64,000 nucleotides of DNA from Acidisarcina sp. (GTDB lineage: Bacteria > Acidobacteriota > Terriglobia > Terriglobales > Acidobacteriaceae). Positions 1 to 64,000 of this stretch are shown piece after piece; position 1 is the stretch's first letter, and each line of letters opens with the position of its first letter. Both the position numbers and the translations under genes were made by a program. The notes under the pieces are model-generated. The model was not told where the DNA came from and searched no databases. It was given only the letters and a program-made list of their open reading frames with translations. The DNA lies in contig DATLIY010000013.1 in the NCBI GenBank assembly GCA_035539175.1, positions 62,001-126,000 of the forward strand. The letters run 5' to 3'.

Positions 1-1173
1 CTGCGCCAGGTCGTCCCGCTTCTCTTCCCAGCTATGCGTCACCACTTTGTACTTGGGCGTGTCGAGCATCTCTGCCAGGTCGTGAGGAGTGTAGTGGTCG
101 AAGTCCATCCAGGTCTTGGTGTCGGTGCCCCAGGTGTGCTCCGTCGCGAGCAGCAGACTGCGCAGGATGCGGATGTCGGTTGCATCGCCGGTGCGGAATC
201 TTCCGGCGGCAATCTGTTCCTTTCGCAGGCGGGTGAGTTCAAGGTACTGGGCCATCTTTACCGGATCGCTGGGTACGCCATAAATCCATGTATCGCCGAT
301 CTCCTGGGTGACTACCGGCAGCGTATCCCGATAAGGCTGGACGGCGTTGGCCACGTCTGTCAGGCTTGCGGCAGTGATCTTCGCGTTGGGAAACTGCTCG
401 CGGAGCCGCGCGTAGATCTGCCGAATCTCCTCGATGGTGTGCGGGCCGGAGTTATCTCCCCGGACCTCAACGTCAATGGCCAGATCCGTGCCCGGCACCT
501 GCACCACTCCTCCATAACCGTGCCGGTGATACAGCATGACGAGGGAAGCGCCGCTTTTGTCTTTCCACAGAAAGAGCGGCGGAACCTCGGGACCAGTGCT
601 GGCGTGATTCACGCCAATATCCAACAGCTTGACGCCGTGCTCGGCCAGTGGCGCGATGATGCCGCGTGAGTGGCCGGGGACATCCGTCATCTTCGCTCCG
701 GTAGTGGTATGTCCGAAGCGTCGATCCAGCGTTTGCGATAGCCCCAGGGAGCCCGCGATGAGGGAGCGATCCATGATCTCGGTCTGCCAGGTGAAGGGGA
801 GCGCGTGCCATGCGATGTCGCCGGAGGCAACAGCCTTCTCCATCAGCCGGCGCTGTTCGGGCTGGGCCTGTTCAAGGTATTCATAGAGCAGCCACGATCC
901 CGTCGTCCATACATAACGGTCTTCTCCGGAGGCGCGCATCTCCTCGGTCACCTTGAGCGCTTGCGGGTAGTAGACATCGAAATATTTGCGGATGACGTTG
1001 GCCTGGGTGTCGATGAATCCCAGATCGAGGTGGCATTTGAAGATGACCAGCACGCGCTTGGTTGCGGCGGGATCGGAGGGTGTCAAAGCACCCAACGCAT
1101 CCATGCCGTGTGCGCCGTAGGTGGTAATCGCGCCCGTTGCGAGCCCACCTTTAAGAAAATCTCTGCGCTTCAT
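1..1173 (-). CDS. Tat-exported DUF5054 / GH38-like glycosidase, C-terminus cut by window edge
   Basis: The reading frame starts at 1173 and stays open to the left window edge, so 391 residues are seen and the C-terminus is missing. The N-terminus MKRRDFLKGG is a twin-arginine export signal, which predicts a folded enzyme sent to the periplasm. A His-Leu-Asp-Leu-Gly motif near residues 48-52 and a second Asp in DVPGHSRG near 164-171 resemble the metal-binding HxD and Asp positions of the alpha-mannosidase (GH38) fold. I recognise the family as DUF5054, seen in Acidobacteria and Bacteroidetes. A polysaccharide-degrading role is inferred; the substrate is unknown. A purine-rich GGAAGAAAG ribosome-binding region precedes the ATG. 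It is divergent from the kinase gene, with about 250 bases between them. Confidence 0.75.
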   Translation of the reverse strand, partial: MKRRDFLKGGLATGAITTYGAHGMDALGALTPSDPAATKRVLVIFKCHLDLGFIDTQANVIRKYFDVYYPQALKVTEEMRASGEDRYVWTTGSWLLYEYLEQAQPEQRRLMEKAVASGDIAWHALPFTWQTEIMDRSLIAGSLGLSQTLDRRFGHTTTGAKMTDVPGHSRGIIAPLAEHGVKLLDIGVNHASTGPEVPPLFLWKDKSGASLVMLYHRHGYGGVVQVPGTDLAIDVEVRGDNSGPHTIEEIRQIYARLREQFPNAKITAASLTDVANAVQPYRDTLPVVTQEIGDTWIYGVPSDPVKMAQYLELTRLRKEQIAAGRFRTGDATDIRILRSLLLATEHTWGTDTKTWMDFDHYTPHDLAEMLDTPKYKVVTHSWEEKRDDLAQ

Positions 1174-1424
1174 TCTTTCTTCCCTCAACTGTTCCCGACA
1201 TCGCATCTGCATTTGCCAGCATCGGAAACTGGATTTTTCGCTGTGCTGGAAATGTATCTCGACGCAAGCCGCGATGCAAAAAGGAACCGGGTGCCTCATG
1301 GGAGGCCAGAGAGGTTGCCTGGATCGATTTTTTTAGGGTGGCGAAGCCATGAAACAATGCGCAGCCCGGCGGGTTTCTTCGTCCTGCAACGATTCGCACA
1401 AGCGGACCCGTTAGACTTACATGT

Positions 1425-3881
1425 ATGAAGCGTCGGGTAATCGAGCATTATGAACTGATTCGTCGTCTTGGCGCAGGCGGTAGCGGCATCGTCTACCTGG
1501 CAACCGATCTGCTGCTAATGCGGCCAGTCGTGCTGAAGATTCTGAAGCGCGGCGCCCTGACCCTGGAGCAGATGCGAACCACGGTTCTGCGTGAGGCGAG
1601 GCTGGCTTCGGCGATTGAGCATCCGAATGTCTGCGCAATCTACGAGGTCGGAGAGTCCAGCGAAGAAGCCTATATCGTCATGCAGTATGTGCCGGGGCAA
1701 TCGCTTGACAAGCTCATCGCACAGGGACCGGGAAGCCTGCAACTGGTGCTTTCCGTGGGCATCCAGATTGCCGACGGTCTCAGCGCGGCACACGCGCTTG
1801 GCATCTTCCATCGGGATCTGAAGCCTGCCAACGTCATGCTGACCGACGGCGGACTGGTGAAGATCCTCGACTTTGGTCTTGCCCGCCGTATCAATCCTGA
1901 CGAAGGCGAGTTCGACCCGGCAAAGTCGCGCCGCAAGACAGGGCCCGTCGCAGCGACCTACACGGCACGCGGCGGAACCATTGCCTATATGGCTCCGGAG
2001 CAATTTGTTACCGGGCAAAGCAGCGTGCAGAGCGACATCTTCGCGCTCGGCGTGATGCTCTATGAGCTGATCAGCGGACGGCATCCCTTTGCGCGTGCCG
2101 ATCGGGAGGAGCTTCAGAGCATACGCGCCATCCAGTTTGCGGATCCGCCGCCGCTGGACGAGAATGTGCCGCAGGAATTGAGCAGCGTTATCTTTCGCTG
2201 CCTGGAGAAGAATCCCGCGGAGCGCTACTCCTCCGCAGCCGACCTGCGCGAGGCGCTCAAGACGATCATGAAGGCACTGCAGATCGAGACCGGGGTTATC
2301 CCTGGAGATGCAGGCGCCAACCTGCCAGTCTCACCGGCAGAGACAGAGAAGCGTGCAACGGGATTCCTCTCCATGCTGGCGGAGCGATTCCGTGAGTCGG
2401 CAGACACCAGTTCGAAGCAGAACACGATCCTGGTGCTGCCGTTTGCGAACTTCGGCCCGGGAGAGGTAGCGCCGCTCTATGGTTTTGCGCTGGCAGATTC
2501 GATTGCTGCGCGGCTGGCGCGTATTCCGTCGCTCGTGGTCCGGCCATCCAGCGCGTTGATGCCGCTCCCGCTGCAAAAGCTGGATCCGCTTGCGATTGGA
2601 CAGAAGCTGCTGGTGCAGTATGTGCTCACAGGCAACTTCCTGCGGTCGGAGAAAGGCTTTGATCTGAACTGGCAATTGCTGGATGTGCCCAAGCAGAGCG
2701 TACATGCTGGAGGAACGATCAGCGTGCCCTCGTTCGACCTGGTCGCCGTGCAGACGGAGATTTCCAACGAGGTCTTCGCGACGCTGCAGGGCCTCGGGTC
2801 CCTGGAGCCGCAGTCCGATAGGGATCGTCAGGTACGCATTGCACCGCTGGCGGAGAATCTTTCCGAGGAGTACCTGCAGGCGCGCGCCATGCTCTCCTCG
2901 TTCATGTCCCGCAGCGGCTCGCGCAGCGATCTGGACAAAGCTCGGGAGCTATTCGAGAACGTCGTGGCACAGGACGCGAATTTTGCCCCGGCGTGGAGCG
3001 GCCTGGGCATCACGAATCTGCAGTATGTTCGTCATGGCATCGGCGGACAGATGCACGTAATGACGGCACGCCGCGCTTTCGACAAGGCTCTCGAACTGGA
3101 TCCGGGATCGGTGGAGTCGAATCTCTATCGTGTCTACATGCTGCTCTCCCGCGGCGAGAAGGAGAGCGCCCGTCATGGCATTGAGCACCTGTTGCAGTCA
3201 GCGGCAAATGACTGGAATGTCCACCTGGTTGCAGGGATCACGCTGCGCCTGGATGGCATGTATGAAGAGGCGCTTCAGCAGTACAACCGCTCGCTGAAGC
3301 TGAATCCCTCGAATGCCCCGGTGATCTATAACCATCGGGCCCGCGTCTACCACTACCAGAACCAGTTGGAGCTCGCCGACGAGGAGTTGCAGAAGGGACT
3401 TGCCCTGGAGCCGCGTCATCCGCTGCTGCGTACCTCGCTGGGTTACCAGCAGATGCGAATGGGCAATACCCGCGAGGCGATCAAGATCCTGGAAGAGGTA
3501 ATCGATGAAGACGACAGCATGCGGATCGCTGTGCCCACGCTGGCGATCTGCTATGTGCAGATCGGCGATCGCGAGCGCGCCGCGATGTTCATCGACGAGG
3601 CATCTCTCTCCGCCGCAGAGGCGGACAGCGAGATGGCGTACCGGCTGGCAACTTACTTTGCCGTGGAGGGAGATGAGAGCGAAGCGTTGCACTGGCTGCG
3701 GCGCGCGATCTATCTGGGCAATGAGAACTACCCCTGGTTCTCAAGGAATCCGGCATGGAACAGCCTGCATGGGCACTCCGATTTCGAGCGCATCCTGGAG
3801 GATCTGAAGAAGTCCTTCCGCCGCAACCAGAAGAACTGGAAGCGCCTGTTGAGCAACGTGCCCGATGGAGCAGAGGGGTAA
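1425..3881 (+). CDS. Serine/threonine protein kinase with FlgO/TolB-N-like domain and TPR repeats
   Basis: The 818-residue protein has a Hanks-type kinase domain at about residues 9-260. It contains the glycine loop LGAGGSG (15-21), the ATP-binding lysine at 38, HRDLKPAN (129-136), DFG (149-151) and an APE-equivalent APEQ near 190, so all catalytic residues are present. Residues about 330-440 resemble the compact domain found after CadC- or kinase-type modules (FlgO/TolB N-terminal-like), with phrases such as VLPFANFGPG and VLTGNFL. From about 480 to 800 there are tandem TPR-like helices, suggesting a protein-binding scaffold. I see no convincing transmembrane helix, so the protein is probably cytoplasmic. 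The architecture is typical of expanded acidobacterial kinase families. Substrates cannot be predicted. Confidence 0.88.
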   Translation: MKRRVIEHYELIRRLGAGGSGIVYLATDLLLMRPVVLKILKRGALTLEQMRTTVLREARLASAIEHPNVCAIYEVGESSEEAYIVMQYVPGQSLDKLIAQGPGSLQLVLSVGIQIADGLSAAHALGIFHRDLKPANVMLTDGGLVKILDFGLARRINPDEGEFDPAKSRRKTGPVAATYTARGGTIAYMAPEQFVTGQSSVQSDIFALGVMLYELISGRHPFARADREELQSIRAIQFADPPPLDENVPQELSSVIFRCLEKNPAERYSSAADLREALKTIMKALQIETGVIPGDAGANLPVSPAETEKRATGFLSMLAERFRESADTSSKQNTILVLPFANFGPGEVAPLYGFALADSIAARLARIPSLVVRPSSALMPLPLQKLDPLAIGQKLLVQYVLTGNFLRSEKGFDLNWQLLDVPKQSVHAGGTISVPSFDLVAVQTEISNEVFATLQGLGSLEPQSDRDRQVRIAPLAENLSEEYLQARAMLSSFMSRSGSRSDLDKARELFENVVAQDANFAPAWSGLGITNLQYVRHGIGGQMHVMTARRAFDKALELDPGSVESNLYRVYMLLSRGEKESARHGIEHLLQSAANDWNVHLVAGITLRLDGMYEEALQQYNRSLKLNPSNAPVIYNHRARVYHYQNQLELADEELQKGLALEPRHPLLRTSLGYQQMRMGNTREAIKILEEVIDEDDSMRIAVPTLAICYVQIGDRERAAMFIDEASLSAAEADSEMAYRLATYFAVEGDESEALHWLRRAIYLGNENYPWFSRNPAWNSLHGHSDFERILEDLKKSFRRNQKNWKRLLSNVPDGAEG

Positions 3882-3923
3882 GCAGAATCGGGCTGACGGA
3901 TGACGCAGCGGACAGACGTCAGC

Positions 3924-4394
3924 CTATTTCCTCTGCATTCGGCGCTTGATCTCTTCAGCGGAAACGTCTTCGATGTGCGTCGCCAGATACCAGTTGTGGC
4001 CGAAAGGATCGACGACACAGCTCATGCGGTCTCCGTAGGGCTGATCGGTTGGCTTGCGTACTTCCTTGGCTCCCGCCGCCACCGCCTGCGCATGCAGCGC
4101 GTCTACATCTTCCACGTAGAGCAGCAGGCCGACGGTGGTGCCCCCATAGTGCCGGGGTCCATAGGCGCCGATCTCCTGATGTTCGTCGGACAGCATCAGG
4201 CGGGAGTCGCCGATCTGGATTTCGGCATGAGCGACGCGGCCTTTGTCATCGTGCATGCGGAAGACCTCCTTCGCATGGAAGGCTTTCCCGTAGAACTGAA
4301 TGGCCTGGTCGGCGCCGTCGATGTACAGGTAAGGAGTGAAGGTGTGGTATCCCGAGGGAATCGCGCTGACTTTGCCGGCAGAGTCTGGGCTCAT
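3924..4394 (-). CDS. VOC-superfamily (PhnB/glyoxalase-like) protein
   Basis: The 156-residue protein belongs to the vicinal-oxygen-chelate fold. FTPYLYIDGADQAIQFY begins the first beta-alpha-beta-beta-beta module, and the second module ends with DPFGHNWYLATH, typical of PhnB-like members. I start it at the ATG at 4394, which follows a GAGGAG ribosome-binding site, rather than at the upstream ATG at 4484. That longer frame would run through the terminator at 4451-4482. PhnB-type VOC proteins are mostly of unknown function, and metal-dependent isomerase, lyase or dioxygenase activity is possible. It lies convergent with the kinase gene and shows no operon partner. Confidence 0.82.
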   Translation of the reverse strand: MSPDSAGKVSAIPSGYHTFTPYLYIDGADQAIQFYGKAFHAKEVFRMHDDKGRVAHAEIQIGDSRLMLSDEHQEIGAYGPRHYGGTTVGLLLYVEDVDALHAQAVAAGAKEVRKPTDQPYGDRMSCVVDPFGHNWYLATHIEDVSAEEIKRRMQRK

Positions 4395-4450
4395 GGCTTC
4401 TCCTCGCTCGCCCTGAATTGGATGCAGGGGAAGGGGAGAGCGTGTTGCCA

Positions 4451-4482
4451 CAAAAAAATAAGGGAGCGCTCTTCGCGCTCCC
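4451..4482 (-). terminator. Rho-independent terminator after the 4507-5454 gene
   Basis: On the minus strand, GGGAGCG pairs perfectly with CGCTCCC around a 7-base loop. The stem is followed within two bases by an uninterrupted run of seven T. It lies 25 bases after the stop codon of the secreted-protein gene at 4507. Confidence 0.85.
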
Positions 4483-4506
4483 ATCCCCAGCCGGGATCGA
4501 ATATTT

Positions 4507-5454
4507 TCAGTTCTGCACTGCTGTAAACGTCATCGGCTCGGTAAGTCCAAAAATGAGCACCGAATCCTTGGGAAGCTGTGCCTGGTGATTCTGCATCAGC
4601 ATGTGAACCGTGATGATGCCTGCACCGATCGCGCCGCCTACCAGTGCTCCTGTGCCCCCGGCAAACTCTGCGCCAACCACAGCTCCGGCACCTGTTCCCA
4701 GGCCATACTCGACGGCATCTTTCTTCAGTTGCGACTTGGTAGTAATGGTGCCTTCGCTGCCCGCTTTCAATCCTCTGCTCTCCGTTTGCAGCACCTCTGC
4801 GTGCAGCATGTAACGGGAGCCATCGGGCATCATAACCACGTCGGGACGCAGGCGGATCGTTGGCTTGTTGCGCAGAGTTTTTCCGGCATGCACGGAGACG
4901 ACGCGGCCACGGACTTCCGATCCCATGGGAATGATGACCTTGCCGGCCTGGGATACGGGAGCCATGACGATCGCGGTGAAGGGATCGCCGACATGCGTCG
5001 TTGAGGTGGAGAGAGCCTGCTGCAGTCGAACGCGGAGCAATGTCCCGCTTTCCAGTTCGCCGGGACGTTCAGGCGCCACGTGAACAATGTCTGCATCCGG
5101 ATTGGTGGAGCGCTCATAGATGCTCGGCTCAAGTGTGGCGGCAGGCGTTGCGGAAGCCACTCTATCTCGCGGAACGTCATTCACGATATCGGCATCGGGA
5201 TTGACCGCCGGCTTTGCAGGCTGCACCGAGGCGGCAGGCGCAGGCGTAGGTACAGCAGCTGCAGCTACCGGTGCAGGTGCACGCCGGGTCTGCAACACCG
5301 GCGTATCCGGAGAAGCCACAATCGTGTCATTGGCAGGTGGCTGGGAGGTGCCCTCGTAGGGGCTAGGCTTGGCATGGTTCTGTGCGCCAGCCGCCTGCGC
5401 CAGCAGCGCCACAGCGATCGTGGTGAAAAGAATCGGATTCGAATATCTCTTCAT
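4507..5454 (-). CDS. Secreted protein with beta-rich domain and C-terminal glycine zipper
   Basis: The 315-residue product has a signal peptide at residues 1-24 (hydrophobic core FTTIAVALLAQ, ending AGA-Q). A low-complexity Pro/Ala/Val linker follows to about 120. A folded region begins near ELESGTLLRVRLQQAL and contains IIPMGSEVRGRVVSV, reminiscent of the TrbI/VirB10-like barrel found in many exported acidobacterial proteins. The end holds a glycine-zipper segment, GLGTGAGAVVGAEFAGG, that could insert in or stabilise a membrane. No enzymatic motif is visible. It is a single gene with its own terminator. Function is unknown; a cell-envelope structural role is an inference. Confidence 0.7.
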   Translation of the reverse strand: MKRYSNPILFTTIAVALLAQAAGAQNHAKPSPYEGTSQPPANDTIVASPDTPVLQTRRAPAPVAAAAVPTPAPAASVQPAKPAVNPDADIVNDVPRDRVASATPAATLEPSIYERSTNPDADIVHVAPERPGELESGTLLRVRLQQALSTSTTHVGDPFTAIVMAPVSQAGKVIIPMGSEVRGRVVSVHAGKTLRNKPTIRLRPDVVMMPDGSRYMLHAEVLQTESRGLKAGSEGTITTKSQLKKDAVEYGLGTGAGAVVGAEFAGGTGALVGGAIGAGIITVHMLMQNHQAQLPKDSVLIFGLTEPMTFTAVQN

Positions 5455-7200
<1,746 letters not shown>

Positions 7201-7216
7201 TATCTGCACAAAACAG

Positions 7217-7264
7217 GCAAAGCGGCGCGGAGAGCCCTCTCTCCACGCCGCTTTGCTGTTTTTG
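7217..7264 (+). terminator. Rho-independent terminator after enolase
   Basis: GCAAAGCGGCG pairs perfectly with CGCCGCTTTGC, and the stem continues inward through GGAGAG/CTCTCC. A TGTTTTT tract follows. It begins 17 bases after the enolase stop. Confidence 0.88.
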
Positions 7265-7407
7265 GAACAGGAGAAGAGTGCGTCCAGCCAGGAGACCGGC
7301 CTTTTCAGCGGTCCATCTTTATTAGCGGGCCTCGCGGTCGATTCCACGTCCCGCTGGCCAGGTGCGCAGGAAAGGCCGCCCGCCGACATACACTACCCTA
7401 GAGTAGA

Positions 7408-7455
7408 TCGAAAGAGTGGTCGAAAGAGTCTCGCAAAAGAGTCGTTCGAAAGAGT
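7408..7455 (+). repeat. Direct repeats TCGAAAGAGT ahead of the DUF2059 gene
   Basis: The decamer TCGAAAGAGT occurs three times, at 7408, 7420 and 7446. A degenerate copy, TCGCAAAAGAGT, sits at 7431-7442, so the units recur about every 12-14 bases. The array ends 24 bases before the ATG at 7480. It could be a regulator-binding array, a leader feature or a product of slippage. Confidence 0.6.
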
Positions 7456-7479
7456 TGTTCAAGGCCGGAGGGAGTTCCC

Positions 7480-8067
7480 ATGAAGAGATTTTGTATCGTG
7501 GCATCTTGCGTCATCCTTTTCGCCACTGCAATGCATGCGCAGCAACCGTCGGCTGCGGCCAGCCAGTCTGCGGAGGCCACTTCGCCGGCTCATCCCATCA
7601 CGCTGGAACAGACGCGGGAGATCTTCAACCTTGTGGGAACGCAGACCATGCTTCGCAGTCTGGCTCATGAGGCGTTGGTGATGCAGCGTGCCAGCGCTCC
7701 GCCGTGGATTCCGGAATCCATTTGGAAAGAGCTGGAAGAGAACCTGGTGAAGATTGATTTTCCAGCCCTGCTCTATCCCACATACGCCAGGCATCTTTCC
7801 CAGGAGGACGCCACCAAGGCCATCGCATTCTATCGGACACCGGAAGGGCAGCATTTTCTTGAGGCCACGCCCGTCGTGATGACGGAGGCCGCCAGGATCG
7901 GCCAGCAGCAGGGCGCACGCGTCGCTCAGGAGGTCTTTGCCAGTCATCAGCAGGAACTGTTGGATGCAAAGGCAGCCTATGACACGCAGCGGAAGAAGGA
8001 CCTGGAGGAGATGACTCACCCGGCCCCGCCGGCGACGAACGCGAAGCCGTCCGCCCAACCGCATTAG
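7480..8067 (+). CDS. Secreted DUF2059-domain protein
   Basis: The 195-residue protein starts with a signal peptide (MKRFCIVASCVILFATAMHA-Q). Residues about 40-155 form a helical domain containing LSQEDATKAIAFYRTPEGQ, characteristic of DUF2059, in which a conserved Phe-Tyr-x-[TS]-PEG-x-x-F segment is diagnostic. The tail is charged and proline-rich. A GGAGGGAG ribosome-binding site lies just before the ATG. The biochemical function of DUF2059 is unknown; the protein is probably periplasmic. It sits between the enolase terminator and gpmI, with short direct repeats both before and after it. Confidence 0.78.
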   Translation: MKRFCIVASCVILFATAMHAQQPSAAASQSAEATSPAHPITLEQTREIFNLVGTQTMLRSLAHEALVMQRASAPPWIPESIWKELEENLVKIDFPALLYPTYARHLSQEDATKAIAFYRTPEGQHFLEATPVVMTEAARIGQQQGARVAQEVFASHQQELLDAKAAYDTQRKKDLEEMTHPAPPATNAKPSAQPH

Positions 8068-8071
8068 CACT

Positions 8072-8105
8072 GCACTGGTCATGATGCATGGCACTGGTCG
8101 TGATG
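8072..8105. repeat. Imperfect 15-bp direct repeat between DUF2059 gene and gpmI
   Basis: GCACTGGTCATGATG at 8072-8086 is repeated with one mismatch as GCACTGGTCGTGATG at 8091-8105, with four bases between. It starts five bases after the upstream stop codon. Function is unknown. Confidence 0.5.
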
Positions 8106-8217
8106 GGTGCCACAGGATACCTCCCCTGCGCGGTAGTAAGCTAAAGAGAGACCTTGCAAGCTCAAAAAACAGGCACCTGCCGCCCAAAACTTTGCAGTCG
8201 ATTGAGGAAAATTACAC

Positions 8218-9831
8218 GTGTCGATTCGGAAAAGACCGCTCATTCTTACCATCCTTGACGGATGGGGCTACAGTCCAGCAACCAAAGGGAATGCCATCGC
8301 GCAGGCGCGCAAGCCAACCTATGACAAGCTGCTCACCGATTTCCCGAATACGCTGATCCAGGCGTCCGACCACTTTGTGGGCCTGCCCGATGGGCAGATG
8401 GGGAATAGCGAAGTAGGCCACCTGAACATCGGGGCCGGCCGCATTGTGCAGATGGACATTACGCGGATCGATGCGCTGATTGCGTCGGAAGAGATCTTTA
8501 GCCATCCGGCGATCGTGGCGGCGATGAAGCGCGCCCGCGAAGGGCATCAGCTTCACCTGTTCGGACTGCTCTCCGACGGGGGCGTTCATTCGCAGCAGGA
8601 GCACTTGTATGCGCTTCTGAGAGTCGCCAAGAAGCTTGGTGTGGAGAAGGTTTTTGTGCACGCCTTCCTCGATGGCCGCGATACCTCGCCGACCAGCGGA
8701 GCAGGATACATTGCAGCCCTCGAGCAGAAGATGCGCGAGTATGGTGTGGGCAAGATCGCAAGCGTCTCGGGGCGCTACTACGCCATGGACCGCGACAAGC
8801 GCTGGGAGCGGGAGTTGAAGGCCTTCGACGCGATGGTAAAGGGCAAGGCCGAGGGCGGGGAATACACCGATCCTGCAGCGCACTTGAAAGAGCTGTACAA
8901 CAATGGAATTACCGACGAGTTTGTGGTTCCCTATGTCGTCGTGGACACCCACGGGCACCCCGTCGGAGTCATTCGCGATGAGGATGTCTGCATCAACTTC
9001 AATTTCCGCGCAGACCGGGCACGTCAGATTACCCGGGTGCTGGCTCGTAATAGCGGGCTGAATAAAAACGGGGGCCGCGATCTGCCCGGCGCGGAAGAAC
9101 TGGACGCGACGATTCCGCGGTCGATTACGCCGAAGGATCTCTACTACCTGTGCATGACGCAATACGACAAGTTGTATGAGCTCCCCGTCGTCATCCCGCC
9201 GGAGTCCATGGAGAACATCCTGGCGAATGTGCTGGCGCAGGCGAACCTGCGGAATCTGCGCGTCGCGGAGACGGAGAAGTTCGCTCACGTCACCTACTTC
9301 TTCAACGGCGGCATTGAGACTCCATTCCCGGGAGAAGAGCGTGCCCTGATTCCGTCGCTAAAGGTGGCCACTTATGACCTCGCACCGGAGATGAAGGCAG
9401 AGGCAATCGCCGATACCGTGATCAAGGCCATCAACGACACGGCATTTGATCTGGTTGTGGTGAACTTTGCAAATGCAGACATGGTGGGACACTCGGGCAA
9501 GATCGAACCGACGATCCGCGCCATCGAGACGATTGATAGCCAGCTCGGCCGGATCTATCGGGAGCTGAAGCAGAAGGGCGGCTCCATGATCATCACTGCT
9601 GATCACGGCAACTCCGAGCAGATGATCGATCCCGTAACCGGAGGTCCGCACACAGCTCACACCACCAATCCGGTGCCGTTGATCCTGATCAGCGAAGCGG
9701 CAAAGACCATCGGTCTGCGAACGGATGGCTCTCTGCGCGACATCTCTCCGACGCTGCTGGCCATGCTCGATCTGCATCTGCCCAAGCAGATGACGGGTGG
9801 CGATCTGAGGCAGATACTGACCAAGGCGTAA
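8218..9831 (+). CDS. gpmI: 2,3-bisphosphoglycerate-independent phosphoglycerate mutase
   Basis: This enzyme interconverts 3- and 2-phosphoglycerate through a phosphoserine intermediate and needs two Mn ions. At 537 residues it is near the family's usual 510-530. The nucleophilic serine lies in [11 protein letters not shown] (Ser64). The alkaline-phosphatase-fold metal sites appear as ILDGWG (residues 12-17), NADMVGHSG and [11 protein letters not shown]. Start is GTG at 8218, about eight bases after a TTGAGGAAAA ribosome-binding region; no earlier start fits. With enolase 1 kb upstream it gives two consecutive steps of lower glycolysis. Confidence 0.96.
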
Positions 9832-9845
9832 GGCACCAACGTCAA

Positions 9846-9882
9846 AGGCCCTCATCCTGGCTGGGATGAGGGCCTCTTCTAT
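9846..9882. terminator. Shared stem-loop terminator between convergent gpmI and Wzi gene
   Basis: AGGCCCTCATCC pairs perfectly with GGATGAGGGCCT around a 6-base loop. It is followed by a weak pyrimidine tract on the plus strand (CTTCTATT) and TTTG on the minus strand. It lies between the stops of two convergent genes, so it probably serves both. Confidence 0.7.
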
Positions 9883-9889
9883 TCGCGGA

Positions 9890-11701
9890 TCAGAAACGAA
9901 CGGTGTGGCGTGGATACCAGATAACCTGGGCTGTTGTCGCGAAGTTGTTCTGGGTGCCGGTGGAGAGAAAAGGTGCCTTCCACTGCTCGTATTGCACCGA
10001 GGCATGCACCTCTACATCCGGCTTGATGCGTTTGACCATGGCGAGCGAAACATTATTCTGCGTGGTTCCAAGTGGCACGAAATCCTTGGGCGCCTTGACC
10101 CGCCGGTAGGAGAGTTGGATGGACTCATTCGGGCTCAGATGGTAGGTGAGCCACGCCTGACCCCCTTTGGATTCGCGCCCGATCCAATCCCCGAACATCA
10201 TGCCCTTGTTGGTATACCCGTGGCGCTGCACATTCTCCCAATACAGAAATTTGCCGCCGGTGGTGGACTGGCTGACAGGGTCGGTTGAGACTCCTTCCAC
10301 ACGCAAATCCAACTGGTGCAGACGGGGGAACTTGGCGAGATAAATTCCGGGCCGGACACCGGAGCGCCGTGGCGCGCTGATGGGGCTGACGTCGTCGTGG
10401 ACTTCGGAGTCGGTGTACAGCGTCACCCAATCGCGAAGATACGGAAGCCTGTAGCTGAAGTCGAAACTACCAAAGCGCGCCCCAGGATCGTTGCGTGAAT
10501 TCTTCTCCGCTACGCTTACGTTCTGGAAGCTGAAGAAGCTCTTAAAGAAACTGTGGAGAGTGATGGGAACATGTCCCTTGCCGCCCCAGATGACGGTGCG
10601 CTCAAAGCCGAATTCGAGGTTTCGCGTGGGCTTGAAGCTGATCTTCTCGGCGTGCATCCAGGGATCGTTGGGGTAGGTATGGCCCTTCAGGCTGCCGATG
10701 AGGAAGTCATAGCGAAACGGCCCCGTGATGCGCGAGAGTCCCGGAACATAGACAGGCTCGGTGCGGTTGATGCGAAATGCGTAGATGTTCTCCGCATTGT
10801 TGCTGTAAGCCATGCTGCCGCCCTGCGCAGGGCCCATCCACGCATCGCTTTTGCCAAAGGAGACCTCATTGTGCAGGATGCTCGCCGAAAGGTTCGCCTC
10901 CACGATGCGGAAGACGTTGGCATCCGCGATCGGGCCAGTGGGCAGGGTGGCCTGTGCCGGACCGAAGGGAACCTGGTCAATGGCCGAGAGCGCCTCGGAT
11001 ACCTGGGACGAGTAGCCAGCCGCAGAGGGAGCATGTTGATATTCCCCACGCACGTAGAGGGAGAACCGCCCCGCGGCTTCCGTCGCCGCACTGAATCCAG
11101 TGACGTTGTTCAGCCCTTCCCGATTGGGCCTGCCGTAATCGTTGATGAAGGTCTGGCCGGCGTGGAAGCTGTCGTTGAGCGGCGTGCCCGAAACGCCCTG
11201 GATCCGTGTATACACGGATTCAAGCTGCGCCCATCCCACGGTGTTGTCCGTGGCCTCCGGATCTCTCATCAGCTCGCGGCGAACGGCCGCATAGATCTCA
11301 CGCGCCTCCTCGTTGTTTTCACCATCGTCGAGTTTGTCCGCGGTTTCGCGCAGGATATTCCTCGTGCTCTCCCGCGTCCACGGGCGCAGGCCGATAAAGG
11401 CCGAATCTGCATAGCCAAGAGAGAAGAGGCGAAGGACAGCAGGATAGATCCAGCTATCGACAGGGATATAAGGCGACCCCATCTGGTAAAGGTCAGGAAT
11501 GGGCTCGATGGGCTGGAGTGTCTGCGAGTGGGATGGCGCCACGGGGATGTGGGATCCCAAAGGCCCTTGCGCCGCCAGCGGGACGCTCGAAGCGGTACCG
11601 GCGGACTCCTGGGAAAACATACATGCGGCGGGCAGAAAAAGAGCTCCCGCCATCAGTGGCATTGCAAAAGAAAGCAGCTTCACGCCTACCTCAGTGTTCA
11701 A
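9890..11701 (-). CDS. Capsule assembly Wzi-family outer-membrane protein (copy 1)
   Basis: The 603-residue protein has an N-terminal signal sequence (LSFAMPLMAGALFLPAACMF). YIPVDSWIYPAVLRLFSLGY follows, the helical segment that opens Wzi-family proteins, then a long alternating beta pattern expected of an outer-membrane barrel. Phrases such as SFGKSDAWMGPAQGG and FRYDFLIGSLKGH are shared with the neighbouring copy. Wzi of E. coli is a lectin-like barrel that anchors K-type capsule at the surface; a related polysaccharide-anchoring role is inferred. No capsule polymerase or export genes are visible nearby. The gene lies 120 bases downstream of its paralogue. Confidence 0.78.
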   Translation of the reverse strand: MNTEVGVKLLSFAMPLMAGALFLPAACMFSQESAGTASSVPLAAQGPLGSHIPVAPSHSQTLQPIEPIPDLYQMGSPYIPVDSWIYPAVLRLFSLGYADSAFIGLRPWTRESTRNILRETADKLDDGENNEEAREIYAAVRRELMRDPEATDNTVGWAQLESVYTRIQGVSGTPLNDSFHAGQTFINDYGRPNREGLNNVTGFSAATEAAGRFSLYVRGEYQHAPSAAGYSSQVSEALSAIDQVPFGPAQATLPTGPIADANVFRIVEANLSASILHNEVSFGKSDAWMGPAQGGSMAYSNNAENIYAFRINRTEPVYVPGLSRITGPFRYDFLIGSLKGHTYPNDPWMHAEKISFKPTRNLEFGFERTVIWGGKGHVPITLHSFFKSFFSFQNVSVAEKNSRNDPGARFGSFDFSYRLPYLRDWVTLYTDSEVHDDVSPISAPRRSGVRPGIYLAKFPRLHQLDLRVEGVSTDPVSQSTTGGKFLYWENVQRHGYTNKGMMFGDWIGRESKGGQAWLTYHLSPNESIQLSYRRVKAPKDFVPLGTTQNNVSLAMVKRIKPDVEVHASVQYEQWKAPFLSTGTQNNFATTAQVIWYPRHTVRF

Positions 11702-11760
11702 GAACCCGAAAGCTCGGGAAATAAATCAAACCGTTGCACGTGGAGAACCCGCCAGAAGGG

Positions 11761-11801
11761 AAGGGGATTCGAAGATTCTTAGATTCAGATTCAATCCCCT
11801 T
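11761..11801 (-). terminator. Stem-loop between the two Wzi genes
   Basis: AAGGGGATT at 11761-11769 pairs with AATCCCCTT at 11793-11801, and the loop contains further AGATTC/GAATCT complementarity. It begins about 20 bases after the upstream copy's stop. No T-run follows, so it may be a weak terminator or an mRNA-stabilising hairpin. Confidence 0.4.
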
Positions 11802-11821
11802 CTTGTCGTCTATATCGGCGT

Positions 11822-13792
11822 TTAGCGGGAAAGGCCTATCTTGGGATACCACGTAATCTGCAGGTTCCCGGATACGTCGCTCTGTTTGCCCGTATGCAGC
11901 AGCGGAATCCACCAGCGCTCATACTGCACGCTGGTATTCAATTCGATATTCCGCGACAGACGCTTAACCAGCTTCACGCTGAAGTCTGTCTGCGATCCTC
12001 CGCCCGCCCACAGACGGGTGTCGATCTTGGAGTCGCGATACTGCGCCTGCACCTGTTCCCGTGGGGAGAGCCAGTAGGTGAGCCAGCCCTGATATCCGGT
12101 GCTGTCGCGTCCGATCCAGTCGGCAACCAGAAAGCCCTTATTGGTATACCCATCTTTGTAGGCATGGTTGGTGTAGGTGATGCCGGCACTATGCGCCTGG
12201 TTCGAATAGGGAGCTTCAAAGCGGAGATCGAACCTGGGAGCGCCTGGAAGGTGCGAGATGTAAATGCCCGGTCTCCACGAAGATCGGCGGAAGTTGGCCA
12301 GCGGCGATGGGTCATCATCGCAAATGGAGTCGGTATAGATGGTCACGCTCTTGCGCAGGAATGGCAGCCGCCAGCGAAAATCAAATCCACCGCGACGGTC
12401 GCCAACGTCGTAGGCTCTCTCTCCCGCGTTCGGCTGATCGCCTACGCTGGTAAAGCTGTTCCAGAAGTTTCCAAAGGTGAGCGGGTGATACCCCTTGCCG
12501 GCAAACTCGTCTGTCCGCGAGAAGCCGAACTCAAGATCCTTGGTAGGGTGAATGCTCACCTTATTGCCAAATACCCAGGGATTGTTAGGACTGCGGTGTC
12601 CCTTGAAATCGCCGAAGAAGTTGTCGGTACGAATCGTTCCAATGATGCGCGACAAGAATGGAATGTAGAGCGGTTCGACACGATTGATGCGCAGCATATA
12701 GATGGGCTCGGCGTTGTTGCTGTACAGCATCGCACCGCCTTGAGCCGGGCCCCACCACATATCACTCTTGCCAACGGAGATTTCGGTTCCCCATACGTGA
12801 TATCCGAGATAGGCGTTGAGAATGCGGAAGTTGTCACGCGTCCCCGTGGCAAAGGAGTTGGGCACACCAATGTTGGAGTCCGCGATGGAGGTCACTGACT
12901 GCACACTCAGCGGCTCGGCGGCCAGGCCGGGAGCGTGCTGATACTCGCCGCGAACATACAGGGTGAACCTGCCGGCTTCCGCCCGCGCGCTGCCGCCCAG
13001 TTGCAGGTTGAAGCCGTCCGCATAGGGCCTTCCATAGTTGTTGATGATCGTCTGCCCAAAGTGGAAGCTATCGGTCAACGGCTGGCCGCCAATCTGCAGC
13101 AGGTTGCCGTAAACCGATTCAACGTGAGCATTCACCTGGGGAGCGCGGAGGTCGGTTAGCAATTCGCTCTGCAGGGAACTGAAGAGCTCCCGCGCAACCG
13201 TGTCTTGCGGGTTGTCATCCAGCTTCGTTTCTGTGATCTCCAGCATGTGGGCCACGTTTAAACGCGTCCACGGCCGTTCTCCGAAGAATGCCGTATCGAT
13301 GTATCCCAGCCCCGCAAGACGGTCCAGAGCTGGATACATCCAGCTATCCATGGGGATATAGGTCGATCCTGCAGAACTGATATGGCGAACAGGGTCGCTC
13401 GGCTTGTACACCTTGGGCAGCGGGGGATTCTCTTTCGCTCCAGCAGATTTGGGGCTGCCTGACGGTTGGGGGGTGCTTGGAGCTTCAGGGGTGACCGCCG
13501 GGCTGCTGGGGGCCGTCTGTGGGGCCGTCTGTGGGGTCGTCTCCTGCTGCTCCGTTGCCGGAGCCGGGGGAGCGCCCTCAGGTAGCTTCGGGTTCACCTC
13601 AACCTCGCCGGGATCGTCCGACCTGGGGGTGTTTTGCGTCTCACTCTGGGGCTGCGCAGCAGGAGTGCTTTGCTGAAAAGGCATCGCGGCAACCGGAGAT
13701 AATTCGCTCTCAAGCGGAAGCGCCATTGCCGCCGGAACCACAGAAACACACGTCACCACAAAACTGGCCAAACAAAGAAATCTCACTTGCAC
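11822..13792 (-). CDS. Capsule assembly Wzi-family outer-membrane protein (copy 2)
   Basis: The 656-residue protein has a signal peptide (VTCVSVVPAAMALPLE). A Pro/Ala/Gln-rich linker of about 100 residues follows, then STYIPMDSWMYPALDRLAGLGY, matching the start of the Wzi domain in the downstream copy. SVGKSDMWWGPAQGGAMLYSN and TNKGFLVADWIGRDSTGYQG are likewise shared. The remainder is beta-rich, as expected for an outer-membrane barrel. The long low-complexity linker is absent from copy 1, so the two are diverged paralogues rather than a recent duplication. The pair probably acts in anchoring surface or extracellular polysaccharide, inferred from the Wzi family only. Confidence 0.78.
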   Translation of the reverse strand: MQVRFLCLASFVVTCVSVVPAAMALPLESELSPVAAMPFQQSTPAAQPQSETQNTPRSDDPGEVEVNPKLPEGAPPAPATEQQETTPQTAPQTAPSSPAVTPEAPSTPQPSGSPKSAGAKENPPLPKVYKPSDPVRHISSAGSTYIPMDSWMYPALDRLAGLGYIDTAFFGERPWTRLNVAHMLEITETKLDDNPQDTVARELFSSLQSELLTDLRAPQVNAHVESVYGNLLQIGGQPLTDSFHFGQTIINNYGRPYADGFNLQLGGSARAEAGRFTLYVRGEYQHAPGLAAEPLSVQSVTSIADSNIGVPNSFATGTRDNFRILNAYLGYHVWGTEISVGKSDMWWGPAQGGAMLYSNNAEPIYMLRINRVEPLYIPFLSRIIGTIRTDNFFGDFKGHRSPNNPWVFGNKVSIHPTKDLEFGFSRTDEFAGKGYHPLTFGNFWNSFTSVGDQPNAGERAYDVGDRRGGFDFRWRLPFLRKSVTIYTDSICDDDPSPLANFRRSSWRPGIYISHLPGAPRFDLRFEAPYSNQAHSAGITYTNHAYKDGYTNKGFLVADWIGRDSTGYQGWLTYWLSPREQVQAQYRDSKIDTRLWAGGGSQTDFSVKLVKRLSRNIELNTSVQYERWWIPLLHTGKQSDVSGNLQITWYPKIGLSR

Positions 13793-14090
13793 CTCAAGAC
13801 TGGTTCTTCTGTTTACGCCTGCTCCAATGGCAGCACGTTTTCAGCAATGAATATAGTTAAATGGTCACAGGCAGAATCGTTCAGAGGTTACTCCACGCTT
13901 ACTCCAACCTACTGAAAGCGTACTCCGGGGTCAAACGATGGGCATGGGAGCCGGTCAGCTCGCGATCCCATCATCCGGGAAAAGCGCCATTGCTGTTGGA
14001 CGCAGCAGATGCTTCCAACTCTGCTGTTCCACATGGCTCCCCACGCGGTCCGGCTCGATTGCCCAGACTGCTGGAGCACGGTTTACCGGA
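13793..14090. other. Intergenic region downstream of the E1-like gene
   Basis: This 298-base gap lies upstream of a Wzi gene and downstream of the E1-like gene, both on the minus strand. The only structure is a loose inverted repeat GATGGG...CCCATC at about 13937-13975, possibly a weak terminator. No small ORF with a credible ribosome-binding site was found. Confidence 0.4.
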
Positions 14091-14954
14091 TCACGGCCTC
14101 TTCAACAATTCTCTCTGAAAGTTTTCGAGAGCCGTCTGCTTTCGCCTTTCGCTGAAAAGTCCCTTGCGTGTCAGGTAGTCCTCCATCAGGCGTAGAGGAT
14201 CGACCAGTGGCCAGGAGGGCCTGCAATCGATCAGCGTCGGTCCACCGCCCTGGCGAGCCCGCGTAATCGCCTCAAAGGCCACTCTGTATACGGCGACCAC
14301 GTCATTGCCATCCACCGGAATGCCGGGAAAGCCAGATTTCTCCGCCTGGCGGCTGACGTCGGGTGCGCCGGACTGCCGCTTGCCCGGCGCGGGATCGGCT
14401 GCGAGATCCTGCTGCGCGACGAAGACCATGGGCAGGTGGTGGCGGCCGGCGAAATCCAGCGTCCTGTCCCAGGCTTTGATCGCTGCGGGTCCCTTTCCAG
14501 AAAAGACGACGACGATATCGCTGCGATGCAGTCTCTTGCTCTCAAGAGCGGCATGGGTGGCAGCCTTCATCTGCGCTGCGATGGTCGCAGGCCGCGTCCG
14601 GCCGTTCTGCGAGCCATTACCGGATGCTGCCGGGCCGACGAATGGCGCAAGAATCGCCGCGGGTGGAATGCCCTGGATCAGGCTCGTGCTGCGATCGAGA
14701 TTCGCCGGAGCAATCGTGTCCGTTGGGAGCAGATCGACTGCTACGCCAACGACTGTAGCCTCGTGTCCCACGGTTGAGTTACCGTTGCGCGCACTCCTCG
14801 GCAGCAGCTGGGCTGCCTGCTCCTCCATTACCCGGCATTGGAGCATCGCTGTGTAGATCTGCCTCAGCTTGTTATCGCTGATGAGCGAGAAGCCATTCTT
14901 CGCCGCCGTTGCAGCAGGCTTTTTCTGAACCCTGGTTGTACCGCTTGTAGCCAT
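14091..14954 (-). CDS. Degenerate E1-alpha-like (thiamine-diphosphate enzyme fold) protein
   Basis: The 287-residue protein aligns by eye with the alpha subunit of 2-oxo-acid dehydrogenases. LRQIYTAMLQCRVMEEQA matches the opening helix, TVGHEATVVGVAVDLLPTD matches the GQEA segment, and HHLPMVFVA (172-180) matches the LPVIFV strand. The ThDP/Mg motif that should read GDG...NN is instead GKG (153-155) with QQD after the strand. The catalytic-loop histidine region is also not recognisable. No beta subunit, E2 or lipoyl gene is adjacent. I infer an enzyme-derived protein that has lost cofactor binding. Start at 14954 avoids an N-terminal extension of 64 residues that matches nothing. Confidence 0.6.
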   Translation of the reverse strand: MATSGTTRVQKKPAATAAKNGFSLISDNKLRQIYTAMLQCRVMEEQAAQLLPRSARNGNSTVGHEATVVGVAVDLLPTDTIAPANLDRSTSLIQGIPPAAILAPFVGPAASGNGSQNGRTRPATIAAQMKAATHAALESKRLHRSDIVVVFSGKGPAAIKAWDRTLDFAGRHHLPMVFVAQQDLAADPAPGKRQSGAPDVSRQAEKSGFPGIPVDGNDVVAVYRVAFEAITRARQGGGPTLIDCRPSWPLVDPLRLMEDYLTRKGLFSERRKQTALENFQRELLKRP

Positions 14955-15065
14955 CTGTGCAGAGACCCTCGGGTGGATTGTAAATGGAGGGGCGTCGCTC
15001 CATCGCAAGCGGTTGTGGCGTTCCGCGGTCGGTGGGCTATTGCCTGCAAATGTGTGCACGTGGGA

Positions 15066-15097
15066 TTTGCACAAAAGTGTGAAAAAGCTTGTGCAAA
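15066..15097. promoter_or_regulatory. Inverted repeat TTTGCACAA / TTGTGCAAA upstream of the E1-like gene
   Basis: Two perfect 9-base arms (15066-15074 and 15089-15097) are separated by 14 bases. A further TGTGCA lies just outside near 15053. The element is 112-143 bases upstream of the start at 14954. It could be an operator for a dimeric regulator or an RNA hairpin. Confidence 0.45.
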
Positions 15098-15147
15098 GCT
15101 CGGTACAAACGCTGGGAAATCCACGAGCCATGCGGCTCCGGAACACT

Positions 15148-15167
15148 CTGCACCAAAAATGGTGCAG
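15148..15167 (-). terminator. Hairpin after argJ
   Basis: On the minus strand CTGCACC-ATTTTT-GGTGCAG forms a 7-bp stem 15 bases after the argJ stop. The T-run is in the loop rather than after the stem, so termination efficiency is doubtful. Confidence 0.35.
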
Positions 15168-15182
15168 TGATGGAAAGACCTT

Positions 15183-16406
15183 TTAGGTAGAGTAGTCCGC
15201 GTTGATGTGGACGTACTCGGTCGTGAGGTCCGTCGTCCAGAATCGGCAGCGTCCCGCGCCGATACCCAGCGAGAGGCGGATCCGGTATTCGCGCTGCATC
15301 AGGTATTTGTGTGCGGCGGCTTCATCGAAGCGTGGCGAGCGTCCGCCATCGCGGCAGATCTCCAGATCGCCAAACCAGACGTCGATCTTCGCCGGATCGA
15401 TGGCCACGCCAGAGGCTCCAGCGGCGGAGAGCAGGCGACCCCAGTTGGGGTCACATCCCGCCCAGGCTGTCTTGACGAGCGGGGAGTGGGCAATGGCCTT
15501 GGCCACGGTGAGCGCGTCGGCGTCGCTGGGGGCGCCATCGATCTCCAACTCCACCATATGCGTGATGCCTTCGCCATCGGAGACAACCTGCTTGGCCAAC
15601 GAGGTGCAGACCTGCGTCAACGCCTGCTGGAACGCGGGCGCGGAGGCAGCATCGATGGCGGCTCCGCTTGCACCCGAGGCCAGGAGCAGAACCGTGTCAT
15701 TGGTGGAGGTGTCCCCATCCACCGAGATGCAGTTGAAGCTGACCTTGACCGCTGCCTGCAGAAAGGTGTCGAGGGCGGCGGGTTCCACCTGGGCATCCGT
15801 CAGGATATACACCAGCATGGTGGCGTGCGGGATGAGCTGAGGCCCGATCATGCCTGAGCCTTTTCCTACGGCCACGATGCGGACTTTCTTGCCGCCGACA
15901 TCGAGGGTAGCTGCGGCGACTTTCTCACGGGTATCCGTGGTCATAATGGCCAGGGCGAGCTGGTGCAGATGCTCGGCGCTGCTTCCCATATCCGCCTGGA
16001 GCTTCGGCAGGGCCGCCACCAGCTTCTCCGCGGGCAGCGGCACGCCAATAATCCCGGTTGAGGAAGGGAAGACCTCATAGTCCTGGCAGCCGAAGGTTTC
16101 GGCAGCGGCTCCGCAGACACGCTTGGCTGCATCCAGACCCGCCTCGCCGGTGGCGCAATTCGCGTTGCCCGCATTGATCGCCACTACCCGTATGTGGCCC
16201 GCTGTTCGGCTCAGGTGGATCTTATCCACGATCAGGGGCGCGGCGATGACCCGGTTCGCGGTAAACATGGCTGCGGCGCTGGCACGCTCGGGGGCTACGA
16301 TGCAGGCAAAATCCGAGCGGCCACTGGCCTTCAGGCCGGCCCTCACGGCAGAAAAGAGAAAACCGCCCGGTACGGCGTCGTCGGAGAGAAAAGTTGTCGA
16401 GTTCAT
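15183..16406 (-). CDS. argJ: Bifunctional glutamate N-acetyltransferase / ornithine acetyltransferase
   Basis: ArgJ moves the acetyl group from N-acetylornithine to glutamate (cyclic arginine pathway) and in many bacteria also uses acetyl-CoA. The 407-residue precursor is of normal length. Self-cleavage occurs before a threonine, seen here as KGSGMIGPQLIPHATMLVY, giving Ala195/Thr196 as the processing site and new nucleophile. AIMTTDTREK, the substrate-binding WAGCDPNWGRLLSA segment and the C-terminal YVHINADYST are further hallmarks. Whether it is monofunctional or bifunctional cannot be read from sequence. No other arginine-biosynthesis gene is in the window, but arginine is also the precursor used by the putrescine genes near 45 kb. 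Confidence 0.95.
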   Translation of the reverse strand: MNSTTFLSDDAVPGGFLFSAVRAGLKASGRSDFACIVAPERASAAAMFTANRVIAAPLIVDKIHLSRTAGHIRVVAINAGNANCATGEAGLDAAKRVCGAAAETFGCQDYEVFPSSTGIIGVPLPAEKLVAALPKLQADMGSSAEHLHQLALAIMTTDTREKVAAATLDVGGKKVRIVAVGKGSGMIGPQLIPHATMLVYILTDAQVEPAALDTFLQAAVKVSFNCISVDGDTSTNDTVLLLASGASGAAIDAASAPAFQQALTQVCTSLAKQVVSDGEGITHMVELEIDGAPSDADALTVAKAIAHSPLVKTAWAGCDPNWGRLLSAAGASGVAIDPAKIDVWFGDLEICRDGGRSPRFDEAAAHKYLMQREYRIRLSLGIGAGRCRFWTTDLTTEYVHINADYST

Positions 16407-16455
16407 GGTGAGCCCTTTTACTCTATCAAGTTGCTGGTGTTCGAGGAGAAACCTG

Positions 16456-17253
16456 TTGGCTCATGTACCAGAAGCTGCAACCGATTTTCTGCGTTTCCGA
16501 AACGTCAACGTCGCCCGTGGCGAATCCATCGTCCTGCACGACATCAATCTGAACATTGCAGCGGGGGAGCACGTCGCGATTCTGGGGCCGAACGGCTGTG
16601 GCAAATCCACCCTGATCAAGACGATCGCCTGTGAGTGCTATCCGATTGTCCGGCCCGGCATGCAGGTCAACATCTACGGGCGGGAGCGATGGGATCTGAC
16701 CGAGCTGCGCAAGCATCTTGGGGTGGTCCAGTCCGGCCTGCCCGGCGTGCAGACCCAGAGGACCACCGGCCTCGATGCTGTGATTGCAGGCTTCTTTTCT
16801 GCGTCCACTTTATGGCCGAACCTTAAAGTGATGGATGAGATGAAGATGAGGGCGCATGAGGCCCTGGAGAGGCTGACATCGGAGTATCTTGCTGCCAAAC
16901 TGGTGGGGAAGATGTCGAGCGGCGAGAAGCGGCGCATCCTGATTGCGAGAGCCCTGGTCCATCGGCCTCGGACTCTGCTGCTCGACGAGCCATCGAATGA
17001 GCTGGATCTGGCAGCCCAGCGGGAGCTGCGCGAGATGCTGCGGCGCCTTGCCCGGGAGGGAACCGGAATCCTGATGGTGACGCACCACCTGCCGGACATT
17101 ATCCCCGAGATGGAACGGGTGCTGCTGATGAAGGAGGGCCGTATCGCCGGCGATGGCTCCAAGAGGTCGATGTTGACTCCGGCTTCCTTGCAGATGCTCT
17201 TCGGCGTACCTGTGGATGTAGCCGAGCGGGATGGCTTTTTTTATTCCTGGTAA
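16456..17253 (+). CDS. Stand-alone ABC transporter ATP-binding protein
   Basis: The 265-residue ATPase has Walker A GPNGCGKST (44-52), a variant signature motif MSSGEKRRILIARAL, Walker B TLLLDEPSNELD, and the switch histidine in VTHHLPDII. No permease or binding-protein gene adjoins it, so its partner must be encoded elsewhere. The overall look is that of the YlmA/ModF-like group of single-domain ATPases. I start it at TTG 16456, eight bases after CGAGGAG, because the ATG at 16405 would overlap the divergent argJ start codon and add a cysteine-rich stretch unlike the family. The start is uncertain; the gene is not. Confidence 0.85.
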   Translation: MAHVPEAATDFLRFRNVNVARGESIVLHDINLNIAAGEHVAILGPNGCGKSTLIKTIACECYPIVRPGMQVNIYGRERWDLTELRKHLGVVQSGLPGVQTQRTTGLDAVIAGFFSASTLWPNLKVMDEMKMRAHEALERLTSEYLAAKLVGKMSSGEKRRILIARALVHRPRTLLLDEPSNELDLAAQRELREMLRRLAREGTGILMVTHHLPDIIPEMERVLLMKEGRIAGDGSKRSMLTPASLQMLFGVPVDVAERDGFFYSW

Positions 17254-17282
17254 AGGGAGTTTTTACCCCGTGGATAGGGCGG

Positions 17283-17311
17283 TTGACGGGCGCGCCCTCC
17301 CGGCCTAATCT
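17283..17311 (+). promoter_or_regulatory. Sigma-70-type promoter of the thiG leader RNA
   Basis: TTGACG (17283-17288) and TAATCT (17306-17311) are separated by exactly 17 bases; each hexamer matches consensus at five or four of six positions. Transcription would begin near 17318. Confidence 0.6.
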
Positions 17312-17344
17312 GCAGGTACACGGGAAAGGAGGATGATCCAGCCT

Positions 17345-17398
17345 ATGAAGATTGAACCAAGTTGTTGCAGGAATCAACGTGAGGTGACTGAGGCTTAG
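17345..17398 (+). CDS. 17-codon mini-ORF with tandem cysteines (possible leader peptide)
   Basis: The frame encodes [18 protein letters not shown] near-perfect ribosome-binding site AAAGGAGG (17325-17332) lies 12 bases before the ATG; the alternative ATG at 17333 touches it and cannot be used. The adjacent Cys-Cys codons recall cysteine-responsive leader peptides described ahead of sulfur-metabolism genes in other phyla. ThiG uses sulfur that ultimately comes from cysteine. The last codons form the 5' arm of the P1 helix. A leader-peptide role is inference only. Confidence 0.4.
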
Positions 17399-17516
17399 GG
17401 CTCTGCGCTCTAGACCTGGCGAAACCGCAATCCACTCGCCGAGGCCCACTTTCAATCCCGTACTCCCGGGATTTGAAGGCGCGGATGCCTCAGGTCAAAC
17501 CCAACAGTTCACCGGT

Positions 17517-17560
17517 GATGGGCTCGCCGCCAGAGATGGCAGCGAGCCCATCACTTTTAT
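17517..17560 (+). terminator. Rho-independent terminator between leader RNA and thiG
   Basis: GATGGGCTCGC (17517-17527) pairs perfectly over 11 bases with GCGAGCCCATC (17542-17552) around a 14-base loop. ACTTTTAT follows. It lies 112 bases before thiG, so it would cut off read-through unless antagonised. Confidence 0.8.
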
Positions 17561-17672
17561 GACTCCAAGTTTGCCATTGGACGCTCAAGGGAGTGGAAGT
17601 ATTGGAGAGAAAATCGTCTCCGTCGATTTTCTCGTTTGTCATGCCGCGTACATCCGGTCTTACAATAGCGGT

Positions 17673-18443
17673 ATGGAACCCCTCGTTATTGCAGGAAGAG
17701 CTTTTCAATCCCGTCTGATTGTCGGAACCGGAAAGTACAAGGATGGCCCGGAGACTCAGGCCGCCATTGAAGCTTCGGGAGCCGAGATGGTCACTGTGGC
17801 CGTCCGCCGCGTCAACCTGGATCGCTCCAAGGAATCCTTGCTGGACTACATCGATCCCAAGCGCTATTTCCTGCTACCGAATACAGCCGGGTGTTATACC
17901 GCCGATGAGGCGATCCGCGCTGCGCGGCTGGGCCGGGAAGTTGGGCTCTCGGACTGGGTCAAGATCGAGGTCATTGGAGATCAGGCGACGCTCTATCCCG
18001 ATGTTCAAGCAACGCTGGAAGCTACTCGGGTACTGGTAAAGGAAGGCTTTACAGTTCTTCCGTATACTACTGATGATATTGTGTTTGCGAAACGGCTGAT
18101 CGATGCCGGAGCGGCTGCTGTCATGCCTCTCGGGGCGCCGATCGGCAGTGGAATGGGGATTCAGAATACGGCAACCTTGCGCATTCTCCGCGAGTTGATA
18201 ACCGAGGTTCCGCTGATCGTAGATGCCGGGGTGGGTACTGCTTCCGATGCGGCGCTTGCGATGGAGCTGGGAGCCGATGCGGTGCTGATGAACTCCGGAA
18301 TTGCGCACGCCGCCAAGCCGGTGCTGATGGCGGAGGCGATGATGCACGCCGTGCTCGCTGGTCGTGAGGCATACCTGGCCGGACGCATGGCGCGCAAGCT
18401 GTATGCCACGGCAAGTTCGCCGCTTGAAGGCGTGTCCCGATAA
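17673..18443 (+). CDS. thiG: Thiazole synthase
   Basis: ThiG forms the thiazole ring of thiamine from deoxyxylulose 5-phosphate, dehydroglycine and ThiS thiocarboxylate. The 256-residue TIM barrel shows the Schiff-base lysine in [10 protein letters not shown] (Lys97), the phosphate-binding loops [10 protein letters not shown] and [12 protein letters not shown], and [15 protein letters not shown] start it at ATG 17673; the upstream in-frame ATG at 17559 lies in the terminator. No thiS, thiF, thiH or thiO is adjacent, so this is a detached copy of the pathway. The 80-base gap to ruvC leaves co-transcription open. Confidence 0.95.
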
Positions 18444-18524
18444 GGGCGAGCATCGACCTTACACGTGGGTGGACCGCGAGGAACACTCCTCCACCCGCGG
18501 ATGCTGCGGTACACTCATCGTTAA

Positions 18525-19031
18525 ATGCGTGTCTTCGGGATTGATTGCGGAACCGAATGTACCGGTTACGGCGTTGTAGAGTGGAACGACGCCTTGCGAG
18601 AGCCGCGCTTGGTTGCTCGCACTCTCGGCGGCATTCGCCTGCCCAAAAGCCAGACCATGCCGCAACGATTGGCGCTGGTGTATGCCGAATTGACATCGCT
18701 GCTGCAGGTCTACCAGCCGGATGTTGTGGCGATTGAAGAGGTCTTCTACTCCGTCAACGCCAAATCCGCCTTGAAGCTGGGCCAGATCCGCGGAGTGGCG
18801 CTGCTGGCCGCGGCGATGCAGAACCTGCCGGTCGCCGAGTATGCACCGCTGAAAATCAAGTCCTCCGTTGTCGGTTATGGGCTGGCCAAGAAGGAACAGG
18901 TTCAGTTCATGGTGGCGCGTCTGCTATCCCTGGATTGCACTCCGGAACCAGCCGACGCCGCCGACGCGCTGGCCATTGCGATCACTCACATCCACACGGC
19001 TCAGACACTTGGTTTGCAAGGAGCTCGCTGA
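18525..19031 (+). CDS. ruvC: Holliday junction resolvase RuvC
   Basis: RuvC cuts Holliday junctions during recombinational repair with RuvA and RuvB. The 168-residue protein has the RNase-H-fold acidic residues in GIDCGT (Asp7), AIEEVF (Glu71/72) and EPADAADALAIAITH (Asp144/147). The conserved segment VNAKSALKLGQIRGV is also present. Length is normal (160-175). ruvA and ruvB are not in the window. The following gene starts three bases after the stop, so the two are almost surely co-transcribed. Confidence 0.95.
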   Translation: MRVFGIDCGTECTGYGVVEWNDALREPRLVARTLGGIRLPKSQTMPQRLALVYAELTSLLQVYQPDVVAIEEVFYSVNAKSALKLGQIRGVALLAAAMQNLPVAEYAPLKIKSSVVGYGLAKKEQVQFMVARLLSLDCTPEPADAADALAIAITHIHTAQTLGLQGAR

Positions 19032-19034
19032 AGC

Positions 19035-19709
19035 ATGCGTGCAATTTATGGGGTTCTTTTTGCGTTCGCCCTCTCCGTGGCGGCCCCGTCCCAGGAGACT
19101 ACTCAGGTCGCTTCCCGCGGGGCAGTCATCACCTACGCCTATGAGAACGCCAATCTGGTGCCACCTCGCTACCTCTTGAGTGTTCGCGAAGATGGCACCG
19201 GCACGTATGAGTCGCCGGATGGCATCGTGACCGGCGCCGCAGCGGGCCATGGCAAACCCTTCAAGCAGGAGATCACCATATCCCCGGCAACGCTGCATAT
19301 GATGTTTTCTGTAGCACGTGAGCACAAACTCTTCAACGTGGGCTGTGAGGCCACGGGTGTGGGGAGGATTGCGTTCCAGGGAAAGAAGGTCCTCGGGTAC
19401 GAGGGTACGGACGGCAAAGGATCCTGCACTTTTAACTATTCAAAGATTAAGCAAATTCAGCAACTTAGCGATACTTTGCAATCTATCGCTTCAGCTCTTG
19501 AGATCGGCCACCACCTGGAAGTGGACCACCAATACGACCGCCTGAGCCTGGACGCTGACCTTGCGTCGCTGGCTGAAAGCGTATCGCTGGGCCGCGCTCT
19601 TGAATTACAGAATATCCGCACCACTCTGCAGGAGATCGCCTCCGATCCGGGCGTCCTGAATCGCGCCCGTCAGCGGGCTACGGTTCTGTTAAATGGCGGC
19701 CAGCACTAA
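19035..19709 (+). CDS. Secreted protein of unknown function coupled to ruvC
   Basis: The 224-residue protein begins with a short signal peptide (GVLFAFALSVAAPSQ). The next 120 residues alternate beta-like segments, including ITYAYENANLVPPRYLLSV and DGTGTYES, and contain two cysteines (VGCEATG and KGSCTF) that could form a disulfide. The C-terminal third is helical. I do not recognise the family. It follows ruvC by three bases and precedes the FecR gene by 126. The pairing of a recombination gene with an exported protein may be only an operon accident. Confidence 0.65.
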   Translation: MRAIYGVLFAFALSVAAPSQETTQVASRGAVITYAYENANLVPPRYLLSVREDGTGTYESPDGIVTGAAAGHGKPFKQEITISPATLHMMFSVAREHKLFNVGCEATGVGRIAFQGKKVLGYEGTDGKGSCTFNYSKIKQIQQLSDTLQSIASALEIGHHLEVDHQYDRLSLDADLASLAESVSLGRALELQNIRTTLQEIASDPGVLNRARQRATVLLNGGQH

Positions 19710-19835
19710 TATCACGGGGTCGCCCATCCCACCTTTCGCCCAGCACATATGGATTTTCCCCTGCGGTCAGAAGACTGCGGAACGAATGCCGGCACTTCGG
19801 GTCTAATATAGCCAGGGATCGGTAAAGGCCCTGAA

Positions 19836-21524
19836 ATGGAGGTGCTCCTCGTGAGGCACCCAAAGTTCCTGAAGCTTCTTTGCTCGCATTCTTACCTCGG
19901 CCGTGGTTCTCATGCATCCGAATCATTCCTGACGTTTTTGCCGGCTGTCGTGCTGCTGGTGCTCCTCTCGCTTAGCGGGTACGCATCCGCGGGTCCGCGC
20001 AAATCCGAGCGCCAGCCCCATATGGCACGCTTGAGCCATGTGGATGGGAGCGTGCAGGTTTTGCGGGGCGATCAGACGGAATTCGAGCAGGCAGTCCCGA
20101 ATATGCCGCTGGTGGAAGGCTCCCGTCTGCAGACCGGGCAGGATGGTCGTGCCGAGGTTCAGTTTGACAATGGAAGCATCGCCCGGATCACGCCGAACAG
20201 TTCTATGAGCCTGAATCAGATTGAGCGCGGGCTGGAGGGGGCGTCGGTCACGCAGGTAGAACTGCTGTCGGGCTTGGGCTACTTTGAGCTGCGCTCGCGG
20301 GGCGGCGAGAATTCGCTTCTCTACTCCTCTTACACCATTACTCCGGTGGAAAGCTCGGCCACGATCCGGATGGACGCGGATGCCAAGCCGGCGGAGCTGG
20401 GTGTGCTGGATGGAAATGTCCACATAACTGGCGGCACTTCGCTCTCCGTCGATGTTCATGCCGAGGAGACGATTCGTTTCGACCCGGTGGATCCAGCCCG
20501 CTACTTCCTGGTGCAGGGAGTCCCTCCTCAATCCTGGGATCAATGGAACAGCGACCGGGACCAGGCACTCGACCAGCAGGCGATGAAGCGGACGGAAGCA
20601 AACGCCGCGATGGGGAACTCCTATAGTCCTGGCTGGGACGATCTCGACCAATATGGGGGCTGGTACTCGGTCCCTGGGTACGGAAATGTCTGGTCTCCCT
20701 ATGGAGCGGGTCCTGGCTGGGATCCTTATGGATCAGGGTACTGGGGCTACTATCCGGGCTCAGGATACATGTGGATCTCGGGATACTCGTGGGGGTGGTT
20801 GCCCTATCGCTGCGGCAACTGGAACTACTTCGACATGTTTGGCTGGGGCTGGATGCCGAACAACTGCGGCCTTGGGTGGTACCCGGGAAGTGTCGTGATC
20901 GTCAACGGACCGCAGGGCTATCATCCGCCGCCGCGTCCGCACCCGTCTCGCGCGGTCGCCTCCAACGGCTCGGGACCGGCGAATCGGTTCATCCGCGTGA
21001 ATCGGGGACCGCAGGCGACTTTGATCGCGCCGGAGCAACCGGACAAGTCGCAGCAGCATGCGAGGGTCATCAATGGTGTCGTAATCCATCCCTTGCAGCC
21101 ACAGCCTCGGTTGCAGTCTCCAAAGGTAGAAACCGGGCTTCGTCCTTCAAGTCCCACCGGAGCGACGCCAGGTCCGACCGCACCTGTGCAGCCTCGCCCC
21201 GTCGGGTCGAGTACACGCGCGCCTTATAACCCTGCCCAGAGTGGAGCTTCGACAGCAACTACGCCGAGGAGTGGTGCCCAGAGTTCTCCCGGAATGACGC
21301 CGGTGCCATCGCCGCGGACTGTGACGCCCATGCCATCCAGACCGTCGGTTGTCGCTCCTGCGCCTCCGCCGAGAGCCATTACGCCGGCTCCGAGACCGAG
21401 TCCTCCGCCGTCATACTCGGCGCCGCGCTACTCGCCACCACCGCCTCCGCCGGTGCATTTCTCCCCACCGCCTCCTATGGCTGCTCCGCCGTCAGCAGGA
21501 CGAGTCGGTTTGGGCCCCAGATAA
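19836..21524 (+). CDS. FecR-domain protein with Tyr/Gly/Trp-rich and Pro-rich C-terminal half
   Basis: The 562-residue protein has one N-terminal membrane segment (LPAVVLLVLLSLSGY) and then a FecR-like beta domain at about residues 65-215. MARLSHVDGSVQVLRGD and FDNGSIARITPNSSM are typical. Residues 245-350 are unusually rich in Trp, Tyr and Gly (for example YGSGYWGYYPGSGYMWISGY), as in the DUF6600-type proteins often fused to FecR domains. The last 150 residues are Pro-rich and probably disordered, as in a wall- or envelope-spanning tail. No sigma factor or TonB receptor is adjacent, so classic FecR signalling is unlikely. A surface or envelope role is inferred. Confidence 0.72.
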   Translation: MEVLLVRHPKFLKLLCSHSYLGRGSHASESFLTFLPAVVLLVLLSLSGYASAGPRKSERQPHMARLSHVDGSVQVLRGDQTEFEQAVPNMPLVEGSRLQTGQDGRAEVQFDNGSIARITPNSSMSLNQIERGLEGASVTQVELLSGLGYFELRSRGGENSLLYSSYTITPVESSATIRMDADAKPAELGVLDGNVHITGGTSLSVDVHAEETIRFDPVDPARYFLVQGVPPQSWDQWNSDRDQALDQQAMKRTEANAAMGNSYSPGWDDLDQYGGWYSVPGYGNVWSPYGAGPGWDPYGSGYWGYYPGSGYMWISGYSWGWLPYRCGNWNYFDMFGWGWMPNNCGLGWYPGSVVIVNGPQGYHPPPRPHPSRAVASNGSGPANRFIRVNRGPQATLIAPEQPDKSQQHARVINGVVIHPLQPQPRLQSPKVETGLRPSSPTGATPGPTAPVQPRPVGSSTRAPYNPAQSGASTATTPRSGAQSSPGMTPVPSPRTVTPMPSRPSVVAPAPPPRAITPAPRPSPPPSYSAPRYSPPPPPPVHFSPPPPMAAPPSAGRVGLGPR

Positions 21525-21544
21525 GCAGTCAACAAGGACAGAAG

Positions 21545-21575
21545 GGGCCATCGGATTCGATGGCCCTTTCCTTTT
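21545..21575 (+). terminator. Rho-independent terminator after the FecR gene
   Basis: GGGCCATCG pairs perfectly with CGATGGCCC around GATT. TTCCTTTTG follows. It lies between this gene and the convergent rsmA stop at 21590. Confidence 0.85.
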
Positions 21576-21589
21576 GCCGTACGGCTGAA

Positions 21590-22384
21590 TCATTGCTTGT
21601 AGAGCGTGAGATGCAGGCGGGCCAGAGTCTCAAGCGATAGCGCCTCTGCCCGCGCATGGGGATCGATCCCGCTCTCCGCGAGAGCCTTCCGGATGGTCTC
21701 CGCATCATAGCCAACAGCCTTCAGATTATTTGCCAGGGTCTTGCGCTTCTGCGCGAAGCACTGGCGCAGCAGCGGCAGGAACTCATCGGCCTTGACCCCC
21801 AGCTCCGCAAAGCGAGGCCGGATGCTCATGCGGAAGACCGTGGAGTACACATCCGGTGGAGGCGCGAAGGCATCCGGAGGCAGAGTGAAGAGCTTCTCGA
21901 CGCGTGCATACAACTGCGTCGTGGTCGAGAGCAGGCCGTAGTCCCGAGTGCCGGGGAAAGCGGCGACGCGATCCGCGACCTCGCGCTGCACCATGAGTAC
22001 CGCTCGTGACAGAACCTCTGCCTGGTCAAAGAGGCGTAGCAGGATATCCGAGGTGATGTAGTACGGCAGGTTGCCGACGATCATCAGTTTTTCATCTGGC
22101 GCGCGGAGAAGAGAGGCAAGTTCGAGCGTGAGGATATCGTGCTGCACGATTTCCACCGATGGCCGATCCGCGAAGTCTTCCCGCAGTTTCGCTGCGAGGG
22201 TAGGATCAAGCTCCACCGCGACCAGCTTAGCGGCTCGTGCAGCGAGGTGATGCGTAATCGCGCCTCGTCCAGGGCCGATTTCGACAACAGTCTGTTGTGA
22301 AATGTCTCCCAGTGCATCTGCGATGCCTGTTGCCGCGCCGGGATCGATGAGAAAGTTTTGTCCTAGTTTCGGTTTTAAAGCCAT
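21590..22384 (-). CDS. rsmA: 16S rRNA dimethyladenosine transferase RsmA (KsgA)
   Basis: RsmA dimethylates two adjacent adenines near the 3' end of 16S rRNA during 30S maturation. The 264-residue protein opens with KPKLGQNFLIDPG, the conserved start of the family. It then has the SAM-binding loop VEIGPGRGAITHHL and the catalytic motif IV NLPYYIT. The C-terminal domain includes FAQKRKTLANNL, which is also characteristic. I choose the ATG at 22384; an upstream ATG at 22438 would add 18 residues lacking family similarity. It is divergent from glgA, with 150 bases between. Confidence 0.95.
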   Translation of the reverse strand: MALKPKLGQNFLIDPGAATGIADALGDISQQTVVEIGPGRGAITHHLAARAAKLVAVELDPTLAAKLREDFADRPSVEIVQHDILTLELASLLRAPDEKLMIVGNLPYYITSDILLRLFDQAEVLSRAVLMVQREVADRVAAFPGTRDYGLLSTTTQLYARVEKLFTLPPDAFAPPPDVYSTVFRMSIRPRFAELGVKADEFLPLLRQCFAQKRKTLANNLKAVGYDAETIRKALAESGIDPHARAEALSLETLARLHLTLYKQ

Positions 22385-22476
22385 GAATTCTGTGGATGTA
22401 CCTCGGCGCTGATTGATGCATCTTGCACCAGCATTCATTTAGACTACGCTTTTGTAGAGATATTTCAGTTCTGAGT

Positions 22477-22498
22477 CTTCCCGTGCCCCTGCGGGAAG
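22477..22498 (+). other. Stem-loop in the glgA leader
   Basis: CTTCCCG pairs perfectly with CGGGAAG around an 8-base loop, 36 bases before the glgA start. It lacks a T-run. It may be an mRNA 5' structure. Confidence 0.35.
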
Positions 22499-22534
22499 AA
22501 GTTCTAGACATGTCTTTTACTGGAGCGGTGATTC

Positions 22535-23989
22535 ATGCACATAGTTTTTGCTGCGTCGGAGTGCGTCCCATATGCCAAGACCGGTGGATTAGCGGACGTT
22601 GTTGGAGCACTGCCATCCGCGGTAGCGAAACTTGGGCATAAGGTTACAGTCTATATTCCACTCTACCGGCAGGTGCAAAAGCACCTTACCGAGCGCCGCG
22701 TGGCCATACCGTCGCTGACGATTCCTTTTGTGTATTACAACCGCTTTGTGACGGTAGTCGATGGTGGCGAGCACGACGGAGTGCAGCACTACTTTATCGA
22801 TTGCCCCGAACTCTTCGACCGCGAATTCCTCTATGGCACTTCCGCCGGCGACTATCCCGACAACGCAGAGCGCTTTGGGCTATTCGCGCGTGCGGTGCTG
22901 GAGAGCACCAAGCAGCTTGGCGTTCCGGATGTCTTCCACGTGCACGACTGGCAGTCCTCAATGTTGCCGGTGTACCTCCGGACGACTTACTACTTTGATC
23001 CTGCATTGTCTCGGTCCGGCTGCTTGTTGACGATCCACAACGCCGCGTATCAAGGGGCGTTTCCGCCGGCGACTACGGAAGAGTTGCTGCTGCCCTGGGA
23101 CGTTTTCACGATGGACCGCGTGGAGCAGTACAACAACTTCAATTTTCTCAAGGGTGGAATTGTCTACTCCGACATCATCACCACCGTCAGCCGTCGCTAT
23201 GCGGAAGAGATTCAGACGCCGGAGTTTGGCAATCAACTGGATCCGATCCTGCGCAAGCGGTCTGCGGATCTGCACGGCATTCTCAACGGAGTGGACTATG
23301 CACAGTGGGATCCGGCCACGGATGGCAACATAGCCGGACACTACACGGCGCGGAACCTGAAGGGCAAGCAGGAGTGCCGTCGCGATGTACTGCATGCCTT
23401 CGGAGCAAAGCAGGTGGGTGACCAGACGCCGGTGATCGGCATCGTCTCCCGCTTTGCCACGCAGAAGGGCTTTGACCTGATTGAGCAGGCGGCTGCGGAG
23501 ATCTTTAGCGAAGATCTGTTCGTGGTGGCCCTGGGAACCGGCGAGCCCTACTACGAAAATTTATTCAAAGATCTGCAGCAGCGGTATCCGGAAAAGTTTT
23601 CGGTGAAGGTGATGTACGACGAGGCATTGGCTCACAAGGTGGAGGCGGGTTCGGACATGTTCCTGATGCCGTCGCGTTATGAGCCTTGCGGGCTGAACCA
23701 GATCTACTCGCTTCGATACGGAGCCGTGCCCGTGGTGCGTGCTACGGGTGGACTGGACGACACGATTCAGGAATGGGACGCGGAGCACGGGACCGGGACG
23801 GGTTTTAAGTTTGAAGACTATGACCCTGCCGGATTTCTGGCAGCATTGCGGCGCGCACTGGCGGCCTTTAAGAACAAGAAGGGCTGGCAGAAGTTGATGC
23901 GCAACGGTATGGTGCAGAACTATAGCTGGGAGAAGCCATCGCAGGAGTATGTCGCATGCTACGAGGAGGTAGCACGGCGGCGATCCTGA
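22535..23989 (+). CDS. glgA: Glycogen synthase (ADP-glucose type, GT5)
   Basis: GlgA transfers glucose from ADP-glucose to the growing alpha-1,4-glucan. The 484-residue protein has the ADP-glucose lysine in YAKTGGLADVVG (residues 13-24), near the start as expected. IVSRFATQKGFDL opens the second Rossmann domain, and the catalytic-glutamate segment PSRYEPCGLNQIYSLRYG and GGLDDTI follow near the C-terminus. Length matches bacterial GT5 synthases. No other glg gene is in the window, so glycogen metabolism is split in this genome. Confidence 0.96.
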   Translation: MHIVFAASECVPYAKTGGLADVVGALPSAVAKLGHKVTVYIPLYRQVQKHLTERRVAIPSLTIPFVYYNRFVTVVDGGEHDGVQHYFIDCPELFDREFLYGTSAGDYPDNAERFGLFARAVLESTKQLGVPDVFHVHDWQSSMLPVYLRTTYYFDPALSRSGCLLTIHNAAYQGAFPPATTEELLLPWDVFTMDRVEQYNNFNFLKGGIVYSDIITTVSRRYAEEIQTPEFGNQLDPILRKRSADLHGILNGVDYAQWDPATDGNIAGHYTARNLKGKQECRRDVLHAFGAKQVGDQTPVIGIVSRFATQKGFDLIEQAAAEIFSEDLFVVALGTGEPYYENLFKDLQQRYPEKFSVKVMYDEALAHKVEAGSDMFLMPSRYEPCGLNQIYSLRYGAVPVVRATGGLDDTIQEWDAEHGTGTGFKFEDYDPAGFLAALRRALAAFKNKKGWQKLMRNGMVQNYSWEKPSQEYVACYEEVARRRS

Positions 23990-24013
23990 ATTGCCAGACC
24001 GCAGCCTGTGGAG

Positions 24014-25501
24014 CTACGCGTCCTGAACCGGCGTACGCCGGAAGATGAGATACAGCGGGAGGCCGAGCAGAATAATCGCCGTTCCGATGAGAGAGCCCCG
24101 TATGTTGCTGCTGAAGGACGAATAGAGCAGCACTCCGGCTCCGGCGACAAAGAGCGCGGGCAGAAGCGGATATCCCCAGACACGATAGGGCCGATGGCGC
24201 TCGGGTTGCCTCCGGCGATAGACGAAGACCGTTGTTGCCGTGGCCATGTAGAACAGCCACTCCGCAAAGATGGCCAACTCGAAGAGTTGCTGAAAGCGTC
24301 CGACCACAATCAGCAGCAGGGAAGCGAGCATTGCCTGCACGACGAGCGATGTCGAAGGGCTGTGAAAGCGGGGATGGATGGCCGCCATTCTGCGCGGAAA
24401 CAGGCCATCGCGCGCGGCGGCAAAGGGAATGCGCGCACCCGACATGATTGTTCCATTCAAAGTTACAAATATGCTCAGCGCCATTCCTGCCGATACCAGC
24501 GCCCCACCCCGCCATCCCGCAACGGCGAGCATAGCGGCGACCGCGGGCCGGGGAGATGCCGCAACCTGGCTGGCGGGAAGAATGTACTGGATCGCGGCAT
24601 TGGTCGCCATGTAGAGGATGCCAACTACGCAAAGACCGGCGATCAGGGCGATAGGGAGATTCCGCTCCGGACGCTTCACCTCTTCCGCAACCATCGTCAG
24701 ATCGTTCCAGCCATCGTAGGCCCATAGCGCGGCAATCATCGCGATCATGAATCCGCTAAAGCCGCCGTGTGAAGCGGCAAACACCGTTCGGAAGTTGCTG
24801 AAGCTTCCCTGGCTGCTGGTGAAGCAGAAGCCAACGATGACCACGATCAGCAGAACCTTCAGCCAGGTAAAGAAAAGCTGGAAGTCTCCCGCCTTCTTAA
24901 TGCCGATGTAGTTCAGTCCAGTGATGAGCCAGGTTACGGCGATGGCAAAGATCTGCGCCCATGTGATGCATAGCGGGGCGTGCAGCGCCGGAGCGTCCAG
25001 CCACGCGAGAGAAGCAAAGGTTCCGAGCGTTCGCGCAAGGCCCATGGTTACGCTGGCGATGGATGCCGGTTTTGCCACTGCGAACCACGTCCACATGTAA
25101 AGAAACGCGGGCAGGTCGCCATAGGCGCCTCGCAGATAGACGTATTCGCCTCCGGCCTGCGGCATCATTGCGCTCAACTCGGCGTAGGTCATGGCGCCGA
25201 AGAGCGAGAGTACGCCGCCGGTGATCCAGGCCAGATAGACAAGGCTGGAGGAGCCCACGGCGCGCATCATCTCCTGCGGAACCAGAAAGATTCCGCTGCC
25301 AATGATGGTGCCCACAACAATGGCGGTCGCTTGCGGCAGGCCCAGTACGCGCGGCAGAGCCCTTGCTTTCGTCTTCTGGTCGAACGTATTTTGAATCAAT
25401 GCCTGTCTCTCCGGCATGGAGAATTCCACGCCCGGGTTTCCAGAGATTAGCACGCCGCGAACGTCAGACTGCGCCTGAGCGGCAGCGGAAAGAGGTGACA
25501 T
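24014..25501 (-). CDS. APC-family amino acid permease
   Basis: The 495-residue membrane protein carries about twelve hydrophobic segments. VGTIIGSGIFLVPQEMM in TM1 is the substrate-binding Gly-Ser-Gly motif of the APC superfamily, and AELSAMMPQAGGEYVYLR follows TM2, as in the LAT-type exchangers. The substrate is unknown. Residues 1-28 are hydrophilic, so an alternative start at MPERQ (25417) is possible; neither start has a strong ribosome-binding site. It is 27 bases downstream of uvrC on the same strand and may be its operon partner. Confidence 0.88.
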   Translation of the reverse strand: MSPLSAAAQAQSDVRGVLISGNPGVEFSMPERQALIQNTFDQKTKARALPRVLGLPQATAIVVGTIIGSGIFLVPQEMMRAVGSSSLVYLAWITGGVLSLFGAMTYAELSAMMPQAGGEYVYLRGAYGDLPAFLYMWTWFAVAKPASIASVTMGLARTLGTFASLAWLDAPALHAPLCITWAQIFAIAVTWLITGLNYIGIKKAGDFQLFFTWLKVLLIVVIVGFCFTSSQGSFSNFRTVFAASHGGFSGFMIAMIAALWAYDGWNDLTMVAEEVKRPERNLPIALIAGLCVVGILYMATNAAIQYILPASQVAASPRPAVAAMLAVAGWRGGALVSAGMALSIFVTLNGTIMSGARIPFAAARDGLFPRRMAAIHPRFHSPSTSLVVQAMLASLLLIVVGRFQQLFELAIFAEWLFYMATATTVFVYRRRQPERHRPYRVWGYPLLPALFVAGAGVLLYSSFSSNIRGSLIGTAIILLGLPLYLIFRRTPVQDA

Positions 25502-25528
25502 TGGGCTGCGAAGCCTGCAAACCCTCGG

Positions 25529-27433
25529 CTATTCGCGAGCATCCTCCGGATTTCCGGGCGCCGTCTCCACAGGATGGAAATACTTATGAATATTCTCTGC
25601 GGTTCCCCGGGGAACCACCGCAGTCAGCGCATCCATATCTGCGTTTCTCACGCTGCTCAGGCTGCCAAAGTGTTGCAGCAGGCGGACACGGGTACGGTCG
25701 CCGACGCCGGGAACGTGCAACAGGTCGGAATCGCGGTCCCGCATCTCCCTGCGCTTGCGATGGTAGGTGATGGCGAAGCGGTGCGATTCGTCGCGAATCT
25801 GCTGCACCAGATGCAGCACCGGGGAGCGGCGGTCGAGAACGATAGGCTCGTCTTCCTGGCCGTAGAGATAGATGATCTCTTCGCGCTTGGCGATCGAGGC
25901 CAGGGGCTGGGTTACCAGGCCAAGCTCCTCTAGCGCCGCCGCTGCCGCGTGTAACTGCCCCAGCCCGCCATCCACCAGGATCAGGCTTGGCATGGGCTTC
26001 TGTTCCTCTTGCAGCCGCTTGTAGCGGCGCTCGATTACCTCACGCATGGAGGCAAAGTCATCGACACCTTCCACGGTTTTGATCTGGAATTTGCGGTAGG
26101 CTGACTTATTCATTGCGCCGTCTTCCCACACCACCATCGAGGCCACCGTCTCCGCTCCCTGAATATGCGAGATGTCGAAGCACTCGATTCTGCGCGGCAG
26201 CTCGGGAAGCATCAGCGCATCCTGCAGAGACTCCTGAATCATCTTCTGTGTTGGCTGCAGGACACGGAAGCGCTGATCATAGCTCTGCTTGGCATTCTGC
26301 CCGGCCAGGTCTACGAGCGAACGCTTGTCTCCGCGTTGCGGTACCGCAAGCTCAACCTTCCGGCCGGTTCGCTCACTCAACAGCCCGGCAAGGCTCGCCC
26401 GGTCGGTGAAGTCCGCGGGCAGATAGATGTGCTGAGGAACGTAATGCTGATCGATGTAGATCTGCTTCAACAGGGCAGAGAAGAAGAGGCCAGCATCGAA
26501 CTCCGGACGGCTGGCGGGCTCGGCCGCAACCGCTTCTGTTTCTTCGACGGTCTCGTCGGGCTCGACAAGCTCGGGCAATTGCTCCCAGAAAAATTCACGG
26601 CGATCCACGATCTTTCCGCCCCGGACGTGGAAGAGATTTACAGCCAGCATTCCGTTCTCGTAGTGGTAGCCGAAGACGTCGGCGTCATCCCCCTCCGCTG
26701 CGGCCATTCGCTGCTTCTCGGCCACCTGGTCAACGGTGATCAGAAGATCCCGGTACTTAGCGGCAAGTTCAAACTGTTCTGCCTCTGCCGCATCCTGCAT
26801 GCGTTCCTGCAGGGATTTTGCCAGTTCGCTCTGCCGTCCTTCGAGGAAGAGTTGCGCGTCCCGCACCGCTTCGCGATACGCTTCCGGCGTGGTCAACCCC
26901 TCGACACAAGGCCCCAGGCATCGCTTGATGTGATATTGCAGGCAAGGACGTGCGTGGTAGCGGGATAGATCGATCTTGCAACTTGGAAGCATGAAGCTGC
27001 GATGGATCAACTCCACGATGCGATAGGCCAGGTTGCCGGGGAAATAGGGGCCATAATACGCGCTGCCATCTTTGCGCAATCGCCGCGTTACAAATACTTT
27101 GGGATAACGGTCGCCCAGCGTCAGCTTTACGTAGGGATAGGTCTTGTCGTCGCGCAGCAGGATGTTGAAGCGTGGCTTACGCTGCTTGATCAGGTTGTTT
27201 TCGAGGGCAAGAGCCTCGTGCTCGTTGTCGACGAGAATGTAATCCAGATCGACAGCCTCGCGCATCAAGGTGCCGGTCTTGGCGTTCGCCTGGGACGACT
27301 CCAACAAATAGGATCGGACACGCGCCCGCAGGTTTTTGGCCTTACCGACGTAGATGACCTCGTCGTCCGCATTCTTGTAGAGGTACACGCCAGGGCGCGT
27401 TGGCAGAGTCCGAATTTTCTCGTAGAGATCCAT
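25529..27433 (-). CDS. uvrC: UvrABC excinuclease subunit C
   Basis: UvrC makes both incisions in nucleotide-excision repair. The 634-residue protein contains the GIY-YIG nuclease domain at the N-terminus (RPGVYLYKNADDEVIYVGKA, with KNLRARVRSY following). A UVR motif lies near 200-240 (AEAEQFELAAKYRD). The RNase-H-like C-terminal nuclease shows CFDISHIQG and LILVDGGLGQL, and tandem helix-hairpin-helix motifs near the end include VPGVGDRTRVRLLQHFG. Length is within the family range (590-640). uvrA lies 4 kb downstream in window coordinates but in a separate unit. Confidence 0.96.
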   Translation of the reverse strand: MDLYEKIRTLPTRPGVYLYKNADDEVIYVGKAKNLRARVRSYLLESSQANAKTGTLMREAVDLDYILVDNEHEALALENNLIKQRKPRFNILLRDDKTYPYVKLTLGDRYPKVFVTRRLRKDGSAYYGPYFPGNLAYRIVELIHRSFMLPSCKIDLSRYHARPCLQYHIKRCLGPCVEGLTTPEAYREAVRDAQLFLEGRQSELAKSLQERMQDAAEAEQFELAAKYRDLLITVDQVAEKQRMAAAEGDDADVFGYHYENGMLAVNLFHVRGGKIVDRREFFWEQLPELVEPDETVEETEAVAAEPASRPEFDAGLFFSALLKQIYIDQHYVPQHIYLPADFTDRASLAGLLSERTGRKVELAVPQRGDKRSLVDLAGQNAKQSYDQRFRVLQPTQKMIQESLQDALMLPELPRRIECFDISHIQGAETVASMVVWEDGAMNKSAYRKFQIKTVEGVDDFASMREVIERRYKRLQEEQKPMPSLILVDGGLGQLHAAAAALEELGLVTQPLASIAKREEIIYLYGQEDEPIVLDRRSPVLHLVQQIRDESHRFAITYHRKRREMRDRDSDLLHVPGVGDRTRVRLLQHFGSLSSVRNADMDALTAVVPRGTAENIHKYFHPVETAPGNPEDARE

Positions 27434-27592
27434 CGCTGAAGGGGCCTTCTCTCAGTTTAGCTTTTTCCCCTCGATAGCGACTTTTGCGAGGAATGCGCGC
27501 GAACACGTAAAAAATGCTCTGTGGAAATCGTTCATGAGGTAAAACTCTAACCGTACAGCATTGGAAATATGGCACTTATTGGCGGAAATCAT

Positions 27593-27609
27593 TTGGCATA
27601 AATCGTGCA
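27593..27609 (+). promoter_or_regulatory. Candidate sigma-54 promoter of the OmpA lipoprotein gene
   Basis: TTGGCATAAATCGTGCA places GG (27595-27596) and GC (27607-27608) at the exact -24/-12 spacing, with TGGCA and GCA context. Transcription would start near 27620, about 55 bases before the ATG. The surrounding 240 bases are clearly more AT-rich than the flanks. Whether an enhancer site exists was not determined. Confidence 0.35.
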
Positions 27610-27674
27610 TCTCATCACTTACTTGACGGTCATGATGTTCGAATTCAAATACCGACACAACGGAGCGCAAGTCC

Positions 27675-28418
27675 ATGAAGGCAGATACTTTTAAATCGTT
27701 GAGGGCAATTTCAGCCTTGGGAGCCGTTTCCATCCTTTGTATTACGGGCTGCTCCACGAAGAACTACGTCCGTAAACAAACAGCCCCCATTATCCAGCAC
27801 ACAAATGAGCTGGACGATGCCACAGCGACCAATAATCGCAACATCAAGGACGTCGACCAGCGGGCGCAGCAGGGAATTACCCAGGCACAATCTTCGGCAG
27901 ACGCAGCTACTCAAAAGGCGACTGAGGCAGGACAGTCCGCGACCCAGGCGCAATCCTCCGCGCAGGAAGCTGTGAACCGTGCAGACTCGCTTGCCAGTGT
28001 GGTAAAGAACCTGGACAACTACAAGTCCATCGCGGATGTCTCTGTCACCTTCGGGTTCGATAAGGCTGTGTTGACCAAGGCGGATAAGGCCGATCTCGAC
28101 AAGTTCGCGACGCAACTCACCGATGCCAAGAGTTACATCCTGGAAGTCACAGGTGGAACGGATTCGACGGGCGATGCCCAATACAACTACGGTCTGAGCC
28201 AGCGTCGTGCGGATGCGGTGGTGCAGTATCTCGCGTCCACGTATAACGTCGCTCCTCACCGCTTCTACCTGATCGGCATTGGAAAGGATCAGGCGGTTGC
28301 GTCGAACAGTACTGCCGCAGGACGCGCCAAGAACCGCAGGGTCACCGTGCAACTGCTATCCAACATGGCAGAAGGGAATGCGCCTCAGCAGACGGGCAGC
28401 GTGGCACAGCCGAAGTAA
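27675..28418 (+). CDS. OmpA-family lipoprotein with Ala-rich coiled coil
   Basis: The 247-residue protein has a lipoprotein signal with the lipobox ILCITGC-S, so acylation at the cysteine near residue 26 is expected. Residues about 45-120 form an Ala/Gln/Ser-rich heptad region, with repeats such as ATQKATEAGQSATQAQ, resembling an Lpp-like coiled coil. The C-terminal OmpA domain (about 130-235) has SVTFGFDKAVLTK, YGLSQRRADAVVQYL and GRAKNRRVTVQLL, the peptidoglycan-binding signature including the conserved arginine. It probably tethers the outer membrane to peptidoglycan and is distinct from the Pal gene at 50.3 kb. Confidence 0.88.
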   Translation: MKADTFKSLRAISALGAVSILCITGCSTKNYVRKQTAPIIQHTNELDDATATNNRNIKDVDQRAQQGITQAQSSADAATQKATEAGQSATQAQSSAQEAVNRADSLASVVKNLDNYKSIADVSVTFGFDKAVLTKADKADLDKFATQLTDAKSYILEVTGGTDSTGDAQYNYGLSQRRADAVVQYLASTYNVAPHRFYLIGIGKDQAVASNSTAAGRAKNRRVTVQLLSNMAEGNAPQQTGSVAQPK

Positions 28419-28435
28419 CCAGAGTCCGATAGGGC

Positions 28436-29956
28436 TTAGGAATTGCCGGGATAGGCGTGGGAGATGCTGAATTCTTCCACGCCGGTCCCGGCATTTGTCT
28501 GTGGAGATGCAACTTCAACCCGGTTACGACCCAATTTCTTGGCTTGATAGCAGGCTTCATCCGCAGCGTGAAGGGCACTCTCCATCTCACTCCTCCATGT
28601 CGCCGTAGCAACTCCGGCGCTGATGGTTGCGCTGACCTCGCAGGAGCCGAGATCGATGTGAGCCGCTGCTACGGTCTCTCGAATCCGCTCTGCCAGGAGG
28701 GTGGCTGCAGACGCTCCATAGAGGGGCACAACGATTAAGAACTCCTCGCCGCCCCATCTACCCAGCGAATCATAGGGCCGTAACATCGAGGCCATCACCT
28801 GCGCGAGCTTGCGAAGCATGTGGTCGCCTGCCGTATGACCATAGAGATCGTTGACCATCTTGAAGTGATCAACATCCAGCATGACGACGCCGACAGACTG
28901 ATGCGTCCGTTCGGCTCGTTGCAGTTCCAACTCCAAAATGTTGAGGATCGCCGCGCGATTCCACAGGCCGGTCAAGGCGTCATGCGTGGCCTGCCGCTCC
29001 AGGCTCTTCCTTATCCTCTGCAGGCGATCCTGCGTGATCAGTTGCCGTGCGCTGAATGTAAGAAACGAGAGCGCAACCATAGCGCCGACGTAGTTGACGC
29101 TGTTCCGAAGGATAGTAGCGGCCATGTAGAGGATCAGCGCGGGGTAGAGCGATGGCAGAAGAAGAGTGATCCGGGAGTAGCGTCCCTGGCCCAGTTCCCA
29201 CTTCTCGTCGGGTTCCCCATGCTCGTTCCAGCGCATGACGAAGATCAGCGGAGCGCATAGCACCAGCGGATATCGCAGATGGAAGATCGCAGGCAGTCGC
29301 GCACCCAGGCCAAACCAGTCTGTTATGTCCAACAGGCAGGAGAGAGATAGCAGGATGCCCAGTTGGCGGAACAGGGCACGCCGATTTCGTGCCCGGCTGG
29401 TTCTGGAGCGCAGGAAGAATGCGCCGATGACGGCGGCGTAGTAGACAAAGTATGGAAGGGATATCCAGCGGTCTTCCGCGGCCAGAGTGACCCATCCGCG
29501 ATGCATGATCTGGAATGAGCGACAGGCAACCAGGGCAAAGATGACTGCCTGAAGCATGTCGGCAATCAGCGTTGTGTGGAACCACCGGCCATTGCGATCA
29601 GGCTCAAGCAAAATCGCAATACTGAGCGGCACGAACCACATATTGAAGAGAAAGGACATGAAGGAGTGGAAGAACGCCACCCCGGGAAACCACTGCGTGA
29701 ACACCCAGAGGATTTGCGCGGAAGCATAAAGGATGTAGGCGAATTCCAGCAGACGCCACACAGCTTTGACGTATCCGCTGCAACGCTGCGCGGTCCTCTC
29801 CACCACCAGCAGGACCAGGATGGCAGTCATCCACTCGATGAGGTGCAGGGTAAAGAAGGCTCTGGGAGTCGCGCCGCCAAATAAAAGGCAGATTGCATAT
29901 GCTACGAGCAGTAAGCTCGCGATGCGTTGTCCCGCGATGTCCCAGGGTCGTTCCAC
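28436..29956 (-). CDS. Membrane-bound diguanylate cyclase (GGDEF)
   Basis: The C-terminal 160 residues form a GGDEF domain: VVMLDVDHFKMVNDLYGHTAGD and the active-site GRWGGEEFLIVV. The GGEEF motif is the catalytic form, so c-di-GMP synthesis from GTP is expected. No RxxD inhibitory site is obvious. The N-terminal ~320 residues contain about seven hydrophobic segments of no family I can name, presumably a membrane sensor. The open frame extends upstream into pyrE; I start at GTG 29956, the first start beyond the pyrE stop, giving 506 residues. It probably forms an operon with pyrE. Confidence 0.85.
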   Translation of the reverse strand: MERPWDIAGQRIASLLLVAYAICLLFGGATPRAFFTLHLIEWMTAILVLLVVERTAQRCSGYVKAVWRLLEFAYILYASAQILWVFTQWFPGVAFFHSFMSFLFNMWFVPLSIAILLEPDRNGRWFHTTLIADMLQAVIFALVACRSFQIMHRGWVTLAAEDRWISLPYFVYYAAVIGAFFLRSRTSRARNRRALFRQLGILLSLSCLLDITDWFGLGARLPAIFHLRYPLVLCAPLIFVMRWNEHGEPDEKWELGQGRYSRITLLLPSLYPALILYMAATILRNSVNYVGAMVALSFLTFSARQLITQDRLQRIRKSLERQATHDALTGLWNRAAILNILELELQRAERTHQSVGVVMLDVDHFKMVNDLYGHTAGDHMLRKLAQVMASMLRPYDSLGRWGGEEFLIVVPLYGASAATLLAERIRETVAAAHIDLGSCEVSATISAGVATATWRSEMESALHAADEACYQAKKLGRNRVEVASPQTNAGTGVEEFSISHAYPGNS

Positions 29957-30026
29957 ATTTGGAAACTGCCGTCTTCTATATCTTCGGCAAAGCTCTGCAG
30001 TTTCTTTAGGGAAACGACATATTTCT

Positions 30027-30632
30027 TTACATCGGCATCTGGCGTATATGCTCGGCGCGAACTTCGGCTGCGGTAAAGAGGCTGAAGAAAGGGGCTCCCT
30101 TCGCGGCTTCCTCGACGGCGCGTCGGCCGCCGGCCTCCTCGCGCTCCACCAGGCACACGACGGCAAGGATGTTCATGCCGGCCTCGCGCGCAGCTTCAAT
30201 CGCGGCAATGGTCGAGGCTCCCGTCGTACACACGTCATCGACGATCAATACATCGGCGCCCTTTTCGCAGAAGCCTTCGACCCTCCTGGCGGTGCCGTGC
30301 GCTTTTTCGGCTTTGCGCACCAGGAAGCCGTGGATCCACGGCGCGTTGGGATGTTCGAGAGCATAGCAGGCGCTGGCGGTGGCGACATTGGAGACGATCG
30401 GGTCTGCCCCCATCGTCATTCCTCCCACGGCTGCCGGCTTTAATTTCTGTTTGTGGAGCAACTCCAGGATGGCGAGGCCAGTAAGGCGGCCGCCCTCTGC
30501 ATGGAGAGTGGTGGTGCGGCAGTCGATGTAGTAGTCGCTGGTTCCTCCGGAAGAGAGCTTGAACTCTCCCAGCTTGAAGGAAATGCGGGAGAGCAACTGA
30601 AGAAGGGCGGAGCGGGAGTCATGGGTCGTCAT
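30027..30632 (-). CDS. pyrE: Orotate phosphoribosyltransferase
   Basis: PyrE joins orotate to PRPP in pyrimidine synthesis. The 201-residue protein has the PRPP-binding signature DVLIVDDVCTTGAS (127-140). FKLSSGGTSDYYIDCR is the conserved N-terminal orotate/PRPP hood segment, and the flexible-loop lysines are in FLVRKAEKAHGT. Length fits the family (190-225). No other pyr gene is nearby. The diguanylate cyclase begins 70 bases after its stop. Confidence 0.94.
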   Translation of the reverse strand: MTTHDSRSALLQLLSRISFKLGEFKLSSGGTSDYYIDCRTTTLHAEGGRLTGLAILELLHKQKLKPAAVGGMTMGADPIVSNVATASACYALEHPNAPWIHGFLVRKAEKAHGTARRVEGFCEKGADVLIVDDVCTTGASTIAAIEAAREAGMNILAVVCLVEREEAGGRRAVEEAAKGAPFFSLFTAAEVRAEHIRQMPM

Positions 30633-30686
30633 CGATAGCGATTGTAACGGAATCAGGCGCTATTTCCCCCGGCTCCTGCGAAGTGC

Positions 30687-31625
30687 TTAGCTGCGCAGTT
30701 TGTCCAGGTGGCGAAAACCATCCGTTGCCAGAAAAACCAGGGCGAAAATGGAGAAATTGTAAGCTGCATGGACGGCCACACTGGCGGCGAGCGAACTGGT
30801 TGCCAGGCGCACTACGCAAAGAACGATGCTGACTCCAAAAAGAACCGATAGCGGCGCAAAGGCGTGAGCGAGTTGCTCGGCATGCAGCAGAGCAAAGGGA
30901 ATACTTGTGCCGATCGATGCCACGACCATCGCGAGCAGGCTCCACGAGGGCTGCCCTGAGACGGGATCGAGCGGACGTTCGGGCTGATGGGCGAATTGCT
31001 GGCCCAGCCAGTCCCATGCCGTGGCCAGCGAAGGCAGGAGGAAGCCTCGGAAGGCTAACTCTTCCAGCGCGGGAGCGATAAAGATCCCGAAGATGCTGAT
31101 CATCCAGATGGAAGATCGCGTTTTGAAGAAGTCATCGATGGGGAGCGTCTTGGGAATGGGCAGGAAGTTCGAAAGGAACTGTACCGCCAGCCCCACGCCG
31201 AGGCCAGTCATCAGGAGCCAGGGCCACCGGCGACGGGCGACTCCGAGATTCCACGACACCCCATCCAGAAACGGCCGATACCACATGAGTGGAAATAGAA
31301 ACCAGCTCACTGCCCAGATCAGGAAGTAGGCGACAGCCATCGTCGGGATCACGATCAGCGGATTCTTCTGGATCTTTTCTACTGGAAGGCTGCCGAAGAT
31401 GTGCAGGGCGCTGCCCAGGCCGACAATGAACATCACCCCAAGCATCGCAAGGACGACGATTCCGCCAAAGATGAGCGTGTGTCCCAGGTGGGGAACGGCG
31501 CGGGGTTCGTGGGCAAAGACCTGCTCCGGCGGGGACGGCGGAAAGCTGGCCTGCGGAGCTGGATCTGGCGGCTGTGTGGCTTCAGCGTGCGAGGCTACAT
31601 CGAACCGCTCGGGATCGGTGGTCAT
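30687..31625 (-). CDS. CPBP-family intramembrane metalloprotease
   Basis: The 312-residue membrane protein carries the CPBP/Abi motifs EELAFR (188-193) and FALLH (244-248). These supply the glutamates and histidine that form the catalytic site of Rce1-like intramembrane proteases. About six to eight hydrophobic segments follow a Pro-rich cytoplasmic N-terminus of 45 residues. Substrates in bacteria are mostly unknown, with roles in bacteriocin self-immunity or lipoprotein and prenyl-protein processing proposed for homologues. Its ATG overlaps the uvrA stop (ATGA, 31622-31625), so translation is coupled to uvrA. Confidence 0.86.
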
Positions 31626-34543
31626 ACTTCTTCTTCCTTTGTGGCGTGTTTTCTGCCGTTCCTGTTTGCTGCCTTAGCCGGCTTTCTGGCCGGGGCTTTA
31701 CCGTTTGCGGAAGCGCCGTTGGGCGTGAGCGCCGCCAGAGCAGGCTCGGCAGCAGCAGGTGCCTGCGCTTTCTGCGGGTAATAGCGCCGCAGAAACTCGC
31801 CGGTATACGAGTCAGACACCCATGCAACATCCTGCGGTCTGCCTTCGGCGACGACCAGGCCGCCATCCTCGCCACCTTCGGGTCCCAGGTCGATCAGCCA
31901 GTCGGCGTTGCGGATGACATCGAGATTATGTTCGATGATGATCACCGTATTGCCAAGATCGGCGAGCCGATGCAGAACCTCGAGCAGCTTGCGAACGTCG
32001 TCAAAATGCAGGCCGGTGGTCGGTTCGTCCAGCAGGTAGAGCGTGCGCCCCGTCTGGCGTTTGGAGAGTTCGCGGGCGAGCTTCATGCGCTGTGCCTCGC
32101 CGCCGCTCAGCGTGGTGGCCGCCTGGCCCAGGTGAATGTAGCCGAGGCCCACGTCTACCAGCGTCCTCAGCTTCTGGTTCACTTGCGGAATGTCGGCCAG
32201 GACAGGCAAGGCATCCTCAATCGACAGCTCCAGCACATCGGCGATGGAGTAGCCATTGAACTTGACGGCCAGGGTCTCCTGATTGTAACGGCGACCGTTA
32301 CAAACTTCGCAGAGTACGTAGACGTCGGGGAGAAAATTCATCTCGATGCGGCGCTGGCCTTCACCCTGGCATGCTTCGCACCGTCCTCCGGAGACGTTGA
32401 AGGAGAAGCGCCCTGGCTTGTAGCCGCGTTCCCGCGACTGTGGAAGCATGGCAAAGAGATCGCGAATTGCTGTGAAGACCCCGGTGTATGTCGCCGGATT
32501 GGAGCGAGGCGTGCGGCCTATCGGCGACTGATCGATGCGGATGGCCTTATCGATCTGGTCGAAGCCGGTTATGGAGGTGTGTTCCCCTGCCTCTTCGCGG
32601 GAGCCGTAAAGCTCATGGGCGAGCGAGCGGTAAAGAATGTCATTGACGAGCGTGCTCTTGCCCGAGCCGCTTACCCCGGTCACCACCGTCATTACACCCA
32701 CGGGGAAGCGGACATTGAGGTTCTGCAGATTATGGCTGCGTGCGCCAAGGACGGTGAGCCACTTATTCGTCAGCGGCCGGGGCTCGCTGCGATGCAGAAC
32801 GTTGAACTCCCCGCTCAGGTAGCGCCCGGTGAGCGATGCAGGAGCGTTGACGATTTCGGCTGGAGTGCCCTCGGCGACGACCTGCCCGCCCAGCTTTCCC
32901 GCGCCTGGTCCCAGGTCGAGCACATAGTCCGCGTGCCGGATGGTGTCCTCATCATGCTCCACCACGAGAACTGTATTCCCCAGGTTCCGCAGCGATTCCA
33001 GCGCAGCGATGAGCCGTTGATTGTCTCGCTGGTGGAGGCCGATCGATGGTTCGTCGAGCACGTAGAGAACCCCTCGCAAACGCGATCCGATCTGCGTAGC
33101 GAGCCGAATCCGCTGGCCCTCGCCCCCGGAGAGCGTGGCAGCATTGCGGTCAAGCGAGAGATAGTTGAGTCCCACGGCGTTCAGAAATTCCAGCCGCTCG
33201 ATAATCTCGTGGCGCAGGCGTTCGGCAATCAGCGCCTCCCGCTCGGAGAATTGAAAGCTTTCGGCTGCGGCCAATGCACGACGAAGCGGAAGCGCGGTGA
33301 AGTCCGCGATCGAAAGGTCTCCAATCTTGACGGCAAGCGACTCCGGCCGCAGTCTGCGGCCTTTACACGAAGGGCAGGTCGAGGCAGACATATAGCCCAT
33401 CAGCCATTCGCGGTAGGCATCGGACTTCGACTCCTCCAGGCTGTTGCGCAGGTAGGCGACGATTCCGTGGAAGCCGGTACGTGGCGCTTCGGTCTTGCTG
33501 GGGCCATAAAGCAGAGTGTTCTGCTGCTTCTCGGTCAGTTCTTCGAAAGGCTGGCTCAGATCGATCTTGTAGCGATCCGCCGCGAGCTGGATGAGCTTAT
33601 GAAGATATTGCGAGCTGGAGCCGGGACCGAGGCCGCCATCGAGCAGGGGCTTCTTCCAGTCGGCAACGATCTTATTCGGGTCGAAGTCGTAAATGCTGCC
33701 CAGGCCGTGGCACTCCGTGCAGGCACCGTAGGCCGAGTTGAAGGAGAAGCTCCTTGGTTCCAGCTTCGGCACGTCGAGGCCGCAATCGGGGCACGCCATC
33801 GATGAGGAGAAGATCTGTTCCTCTCCGCCAGACAAAGCCACGAGCACCAGCCCATTGGCCATCTGGAGAGCCTTCGCGATCGAGGTTTCCAATCGCTTCT
33901 CCACTCCGGGCTTGAGCACCACGCGGTCGACGACGGCTTCGATGGTGTGATTCTTTCGTTTCTCCAATTGGATCGGGTCCGCCAGGTCTCGCATCTCGCC
34001 ATCGATGCGGGCGCGAAATCCCTGCTGATCCAGTTCGTCGAGCAGGTCCTTGAACTCACCCTTCCGCCCGCGCACCACCGGCGCGTAGATTGTCACCCGC
34101 TCCGTTTTCGCTTTTGCCAGAATGCGCTCGACGATCTGCTCCGGAGACTGCCGGGAGATGGGTTGACCGCACCGCGGGCAATGGGGCACGCCCACGGATG
34201 CGTACAGCAGGCGCAGGTAATCGTAGATTTCGGTGATCGTTCCTACGGTAGAGCGGGGACTGCGGCTCGTAGTCTTTTGTTCAATGGAGATTGCCGGGCT
34301 CAGGCCTTCAATCGAATCGACATCGGGGCGCTCGATCTGATCGAGAAACTGGCGGGCATAGGGCGAGAGCGTTTCCACATATCTCCGCTGACCCTCTGCG
34401 TAGATGGTGTCAAATGCCAGCGACGACTTGCCGGACCCGGAGAGTCCGGTGATGACAGTCAGCGTGTTGCGGGGAATCTGCACGCTGATGTCGCGAAGAT
34501 TGTGCTGGCGCGCGCCGCGCACCGTTATATGTGTAATGGCCAT
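31622..34543 (-). CDS. uvrA: UvrABC excinuclease subunit A
   Basis: UvrA is the damage-recognition ATPase of nucleotide-excision repair. The 973-residue protein has two ABC modules with Walker [21 protein letters not shown] and [15 protein letters not shown]. Two signature motifs, [13 protein letters not shown] and [13 protein letters not shown], are present. CxxC zinc clusters appear as [25 protein letters not shown] and CEACQGEG with CEVCNG. The C-terminus carries about 45 extra Ala/Lys-rich residues (ending ATKEEEV) not needed by the family, probably disordered. The gene is preceded by a plausible promoter at 34649-34678. Confidence 0.97.
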
Positions 34544-34648
34544 TCTTGAGGCTTTATGGGAACTCGAGGAGAAATCGCACGGTTTTAATAGCTCGGCCTC
34601 GACAGCAAGACGACTGCGAGAGTTAAAATGACGAAAGACTCCTTATGT

Positions 34649-34678
34649 ATCTTATTAGGCAACAGAAACGCGGGTCAA
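34649..34678 (-). promoter_or_regulatory. uvrA: Candidate uvrA promoter on the minus strand
   Basis: On the minus strand TTGACC (34673-34678) and TAAGAT (34649-34654) are 18 bases apart, giving a start near 34642 and a leader of about 100 bases. The -35 box is duplicated by the adjacent 11-base tandem repeat. Confidence 0.45.
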
Positions 34679-34689
34679 ACGCGGGTCAA
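34668..34689. repeat. Tandem 11-bp repeat ACGCGGGTCAA
   Basis: Two perfect head-to-tail copies (34668-34678 and 34679-34689) lie in the divergent region between uvrA and the small membrane-protein gene. Each copy contains TTGACC on the minus strand. Confidence 0.7.
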
Positions 34690-34834
34690 ATGCTGCGTTT
34701 CTCTGCGACAATTGCTTCACACAAATCGCCTTCACTGTTTGAGTGAGGCCAAACCTGAAGTTGGATGACGACCGGAAAGTGCTATATCCATCCGGTGGCA
34801 AACAGAGGCAAGCTTCATCACTTAGAAGGCGAGA

Positions 34835-35005
34835 ATGCAGGATATAGTCAATACGTTTCTTTTGATCTGTGCGGCGATGGGCTCCCTTGCCCTGGGTGTG
34901 CTGCTAGCTTATGCCACCTGCAAAGTGGGCTTTCATGTACTGCGGATGCACGCACGATCCTATGCCGCACCGCGAGCCAAGGCCGAGATCGCCCGCGTTT
35001 CCTAG
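34835..35005 (+). CDS. 56-residue single-pass membrane protein
   Basis: This short frame starts at ATG 34835 after AAGGCGAG and encodes 56 residues. The first 36 include a strong hydrophobic helix (TFLLICAAMGSLALGVLLAY). It is followed by a basic tail with HVLRMHARSYAAPRAKAE, so an N-out/C-in inner-membrane topology is expected by the positive-inside rule. I know no family. It is divergent from uvrA and convergent with the following minus-strand gene. Evidence for reality is the hydrophobic-then-basic composition, a fair ribosome-binding site, and no competing frame. Confidence 0.5.
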   Translation: MQDIVNTFLLICAAMGSLALGVLLAYATCKVGFHVLRMHARSYAAPRAKAEIARVS

Positions 35006-35164
35006 GTTTTTCGCTGCCTGGCACTTCCTGTTCAGTTTCGTATCTGTTTGCCGTGTCCCGCAGTTTCCCTCGATAGCTCTTTCCCACATATTGATTGAAG
35101 AGGACGGCACTCGATTCCACCCCTGCGGCCTGAACACGCGCGCAGGCAAGCAGTGTGGGTCGCC

Positions 35165-36169
35165 CTATTGCTGCGGCGGCGGTTGTTCCTGCTGCTGATC
35201 CTGACGCATCCTTTGTAGCTGTTCAAGCAACTGCTGTGGGGTTTTTACCTCGCTGCCGGGAGTCGCATTCGGATTCTGTACCGGAGGTGGCACGGGTTGC
35301 GCTTCTGCGGGCAGCGTTTCCGTATCCTGCCCTCCCTGGTCGGGTTCAGCTTCTTCCTCTTCTGGGGGTTGCGTTGCAGCAGCGGCGGTTGTGGGCGCGG
35401 ATGTACCGTTCTTCTGGCTGAGAATCAGTTGACGTGGAGCTCCATCCGCCATCTCCCCCACCATCAGGACGTTGTATCCAGCTCCTTCCAGCAGGGCAGA
35501 GAGAACGTCACGCGGCGCACCGGGACCATAATTTCCGAAGACTCGCTCATCGTGGGTCAGGCCTTCCACCTTCATTCCTGTGGCCGCGCCGATGTCGTGC
35601 AACACCTGCGAAAGGCTGGAGTTATCCGACTGAATTGCTATATGGCCCGGACTGACGTGCACCTGGGCGTGATTGGCGGGCAGTTGCAGCAGAGACACTG
35701 GCGCGGTGGGCGCTGGTGGGGCTGGTTCCGGCTGTGGGCGCACCGCATTGGGCGGCGCTCCCCGGCGATGGGACCTGGGGGTAGCAGAGGCTGCCGGAGA
35801 CCGCTGAGCCATGCTCTGTGCGGCGCCCGGTGTGGCTCCCGGTGTGGCCGCGGGAGCCTGGGCCGACGTGGAGGATGGGGCGACCAAAGGGGCTGCGGGC
35901 GAGACCGGAGGGACTCGTTTTGGCCGGGGACTCCGCACGATCGGCGCATTCATCTCCGGGGGCATATTGTCCTGCGCGATGGCGTTGCCGGGGGCGAGAG
36001 CGAAGATACCAAGCAACGGGGTACAAAGCAGCGCGGCAGCGGCGGTTACGCAGACCTGCCGCAGTGCAGGCAATCGCCTATGCCGCTGGGCGCAGTCTTC
36101 ATCGGCGCATCCTTCGAAGGCGAATCCCGCCAATATGTGAGCCTTTCGAGAGTCGATAAGGGAGCGCAT
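35165..36169 (-). CDS. Exported STN-like domain protein with Pro-rich linkers
   Basis: The 334-residue protein has a hydrophobic export segment at about 37-66 (VTAAAALLCTPLLGIFALAPG, ending AIAQ) after an unusually long hydrophilic N-region, so the true start may be internal. A Pro/Ala-rich linker follows to about 165. Then comes a compact domain with SLSQVLHDIGAATGMKVEGL and DVLSALLEGAGYNVLMVG, resembling the secretin/TonB N-terminal (STN) fold. The tail is Glu/Gln/Pro-rich. No secretin barrel or TonB receptor is fused or adjacent. Function is unknown; a periplasmic interaction role is inferred from the STN resemblance. Confidence 0.62.
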   Translation of the reverse strand: MRSLIDSRKAHILAGFAFEGCADEDCAQRHRRLPALRQVCVTAAAALLCTPLLGIFALAPGNAIAQDNMPPEMNAPIVRSPRPKRVPPVSPAAPLVAPSSTSAQAPAATPGATPGAAQSMAQRSPAASATPRSHRRGAPPNAVRPQPEPAPPAPTAPVSLLQLPANHAQVHVSPGHIAIQSDNSSLSQVLHDIGAATGMKVEGLTHDERVFGNYGPGAPRDVLSALLEGAGYNVLMVGEMADGAPRQLILSQKNGTSAPTTAAAATQPPEEEEAEPDQGGQDTETLPAEAQPVPPPVQNPNATPGSEVKTPQQLLEQLQRMRQDQQQEQPPPQQ

Positions 36170-36317
36170 CCAAGACCACCATATTCCGCTCCGGCGCCAG
36201 CCGGCTGCAGCAGAAGCATCTATGTACTAGACTACAGTGGTTTCCATCCGCTTGCGTTTTTTTGCGGGAGTAGGGAAGACCTGCAGGATTTTCATACAGA
36301 TAGGACGAATCGAATTG

Positions 36318-37319
36318 ATGCGATGGCCGCGAGCTAACGGGTTGACGTTGAGCATTCAGGGTGTGCTGGCCGTGGTGACGATGTTGTACGGAGGGACGGC
36401 TTTTGCCGTCACCTGCATCACGCAAGCACAGATGACCGTGAGCCAGCGATCGGAATTGCAGCAGGCGGCGCTTCATCTTGGCCAGCTCGTCCAGAAGGGC
36501 GATACGGCCACGATTAAGACTGGAACTCTCCCCAAGGTGGCCAGCCAATTTGAGGGGATCGCCAGCGGGATACAGTCGTCATCGCCGCTGATCCAGGGGG
36601 CGGCCCTGACCGTCGATCAGATCTATTCGCTGGATGCCTCCGATCTGAAGCAGCCGCAGGATACCCAGTTCTTTTGTGGCGTGGGGGGAACTCCGCTGGC
36701 CGTCGCGCTGAATTTCCAGCAGCTTCCGCCGGGGCAGTATGCCTTTGTCATTCTGCATGCCACAGGCGTAGTTCAGCCGCAGCAGATGGCGTTCATTCTG
36801 GCGAATGACGGCGGCTGGAAGCTGGCGGGCTTCTACGTTCGCCCCATGTTGTTTGCCGGCCACGACGGCGTCTGGTATTGGAGCCAGGCTCGCGACTATG
36901 CGAAGAAGAATCAGAACTGGGTCGCTTACTTCTACTACCAGACTGCGCAGTTTCTCTTGATCCCGGTCGATTTCCTCGGCAGCCCGAACCTTGAAAAGCT
37001 GCAACGCGAGCAGGCAGCGGCGCTGCCTTCCGGCCTTCCCGGAGCGCAGCCCATGGTGCTGACGCTGAACGGCCAGAGCTGGAACATCAATAGCCTGCGC
37101 ACGGATGCTTCCCTGGGGGGACTCGATCTGGTCATTCACTACCAGGCGCAGGCTGGAGGAGATCCGGTAGTCTCGCGGCAAAGGGCCATCGAAGTGATGA
37201 AGGCGATGCTTGCCGCGCATCCCGAGTTGCGCCCGGCGTTTCACGGACTATGGGTGTATGCAGATACTCCGGATCATGCAGAGTATGCCGTCGAGCTGCC
37301 GATGGCGCAGATTCCGTGA
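36318..37319 (+). CDS. Secreted protein of unknown function
   Basis: The 333-residue product starts best at ATG 36318, where a signal peptide follows directly (LSIQGVLAVVTMLYGGTAFA-V). An upstream ATG at 36237 would place 27 extra residues in front of it. The mature protein has a helical N-terminal region, then mixed alpha/beta segments. Only two cysteines are visible, one just after the predicted cleavage site and one in FFCGVGG. GGWKLAGFYVRPMLFAGHDG and WYWSQARDYAKKNQNWVAYFYYQ resemble the helical pairs found in stress-type or TPR-like exported acidobacterial proteins, but I cannot name a family. It is divergent from the STN-like gene. Confidence 0.65.
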   Translation: MRWPRANGLTLSIQGVLAVVTMLYGGTAFAVTCITQAQMTVSQRSELQQAALHLGQLVQKGDTATIKTGTLPKVASQFEGIASGIQSSSPLIQGAALTVDQIYSLDASDLKQPQDTQFFCGVGGTPLAVALNFQQLPPGQYAFVILHATGVVQPQQMAFILANDGGWKLAGFYVRPMLFAGHDGVWYWSQARDYAKKNQNWVAYFYYQTAQFLLIPVDFLGSPNLEKLQREQAAALPSGLPGAQPMVLTLNGQSWNINSLRTDASLGGLDLVIHYQAQAGGDPVVSRQRAIEVMKAMLAAHPELRPAFHGLWVYADTPDHAEYAVELPMAQIP

Positions 37320-37439
37320 GGTTGTTTTGCAAGATCCTACCGTGAGGGCTGGAGCCCGCCAGCAAGCTGCGGCGTGAGAAGATGACGCTGGTGGAAGAGT
37401 GGCAATTGTTCAGAACAAAATTTGAGGTAGATCCATCCC

Positions 37440-38078
37440 ATGCTTAAAGCACTTTCCCAGGTGATCGCCGAACGGCGTGCGACTCCGAGCTTTGACGGAA
37501 GGCCAATTCCTGACCAGGACTTAAGAAAGATCCTCGATGCGGGATTGCATGCTCCCAGTGGCTATAACATGCAGCCTTGGCGCTTCATCGTGGTGCGTAC
37601 GCCAGAGCAGAAGAAACGGCTCCGCGGTGCAAGCTATAACCAGGCCAAGGTGGAAGAGGCCTCGGTGATGATTGTTGCGTGCGGCGATGCGGACGGCTGG
37701 CGTAAAGGGGATGTGGAGGAGATGCTGCGGCTGGGGCGTGCGGGCGGCATGCCGGAGCATTATGCCGAGCAGGCAAAGAACACCATTCCAAACTATCTCT
37801 CCAACCATTCCAACATCGCGATGTGGCTGAACCGTCAAGTGATGATCGCCTTTACCCATATGCTTTTGATGGCTGAGGCGCTGGGCTACGACACGGCTCC
37901 AATGGAAGGCTTTGAGGAGGAAAAGGTCCGCGAAGTGCTCAAGCTGCCGCTTAGCTACCACGTGGTTGCATTGCTGGGGATTGGGCATCTGAAGGGTCCG
38001 GACAAGTTTGATGGTGGCCGCTTCAGCATGCCACGAACCGTTTTTGAAGAGGAATTTGGACACCCGATCAAGATCTAG
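37440..38078 (+). CDS. Nitroreductase-family flavoprotein
   Basis: The 212-residue protein has the FMN-binding start RRATPSFDGRPIPDQDL and APSGYNMQPWRFIVV, the canonical nitroreductase motif. HVVALLGIGHLKGPDKF is the conserved C-terminal FMN segment. Such proteins are usually homodimeric, NAD(P)H-dependent, and reduce nitro compounds, quinones or enones; the physiological substrate here is unknown. The ATG lies two bases after a line-end CCC with a weak GAGGTAG site. It stands alone, 76 bases before the HAD gene. Confidence 0.88.
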   Translation: MLKALSQVIAERRATPSFDGRPIPDQDLRKILDAGLHAPSGYNMQPWRFIVVRTPEQKKRLRGASYNQAKVEEASVMIVACGDADGWRKGDVEEMLRLGRAGGMPEHYAEQAKNTIPNYLSNHSNIAMWLNRQVMIAFTHMLLMAEALGYDTAPMEGFEEEKVREVLKLPLSYHVVALLGIGHLKGPDKFDGGRFSMPRTVFEEEFGHPIKI

Positions 38079-38154
38079 GAATGAGCTTCTGCCCCCTCCC
38101 CTGTTTCTCCCAATGAGGGAACAAACCAGAGTAGATCTCCCTTGAGAGGCTAGC

Positions 38155-38835
38155 TTGCGTCCTGAGATTCAACTGAGGCCGGCGGGTCTCATCTTCGATA
38201 TGGACGGAGTTCTCATCGATTCCGAGCCGCTGCACAAACGCGCCAAGGAGCAGGTGTTCGCGGAGTTCGGCATCGTCCTGCCGGAGCAGGTGTACGAGGA
38301 TTACAAAGGCCGCCCGGATGAGACGATGATGCGCGAAATCGCCGCGAAGCTGGCGAATCCGGCAATCAACGCCGATGAGCTGCTCCGGAGAAAGCATCGG
38401 GCATTCGAGGCAATGGAGCACACCATTCTGCCGATTCCGGGCGCCGTCGAATTTGTCCTCTGGGCAAAATTGCGCTACCGGATTGCCGTTGCGACGTCGG
38501 CTACTCCGAGAAATCGCGAGGTCGCGCTGCATGCTCTGGGCCTCACTTCGGCCTTCGAAGCTGTGGTGGATGCCGGCGACTACCAACACCCCAAGCCTGA
38601 TCCGGAAGTCTTTCAAGTTACAGCGCGCGAGCTCGCGCTTCGTCCGGAGCAATGCTGGGTGATCGAGGATACGCTGAATGGCGTGAAGGGCGCGAAAGCC
38701 GCAGGTTGCGTGGCTGTGGGGCTGACCACAACCTTTGCCGGAGAAGCTCTCGTAGCTGCTGGCGCGGACCTGATTGTTCACTCGTTTGCGGAGCTGAAGT
38801 CTCGTCTGAAAGAGACAGACGCGAAGGGAAGGTGA
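38155..38835 (+). CDS. HAD-superfamily phosphatase (beta-phosphoglucomutase-like)
   Basis: The 226-residue protein has the HAD motif I IFDMDGVLID, with nucleophile Asp15 and acid/base Asp17. Motif II is VATSATP, motif III is QHPKPDPEVF, and motif IV is CWVIEDTLNGVKGAKAAG. The helical cap of about 60 residues after motif I places it in the Gs/PGM-like subfamily I. Start is TTG 38155 after a GAGAGG site. The NUDIX gene begins 10 bases after its stop, so the two form an operon of small-molecule phosphohydrolases. The substrate is not predictable. Confidence 0.86.
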   Translation: MRPEIQLRPAGLIFDMDGVLIDSEPLHKRAKEQVFAEFGIVLPEQVYEDYKGRPDETMMREIAAKLANPAINADELLRRKHRAFEAMEHTILPIPGAVEFVLWAKLRYRIAVATSATPRNREVALHALGLTSAFEAVVDAGDYQHPKPDPEVFQVTARELALRPEQCWVIEDTLNGVKGAKAAGCVAVGLTTTFAGEALVAAGADLIVHSFAELKSRLKETDAKGR

Positions 38836-38844
38836 GGTTCTCAG

Positions 38845-39354
38845 TTGCGGAGAGAATATCCTGAAGCGCCGATTGTTGGCGTTGGCGCTGTCATCATTGA
38901 CGGGGGCCGGGTCTTGCTGGTGCAGCGCGGGCACGAGCCCCTCAAGGGCGAATGGTCCTTGCCCGGCGGCGCGCTCGAGTTGGGCGAGACCCTGAAGCAG
39001 GGAGTGGTGCGAGAGGTTCTGGAAGAGACTGGCCTGGTAGTTGATGCGGTTTCCGTGGTGGAGGTTCTGGACCGGATCGTGACCGAGAATTTGCCGGACG
39101 TGAATTTACAGGACGAGACCGGTGCAGCCAGCCCGGCTCGAATCCGCTTCCACTACGTGCTGATTGATTATCTCTGCCGGGTGGCAGGGGGGAGCCTGAA
39201 GGCTGCAAGCGACGCCGCCGATGCCCGCTGGGTCGAGCCCGGGGAATTGAACGAACATGGCATCTATCGCCTGGCTCCCATTACCGTAGCCGTTATCGAG
39301 AAAGCCTTTCGTCTGGCGGACAACCCACAGAATACTTCGTGCAATCCATATTAA
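38845..39354 (+). CDS. NUDIX hydrolase
   Basis: The 169-residue protein contains a complete NUDIX box at about 41-63: GGALELGETLKQGVVREVLE followed by ETGL, matching Gx5Ex7REUxEExGU. GRVLLVQRGHEPLKGEWSLPGG is typical of the ADP-ribose- or NADH-pyrophosphatase-like group. Start is TTG 38845, eight bases after GAAGGTGAGG. Coupled to the HAD gene upstream, it may act in nucleotide or sugar-nucleotide housekeeping; specificity is not predictable. After the stop an AT-rich stretch leads to the hydrolase. Confidence 0.88.
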   Translation: MRREYPEAPIVGVGAVIIDGGRVLLVQRGHEPLKGEWSLPGGALELGETLKQGVVREVLEETGLVVDAVSVVEVLDRIVTENLPDVNLQDETGAASPARIRFHYVLIDYLCRVAGGSLKAASDAADARWVEPGELNEHGIYRLAPITVAVIEKAFRLADNPQNTSCNPY

Positions 39355-39399
39355 TAATATTGTGTTAATTGTCGCAAGGTTCTAGAGGGCCTGCCTCTC

Positions 39400-40443
39400 A
39401 TGCGCGAAAACCCTGGGTCGACCACGAAGGCCGGTACGCGACATGAGGCCCAATCAGAAGGCATTCGGCACAGGCGCTCCCGGGCATGGTGCTATGCCAA
39501 CAGAACACTGGCCACGGTACTGCTGATTCTGCTTGCCATCGGTACGGCGTTCTGGATTCATCCGGTCTGGATGATCGACCAGGCTCTCTCCTTCCGTTTG
39601 TGGAGCGCAGGAGTCCGCAGCGAGTATGTGTCCGTGGACGGCCATCGCGTGCACTATCTCATCGCAGGACAGGGAGAACCTGTTGTCCTGATCCACGGCC
39701 TCGGCAGCCGCGCAGAAGATTGGGCGAACATCATTCCGGTGTTGGCTAGTGGGGGCTACCGCGTATACGCGATCGATCTGCTGGGCTATGGCAGGACAGA
39801 TAAGCCAGTTGACGCCACCTATTCGATCTCCGAGGAGGCTGCCTTGGTGCGGGCGTTCCTGGATGCGAAGGGACTCTCGCGGGTGAATCTCGGAGGCTGG
39901 TCGATGGGCGGATGGGTGGCTCTGCGCGTGGCCAGCGATGCTCCTCGTCGCGTGGAGCGGCTGATGCTGTTCGACAGCGCAGGTGTTCGCTTCGATCTGC
40001 GGTTTTCTCCGGATATTTTCGTGCCGGACACGCCTGAAAAGCTGGCCGACCTGAATGCGTGGCTGATGCCGCGACCGCCGGTCCTTCCAGACTTCTTTGC
40101 CCGGGACCTGCTGCGGGTCTTTCACGAGCACAGATGGGTCATCCAGCGAAGCATCGATTCCATGGCGACCGGAAACGACTTGATGGACGGCAGGCTCAGC
40201 GAGTTGAAGATGCCAGTCCTGATTGTGTGGGGCGCCGAGGATCGGTTGATTCCGGTGACGAGCGGAATCGTCATGCATCGGGAGATTCCCCAGTCCGTGC
40301 TGGCGGTGGTGGATGGCTGCGGCCATCTGGCGCCGGGGCAATGCGCGGGCCGCATCGGTCCGAGGGTGCTGGACTTTCTGCACTCGCAAGCGCCGATCGC
40401 CTCTCGGACGCAGTTCATCCCGGCAGCACCGGGTGCTCCATGA
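39400..40443 (+). CDS. Membrane-anchored alpha/beta hydrolase
   Basis: The 347-residue protein begins with a basic segment and one transmembrane helix (LATVLLILLAIGTAFWI), so the catalytic domain is probably anchored facing the periplasm. Visible alpha/beta-hydrolase hallmarks are the oxyanion turn VVLIHGLGS, the nucleophile elbow GGWSMGG (Ser168), the acid IVWGAEDRLIP and the histidine VVDGCGHLAPG. A lipase or esterase or a C-C hydrolase is possible. It is convergent with ubiX, with only 13 bases between stops. Confidence 0.86.
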   Translation: MRENPGSTTKAGTRHEAQSEGIRHRRSRAWCYANRTLATVLLILLAIGTAFWIHPVWMIDQALSFRLWSAGVRSEYVSVDGHRVHYLIAGQGEPVVLIHGLGSRAEDWANIIPVLASGGYRVYAIDLLGYGRTDKPVDATYSISEEAALVRAFLDAKGLSRVNLGGWSMGGWVALRVASDAPRRVERLMLFDSAGVRFDLRFSPDIFVPDTPEKLADLNAWLMPRPPVLPDFFARDLLRVFHEHRWVIQRSIDSMATGNDLMDGRLSELKMPVLIVWGAEDRLIPVTSGIVMHREIPQSVLAVVDGCGHLAPGQCAGRIGPRVLDFLHSQAPIASRTQFIPAAPGAP

Positions 40444-40456
40444 GAAGGGAAACCCT

Positions 40457-41071
40457 CTATTCGTCGGCCTTCCATGCATAGGCATCCTTTTGCGGCAGCC
40501 CGATATGGGCCAGGACGCGGCAGACGAATTGGTGAGCCATCTCGGTGGAATCCATGGGTTTGTTGTAGAAGGAAGCCATGACCGGAAAGAGGATTGCGCC
40601 AGCGTCAGCAGCCAACTGCATATTTCGCAGGTGAATCTTGTTAAAGGGCGTTTCGCGTACGCAAAGGAGCAAGGGGCGGCACTCCTTTAGGCTAACGTCG
40701 GCGGCGCGATGGATGAGGTTCGAGGAGATGCCGTTGGCAATCGATGCCAGCGTTCCCATGCTGCAGGGAAGGATGATCATTCCGTCAGAGGGATAGCTGC
40801 CACTGGCGATTCCGGCGCCAATATCGCTCTCGGCAAAGGAATGAATCTTGACCGAGGGCTTGCCCAGCAGCTTTTCCAGCAAATGGCTCCGGCCGCTGAA
40901 GCCCAGTTCCTCGGCCAGCACTCGCAGGGAGTTCTCCGACGGAACAAAGTTCACGCGAGCCACACGTTCATCCGCCTCCAGCGCGAGCAGAAGTTCACGC
41001 CCGAAGACGGCTCCACTCGCGCCGGTGAGCGCTACGGTCAGGTTCCACTCGCGGCTGGTTTTTTCCTTCAT
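40457..41071 (-). CDS. ubiX: UbiX-family flavin prenyltransferase
   Basis: UbiX prenylates FMN with dimethylallyl phosphate to make the cofactor of UbiD decarboxylases. The 204-residue protein has the Rossmann-like start LTGASGAVFG and PCSMGTLASIANGISSNL. The prenyl-phosphate-binding HRAADVSLKE and RETPFNKIHL motifs are complete, as is the C-terminal AHQFVCRVLAHIGL. No UbiD partner is in the window; UbiD decarboxylases act in menaquinone or aromatic metabolism elsewhere in the genome. purB ends 46 bases upstream, so it may share that transcript. Confidence 0.93.
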   Translation of the reverse strand: MKEKTSREWNLTVALTGASGAVFGRELLLALEADERVARVNFVPSENSLRVLAEELGFSGRSHLLEKLLGKPSVKIHSFAESDIGAGIASGSYPSDGMIILPCSMGTLASIANGISSNLIHRAADVSLKECRPLLLCVRETPFNKIHLRNMQLAADAGAILFPVMASFYNKPMDSTEMAHQFVCRVLAHIGLPQKDAYAWKADE

Positions 41072-41117
41072 CGTGTTGGCACAAATATACGTGTTCGCAG
41101 CTTACAGAGAAAGCAGG

Positions 41118-42410
41118 CTACCCCAGCACCCGCTTGAAGATGGCATCGACATTTCCCAACTGGCGAGTCAGGTCAAACGTCTTCGTCAGCTTCTCGGAGC
41201 TCAGCAGGGAGGCGATCTCCGGGTCCGCAGCGACCTCGTCCTTGAAGATGAGATCGTCTCGCCAGGAGCGCATGGCATGGCTCTGCACCAGGCGATACGC
41301 GTTCTCGCGCGACATGCCGGCCTCGGCAAGATCGAGGAGAAGCTGTCCGGAGAAGATGAGGCCGCCGGTGCTCTCCAGGTTTCGTAGCATGCGTGCAGGA
41401 TAGACCAGCAGGCTCGCAATCAGGCTGGTGGTCTTTGCCAGCAGGTAGTCGGTGAGGATCGTCGAGTCCGGAAAGATGATTCGCTCCACGGAAGAGTGCG
41501 AAATATCGCGCTCGTGCCATAGGGGAATATCTTCGAATGCCGCCTGGGTATTCGCTCTTACCACGCGGGCCAGGCCGCTGATCTGTTCGCTGGTAATCGG
41601 ATTCTTCTTGTGTGGCATGGCGGAGGAGCCCTTTTGTTTCTCGGAGAAGTACTCCTGCGCCTCCCGCACCTCGGTCCGCTGCAGATGGCGGATCTCCACT
41701 GCAATCTTGTCGAGCGTCGCGGTAATCAAGGCAAGGGTGGAGATGTAATGGGCATGGCGGTCTCGCTGGATTACCTGCGTAGCGATGGGTGCGGGCTTCA
41801 GGCCGAGCTTCTCGCAGATGCGCTCTTCATGCTCCGGCTTGAGGTGGCCAAAGGTGCCTACCGCGCCGCTGGTCTTGCCAACCCGCATGTCTTCCGCCGC
41901 AGCGTCAAAGCGAACCAGGTTGCGCTGGAGCTCTGCATACCAGTTCAACAGCTTGAGCCCAAAGGTGGTGGGTTCGGCGTGGATGCCGTGCGTGCGGCCA
42001 ATGGTGGGAGTGTATTTGAACTCAAGCGCGCGGTTTTTCAACACTTCGGCGAGGTCTACGAGGTCCCGGCGCAGGATGACGGAGGCGGCCTTTACCTGCA
42101 GCGCCTGGGCGGTATCCACCACGTCATTGGAGGTGAGCCCGTAGTGCAGCCAGCGCGACTCCGGTCCAATTTTCTCGGCAACCGCAGTCGTGAAGGCGAT
42201 GACGTCATGCTTCACCTCGGCTTCAATCTCATGGATGCGCGCCACACTGAAGTCGCCCTTAGTGCGAATCGCTCTGGCGGCCTCCATCGGGACGATTCCT
42301 GCTTCGGCCAGGGTTTCACTCGCCGCGATCTCCACCGCGAGCCACATGCGGTATTTGTTTTCTTCTGTCCAGATGTGGCCCATCTCGGGGCGCGTATAGC
42401 GAGCGATCAA
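41118..42410 (-). CDS. purB: Adenylosuccinate lyase
   Basis: PurB cleaves SAICAR and adenylosuccinate, releasing fumarate, in purine synthesis. The 430-residue protein shows the fumarase/aspartase superfamily signature KGSSAMPHKKNPITSEQ, with the flexible-loop Ser and the conserved Lys. THGIHAEPTTFGLKL, containing the catalytic histidine, and SNDVVDTAQALQ are also present. Start is TTG 42410, eight bases after a GGAGG ribosome-binding site. Length matches the short PurB type (about 430). No other pur gene is close. ubiX may be co-transcribed downstream. Confidence 0.96.
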   Translation of the reverse strand: MIARYTRPEMGHIWTEENKYRMWLAVEIAASETLAEAGIVPMEAARAIRTKGDFSVARIHEIEAEVKHDVIAFTTAVAEKIGPESRWLHYGLTSNDVVDTAQALQVKAASVILRRDLVDLAEVLKNRALEFKYTPTIGRTHGIHAEPTTFGLKLLNWYAELQRNLVRFDAAAEDMRVGKTSGAVGTFGHLKPEHEERICEKLGLKPAPIATQVIQRDRHAHYISTLALITATLDKIAVEIRHLQRTEVREAQEYFSEKQKGSSAMPHKKNPITSEQISGLARVVRANTQAAFEDIPLWHERDISHSSVERIIFPDSTILTDYLLAKTTSLIASLLVYPARMLRNLESTGGLIFSGQLLLDLAEAGMSRENAYRLVQSHAMRSWRDDLIFKDEVAADPEIASLLSSEKLTKTFDLTRQLGNVDAIFKRVLG

Positions 42411-42519
42411 AAGAATGCCTCCTGGTTCACAACATGATTCGAGTTCACACCATTTTATCGTTTACGCATCCAACTCCGCAGGCGATGTGGTGTAGACTCG
42501 CGCAGAAGAAGGGACGGGC

Positions 42520-42810
42520 ATGGACGACCAACAAGACCTCGTGACAATTGGAGAATATCGTGACACAGCAGAGGCCGAAATGGCCAAGGGGCGTCTCCGG
42601 TCTGCGGGAATCGACTGTTTCCTGGTAGGCGAAAACGCCGGGGTGCTCTATGGCAACGCCATCGGCAGCATCCAGCTACAGGTGAATCCCGACGACGAAG
42701 CCGATGCCCGCGCCGTGCTGGAGGGGGTGGCCGAGCCGGGGACAGCGGAACGCGCGGAAGAAGAAAACGCTGCGGAGTCCACTTCCGGGAAGCCTGCCGA
42801 CCAGGTCTGA
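42520..42810 (+). CDS. Small DUF2007-like protein
   Basis: The 96-residue protein has the compact DUF2007 pattern: GEYRDTAEAEMAKGRLRSAGI, then CFLVGEN and IQLQVNPDDEADARAVLEG. This region is about 65 residues long with a beta-alpha-beta-beta-alpha layout. It is followed by an acidic, probably disordered tail. DUF2007 proteins are described as putative signal-transducing (PII-like fold) but have no firm function. The ATG follows AAGGGACGGG. It is divergent from purB and convergent with the glutaredoxin gene. Confidence 0.8.
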   Translation: MDDQQDLVTIGEYRDTAEAEMAKGRLRSAGIDCFLVGENAGVLYGNAIGSIQLQVNPDDEADARAVLEGVAEPGTAERAEEENAAESTSGKPADQV

Positions 42811-42820
42811 TTCCTGCCGT

Positions 42821-43081
42821 TTACTGCCTTTGGGAGACGCCGAGCAAAGCGCTCATCTCTTCATAAAGGAAGCCGCGTCCCGGCCTGTAGGGCTGCACCC
42901 ATTTGCCGTCGATCACGAACTGGGGAATCGCCCTCTTGCCAACGTTCCGGATGACCTCTTCCGCTGCCGAGGGCGTAGCTTCGATGTCGATCTCGGTGTA
43001 GGGGATTTCATGCTCGTCCAGAAAGCGCTTAGCCTCACGGCAATCCCTGCACCATTCTGTTGTATACACTAACAATTTCAT
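42821..43081 (-). CDS. Glutaredoxin-family (mycoredoxin-like) protein
   Basis: The 86-residue protein is a thioredoxin-fold redox carrier with the active site WCRDC and the cis-proline segment RAIPQFVIDG. KLLVYTTEWC at the start and the short length match bacterial glutaredoxin/Mrx1-like proteins. Because both cysteines are present, dithiol chemistry is possible. I start at ATG 43081, the residue just before the first beta strand; the 14-residue upstream extension looks spurious. Whether the partner is glutathione or another low-molecular-weight thiol is unknown. Confidence 0.82.
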   Translation of the reverse strand: MKLLVYTTEWCRDCREAKRFLDEHEIPYTEIDIEATPSAAEEVIRNVGKRAIPQFVIDGKWVQPYRPGRGFLYEEMSALLGVSQRQ

Positions 43082-43141
43082 ACAGAAATAATAGCCGGAA
43101 GCATGCCGGGTTGTGATCCCCAAAGTTGCGACACCCCCAAA

Positions 43142-44657
<1,516 letters not shown>

Positions 44658-44661
<4 letters not shown>

Positions 44662-45581
44662 TTTTCGAGTCCCGGGGTGTCGAGAAAGCGATTCACAATA
44701 GGACTATAGGCGTCGATGCGGCGGTCGCGTAGAAACGGCCAGTTACGGCGTGTATCCTCAAGCAGCGCCAGGTCGACCTCGCCGATCAAAATCTCTTCCT
44801 TGTCATGCGAGGCCTTGGCTATGACGCGGCCAAACGGGTCGGCAATAAATGAGCCGCCCCAGAACTCCAGGCCCGCGCCCTGGACGCGATTTCCGCGCAC
44901 ATCTCCGTGCTCCATGCCCACGCGATTGACGGCAGCGACGTAGACTCCGTTTGCAATAGCATGGGAGCGCTGAATCGTCTGCCATGCGTCGTACTGCGCT
45001 TCTCCGAACTCCGCCTTTTCCGCCGGATGCCAGCCGATTGCCGTGGGGTAGAAGAGCACATTCGCCCCCTGCAGCGCCGTGATGCGCGCACCTTCGGGAT
45101 ACCACTGGTCCCAGCAGACGAGTGTGCCTACTTTGCCGACCGCGGTTTCAAAGGAGCGAAAGCCAAGGTCGCCTGGCGTGAAGTAGAACTTCTCGTAATA
45201 GAGGGGATCGTCCGGGATATGCATCTTGCGATAGAGCCCGGCGATCGATCCATCCGTGTGCAGGACTACTGCCGTGTTGTGATACAGGCCAGCCGCGCGT
45301 CGCTCAAAGAGGGAAGCGATGACTACTACTCTCTCCTCGCGAGCCACCGCGCCGAGGCGTTCCGTGCTGGGGCCGGGGATGGGTTCGGCTACGTCAAAGA
45401 GGGCGATGTCTTCCCGCTGGCAAAAATATTGAGCGCGGAAGAGCTCCGGCAGGCAAACAATGTTGGCGCCAGCGCGGGCAGCTTCGCGAACACGGTCTGC
45501 GGCCTTGTCGAGATTCGCATCGGGGTCCGGGCCGCAGCTCATTTGCACCAGTCCAACGCGATATTTCATCTTCTTCATCAT
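44658..45581 (-). CDS. aguB: N-carbamoylputrescine amidase (nitrilase family)
   Basis: AguB hydrolyses N-carbamoylputrescine to putrescine, carbon dioxide and ammonia. The 307-residue nitrilase-fold enzyme has the Glu-Lys-Cys triad: Glu46 in CLPELFR, Lys119 in YRKMHIPDDP and Cys156 in LVCWDQWYPE. Other members of the branch can act on different amides, but gene context with agmatine deiminase and an arginine decarboxylase supports the assignment. The first codons read MMKKMKYRV, so the start could be any of three Met codons within 12 bases. Confidence 0.93.
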
Positions 45582-45610
45582 TGCGTTTCCATCTCCGGCG
45601 GTTAGCTTGC

Positions 45611-45644
45611 AAACAAAAGGCGCAGGCCGCTACAGGCCCGCGCC
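45611..45644 (-). terminator. Terminator or attenuator between arginine decarboxylase and aguB
   Basis: On the minus strand GGCGCGGGCC pairs with GGCCTGCGCC (one G-U) around TGTAGC. TTTTGTTT follows. It lies 18 bases after the decarboxylase stop and 30 bases before the aguB start. Confidence 0.75.
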
Positions 45645-45662
45645 CGCATCGTGAACTCACTC

Positions 45663-46220
45663 TTATTCGAAGATCAGAACGGCGGCCGCCAGCACCGTCG
45701 TCCACAAACCATGCTTATCGCCAACTGCACTTTGCGTAACGTTGGCGGTACGCACGATCTTATTTGAGATGCGATAGATCTCCTTCTTTTCATCCCAGCT
45801 CTTGTCGGGATCGAACTCAACATCGAGCGTGGTCGCAAGCATCTCGGCGGCGAGCTCTTCGGCATATTCGCCGGCCTGTTCCTCCGTCTCGCCAAAGCTG
45901 TGGTGCTCGCTCAGATAGCCGTAAGTATTACGATCCGACGGAATCGCTACCCCAATGCTCGAGGCCACCAGGCGATGCGGCTCACGAGTGGAATTCTCCG
46001 CCACAACCGCGAAGACAACTTCGCCGGGATTGAGATACGTGAGCCCATCCTTGCGAGGAATCAGCCTGGCCTGCGGTGGAAAGATCGACGATACGCGGAC
46101 CAGGTTCTGGGCAGCAATGCCCGCATCGCGGAGAGCCATTTCGAACGAGGTCAGGCGCTCTTTGTGTCTGCCGACTCCCTTGGTAAAGAACAGTCGCTTC
46201 GGGACCATGCTTTTGCCCAA
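45663..46220 (-). CDS. Pyruvoyl-dependent arginine decarboxylase
   Basis: The 185-residue proenzyme belongs to the PvlArgDC family, first known from archaea and chlamydiae. It makes agmatine and carbon dioxide from arginine. The self-cleavage serine lies in [11 protein letters not shown] (Ser44-Ser45 in this numbering), where the new N-terminal Ser45 becomes the pyruvoyl group. Other matching segments are [17 protein letters not shown] and [19 protein letters not shown] start at TTG 46220, seven bases after GGAGG; the ATG at 46208 lacks a suitable site. The other steps to putrescine follow on the same strand. Confidence 0.88.
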
Positions 46221-46536
46221 TTCGAAACCTCCAGTGGGGCGCATTCGATACGGAACTCGCCTGCCCCGCAAAAAGTAACACATCGCTGGCCTGCGGAAAA
46301 CAATCTTCCGCCATCTACACTCTGTTTCTACGATAAATCCTCGGGGCATGGGTGGGATGGCAGACGAGAGAATTTTTCACCCTCGCAGCGAATTGTCAGG
46401 CTGCGGACCGTGCGAGTGACGCGTTTATCCTCGCGCACTTCGCTGCTTCGATTGCCACCTCTTCTGTGCTGGTGTTAGCCTGCAGTTGTCTTTAGGTGCG
46501 CGTTGCGCCCATCTTTCCTCGGAGAATTACAAATCC
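46221..46536. other. Divergent intergenic region between arginine decarboxylase and icd
   Basis: This 316-base region holds both upstream regions. For icd, TTGCCA and TTAGCC are separated by 17 bases at about 46451-46480, a weak promoter candidate. I see no hairpin, small gene or repeat of note. An alternative TTG start for icd at 46486 is rejected because it adds 17 residues without family similarity. Confidence 0.4.
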
Positions 46537-47937
46537 ATGAAGAAGAGCTATAACGGATTGTCTTTGCCGGAAGGCGGAGAGGCAATCCAGTATTCCGACG
46601 GCAAATATCTTGTGCCGGATCATCCCATCATTCCATTTATTGAGGGCGACGGAACGGGTCGCGATATCTGGCGTGCGTCGCAACGAGTGTTCGATGCCGC
46701 CGTCGCAAAGGCCTACGGTGGCAAGCGATCCGTCAAGTGGTTTGAAATTTTCGCTGGGGAGAAGGCCTTCCGCGCCTTCAAAAACTGGCTCCCGGACGAC
46801 TCTGTGGAGGCTGCGCGCGATCTGCGTGTCTCCATCAAGGGCCCGCTGACGACTCCGGTGGGTGGTGGCATTCGCTCGTTGAACGTGGCGTTGCGGCAGA
46901 CTCTCGATCTTTACTCCTGCGTGCGGCCGGTGAAGTACTACAACGGTGTGCCGTCTCCGGTGAAACATCCTGACAAACTGAACGTGGTGATCTTCCGCGA
47001 AAACACCGAAGACGTCTACGCCGGTATCGAGTTTCGCGAGGGCACGCCCGAAGCTGCGCGGTTGATCGAGTTCTTGAATAACGATCTGCTGAAGGGGACC
47101 AAGAAACGTGTTCGCGAGGATTCGGGCGTCGGCATCAAGCCGATGTCGATCTTCGGCACCAAGCGACTGGTCCGCGCCGCAATCCGTTATGCGCTGCAAA
47201 ATGGGCTCAAATCCGTCACGCTGGTGCATAAGGGCAACATCCAGAAGTTTACCGAGGGTGCCTTCCGTGAGTGGGGCTATGAAGTTGCGGTCGAGGAATT
47301 CCGCGATGCCGTGGTGACCGAGCGCGAGAGCTGGATTCTTGGCAACGTGGAATCGAATCCCAGTATCACGGTGGAGCAGAACGCCGCCCTCATCGAGCCG
47401 GGCCTGGAGTTTGGCAACGACGATTACCGCAAGACGCTTTATGCCGAGGTCAAACACGTTCTGGATTCGATTGGCGCGACCCATGGCGGTGGCAAATGGA
47501 AGACGAAGCTCTTGATCAATGATCGCATCGCCGACTCCATCTTCCAGCAGGTGATTATCCGGCCCGAGGAATACAGCGTGCTGGCGACTCCAAATCTCAA
47601 TGGCGATTACATATCCGATGCATGTGCCGCACAGGTTGGCGGACTCGGCATTGCTCCCGGCGCGAACATCGGAGATGGTTATGCGGTGTTTGAAGCAACT
47701 CACGGTACCGCACCAAAGTATGCCGACAAGGACGTTATCAACCCTGGCTCGGTGATCCTCTCGGGAGTGATGCTCTTTGAGTTTCTGGGGTGGAATGAGG
47801 CCGCGAAACTGATCGAGAGCTCGCTTGAGAAAACCATTCAACAGAAGTACGTCACCTATGATTTTGAACGGCAAATGCAGGGTGCCACTAAAGCGAAGAC
47901 CAGCGAGTTTGCCAGCCGCATGATTGAAAACATGTAG
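46537..47937 (+). CDS. icd: NADP-dependent isocitrate dehydrogenase
   Basis: Icd oxidises isocitrate to 2-oxoglutarate with NADP in the TCA cycle. The 466-residue protein is of the E. coli-type, somewhat longer than its 416. [13 protein letters not shown] carries the serine phosphorylated by AceK in enterics, [14 protein letters not shown] binds isocitrate, and [28 protein letters not shown] is the metal/NADP-binding signature. The extra length lies mainly in insertions such as [17 protein letters not shown]. The ATG follows CGGAGAA by ten bases. mdh starts 52 bases downstream, giving a two-gene TCA unit. Confidence 0.95.
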
Positions 47938-47989
47938 GACCTCGTGGTGAGTTGGAGAGAGACAGACAGAGTTTTGGAAAAGGAGAAAT

Positions 47990-48916
47990 ATGCGTAAGAA
48001 AGTAACTATTGTGGGTGCAGGAAATGTTGGGGCGACTGCCGCCCATTGGATTGCCGCGAAGGAACTGGCGGATGTTGTCTTGATCGACGTGGTGGAGGGC
48101 GTGCCGCAGGGCAAGGCGCTCGATCTGCTGCAGGCGATGCCTGTCGAGAAACGCGATTCGAATATCGTGGGAACCAATGATTATGCGGATACGGCCAACT
48201 CTGACGTTGTCGTGATCACGGCAGGGATCCCCCGTAAGCCGGGCATGAGCCGCGATGACCTGTTGATGACCAACTACAAGATCATGGCAGATGTGGTCTC
48301 GAAGGTGATCGCCTATTCGCCCGATTCTATTCTGATCATCGTCTCGAATCCTCTGGACGCCATGGCCCAGACAGCGTTCAAGCTGTCGAAGTTCAACCGT
48401 GAGCGGGTCATCGGCATGGCCGGTGTGCTGGATTCGGCACGCTTCCGCACGTTTATCGCTGAAGAATTGAAGGTTTCGGTGGAAAACGTAACAGCGTTTG
48501 TTCTTGGCGGCCACGGAGACACGATGGTTCCGCTGCCGCGCTACTCGACGGTTGCCGGAATTCCCATCACCGAGCTGATGGATGCAGACACCGTGGCTCG
48601 CCTGGTCCAGCGCACTCGAGACGGCGGAGCGGAAATCGTCAAACACCTGAAGACCGGAAGCGCATACTACGCGCCCTCTGCCTCCGCGGTGGAGATGGTC
48701 GAAGCGATTCTGAAGGACAAGAAGAAGATTCTGCCCTGTGCGGCGTATCTTGAAGGCGAGTACGGCATTCAAGGTCTGTATGTCGGTGTGCCGTGCAAGC
48801 TTGGCGTTCGCGGCCTGGAGCAGATCATCGAAATCAAACTGACAGACGAAGAAGCAGCGGCACTGCAGAAGAGCGCCCACGCCGTGAAGGAACTTTGCGC
48901 CGTGATCGGCGTTTAA
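47990..48916 (+). CDS. mdh: Malate dehydrogenase (LDH-like type)
   Basis: Mdh oxidises malate to oxaloacetate with NAD. The 308-residue protein has the Rossmann start [16 protein letters not shown], the acidic NAD selector [30 protein letters not shown] and the catalytic [10 protein letters not shown]. The substrate-specificity loop reads [14 protein letters not shown], whose paired arginines fit malate rather than lactate. It follows icd on the same strand with an AAAAGGAG ribosome-binding site. Confidence 0.95.
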
Positions 48917-48950
48917 GCATCCTTACCCTCGCGTGGTGAGTTTGTTGGTG

Positions 48951-48974
48951 TGGCCGTTCCTCCCGGAACGGCCA
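48951..48974 (+). terminator. Stem-loop after mdh
   Basis: TGGCCGTTCC pairs perfectly with GGAACGGCCA around TCCC. No T-run follows on either strand. It lies 34 bases after the mdh stop and could serve either mdh or the small minus-strand gene at 49003. Confidence 0.55.
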
Positions 48975-49002
48975 TGCTGTCTGCGCGGAAGGGAAGAGGG
49001 CT

Positions 49003-49197
49003 CTACTGATGCTCGCCGCTGTGTTCGGGATTGGATCCGGGCTCGGGAAAATCTGTATCCTCCCCATCCGGAGGTTTGCCTTCACCTCGGTGAACATTCT
49101 GGCCGGTAAGGGAGTTCTCATTTGGGGTAGCTGGCCGGTCGTATTCTACGGCTCCCTTGCAAGCATCCGCATCGGGCTGTTTCGGCGTATTCGTCAT
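49003..49197 (-). CDS. Possible 64-residue acidic hydrophilic protein
   Basis: The frame encodes a Pro/Asp/Glu/Asn-rich, probably disordered peptide (for example KPPDGEDTDFPEPGSNPEHSGE). It lies between two stem-loops. I see no clear ribosome-binding site and no family match. The biased but non-repetitive composition and lack of a competing frame leave it plausible, not proven. Confidence 0.3.
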   Translation of the reverse strand: MTNTPKQPDADACKGAVEYDRPATPNENSLTGQNVHRGEGKPPDGEDTDFPEPGSNPEHSGEHQ

Positions 49198-49242
49198 GCG
49201 GATGGAGATGATGGAATTGCGTTCCGTGTTGTCTCGTTTCCC

Positions 49243-49270
49243 AAAAGAATAGGGCAGCCGAAGCTGCCCT
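49243..49270 (-). terminator. Rho-independent terminator of the Tol-Pal operon
   Basis: On the minus strand AGGGCAGC-TTCG-GCTGCCCT forms a perfect UUCG-capped hairpin, followed by ATTCTTTTGG. It begins 26 bases after the cpoB stop at 49296, so it closes the tol operon. Confidence 0.88.
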
Positions 49271-49295
49271 GTCTGGCGATTCCTACCCTAGCGCT

Positions 49296-50207
49296 TTATT
49301 GCTCGCGCGCTGCGGAGGGTTTTGGTGAAATGCGCACTCCCATGGCATTCAGCTTGGTTCGAGCCTGCTGGGCCTCCGGAGTCTGCGGGTACCGCTGGAT
49401 CAGGCTGCGCAACTCCCGCGCGCCGGGCTCCCGTTGATTCAACGCAAGCAGAGATTCAGCCTTGCGCAGCTGCGCGGCCGGTGCCTTGGGGCTTCCCGGG
49501 AACTGCTCCAATACCGCATCGTATCCCTTGATCGCTGGCTGATACTTGCCCTGGCGATAGGAAATTTCGGCGATGTAGAACTGCGCGTTTCCCGCCAGGT
49601 CTTCGTGAGGATAGTACTTAATCACGTCGCCAAACTCAGAGGTTGCGAGTTCATACTTGGCCGAGTTGTAATCGCGCAGCCCACTTTGGTAGAGCTGCTG
49701 CAAAGGAGGGGCAGGAGACGTAGCAGGAACCATTCCGCCCGTCGCGTTATCCCCTGCGGGAGGAGCCCCGCCTGGCATGCCTGCTGCTCCGGCGGAGCCT
49801 GGAGTCGAGTTCAGATTCGACATCTGGGCCTGCATATCTTGGAGTTGCTTGTCGATACGGGCAATGCGCGCCTTTAGCTCATCGATCGAATCGTTCACCG
49901 ACTGAACCTGGCCGGAAAGACCGTCCATCTTTTGGCTGACACCATCCGTCTGTGTCTGGAGCTTGTTCTGAAGGGCGGTGACGGTTGCGGACATCTTATT
50001 GACGCTGTCCGCGGTCTGCTCTACCAGATGCTGTAGAACTCCCATGCGCTCATCGTTGGTGGTCTGTAGATGCTGGATTGCATCCTGAAGCTGCTGAACC
50101 TGAGTTTGCAGCTGGATCATTTCCTTGGATACAGCATGCGCGCGTGGCGCTGGCAGGAGAAGGGCAAGAGCGGCAAATGAGACGAGACTGAGACTCTGAA
50201 AGCGCAT
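49296..50207 (-). CDS. cpoB: Tol-Pal cell-division coordinator CpoB/YbgF
   Basis: CpoB coordinates peptidoglycan synthesis with outer-membrane constriction through TolA. The 303-residue protein has a signal peptide (LVSFAALALLLPAPRAHA), a long coiled-coil region of about residues 25-130 (QTQVQQLQDAIQHLQTTN and similar heptads) and a Gly/Pro-rich linker. Three C-terminal TPR-like repeats follow (about 180-290, including LYQSGLRDYNSAKYELATSE and AQFYIAEISYRQGKYQPAI). Start 50207 follows GGTGA and begins the signal peptide. Its place just after pal is the classical tol-operon end. Confidence 0.88.
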   Translation of the reverse strand: MRFQSLSLVSFAALALLLPAPRAHAVSKEMIQLQTQVQQLQDAIQHLQTTNDERMGVLQHLVEQTADSVNKMSATVTALQNKLQTQTDGVSQKMDGLSGQVQSVNDSIDELKARIARIDKQLQDMQAQMSNLNSTPGSAGAAGMPGGAPPAGDNATGGMVPATSPAPPLQQLYQSGLRDYNSAKYELATSEFGDVIKYYPHEDLAGNAQFYIAEISYRQGKYQPAIKGYDAVLEQFPGSPKAPAAQLRKAESLLALNQREPGARELRSLIQRYPQTPEAQQARTKLNAMGVRISPKPSAAREQ

Positions 50208-50278
50208 GTGGGGTTCACCTTGCGTGGATGTGGAGAACGTTGCGGCAGCATCCAAGATGGATGCTGCCGCAGAAGAGA

Positions 50279-51019
50279 CTACTTATCCAGGGCAAACTGG
50301 GCGCGGCGATTCTGCTGCCAGCAGCTCTCGTCGTGCTCGGAGCAGAACTGCTTCTCCTTGCCATAGCTGACGACGCGCAACCGGTCTGGGCTGACGCCGG
50401 CGTTTGCCAGGGCCTGCTTGGCTGCATTGGCGCGATTCTCACCGAGTGCCAGGTTGTATTCGGTCGATCCACGCTCGTCGCAGTATCCGCCAACCACTAC
50501 CTTCACCGTCGGATGCGCCACGAAGAAGCTGGCATCCTTGGAGACGGTCGCCTGCGCGTCGCCGCGCAGATCGTAGCTGTCGTAGTCGTAGAAGACATCC
50601 TGAACATTCTGATGGAAGGTGTTTTCATCGACGACATCGGCGTTGCTTACCACAGGCGCCGGCGTGTTGACCGTAACGCGCGCGGTTGCATCCGCAGATC
50701 CACCCGCGCCACGGGCGATCAGGTGATAGTTGGTAGAAGCCGTCGGATTGACGGTCTGTGTGCCTTCTGCACTGACAGTGCCAAGGCCTTCGATCGAGAC
50801 GTCCGTCGCATTGGTGGTGCGCCATGCGAGAACGACTTTATCTCCCGCAGTGACTGCAGTCGGTGTTGCCGTAATCTCAGCTGTGGGCGCCGGTGTTACT
50901 TCGGCTGGTGGCGGCGGTGGCGGTGGTGCTTCTGCCTTCTTCTTGCCGCAACCTACGGCAAATGCAAGTGAAACAAGAATTACGAACGAAACCAAATACT
51001 TCAGCTCTTTTTCGATCAC
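50279..51019 (-). CDS. pal: Peptidoglycan-associated lipoprotein Pal
   Basis: Pal anchors the outer membrane to peptidoglycan and cycles with TolB. The 246-residue lipoprotein has lipobox LAFAVGC-G, then a poly-proline stretch. Next is an extra beta-sandwich-like region (ITATPTAVTAGDKVVLAW) that E. coli Pal lacks. The OmpA/Pal domain follows: VFYDYDSYDLRGDAQ, GYCDERGSTEYNLALGENRA and the C-terminal CWQQNRRAQFALDK. The start is GTG 51019 after a strong AGGAGGAG site embedded in a hairpin (see 51022-51037). It sits between tolB and cpoB. Confidence 0.93.
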   Translation of the reverse strand: MIEKELKYLVSFVILVSLAFAVGCGKKKAEAPPPPPPPAEVTPAPTAEITATPTAVTAGDKVVLAWRTTNATDVSIEGLGTVSAEGTQTVNPTASTNYHLIARGAGGSADATARVTVNTPAPVVSNADVVDENTFHQNVQDVFYDYDSYDLRGDAQATVSKDASFFVAHPTVKVVVGGYCDERGSTEYNLALGENRANAAKQALANAGVSPDRLRVVSYGKEKQFCSEHDESCWQQNRRAQFALDK

Positions 51020-51021
51020 GG

Positions 51022-51037
51022 TCTCCTCCTGAGGAGA
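51022..51037 (-). promoter_or_regulatory. Ribosome-binding site of pal inside a palindrome
   Basis: The pal ribosome-binding site is part of a near-perfect palindrome, TCTCCT-CAGG-AGGAGA on the minus strand. Half of the Shine-Dalgarno sequence could pair with its upstream arm, so translation of pal relative to tolB may be limited. Confidence 0.4.
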
Positions 51038-51143
51038 GAATTAAAGAGGATTTAAACCACCAAGCATTGCGTCACGCAAGAAATGCTCACCTGTCACGCG
51101 TAAATTAGTTTACTTCCAATAACACGGAGTAACAAACTGACTT

Positions 51144-52508
51144 CTATTTCCAACTCCAGTTTGGCATTGAATTATTCCCACTATGAGTCAGAGGATGTTG
51201 CTCTGTTCCGTCGGCAAGCATCGTCCATATTTCAGACTGACCGCCTTCTCTGCGTTCGAAGACGATATGCCGGCCATCGGGAGACCAACTGGGGAAATCA
51301 TTGCGGCCAGCGTCATGTGTCAGCTGCAGCCAACGCTTGCTGGCAATATCCATGACGTAGATATCCTGTCCTCCGGGTGCGCCCGGTCCATACTTGCGAT
51401 CCCATGCGAAGGTGAGGAATTGGCCGTTGGGAGACCAGGATGGTGAGGTGGCATAGCCTCCATCAGTCATGCGCTGCACGTCGCCGCCATCGGAGTCCAT
51501 GATGTAAATCTGTGGCAGACCAGTGCGGCCGCTGCACCACGCGAGCTGCGACCCGGTCTTCGGGTTCCATGCCGGCGATACGTCCGGCCCTTGAAAGTTT
51601 GTCAGCCGCCGTGCATTCGTGCCCGAGGCATCCGAAACCCATATCTCAGGGTCGCCGGAGCGGCTGGAGGAAAATGCCAGCTTGGTGCCGTCGCCAGACC
51701 ATGCAGGAGACAGGCTGGTATTTCCTGCGGAGGGGAAGGCGATCAACCGGTTCAACTCGAGCGAAAATATACGAATCGTCCAGCCAGCTCTGTTGAGCGA
51801 GGAGAACGCGATGCGCGAATTGTCCGGCGAAATGCGAGGCGAGATGGAGACCTGCCCGAGATGCGTGACCGGATGCTGTCCCTGTCCGTCATAGTCCATC
51901 GCCCAGATCTCTTTGGTGCCGGAGCGCGACGAGACGAAGTAGATCTTTGTCTCCGCAATTCCATTCAGGCCGCCACCAAGGCGCAGGATGATCTCATCCG
52001 CAAAGCGGTGCGCAATCAGGCGCGCATTATCCTGCGTTGCAACTTCGTTGTATTGCTTGCCGAGCACCTGTGGCGACTGCTCATTCTTTACATCGAAGAG
52101 CCATCCATAAACCACGATCCTGCCGCTATGTACGGAGAGCGCGCCAAAGGTCACCATGGCTGCATTCGCGGGAGCATCGGACCACTGCTTCAGGCTGATC
52201 TCCTGGGGAGAACCAGGAGTCACCGTTGGAGCCAGGCTCTTCGAAACCATATCGAAGATGCCGGCGTTGCTCAGATCGTTAAAGAGTGTTGTATCGAATG
52301 TGTTCTTCAGCGGCGGGGTCTGGGGATCGGTGGAGGCTGGCTTGAAGTCTGCTACTGCCAGGCGGATACGTTCGACGCCCAGGTTGGTCCCGGTCTTCAC
52401 CCAGTCCTGCGCATTCGCGCGCACTGGATTTGCGAGCACAGAAAAACTCAGCAGCAGAAGGAATGCGCAAGCTAGATGTTGAATCTTTTCGCGGGTCGTC
52501 ATTTTCAT
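51144..52508 (-). CDS. tolB: Tol-Pal translocation protein TolB
   Basis: TolB is the periplasmic beta-propeller that links Pal with TolA. The 454-residue protein has a signal peptide (LACAFLLLLSFSVLANPVRA), then an N-terminal alpha/beta domain (RIRLAVADFKP and TLFNDLSNAGIFDMV). A six-bladed propeller of PD40-type repeats occupies about residues 200-450, seen as ISPRISPDNSRIAFSS, LSPAWSGDGTKLAFSS, SPSWSPNGQFLTFAW and FPSWSPDGRHIVFE. It lies between the tolA-like gene and pal. Length (about 430-455) is normal. Confidence 0.93.
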   Translation of the reverse strand: MKMTTREKIQHLACAFLLLLSFSVLANPVRANAQDWVKTGTNLGVERIRLAVADFKPASTDPQTPPLKNTFDTTLFNDLSNAGIFDMVSKSLAPTVTPGSPQEISLKQWSDAPANAAMVTFGALSVHSGRIVVYGWLFDVKNEQSPQVLGKQYNEVATQDNARLIAHRFADEIILRLGGGLNGIAETKIYFVSSRSGTKEIWAMDYDGQGQHPVTHLGQVSISPRISPDNSRIAFSSLNRAGWTIRIFSLELNRLIAFPSAGNTSLSPAWSGDGTKLAFSSSRSGDPEIWVSDASGTNARRLTNFQGPDVSPAWNPKTGSQLAWCSGRTGLPQIYIMDSDGGDVQRMTDGGYATSPSWSPNGQFLTFAWDRKYGPGAPGGQDIYVMDIASKRWLQLTHDAGRNDFPSWSPDGRHIVFERREGGQSEIWTMLADGTEQHPLTHSGNNSMPNWSWK

Positions 52509-52540
52509 GAGCGGGGACTCGATGTCGAAACCTCTCCGTG

Positions 52541-53413
52541 TTAGTGATTCGGGTGCATGTAAGTAAAAGTGTACGCCACGGTCAGGCTGCTCCCGTTGTA
52601 TCCCGGGGGCAGGGGACCGAAGGTATCAACACGCTGCACAGCGCGCAGCGCCGAAGAATCCAGTGTTGCTGATCCACTCGATGTCGCGATGCGAACATTG
52701 CTCGGGCTGCCATCCCGCGACAAGGTAAACGTGACGATAGCCTCCCGCCCCTCGGCTGTATGCGGATCTACTTCAGGCGTATACCAGGAATCGCGGACCT
52801 TGCGCTGAATGATGGCTACATACCAGCCAAATCGCGAACCGAAATCTCCCGCGGCGGAGACGGGATTGCCGCCGGCGCCGCTGCTGCCTGCCGTGGAGCG
52901 GGCCATATGCGACGGCGTGCCCTCGCCATACTGTGCGCGGTTCTCCTGCTTTGGCGGCGGCTGTTTTCCAGGAGGCACAGGCTTTGGCGGCGTCTTTGCC
53001 TTCTCTGTGCTCTTGCTCTTTTCAGGAGCGGGCTTCGCCTTCTCCTGCTTGGTGGCGATGGGAATTGCTTTTTCTTCGACCTTCTCTTCTGCCTTTGGTT
53101 GCGGAGGCGCAGGAGAGGGACTCGGCGTCTCGGTCGCGAGAACATTTTCGGAAGGTGGATGATCCTGCGGCAGTGGAAGCGAGGGCGCGGAGCTGACCAG
53201 CGTGGCGGAGATGGCGCCGCCGGCGTTGGCGTCTCCCCACGTGTTGTGGTGGAAGAGTCCTTCCAGCAGCCCAATGCCGAGAAATGCCGCGGCAATCATC
53301 AGGTGCAGAAAGGCAGAGCGGAGCAGAGGAACGCCGTAGGCTTCCTTTCTATCCAGCGCATCTTCTCGTTCGGCTATTTCTGCCATCCGGCTACTTCGCG
53401 GCTCCGTTTTCAA
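52541..53413 (-). CDS. TolA/TonB-like energy-transducing protein
   Basis: The 290-residue protein has one N-terminal transmembrane segment (FLHLMIAAAFLGIGLLEGLF, residues about 31-50), a long Pro/Lys/Ala-rich periplasmic spacer, and a C-terminal TonB/TolA-type domain. In that domain RFGWYVAIIQRKVRDSWYTP, FTLSRDGSPSNVRI, SALRAVQRVDTFGPLP and VAYTFTYMHPNH are diagnostic. Its place between tolR and tolB fits the role of TolA, carrying force from TolQR to TolB/Pal. The spacer uses Lys-Pro repeats rather than the long helix of enteric TolA. It overlaps tolR by 23 bases. Confidence 0.87.
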   Translation of the reverse strand: MKTEPRSSRMAEIAEREDALDRKEAYGVPLLRSAFLHLMIAAAFLGIGLLEGLFHHNTWGDANAGGAISATLVSSAPSLPLPQDHPPSENVLATETPSPSPAPPQPKAEEKVEEKAIPIATKQEKAKPAPEKSKSTEKAKTPPKPVPPGKQPPPKQENRAQYGEGTPSHMARSTAGSSGAGGNPVSAAGDFGSRFGWYVAIIQRKVRDSWYTPEVDPHTAEGREAIVTFTLSRDGSPSNVRIATSSGSATLDSSALRAVQRVDTFGPLPPGYNGSSLTVAYTFTYMHPNH

Positions 53414-53816
53414 TCGGCTGGGTGACGATGCTGATGTTGGTAATGCCTGCCTGCTTTACCGCATCCATCACTGAGGCGAAGGCCCCGAAGGGGACGCGTT
53501 GGTCCGCGCGCAGGTAGATGATCTGCTTGCTGGGGTCACCCCGGGAGACGCGCAACCGCTGCGGGAGTTCGTTGACGTTGATGGGTTGATCCCCGAGAAA
53601 CACGCGCTGATCCCGGTCGATCGTGAGCACTTGCCGCTGCTCCGTGATCTCCTTCACCGTTTTGGTCTTCGGCACGGCGACATCGATGCCGGATTGCAGC
53701 ACCGGTGCCGTGATCATGAAGATGATCAGCAGAACAAGCACAACGTCGACCAGCGGAGTAATGTTGATATCCGCCAGCGAGGTCTGTGTCCGGCCGTTGT
53801 TACTTGTGAAGGCCAC
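53391..53816 (-). CDS. tolR: TolR/ExbD-type proton-channel protein
   Basis: The 141-residue protein has one transmembrane helix with the essential aspartate in NITPLVDVVLVLLIIFMITAPV, followed by a periplasmic domain with QRVFLGDQPINVNELPQRL. With TolQ it forms the proton channel that energises TolA. It overlaps both neighbours (17 bases with tolQ, 23 with the TolA-like gene), a tight translational arrangement. The tol context makes TolR more likely than ExbD. Confidence 0.92.
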   Translation of the reverse strand: MAFTSNNGRTQTSLADINITPLVDVVLVLLIIFMITAPVLQSGIDVAVPKTKTVKEITEQRQVLTIDRDQRVFLGDQPINVNELPQRLRVSRGDPSKQIIYLRADQRVPFGAFASVMDAVKQAGITNISIVTQPIENGAAK

Positions 53817-54579
53817 GCACGGCCTCCCTCTCGATCGGGTCGGTGCCTGCGCGCAGGCTGATCTCTTCCATGCTGTTCAGCAACTCGCGGGAGAAATCGT
53901 CAAGACGTGCACCGAATTCGCGCAAACTCGATCCGAACGTGTTGTATGCGATCACCGCGGGAACAGCCACCAGCAATCCTGCGGCGGTGGTGATGAGTGC
54001 CTCGGAGATGCCGGGAGCCACCGCACGCAGCGTTGCGGCACCCGCAGTCCCCAACCCGTGAAAGGCGTCGACGATACCCATGATGGTGCCGAAAAGCCCG
54101 ACGAAGGGCGAGACCGCTCCGATGGTGGCAAGCGAGGGCAGGCGCGACTCCATCACCGTAAGAGCTTCACTGGAGGCAGTCTGCGCTGCGCGTTCGAGGG
54201 CGGTAATATTACGCGGCGGCCCTGAGCCTCCGGTCTGGCGGCGGTACGTCTCGTAGACTTCATCGAAGACATTCACCAGCGGGCTGGGCTTGAACTCTTC
54301 GCTGAGCGCTGCGATCTCTTGCAGACGGCTGGCTTTGCGGAAGGCGCGAAGAAAGCGCCGGCTCTGTCTGCGGGCCCGCTTAAAACCAGTCCACTTGCTG
54401 AAGATGATAGCCCACGAGTAGATGCTGGCCAGCAACAGGACGATGAGGACAGAGAAGGCGACCGGTCCGCTTTGCTGGACCATCTCGATGATGGCGCTGC
54501 TGTTTCGAGGCGCGTCCGGAATCGCGGCGTCGCCCTGCTGCAAATAGACGAGGAGGAGTGCTACGGGGATATGTGTCAT
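53800..54579 (-). CDS. tolQ: TolQ/MotA-family proton-channel protein
   Basis: The 259-residue protein has three transmembrane segments, the first being SVLIVLLLASIYSWAIIFS. The MotA/TolQ/ExbB domain shows LATIGAVSPFVGLFGTIMGIVDAF and ISEALITTAAGLLVAVPAVIAYN, with the conserved Thr/Gly positions of the channel. It starts the operon tolQ-tolR-tolA-like-tolB-pal-cpoB. I choose ATG 54579, where MTHIPVALLL begins, over the ATG at 54621. recN is divergent 210 bases away. Confidence 0.93.
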   Translation of the reverse strand: MTHIPVALLLVYLQQGDAAIPDAPRNSSAIIEMVQQSGPVAFSVLIVLLLASIYSWAIIFSKWTGFKRARRQSRRFLRAFRKASRLQEIAALSEEFKPSPLVNVFDEVYETYRRQTGGSGPPRNITALERAAQTASSEALTVMESRLPSLATIGAVSPFVGLFGTIMGIVDAFHGLGTAGAATLRAVAPGISEALITTAAGLLVAVPAVIAYNTFGSSLREFGARLDDFSRELLNSMEEISLRAGTDPIEREAVRGLHK

Positions 54580-54789
54580 TGCCTCGCATTCAACGTTAGC
54601 AGAGGAATGAGCTAGAACCAAGGCGAGGGACGAAGATTAAAGCGGATATCCGAAAGACGCTCCACATGTCGTTGCAAATGGGAGGCATCGCACGTGCTAT
54701 GCTTCGCTCGGATTCTCGATTGCGGAATCAGCGGAAATATCTGTTTTTACAATACGCTATCGAAGAGTAACTGATGCTGAGGCGCGACG

Positions 54790-56478
54790 ATGCTGCTCGA
54801 ATTGCGGGCTGAAAATTACGCTGTCATTGACCATGCGATTGCGGTCTTCGGGCCGGGGCTAAACCTATTGACCGGCGAAACCGGCGCCGGCAAGTCGATT
54901 CTTGTGGATGCCCTGGCGCTGCTGATGGGCGAAAAAGCCTCGTCCGACGTTGTGCGTCACGGCGCGGACAAGGCTGTGGTTGCCTGCGTCTTCGAGAGCA
55001 CGCCGGGTGCGGAGCAGATCCTTGAAGAGAACGGAATCGATCCCGATGGCAGTGAAATCATCCTGCGGCGGGAAATTCAGGGGAATGGCAAGGGCCGCGT
55101 CTATGTGAACAACCAGCCGGCAACGGTGTCGGTCTTGCGGCATCTGGCGCCGGAACTTGCGCTGGTGCATGCCCAGAGCCAGACGCTGGGAGCCTTTGAC
55201 CAGGCACAGCAGCGTGGCCTGCTGGATCGCTATGCCGGCTGCCAGCTCGAGCCTGTCGCCGCTGCCTACACGGCGTGGCGCGAGGTGCAGAACCGGCTGC
55301 AGGCGATGGAGCGCGACGAGCAGGATCGCCTGCGCATGGTGGATCTGTGGAGCTTTCAGCAGAAAGAGATCGACAGCGCGCGGCCAGTTCCGGGAGAGGA
55401 TGAAGCCCTGGAAACCGAGCGCCGGGTATTGGCGAATGCGGAGAAGCTCTATACCGCCGCGATGGGAACTTACGATGCGCTCTACGAAGGCAGCGCGAGC
55501 GCGGAGGCCGCCCTGGGTGCTGCGCTGAAGCATCTGGAAGAGGTAGCTCGCTACGACGGCAGGTTTGCGGATGCAACGCAGCAGCTTCTCTCCGCCCGCG
55601 CCGTGGTTGGCGATGTGGGCGAGACGATGCGTGCCTATGCCGAAGATATTCAGGCATCTCCAGAGCGCCTGGGCGAAATTGAAGATCGCCTGGAGGTTCT
55701 GGACCGTTTGAAGCGCAAGTATGGACCGAAGCTGGAGCAGGTCATCGCGCACGGAGAAGAGGCGGCGAGAAAGCTGGAAGAGATCGAGAACCGGGACGAG
55801 ATCCTGAAGCATCTGCGAGTCGAACTGGCCCAGGCGGCAGAGGCCTATCGCGCTGCCGCGACGGCACTTACCAAAATGCGCAGCAGTGCGGCCAAAAAGC
55901 TGGAGAAGCTCGCGGAAGCCCAAATCAACAGTCTTGCTATGAAGGTCCTGTTCAGCATTCGAGTCATCGACTCTCCGCAGGAGAGCGCATGGACGGCGCA
56001 CGGATGGGACCAGGTGGAGTGCCGCATTGCCACCAACGCAGGAGAGCCGCTGAAGCCTCTCGACGAGATCGCGTCCGGCGGCGAAATGTCTCGTGTCCTT
56101 CTGGCGCTTAAGGTCTCCGTGGAGGAGGGGGCGAGCCAGGCTCGCGGCGGCCGCAGGACAGCCATCCCGCGGACGCTGGTGTTTGATGAGATTGACATCG
56201 GGATCGGCGGACGCGCGGCCGAGGCGGTGGGGCAGAAGCTGAAATCGCTCTCGCGTACGCAGCAGGTGCTGTGCGTTACTCATCTGCCGCAGATTGCAGC
56301 TTTTGCCGATCAGCACTTCTTAATTGAGAAACGCGAACAGCAGGGGCGGACCAAAACGGCGATCCGCCTGCTCGACGAGGCATCCCGCACAGAAGAGGTG
56401 GCACGCATGCTGAGTGGCGCCAGGTTAACGGAAACCTCCATGCGCCACGCGGAGCAGATGTTGAAGACGAGCCGCTAG
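54790..56478 (+). CDS. recN: DNA repair protein RecN
   Basis: RecN is an SMC-like ATPase that acts at double-strand breaks. The 562-residue protein has Walker A LTGETGAGKSILVDAL (residues 27-42), a central coiled-coil arm (about 150-370), the ABC signature EIASGGEMSRVLLAL and Walker B TLVFDEIDIGIGG. The D-loop/H-loop VLCVTHLPQIA follows. Length matches the family (550-570). I see no recognisable LexA box upstream, and the acidobacterial SOS operator is not one I can read with confidence. It is divergent from the tol operon. Confidence 0.95.
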   Translation: MLLELRAENYAVIDHAIAVFGPGLNLLTGETGAGKSILVDALALLMGEKASSDVVRHGADKAVVACVFESTPGAEQILEENGIDPDGSEIILRREIQGNGKGRVYVNNQPATVSVLRHLAPELALVHAQSQTLGAFDQAQQRGLLDRYAGCQLEPVAAAYTAWREVQNRLQAMERDEQDRLRMVDLWSFQQKEIDSARPVPGEDEALETERRVLANAEKLYTAAMGTYDALYEGSASAEAALGAALKHLEEVARYDGRFADATQQLLSARAVVGDVGETMRAYAEDIQASPERLGEIEDRLEVLDRLKRKYGPKLEQVIAHGEEAARKLEEIENRDEILKHLRVELAQAAEAYRAAATALTKMRSSAAKKLEKLAEAQINSLAMKVLFSIRVIDSPQESAWTAHGWDQVECRIATNAGEPLKPLDEIASGGEMSRVLLALKVSVEEGASQARGGRRTAIPRTLVFDEIDIGIGGRAAEAVGQKLKSLSRTQQVLCVTHLPQIAAFADQHFLIEKREQQGRTKTAIRLLDEASRTEEVARMLSGARLTETSMRHAEQMLKTSR

Positions 56479-56572
56479 AATCAGTTCCGGGCTGGGCCGG
56501 GTTGCGTGGCAGGGCTTTGAAATCAAGGCATTGGAATCAATAGGTTAGCCCCAGCCTGCTAGGTTCGGAAGC

Positions 56573-56599
56573 AGATCCTTCGCTGCGCTCAGGATGACA
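56573..56599. repeat. Interspersed palindromic GC-rich repeat (REP/MITE-like)
   Basis: CTTCGCTGCGCTCAGGATG with its flanks forms ATCCT...AGGAT arms around a GC-rich loop. Read backwards it gives the peptide string CHPERSEGS, familiar from spurious database proteins in many phyla. This is the only copy I found in the window. It lies between recN and ispH. Confidence 0.6.
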
Positions 56600-56691
56600 A
56601 GCCGTTGGCCTCAGCGTGGCCGGGGTTCGAAACGCCGGCCGGAAACCGGGCGGATGCCTGCTGCGATATTCCGTTCTGACGGGGTCCAGCT

Positions 56692-56700
56692 TGATATACT
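56692..56700 (+). promoter_or_regulatory. Extended -10 promoter candidate of the ispH/hopanoid operon
   Basis: TGATATACT fits TGnTATAAT with one mismatch. No good -35 is present at the usual spacing. Transcription would start near 56707, 55 bases before the chosen ispH start. Confidence 0.45.
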
Positions 56701-56761
56701 GGGGACTGTGACAGCCAACACTTTTGAACCTAATCCTGCCGGTAATCAAGAGGATTCCCCC

Positions 56762-57727
56762 GTGACCGAGAAGCGTATTCTCCTCCTGAAGCCTCGCGGC
56801 TTCTGTGCCGGTGTCGTTCGCGCCATCGATGTTGTCAAGATTGCATTGGAGACCTTCGGGGCTCCTATCTACGTGCGTAAGGAAATCGTGCATAACCGGT
56901 TCGTTGTGAATGAACTGGCAGCCAAGGGCGCCATCTTTGTCGACGACATCGATGATGTTCCAGCCGGTATGCGGGTGATTTACAGCGCGCATGGCGTATC
57001 TCCCGCTGTCCGCGATCGCAGCCGTGAGCGCGGACTCAAGGTGATTGACGCGACCTGTCCACTGGTCACCAAGGTCCACGTGGAAGCCGTCAAGTTTGCC
57101 CGTCAGGGGTACTCGCTGGTGCTGATCGGGCATCGCGATCATGACGAAATTGAAGGTACGCTGGGCGAGGCTCCGGATGCGACGCAAGTCGTCTCGAATG
57201 TCGCTGAGGTGGCCGCCCTTACGGTGCCGGATCCGAACCGTGTGGCTTATCTGACGCAGACGACCTTGAGCCTCGACGAGGCGCGGGACATTATCCACGC
57301 CCTGAAGGAGAAGTTTCCGAATATCGTGGGGCCGCATTCGCAGGACATCTGCTATGCGACGGAGAATCGCCAGGTGGCGGTGAAGAATGTCGCCCATCAG
57401 GCGGACCTGGTTCTGGTTGTGGGTTCGACGAACAGCTCGAACTCGAATCGGCTGGTGGAAGTTTCCAGCAATCTGAGCACGCGCGCTTTCCTGATCGAGG
57501 ATTCGGGCAGCATCAAGCCGGAATGGCTGGAAGGCGTGAACACGGTTGCGTTGACTGCGGGTGCCTCCGCTCCTGAGGTCCTGGTCGAGCAAGTCGTGAA
57601 ATATTTGCAGCAAATTGGATTCGGGAGCGTCGAAGAAGTAGAAGTTATGCCGGAGAATGTTCGTTTTGGGCTGCCGCCGGAGATTGTCCAGGCAATCGCA
57701 GCCGCTCCCGCGAGTGTGTCGAACTGA
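56762..57727 (+). CDS. ispH: 4-hydroxy-3-methylbut-2-enyl diphosphate reductase
   Basis: IspH makes IPP and DMAPP in the last step of the MEP pathway and carries a [4Fe-4S] cluster. The three cluster cysteines are seen in RGFCAGVVRA (Cys15), DATCPLVTK and HSQDICYATENR. SAHGVSPAV and TAGASAPEVLVEQV are also family hallmarks. I start at GTG 56762, which has an AGAGGA site and gives 321 residues. A GTG at 56708 lies next to the predicted transcription start and would be a leaderless alternative of 339 residues. It heads the hopanoid operon, supplying isoprenoid precursors. Confidence 0.94.
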   Translation: MTEKRILLLKPRGFCAGVVRAIDVVKIALETFGAPIYVRKEIVHNRFVVNELAAKGAIFVDDIDDVPAGMRVIYSAHGVSPAVRDRSRERGLKVIDATCPLVTKVHVEAVKFARQGYSLVLIGHRDHDEIEGTLGEAPDATQVVSNVAEVAALTVPDPNRVAYLTQTTLSLDEARDIIHALKEKFPNIVGPHSQDICYATENRQVAVKNVAHQADLVLVVGSTNSSNSNRLVEVSSNLSTRAFLIEDSGSIKPEWLEGVNTVALTAGASAPEVLVEQVVKYLQQIGFGSVEEVEVMPENVRFGLPPEIVQAIAAAPASVSN

Positions 57728-57773
57728 CCCGACGCCCGCCTTTAAGGGAACTCACCAGGTCTGTTATGGAAAT

Positions 57774-59786
57774 ATGGGCATAACTTTGGGAAGCTCACAT
57801 CTAGGAGTGCCGAAGTTCGGACGTATCGATGCCGGCCTCGATCAGGTGGCGGAAGCCATCGACAAATCGAAAGACTGGCTCTTCGCGCAGCAGCACGCTG
57901 ATGGCTATTGGTGCGGTGAATTGGAAGCCGACTCCATGCTTGAGGCGGACTACATCTTCGCCCACTATCTTCTGGGGACAGGAGATCCGGGCAGGCTGGA
58001 GCGTGCGCTAAACGAGATACTTCGTTATCAGAATGAAGACGGCGGCTGGAGTATTTATCCCGGCGGCCCGTCAAATATCAGTCTCGCGGTCAAATGCTAT
58101 CTTGCCTGCAAGCTGATGGGAATTACGCAGTTGGATCATCCAGTCCTGGCGAAGGCCAGGGAGTGGATCCTGGCGAATGGCGGCGTGGTCGAGTGCAACA
58201 CGTTTACCAAGATCTATCTCTGCTCGCTGGGCCAGTATGAGTACGATGCGGTTCCGGCTGTCCCGCCGGAGATGGTGCTGTTCCCCAAGTGGTGCTACTT
58301 CAACATCTACGAGATTTCTTCGTGGTCGCGGGACATTGTCGTTCCGTTGTCGATCGCGTATGCGAAGAAGCCGTTCAAGAAGCTGGCGCCCGAGCAGTGC
58401 ATCGATGAGCTTTTTGTGGGAGGGCGCGCGAACGCGAACCTTCATCCGCGCTGGGATCGCAAGAAGATCTTTGGTTGGCGCAACTTCTTCCTTCTCCTGG
58501 ACCGCATCGCCCACTGGGCTGAGCGGGTTCACATCCGTCCGCTGCGGGCGATTGCCCTGAAGAAGGCGGAGAAGTGGATACTGGAGCGGCTGGAGATGAG
58601 CGATGGCCTGGGAGCGATTTATCCCGCCATGTTGAACGCCATCGTGGCATTGCGCTGCCTCGGCTACTCGCTCGATGATCCGCAGTTGATTCGTGCGCTG
58701 GACGAGTTTGAGAAGCTGGGCATCGACGAGCCGAACGGAACCCCGGAGTATCCCACGCCGACCTTTCGCATGCAGCCCTGTTTGTCGCCGGTATGGGACA
58801 CGGCGCAGGCGGTCTTTGCGCTGGGCGAAGCAGGGGTTGCGCGCAACGATCCTCGCTTGTTGAAGGCTGCCGACTGGATGCTCTCCAAGGAAGTGCGGCA
58901 CAAGGGCGACTGGGCGGTGAAGGTTCGCAATACGGAGCCGGGCGGCTGGTACTTCGAATTCAACAATGAGTTTTACCCGGACGTGGACGACTCCGCGCAG
59001 GTGCTGCTGGCGCTGAACAAGGTGGATAATCCGCGCGAGCGCTATCAATACGATGTCTCGCGGCGCGCCCTGGACTGGATCTTTGCCATGCAGTGCAAGA
59101 ACGGTGGCTGGGCCAGCTTCGATAAAGACAATACGAAGATGGTCTTCCAATACATTCCGTTTGCCGATCACAATGCCATGCTCGATCCGCCGACGGTCGA
59201 TATCACGGGCCGCGTGCTGGAGATGCTGGCGACCTATGGCTATACGGCAAAGGACAAGCGCATCGAGCGGGCTATCAAGTTCATTTATTCCGAGCAGGAG
59301 CCGGACGGAAGTTGGTTTGGCCGCTGGGGTGTGAATTACATCTACGGCACCTTCCTGGTATTGCGCGGGCTGGAGGCGATCGGAGTCGAGCAGAACGAAC
59401 CGCAGATTCAGCAGGCGGCCGAGTGGATCCGTTCCATTCAGAACGCCGATGGCGGCTGGGGTGAGACCTGCGGCAGCTACGACGATCCGACGCTGCGTGG
59501 CGAGGGGCAGAGCACTCCGTCCCAGACTGCCTGGGCGTTGCTCGCACTGCTCGCGGCGGGCGATATCCGCAGCGACTCTGTCGCCAAGGGTGTCCGCTGG
59601 CTGCTGGAGAAGCAAGAGGAAGACGGAGGCTGGGACGAAAGCATCGGCTCCGGTTCGACCAAACAGGCAATCATTACGGGCACCGGATTCCCCCGGGTGT
59701 TCTACCTGGCCTATAAGCTGTATCGGAATTACTTCCCATTGCTGGCGTTGACCAACTATCGCCGGGCAATGGAACGAGCGGCCTGA
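57774..59786 (+). CDS. shc: Squalene-hopene cyclase
   Basis: Shc cyclises squalene to hopene and hopanol at the inner membrane. The 670-residue protein has the catalytic DxDD motif in YPDVDDSAQVLLAL (near residue 400) and repeated QW motifs such as QNEDGGWSIYPGG, QCKNGGWASFDKD, SEQEPDGSWFGRWG and QNADGGWGETCGS. Two terminal domains of alpha-barrels account for the length (family about 630-720). I start at ATG 57774, 46 bases after ispH. The upstream in-frame ATG overlaps ispH and reads unlike the family. Confidence 0.96.
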   Translation: MGITLGSSHLGVPKFGRIDAGLDQVAEAIDKSKDWLFAQQHADGYWCGELEADSMLEADYIFAHYLLGTGDPGRLERALNEILRYQNEDGGWSIYPGGPSNISLAVKCYLACKLMGITQLDHPVLAKAREWILANGGVVECNTFTKIYLCSLGQYEYDAVPAVPPEMVLFPKWCYFNIYEISSWSRDIVVPLSIAYAKKPFKKLAPEQCIDELFVGGRANANLHPRWDRKKIFGWRNFFLLLDRIAHWAERVHIRPLRAIALKKAEKWILERLEMSDGLGAIYPAMLNAIVALRCLGYSLDDPQLIRALDEFEKLGIDEPNGTPEYPTPTFRMQPCLSPVWDTAQAVFALGEAGVARNDPRLLKAADWMLSKEVRHKGDWAVKVRNTEPGGWYFEFNNEFYPDVDDSAQVLLALNKVDNPRERYQYDVSRRALDWIFAMQCKNGGWASFDKDNTKMVFQYIPFADHNAMLDPPTVDITGRVLEMLATYGYTAKDKRIERAIKFIYSEQEPDGSWFGRWGVNYIYGTFLVLRGLEAIGVEQNEPQIQQAAEWIRSIQNADGGWGETCGSYDDPTLRGEGQSTPSQTAWALLALLAAGDIRSDSVAKGVRWLLEKQEEDGGWDESIGSGSTKQAIITGTGFPRVFYLAYKLYRNYFPLLALTNYRRAMERAA

Positions 59787-59825
59787 GCAGGCGAAGCGGC
59801 AGGTACGCAAAGGAGATCGGATTCA

Positions 59826-60956
59826 ATGGCAGTTCCTATTTCGCAGATGTGGACGGTTGCGAGCTACGTGCTCCGGCAGAGGGCGAGTGGCCGCAAGCGC
59901 TACCCGCTCGTCTTGATGCTGGAGCCGCTCTTCCGCTGTAACCTGGCCTGTGCCGGCTGCGGCAAGGTGCAGTATCCCCCGCATATCCTGAAGAAGGAGC
60001 TCACGCCGGAAGAGTGCTTCAAGGCGGTCGAAGAGTGCGGCGCGCCGATGGTGAGCATTCCGGGCGGCGAGCCCCTGCTGCATCCGCGGATCGTCGAGAT
60101 TGTGGATGGCTTGATTGCCCGCAAGAAGTACATTTACCTGTGCACCAATGCGCTGGAGTTGAAGCGCCGCCTGCCGGAGTTCAAGCCGTCGAAGTATCTG
60201 ACGTTTTCCGTTCACCTGGACGGGCAGCGGGAGCATCACGACTTCTCCGTGTGCCGTGAAGGCGGATACGACATTGCGACCGAGGGAATTCGCGAGGCCG
60301 TGAAGCGCGGCTTCCGTGTGACCACGAATGCGACGTTCTTTGACGGTACCGATCCCAACAGTGTTCGCGCCTTCTTTGACGAGGTGATGGCGATGGGGGT
60401 CGAGGGCATCGTGCTCTCGCCGGGCTACTCGTATGAGAAGGCTCCGGACCAGCACCGCTTCCTTGGCCGCGCCCGTACGCGCCGCTTGTTCCGGGCGATT
60501 CTTTCGAATCGGAAGCCTAGCTGGAAGTTCAATATGTCGCCGCTGTTTCTCGAATTTCTGATGGGCAAGCGCGACTACCAGTGCACCGCCTGGGGCATGC
60601 CTGCCTACAACATCTTCGGATGGCAGAAGCCCTGCTACCTGCTGCAGGATGGTTACGCGGATTCGTTTGCCGAGCTGCTGGATACCACCGAATGGGAGAA
60701 TTACGGCACGGAGAGCGGCAATCCCAAATGCGCCAACTGCATGGTGAGCTGCGGATATGAGGCTTCGGCGGTGAATGATGGATTCGGTTCGCTGCGGGGC
60801 TTCCTCGCAATGGCCAAGGCCGCTATCTTCAACCGCTATCCCGATCGTGGTGCGCTGGAACTGCTGAATGCGCCGATTTCCAATACGCCGCAGCTCGTCC
60901 ACATTGGGACCGGCGACGCCGGTAAGCAGGAGAGCCTGGAGGAGACCCGCGCATGA
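59826..60956 (+). CDS. hpnH: Hopanoid biosynthesis radical SAM protein HpnH
   Basis: HpnH adds the adenosyl group of SAM-derived adenosine to diploptene, giving adenosylhopane, the first C35 hopanoid. The 376-residue protein has the radical-SAM cluster motif CNLACAGCG (residues about 39-47) after the start EPLFR. SIPGGEPLLHPRI follows. C-terminal cysteines in NPKCANCMVSCGYEA probably serve an auxiliary or SPASM-like site. It follows shc by 39 bases. The next gene overlaps its stop (ATGA, 60953-60956). Confidence 0.95.
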   Translation: MAVPISQMWTVASYVLRQRASGRKRYPLVLMLEPLFRCNLACAGCGKVQYPPHILKKELTPEECFKAVEECGAPMVSIPGGEPLLHPRIVEIVDGLIARKKYIYLCTNALELKRRLPEFKPSKYLTFSVHLDGQREHHDFSVCREGGYDIATEGIREAVKRGFRVTTNATFFDGTDPNSVRAFFDEVMAMGVEGIVLSPGYSYEKAPDQHRFLGRARTRRLFRAILSNRKPSWKFNMSPLFLEFLMGKRDYQCTAWGMPAYNIFGWQKPCYLLQDGYADSFAELLDTTEWENYGTESGNPKCANCMVSCGYEASAVNDGFGSLRGFLAMAKAAIFNRYPDRGALELLNAPISNTPQLVHIGTGDAGKQESLEETRA

Positions 60957-61369
60957 CGACGGACACGAGCCACATCGATCCAAACGCTCTGGAAGTCGCG
61001 CCGGGGACGGTCCACGAGGAGCTCCAGGGATGGGTTCCGGAGCTGGCAACCGAGGCGGAGATCGTCAGCGCCATGGACAAGGCTTTCAGCTATCGCGGAG
61101 ACGTGACCCTGACGCTGAAGGACGGAGAGCGCCTGGAGGCATACATCTTTGACCGCAGGCCGGGGAACTCGCTGCGCGAGTCGTACGTGAAGCTGTTTCC
61201 TGTGAACTCCAGCGAGAAGCGCTCGGTGCCCTACAGCGAGATCGCGCGGCTGGAGTTTAGCGGCAAGGACCGCGCCGCCGGTCATCACTGGGAGTCGTGG
61301 GTGAAGCAGTACAAGGAAAAGAAAGCGGCGGGCGAGAAGTTCGGTCTTCACCCGGAAACTCTCGATTGA
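60953..61369 (+). CDS. Unknown 138-residue protein in the hopanoid operon
   Basis: The product has no family I recognise. The first 35 residues are acidic and probably disordered. Residues 40-110 show an SH3/Sm-like beta pattern (FSYRGDVTLTLKDGERLEAYIF, then PVNSSEKRSVPYSEIARLEFSG). The C-terminus is a Lys-rich helix ending KYKEKKAAGEKFGLHPE-like. No signal peptide or transmembrane segment is visible, so it is cytoplasmic. The ATGA overlap with hpnH and position before hpnA indicate a role with hopanoid biosynthesis, possibly as a scaffold or regulator. I cannot assign a reaction. Confidence 0.75.
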   Translation: MTTDTSHIDPNALEVAPGTVHEELQGWVPELATEAEIVSAMDKAFSYRGDVTLTLKDGERLEAYIFDRRPGNSLRESYVKLFPVNSSEKRSVPYSEIARLEFSGKDRAAGHHWESWVKQYKEKKAAGEKFGLHPETLD

Positions 61370-61565
61370 CCGCATGGTTGCCGCGGATGTCGTTGCCAGA
61401 GCGGGAGCACGCGCCGCTTTCCCGCGATGGGAGAACACCCGTCGCATTGGTTTCTAAGGACAACGTGACAGCAGAAGCGATCCGGCGAGGAAGTTGGAGC
61501 TTTGGGTCGCCTGCCAGCCGGGGAAGTTCGACGATTCTCCGTGTTGGCCCGAGGCAGACTCTCCA

Positions 61566-62561
61566 ATGAAAGTATTCGTAACTGGAGCGACGGGGTTTGT
61601 AGGCAGCCACGTCGCGCATCAACTGGCCGCCCAGGGTGCGACTCTGCGCCTTCTTGTGCGCAAGACCAGCCGTCTGGAAAATCTGGAAGGAATCCCGGCA
61701 GAAACCGTAGTCGGAGATCTGCGGGATGTAGCGGCGCTGCGTTCGGCAGTATCGGGCTGCGATGCCCTGATGCACGTGGCCGCCGACTATCGACTCTGGG
61801 TTCGCGACCCGAAGGCGATGTATGCGGTGAATGTTGACGGAACCCGCGATCTGCTCCGTCTGGCACGGGAGGAGGGCGTCAGGCGAGCCGTCTACACCTC
61901 CAGCGTGGCCACAATGGGCTTCAAGACGGATGGCACCATCGTGGACGAGCGCACCCCGGTGTCGCTGGACGATATGATTGGCCCCTACAAACGTTCGAAG
62001 TACCTGGCTGAGCAGGAGGCCATTCAGGCGGCGCAGGCTGGGCAGGACGTTATTATTCTGAACCCGACGACGCCGATTGGAGCCAATGACGTCAGGCCAA
62101 CTCCGACGGGTGGCATCATCGTGGATTTCCTCAACCGGAAGTTTCCTGCCTACATGGACACGGGGCTGAACCTGGTGGATGTGAGCGAGGTCGCGCGGGC
62201 CCATGTGTCGGCGTTAAGCATGGGGCGCAGTGGCGAGCGTTACATCCTCGGCGGTGAAAATCTGACGCTCAAGCAGATCCTGGATCGGATGTCCGCGATT
62301 ACCGGCCTGCCTTCTCCGACGATGAAGGTGCCGATCGTGGTGGCGTTGATTTTCGCGTTCTTTGACGAGAATATTACTGGCCGGCTGATGGGCAAGGAGC
62401 CGCGTGCGACGGTGGAAGCCGTGCGTATGGGGAGGAAGTTGATGTTTGCCTCTTCGGCGAAAGCGGAACGGGAACTGGGATTCAAGGTCGTACCGGTCTA
62501 TCTCGCGCTTCGTGCGGCAATCGACTGGTTTCGCGCGCACGGATACGCGCCCGCTTCATGA
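61566..62561 (+). CDS. hpnA: Hopanoid-associated sugar epimerase HpnA
   Basis: The 331-residue protein is an extended short-chain dehydrogenase/epimerase. It has the NAD motif VTGATGFVGSH (residues 5-15), a Ser/Tyr-x-x-x-Lys-type region YTSSVATMG and YKRSKYLAEQEA, and NPTTPIGANDVRPTP. HpnA-type proteins are repeatedly found in hopanoid clusters, but their reaction is not established; nucleotide-sugar or side-chain modification is proposed. Start is ATG 61566, with the frame extending upstream only through unlikely sequence. It overlaps hpnG by ATGA (62558-62561). Confidence 0.92.
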   Translation: MKVFVTGATGFVGSHVAHQLAAQGATLRLLVRKTSRLENLEGIPAETVVGDLRDVAALRSAVSGCDALMHVAADYRLWVRDPKAMYAVNVDGTRDLLRLAREEGVRRAVYTSSVATMGFKTDGTIVDERTPVSLDDMIGPYKRSKYLAEQEAIQAAQAGQDVIILNPTTPIGANDVRPTPTGGIIVDFLNRKFPAYMDTGLNLVDVSEVARAHVSALSMGRSGERYILGGENLTLKQILDRMSAITGLPSPTMKVPIVVALIFAFFDENITGRLMGKEPRATVEAVRMGRKLMFASSAKAERELGFKVVPVYLALRAAIDWFRAHGYAPAS

Positions 62562-63274
62562 CGCGGATTGGAGTGATCGCAGCGCTTCCGGGTGAGTTGA
62601 AGCCGCTGGTAAAGGGATGGGAGCGCAAGCCCGGCACCGCAGGCATCGCATGCTGGTCGCGCCGCGAGGACAACCGGGAATGGGTTGCAGCCTGTGCCGG
62701 AATGGGCGCCGACGCTGCAACGCGCGCCTTCGCGGAAGCAGAGCGCGAGGGGCCGCTGGGCGGGGTGATCTCGATCGGATGGGCCGGGGCTCTCGCGCCG
62801 GATTACGTTGCCGGAGAAGCCTACGCGGTAAGGGAAGTGATCGACGTAAGGACATCGGAGCGCTATGCGGCGTCCGAGTCGCCTGCAGGCGTCACGCTGG
62901 TTACGACTCCGACTGTCGCCAGTGTCAGGGAGAAGCAACGGCTGGCAAAGAGTTACAGCGCTGCGCTGGTGGATATGGAAGCGGCAGCGATTGGTAGACT
63001 GGCCCGTGCCCGGAATATTCCGTTTGCTTGTTTCAAGGCGGTAACGGACGGGGTGGACGCGAATCTGCCGGACTTCAACCCATTTGTAACCCGCAGCGGG
63101 CAGATGCGGATGCCTGCCTTTGTGCTGCACTGTGCTTTGCGGCCGTGGTACTGGGCGCCTTTGCTGCGGATGGGCAAAGACAGTGGGCGTGCCGCGGAAG
63201 CACTTGCATCGCAAGTGCTTCGTTTTCTAAACGAGCCGGCAGATCAGTGGAACGGATCAGTGGAAGAGAGATGA
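62558..63274 (+). CDS. hpnG: Hopanoid-associated phosphorylase HpnG
   Basis: HpnG removes adenine from adenosylhopane, yielding phospho-ribosylhopane and then ribosylhopane. The 238-residue protein shows the nucleoside-phosphorylase fold: GVIAALPGELKPL at the start, GVISIGWAGAL, the conserved VDMEAAAIGRLA segment that contacts ribose, and KAVTDGVDANLP. It lies directly after hpnA. Its stop overlaps the alcohol dehydrogenase start (63271-63274), which suggests the next enzyme acts on a related product. Confidence 0.92.
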   Translation: MTRIGVIAALPGELKPLVKGWERKPGTAGIACWSRREDNREWVAACAGMGADAATRAFAEAEREGPLGGVISIGWAGALAPDYVAGEAYAVREVIDVRTSERYAASESPAGVTLVTTPTVASVREKQRLAKSYSAALVDMEAAAIGRLARARNIPFACFKAVTDGVDANLPDFNPFVTRSGQMRMPAFVLHCALRPWYWAPLLRMGKDSGRAAEALASQVLRFLNEPADQWNGSVEER

Positions 63275-64000
63275 CGACGATAACGGAAAGTAGTGTTTCG
63301 GCAGCGGTAAGGATTCCGGCAACCATGCTGGCTGCGGTGTATCGCGGCGTGAACGATGTTCGTGTGGAGACGGTTCCCGTACCGGAGATTGGCGCGGGTG
63401 AGCTGCTGATCGGGGTCAAGTCCTGCGGAATCTGCGGAACGGATCTCAAGAAGATCCATACCGGATCGCACTCCGCGCCGCGCATCTTCGGGCATGAGAC
63501 CGCGGGCGTCGTGGCGGCTGTCGGTGCTGGCGTCACGAAATTTGCCGTGGGAGACCGGGTTATGGTTTTCCACCACATCCCCTGTGGCGAGTGCTACTAC
63601 TGCAGGAAGAAGACCTTCGCGCAGTGCCCGGTTTATAAGAAGGTGGGCTGCACTGCGGGCTTTGAGCCGGCGGGTGGCGGTTTTGCCGAGTATGTTCGCG
63701 TGATGGACTGGATTGTGGAGCGGGGCGGGGTGGTGCGCATCCCAGAGGGAGTACCGTTTGAGCAGGCCGCCTTCGTCGAGCCGGTCAACACTTGTTATAA
63801 AGGCGTTGGATTGCTGAATTTGAAGCCGGATGAGACGGTCCTGGTCATAGGGCAGGGGCCAATCGGAATTCTGCTGGCATCCCTGGCAAAACGCTCGGGA
63901 GCCACGGTTTTGACCTCGGACCTCTATCCGGAGCGGCATCGGATTGCGGCGGCCTTCGGGCTGGACCATCCGATTCACGCCGGGGAGGCCGACGTTGTAG
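63271..64000 (+). CDS. Zinc-dependent alcohol dehydrogenase, cut by the right window edge
   Basis: The gene starts at ATG 63271 and is still open at 64000, so 243 residues are visible. It is a medium-chain dehydrogenase: catalytic zinc in KSCGICGTDL and GHETAGVV; structural zinc cysteines in PCGECYYCRKKTFAQCP; and the NAD(P)-binding VLVIGQGPIGILLASLAKR. It resembles the sorbitol/threonine dehydrogenase branch. The ATGA overlap with hpnG and its position as last gene of the hopanoid operon suggest action on ribosylhopane or a related side chain, but no substrate is known. Confidence 0.88.
   Translation, partial: MTTITESSVSAAVRIPATMLAAVYRGVNDVRVETVPVPEIGAGELLIGVKSCGICGTDLKKIHTGSHSAPRIFGHETAGVVAAVGAGVTKFAVGDRVMVFHHIPCGECYYCRKKTFAQCPVYKKVGCTAGFEPAGGGFAEYVRVMDWIVERGGVVRIPEGVPFEQAAFVEPVNTCYKGVGLLNLKPDETVLVIGQGPIGILLASLAKRSGATVLTSDLYPERHRIAAAFGLDHPIHAGEADVV

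Follow-up and report, generated by a model that had tools for sequence, protein, structure and literature searches.

Comparative sequence analysis makes it highly probable that the 64-kb stretch of Acidisarcina sp. DNA analysed here (the window) carries a structured small RNA of roughly 240 nt that forms an independent unit, is a divergent homolog of the catalogued actinobacterial sRNA Ms_IGR-5 and has a design that would set translation against folding. Comparison supports its promoter and terminator, its near-universal presence in the family, a 5' end that can pair with 16S rRNA, the kept frame and stop of a mini-ORF, and the helices P0 and P1. The initial annotation had described a promoter followed by a strong ribosome-binding site, an ORF of 17 codons in which two Cys codons adjoin, a multi-branched fold and, last, a terminator; sequence reading and folding recovered the whole series at 17283-17560 of the forward strand.

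All parts mapped in this paragraph, and the thiG -10 box below, lie on the forward strand. The sigma-70-type promoter (17283-17311), recognized by sequence reading and by comparison, consists of TTGACG at 17283-17288, a 17-nt spacer and TAATCT at 17306-17311; in the window copy, GGGAAAGGAGG lies between TAATCT and the mini-ORF ATG. The RNA, about 241 nt, would run from 17318, where a start at the conserved ACAC is predicted, to the end of the terminator T-run at 17558. Close to its 5' end are one strand of P0 (CACG, 17319-17322) and a segment complementary to the 16S rRNA 3' tail, which is an extended Shine-Dalgarno sequence with one bulged A (17323-17343). The mini-ORF extends over 17 codons from ATG at 17345 to a TAG ending at 17398, with adjacent Cys codons (TGT TGC) midway, and its frame, start and stop position are conserved. 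It contains the other strand of P0 (CGTG, 17378-17381), which is supported by covariation, and the 5' strand of P1, GGTGACTGAGGC (17383-17394), which lies within codons 13-17; the overlap of P1 with the mini-ORF end noted in the initial annotation is thus confirmed. A hairpin, P2, starts at the stop codon (17396-17413) and is supported mainly by one-sided changes. The inner 3' strand of P1, GCCTCAGGTC (17487-17496), was placed by comparative structure, as was its 5' strand, and is followed by a conserved 3' element, AAACCCAACAGTTCACC (17497-17513), whose CACC closes P1 with GGTG at 17383-17386. A similar element is present in the copies shown from Actinobacteria and other phyla. The intrinsic terminator (17515-17558), seen in the fold and in relatives, is a hairpin at 17515-17554 followed by TTTT; its presence agrees with the earlier description, and its outer stem is 13 bp in the computed fold instead of 11 bp. 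The fold of the window RNA beats 200 of 200 shuffles (z -4.38).

Transcription unit and gene neighbours

The promoter and terminator recur in relatives. Of 116 non-redundant upstream stretches, picked from 172 copies with enough flank, 108 have a TAnnnT hexamer that starts 5-16 nt upstream of the conserved ACAC; in a control window placed still further away, 3 do. The TTGACG-17-TAATCT promoter was not listed by a simple promoter scan of the window because TAATCT fits TATAAT at 3 of 6 positions and the scan requires 4. At the other end, a stable hairpin lies 3' of the element in all 55 loci L001-L055, which represent 50 distinct copies.

The genes around the RNA vary. A thiG homolog is found within about 1.5 kb downstream in 9 of 20 family loci (8 of 17 in a smaller set), and in 4 of these 9 it is 0.7-1.0 kb away. 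At L008 the RNA is flanked by an ABC-ATPase-like gene and by ruvC, and thiG is missing from the interval; the next gene is GMP-synthase-like at L010, encodes MgtE N, CBS and PRC domains at L014, and is an opposite-strand NUDIX gene at L020. Only Pfam-checked downstream genes are named, because naive gene calls include false ORFs; the ABC gene 5' of L008 was identified by eye. A search for a conserved neighbour gene found ORF clusters common to at most 23 of 100 loci, within related groups.

In the window, thiG has a -10 box of its own outside the RNA, TACAAT at 17661-17666, supported by relatives: TACAAT or TAAAAT stands 6 nt 5' of the ATG in all 8 loci read (the ninth, L007, was left out). 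Because this box ends 6 nt from the ATG (17661-17672), the thiG mRNA is predicted to be leaderless, or nearly so, in this family, and thiG appears to have its own promoter. The RNA was previously thought to fill the whole gap before thiG; it ends near 17558, and the thiG start shared by relatives is at 17673. A second hairpin, of 10 pairs followed by a T-rich stretch, is present at 17607-17633, between the RNA terminator and thiG. Given the varying neighbours, the RNA's own promoter and terminator, and the separate -10 box of thiG, the sequence evidence indicates that the RNA is its own transcription unit. The independent small RNA that the initial annotation held in reserve is therefore favoured over its main hypothesis, that a cysteine-responsive leader peptide controls thiG by attenuation.

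We consider this attenuation hypothesis very improbable. Leader-peptide attenuators of the trp and cys type combine a short ORF, helices that overlap its end and a terminator, all of which the window RNA resembles, and the window copy has Cys-Cys codons. Moreover, Cys occurs in 43 of 47 distinct family copies (those remaining once the duplicates L021=L001, L026=L005, L033=L003, L036=L002 and L039=L004 are merged), and thiG is downstream in the 9 loci mentioned above. However, adjacent Cys codons occur in just 2 of the 47 distinct family copies, and any Cys at all in 23 of 40 non-redundant copies overall. At the other loci thiG is absent, distant or replaced, sometimes by an opposite-strand gene, and thiG has its own -10 box. 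Unlike leader-peptide attenuators, the window RNA has neither a conserved downstream gene nor conserved regulatory codons, and by sequence it would share no transcript with a sulfur or thiamine gene. Readings that tie the RNA to a downstream gene, thiG included, are corrected by these results.

Distribution and relation to known RNAs

Conservation in relatives was a check set beforehand. Matches by blastn were found in 28 of 61 genomes, own genome included, and the 20 best loci have in common, apart from minor differences, the 5' ACAC.GGAAAGGAGG..GATCC, the mini-ORF, GTGAGGTGRCTGAGGC, the GCCTCAG strand, AATCCCAACAG..ACCGG and the terminator. A covariance model, R1, built from 17 of these 20 loci, covers 17318-17514 of the window copy (L021) and matches 344 of 398 family genomes, or 327 of 381 without its 17 seeds. 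Among the cleanest family genomes the count is 234 of 256, and the RNA is nearly always single-copy. Eight of the 28 genomes matched by blastn had weak matches without a locus; 7 of the 8 match R1 and G052 does not. Of the 54 family genomes without an R1 match, 10 were retested with a laxer filter: 8 were empty, one had a weak but real-looking copy (G006, L063) and one a degraded-looking copy (G152, L062). The latter, at L062:1501-1567, has AAAGCGGGATGATCCAGCC and a start codon, with the rest missing. Because 8 of 10 retested genomes are empty and the G152 copy looks decayed, we conclude that the RNA can be lost.

The RNA extends well beyond this family. A scan of public genomes for AAGGAGGTGRTCC, 18-48 free bases and GAGGTGRCTG found at least 120 stretches, where roughly one is expected by chance in the collection. 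Among the 120 matches listed, 111 are from Actinobacteria by title. The other 9 listed, among them all six confirmed outlying named loci, are metagenome bins, labelled Acidobacteria (L075, L109), Deltaproteobacteria (L092, L125), Nitrospinae (L101), Zixibacteria (L103), Sumerlaeota (L086), Spirochaetia (L121) and Phycisphaerales (L166, unconfirmed). The copy at L109:6452-6563, on an Acidobacteriota-labelled contig, resembles Acidimicrobiia copies, so the label of this bin may be wrong or the bin mixed. L075 has the same mini-ORF as L067, from a same-order genome, and the two are probably duplicates; L068 duplicates L056.

A second covariance model, R2, built on 38 sequences from several phyla, matches 13 of 14 source genomes once each, 10 of the 13 being its own seeds; of four non-seed genomes, it found the copies at L092, L073 and L148 and not L166. 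In sampled genomes R2 matched 35 of 80 Actinomycetota (chosen centre counted, two seeds; matches near E 0.001 accepted by score alone) and 21 of 99 Acidobacteriota (chosen centre counted, three seeds), the latter comprising 10 of 10 from the family and 11 of 89 others. In the phylum of L092 the count was 3 of 99, chosen centre included. The strict filters applied above 40 genomes may lose weak copies. We conclude that the RNA is common in Actinomycetota and Acidobacteriota, uneven within both, and patchy in other phyla.

An Rfam search, proposed earlier as a check on novelty, returned no family at its gathering cut-off anywhere in the window, the RNA itself included; weak matches to SNORD102, MIR8622, DUF1874 and others were judged to be chance. 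The model for Ms_IGR-5 (RF02471) does not match the window copy even at E up to 10, and finds nothing in its own genome at E up to 1. The same model does accept some relatives: L012 passes the cut-off over its full length with 49.5 bits, as the only one of 10 acidobacterial sources, and G039 (47.0 bits) and G047 (47.7 bits) pass among 37 relatives' genomes. Of 15 sources scanned it accepts 8, namely 6 of 6 actinobacterial ones, L103 (55.9 bits, the Zixibacteria bin) and L056 (47.0), and rejects L086, L092, L101, L121, L125, L051 and L061. Most acidobacterial copies fall below the cut-off.

The two RNAs have an architecture in common, in which ACAC, an extended Shine-Dalgarno sequence, GUGAGGUG, AAU..CAG..CACC and a terminator follow one another; more specifically, Ms_IGR-5 shares with the window RNA the 5' ACAC, GGAAGGAGGUGGUCC, GUGAGGUGGCUG and AAUUCC..CAG.CACC, then a terminator. 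The window copy differs from Ms_IGR-5 in the bulged A of its 16S-complementary segment and in an added CUGAGGC:GCCUCAG helix, and its mini-ORF has 17 codons compared to mostly 12 in actinobacterial loci. In the structure line of the Rfam family, pairing of the 5' part follows another scheme and an ORF is not indicated. From this sequence comparison we regard the window RNA as a divergent homolog of Ms_IGR-5 that stands outside formal membership, because its score is below the cut-off. In the parts of the literature consulted, ribosome footprints are recorded on the Ms_IGR-5 homologs of M. abscessus and M. smegmatis (PMC4974804), and Ms_IGR-5 was validated by RNA-seq in S. lividans (PMC8079986) and reported as an sRNA unit in S. 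avermitilis (PMC8780764). No description of its mini-ORF, 16S complementarity or breadth was found in this mainly open-access, non-preprint literature.

Other known RNAs are less similar. The Caulobacter sRNA CC2171 (RF01867) begins with GAAAGGAGGUGAUCCAG, which is complementary to the 16S tail, and is similar in size to the window RNA. However, its model scores 14.5 bits against the window RNA (17316-17548) compared to a cut-off of 75, many aligned pairs fail, and the printed part of CC2171 is without the GUGAGGUG element. The likeness seems convergent or very distant, and we treat it as a lead only. Like the window RNA, tmRNA (RF00023) is structured and brings a short reading frame to the ribosome, whereas the window RNA has its own start codon and Shine-Dalgarno sequence. 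The window RNA does not match this family, and the genome's true tmRNA is at C7:874893-875243. A genome-wide search for 6S RNA (RF00013) at E up to 0.001 found nothing.

Mini-ORF, 16S complementarity and conserved helices

The reading frame is among the most constrained features. In the non-redundant set of 41 copies, 38 (40 with CTG) have an in-frame start, suitably spaced from the Shine-Dalgarno sequence, whose frame stays open to a fixed GAG, compared to 3 and 1 for the other two frames (4 and 2 with CTG). A stop lies exactly five codons after this GAG in 40 of the 41 (TAG in 33, TAA in 5, TGA in 2), and the stretch between start and GAG measures 6-17 codons. A stop codon was no requirement of the models or of the pattern. 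The set leaves out L166, which lacks the fixed stop and is unconfirmed by R2, and L215, a weak match with no anchor; it includes L148, which is the one copy without the fixed stop, and L203, whose anchor was picked by hand. The same codon is a stop in 184 of 186 loci of the redundant set, which are not all independent, and the fixed stop is present in 14 of 15 inspected loci from the R2 searches of Acidobacteriota and of the L092 phylum, the exception being the weakest, L215, which has no such element. In the copy at L148:5973-6096, from an uncultured actinobacterium bin, the mini-ORF frame is lost near its end and the remaining RNA is kept; if real, this copy is a natural test of the need for translation.

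The encoded peptide is far less constrained. Its variable part has a pN/pS of 0.82 (113 close pairs of 47 distinct copies), and differences are spread evenly over the three codon positions (1072, 1041 and 1071). Ser and Cys make up 78 and 29 of 374 variable residues (17348-17380 in the window), the latter about 8%, and these shares are far above those of usual proteins. The conservation of frame, start and stop indicates that the mini-ORF is translated, and because the peptide drifts and Cys-Cys is rare, translation itself, rather than the peptide, seems to be kept. An alternative is that the RNA is the messenger for a small peptide of about 12-22 residues ending in EV(A/T/V/P)xx, as a conserved ORF with start, Shine-Dalgarno sequence and stop would suggest. 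We consider this quite improbable, since the variable part drifts nearly neutrally by pN/pS and by codon position, and the constant peptide end doubles as helix sequence.

Upstream of the start codon, the RNA is complementary to the 3' end of its own genome's 16S rRNA, GGCTGGATCACCTCCTTTCT (L216). Apart from one bulge, the window site is complementary to this tail along its entire 20-base length, giving a duplex of -37.1 kcal/mol. It ranks first when 31,988 stretches, sampled at 4-base steps from the two strands of the window, are compared, and the next unrelated site reaches -26.6 kcal/mol. Across 40 non-redundant copies, the window's included (the 41-copy set without L141), duplex energies range from -25.5 to -38.1; for pattern-found copies part of this fit is built into the search, and those columns figure in the models too. 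One interpretation of such strong pairing, both within the window and across the 40 folded copies, is that the RNA is a decoy or hibernation RNA whose 20-nt pairing holds 30S subunits and lowers initiation elsewhere. We think this unlikely, since an open frame is unnecessary for a decoy, yet frame and stop are kept.

The initial annotation also called for a covariation check across relatives, and two-sided changes in P0 and P1 exceed those in shuffles. In a 38-sequence alignment built without structure, P0 joins the extreme 5' end to the last bases before the GAG and closes a loop that contains the Shine-Dalgarno sequence and the start codon. It occurs as CAC:GUG, CGC:GCG and other versions, and 3 of its 4 pairs have two-sided changes. 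One pair is A-U in 25 sequences, G-C in 10, C-G in 1 and G-U in 1, and the next is C-G in 33, A-U in 3 and U-A in 1, with one sequence unpaired at each. P1 pairs GGUGR with YYACC, and its outer part is 94.7% paired. For P0 and P1 together, 93.8% of cells are paired compared to 27-52% in slid versions, and 32 cells have two-sided changes compared to 6.6 in shuffles; depending on the measure, 0 to 2 of 500 shuffles match the observed covariation. One slid structure has 7 pairs with a two-sided change versus 5 observed, though far fewer of its cells are paired.

The CUGAGGC:GCCUCAG helix is an addition carried by the acidobacterial copies. Among 20 of these copies, base 17387 fits the inner P1 pairing in 15 of 18 readable rows and the outer pairing in 10 of 18 (the inner row of L009 is misplaced). 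A further helix, GGUCC:GGAC, can be drawn in the ORF loop; by eye it is absent from several family copies, and it lies outside the helix counts given above. Some of the 5' conservation seen in Actinobacteria and in one acidobacterial family seems to stem from this helix.

Proposed function and significance

Mini-ORF codons 12-17 double as P0 and P1 strands, so translation and folding would be mutually exclusive. A ribosome that loads and translates would have to melt P0 and P1, and the RNA would exist in one of two states, open with a ribosome on it or folded without one. Plentiful ribosomes would keep it open. When ribosomes are scarce, it would fold, expose the 3' element, which reads AAUCCCAACAG in the majority of the family copies shown, and act in trans on a putative partner. 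The open frame, the drifting peptide and the full 16S complementarity together point to the ribosome as partner. We tentatively suggest that the RNA could sense the supply of free 30S subunits whose tails are intact, reporting ribosome availability or the integrity of the 30S tail.

Alternatively, the RNA could be one of the dual-function trans-acting sRNAs, a known kind of RNA. Its 3' element or hairpins would base-pair with mRNAs, and the mini-ORF would only tune its stability or clear it from those mRNAs. An independent, structured and nearly always single-copy unit is consistent with this, but the strongest constraint falls on the ORF frame, on P0/P1 and on the 5' end that can pair with 16S rRNA, which makes this explanation rather doubtful.

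Judged against the parts of the literature located, in which Ms_IGR-5 is catalogued and uncharacterised, the results place it in a wider family of RNAs that is nearly fixed in one acidobacterial family. New here are the wide distribution, the conservation of the mini-ORF and the complementarity to 16S rRNA; the expression and footprints of Ms_IGR-5 were already on record in those sources. We speculate that these RNAs may form an ancient multi-phylum class that measures the ribosome, with a 5' end that reads the 16S tail, a fold that is reset by a near-arbitrary mini-ORF and a folded state that signals 30S shortage or damage to a putative partner. Ms_IGR-5, and perhaps CC2171 by convergence, would then be local versions of this class.
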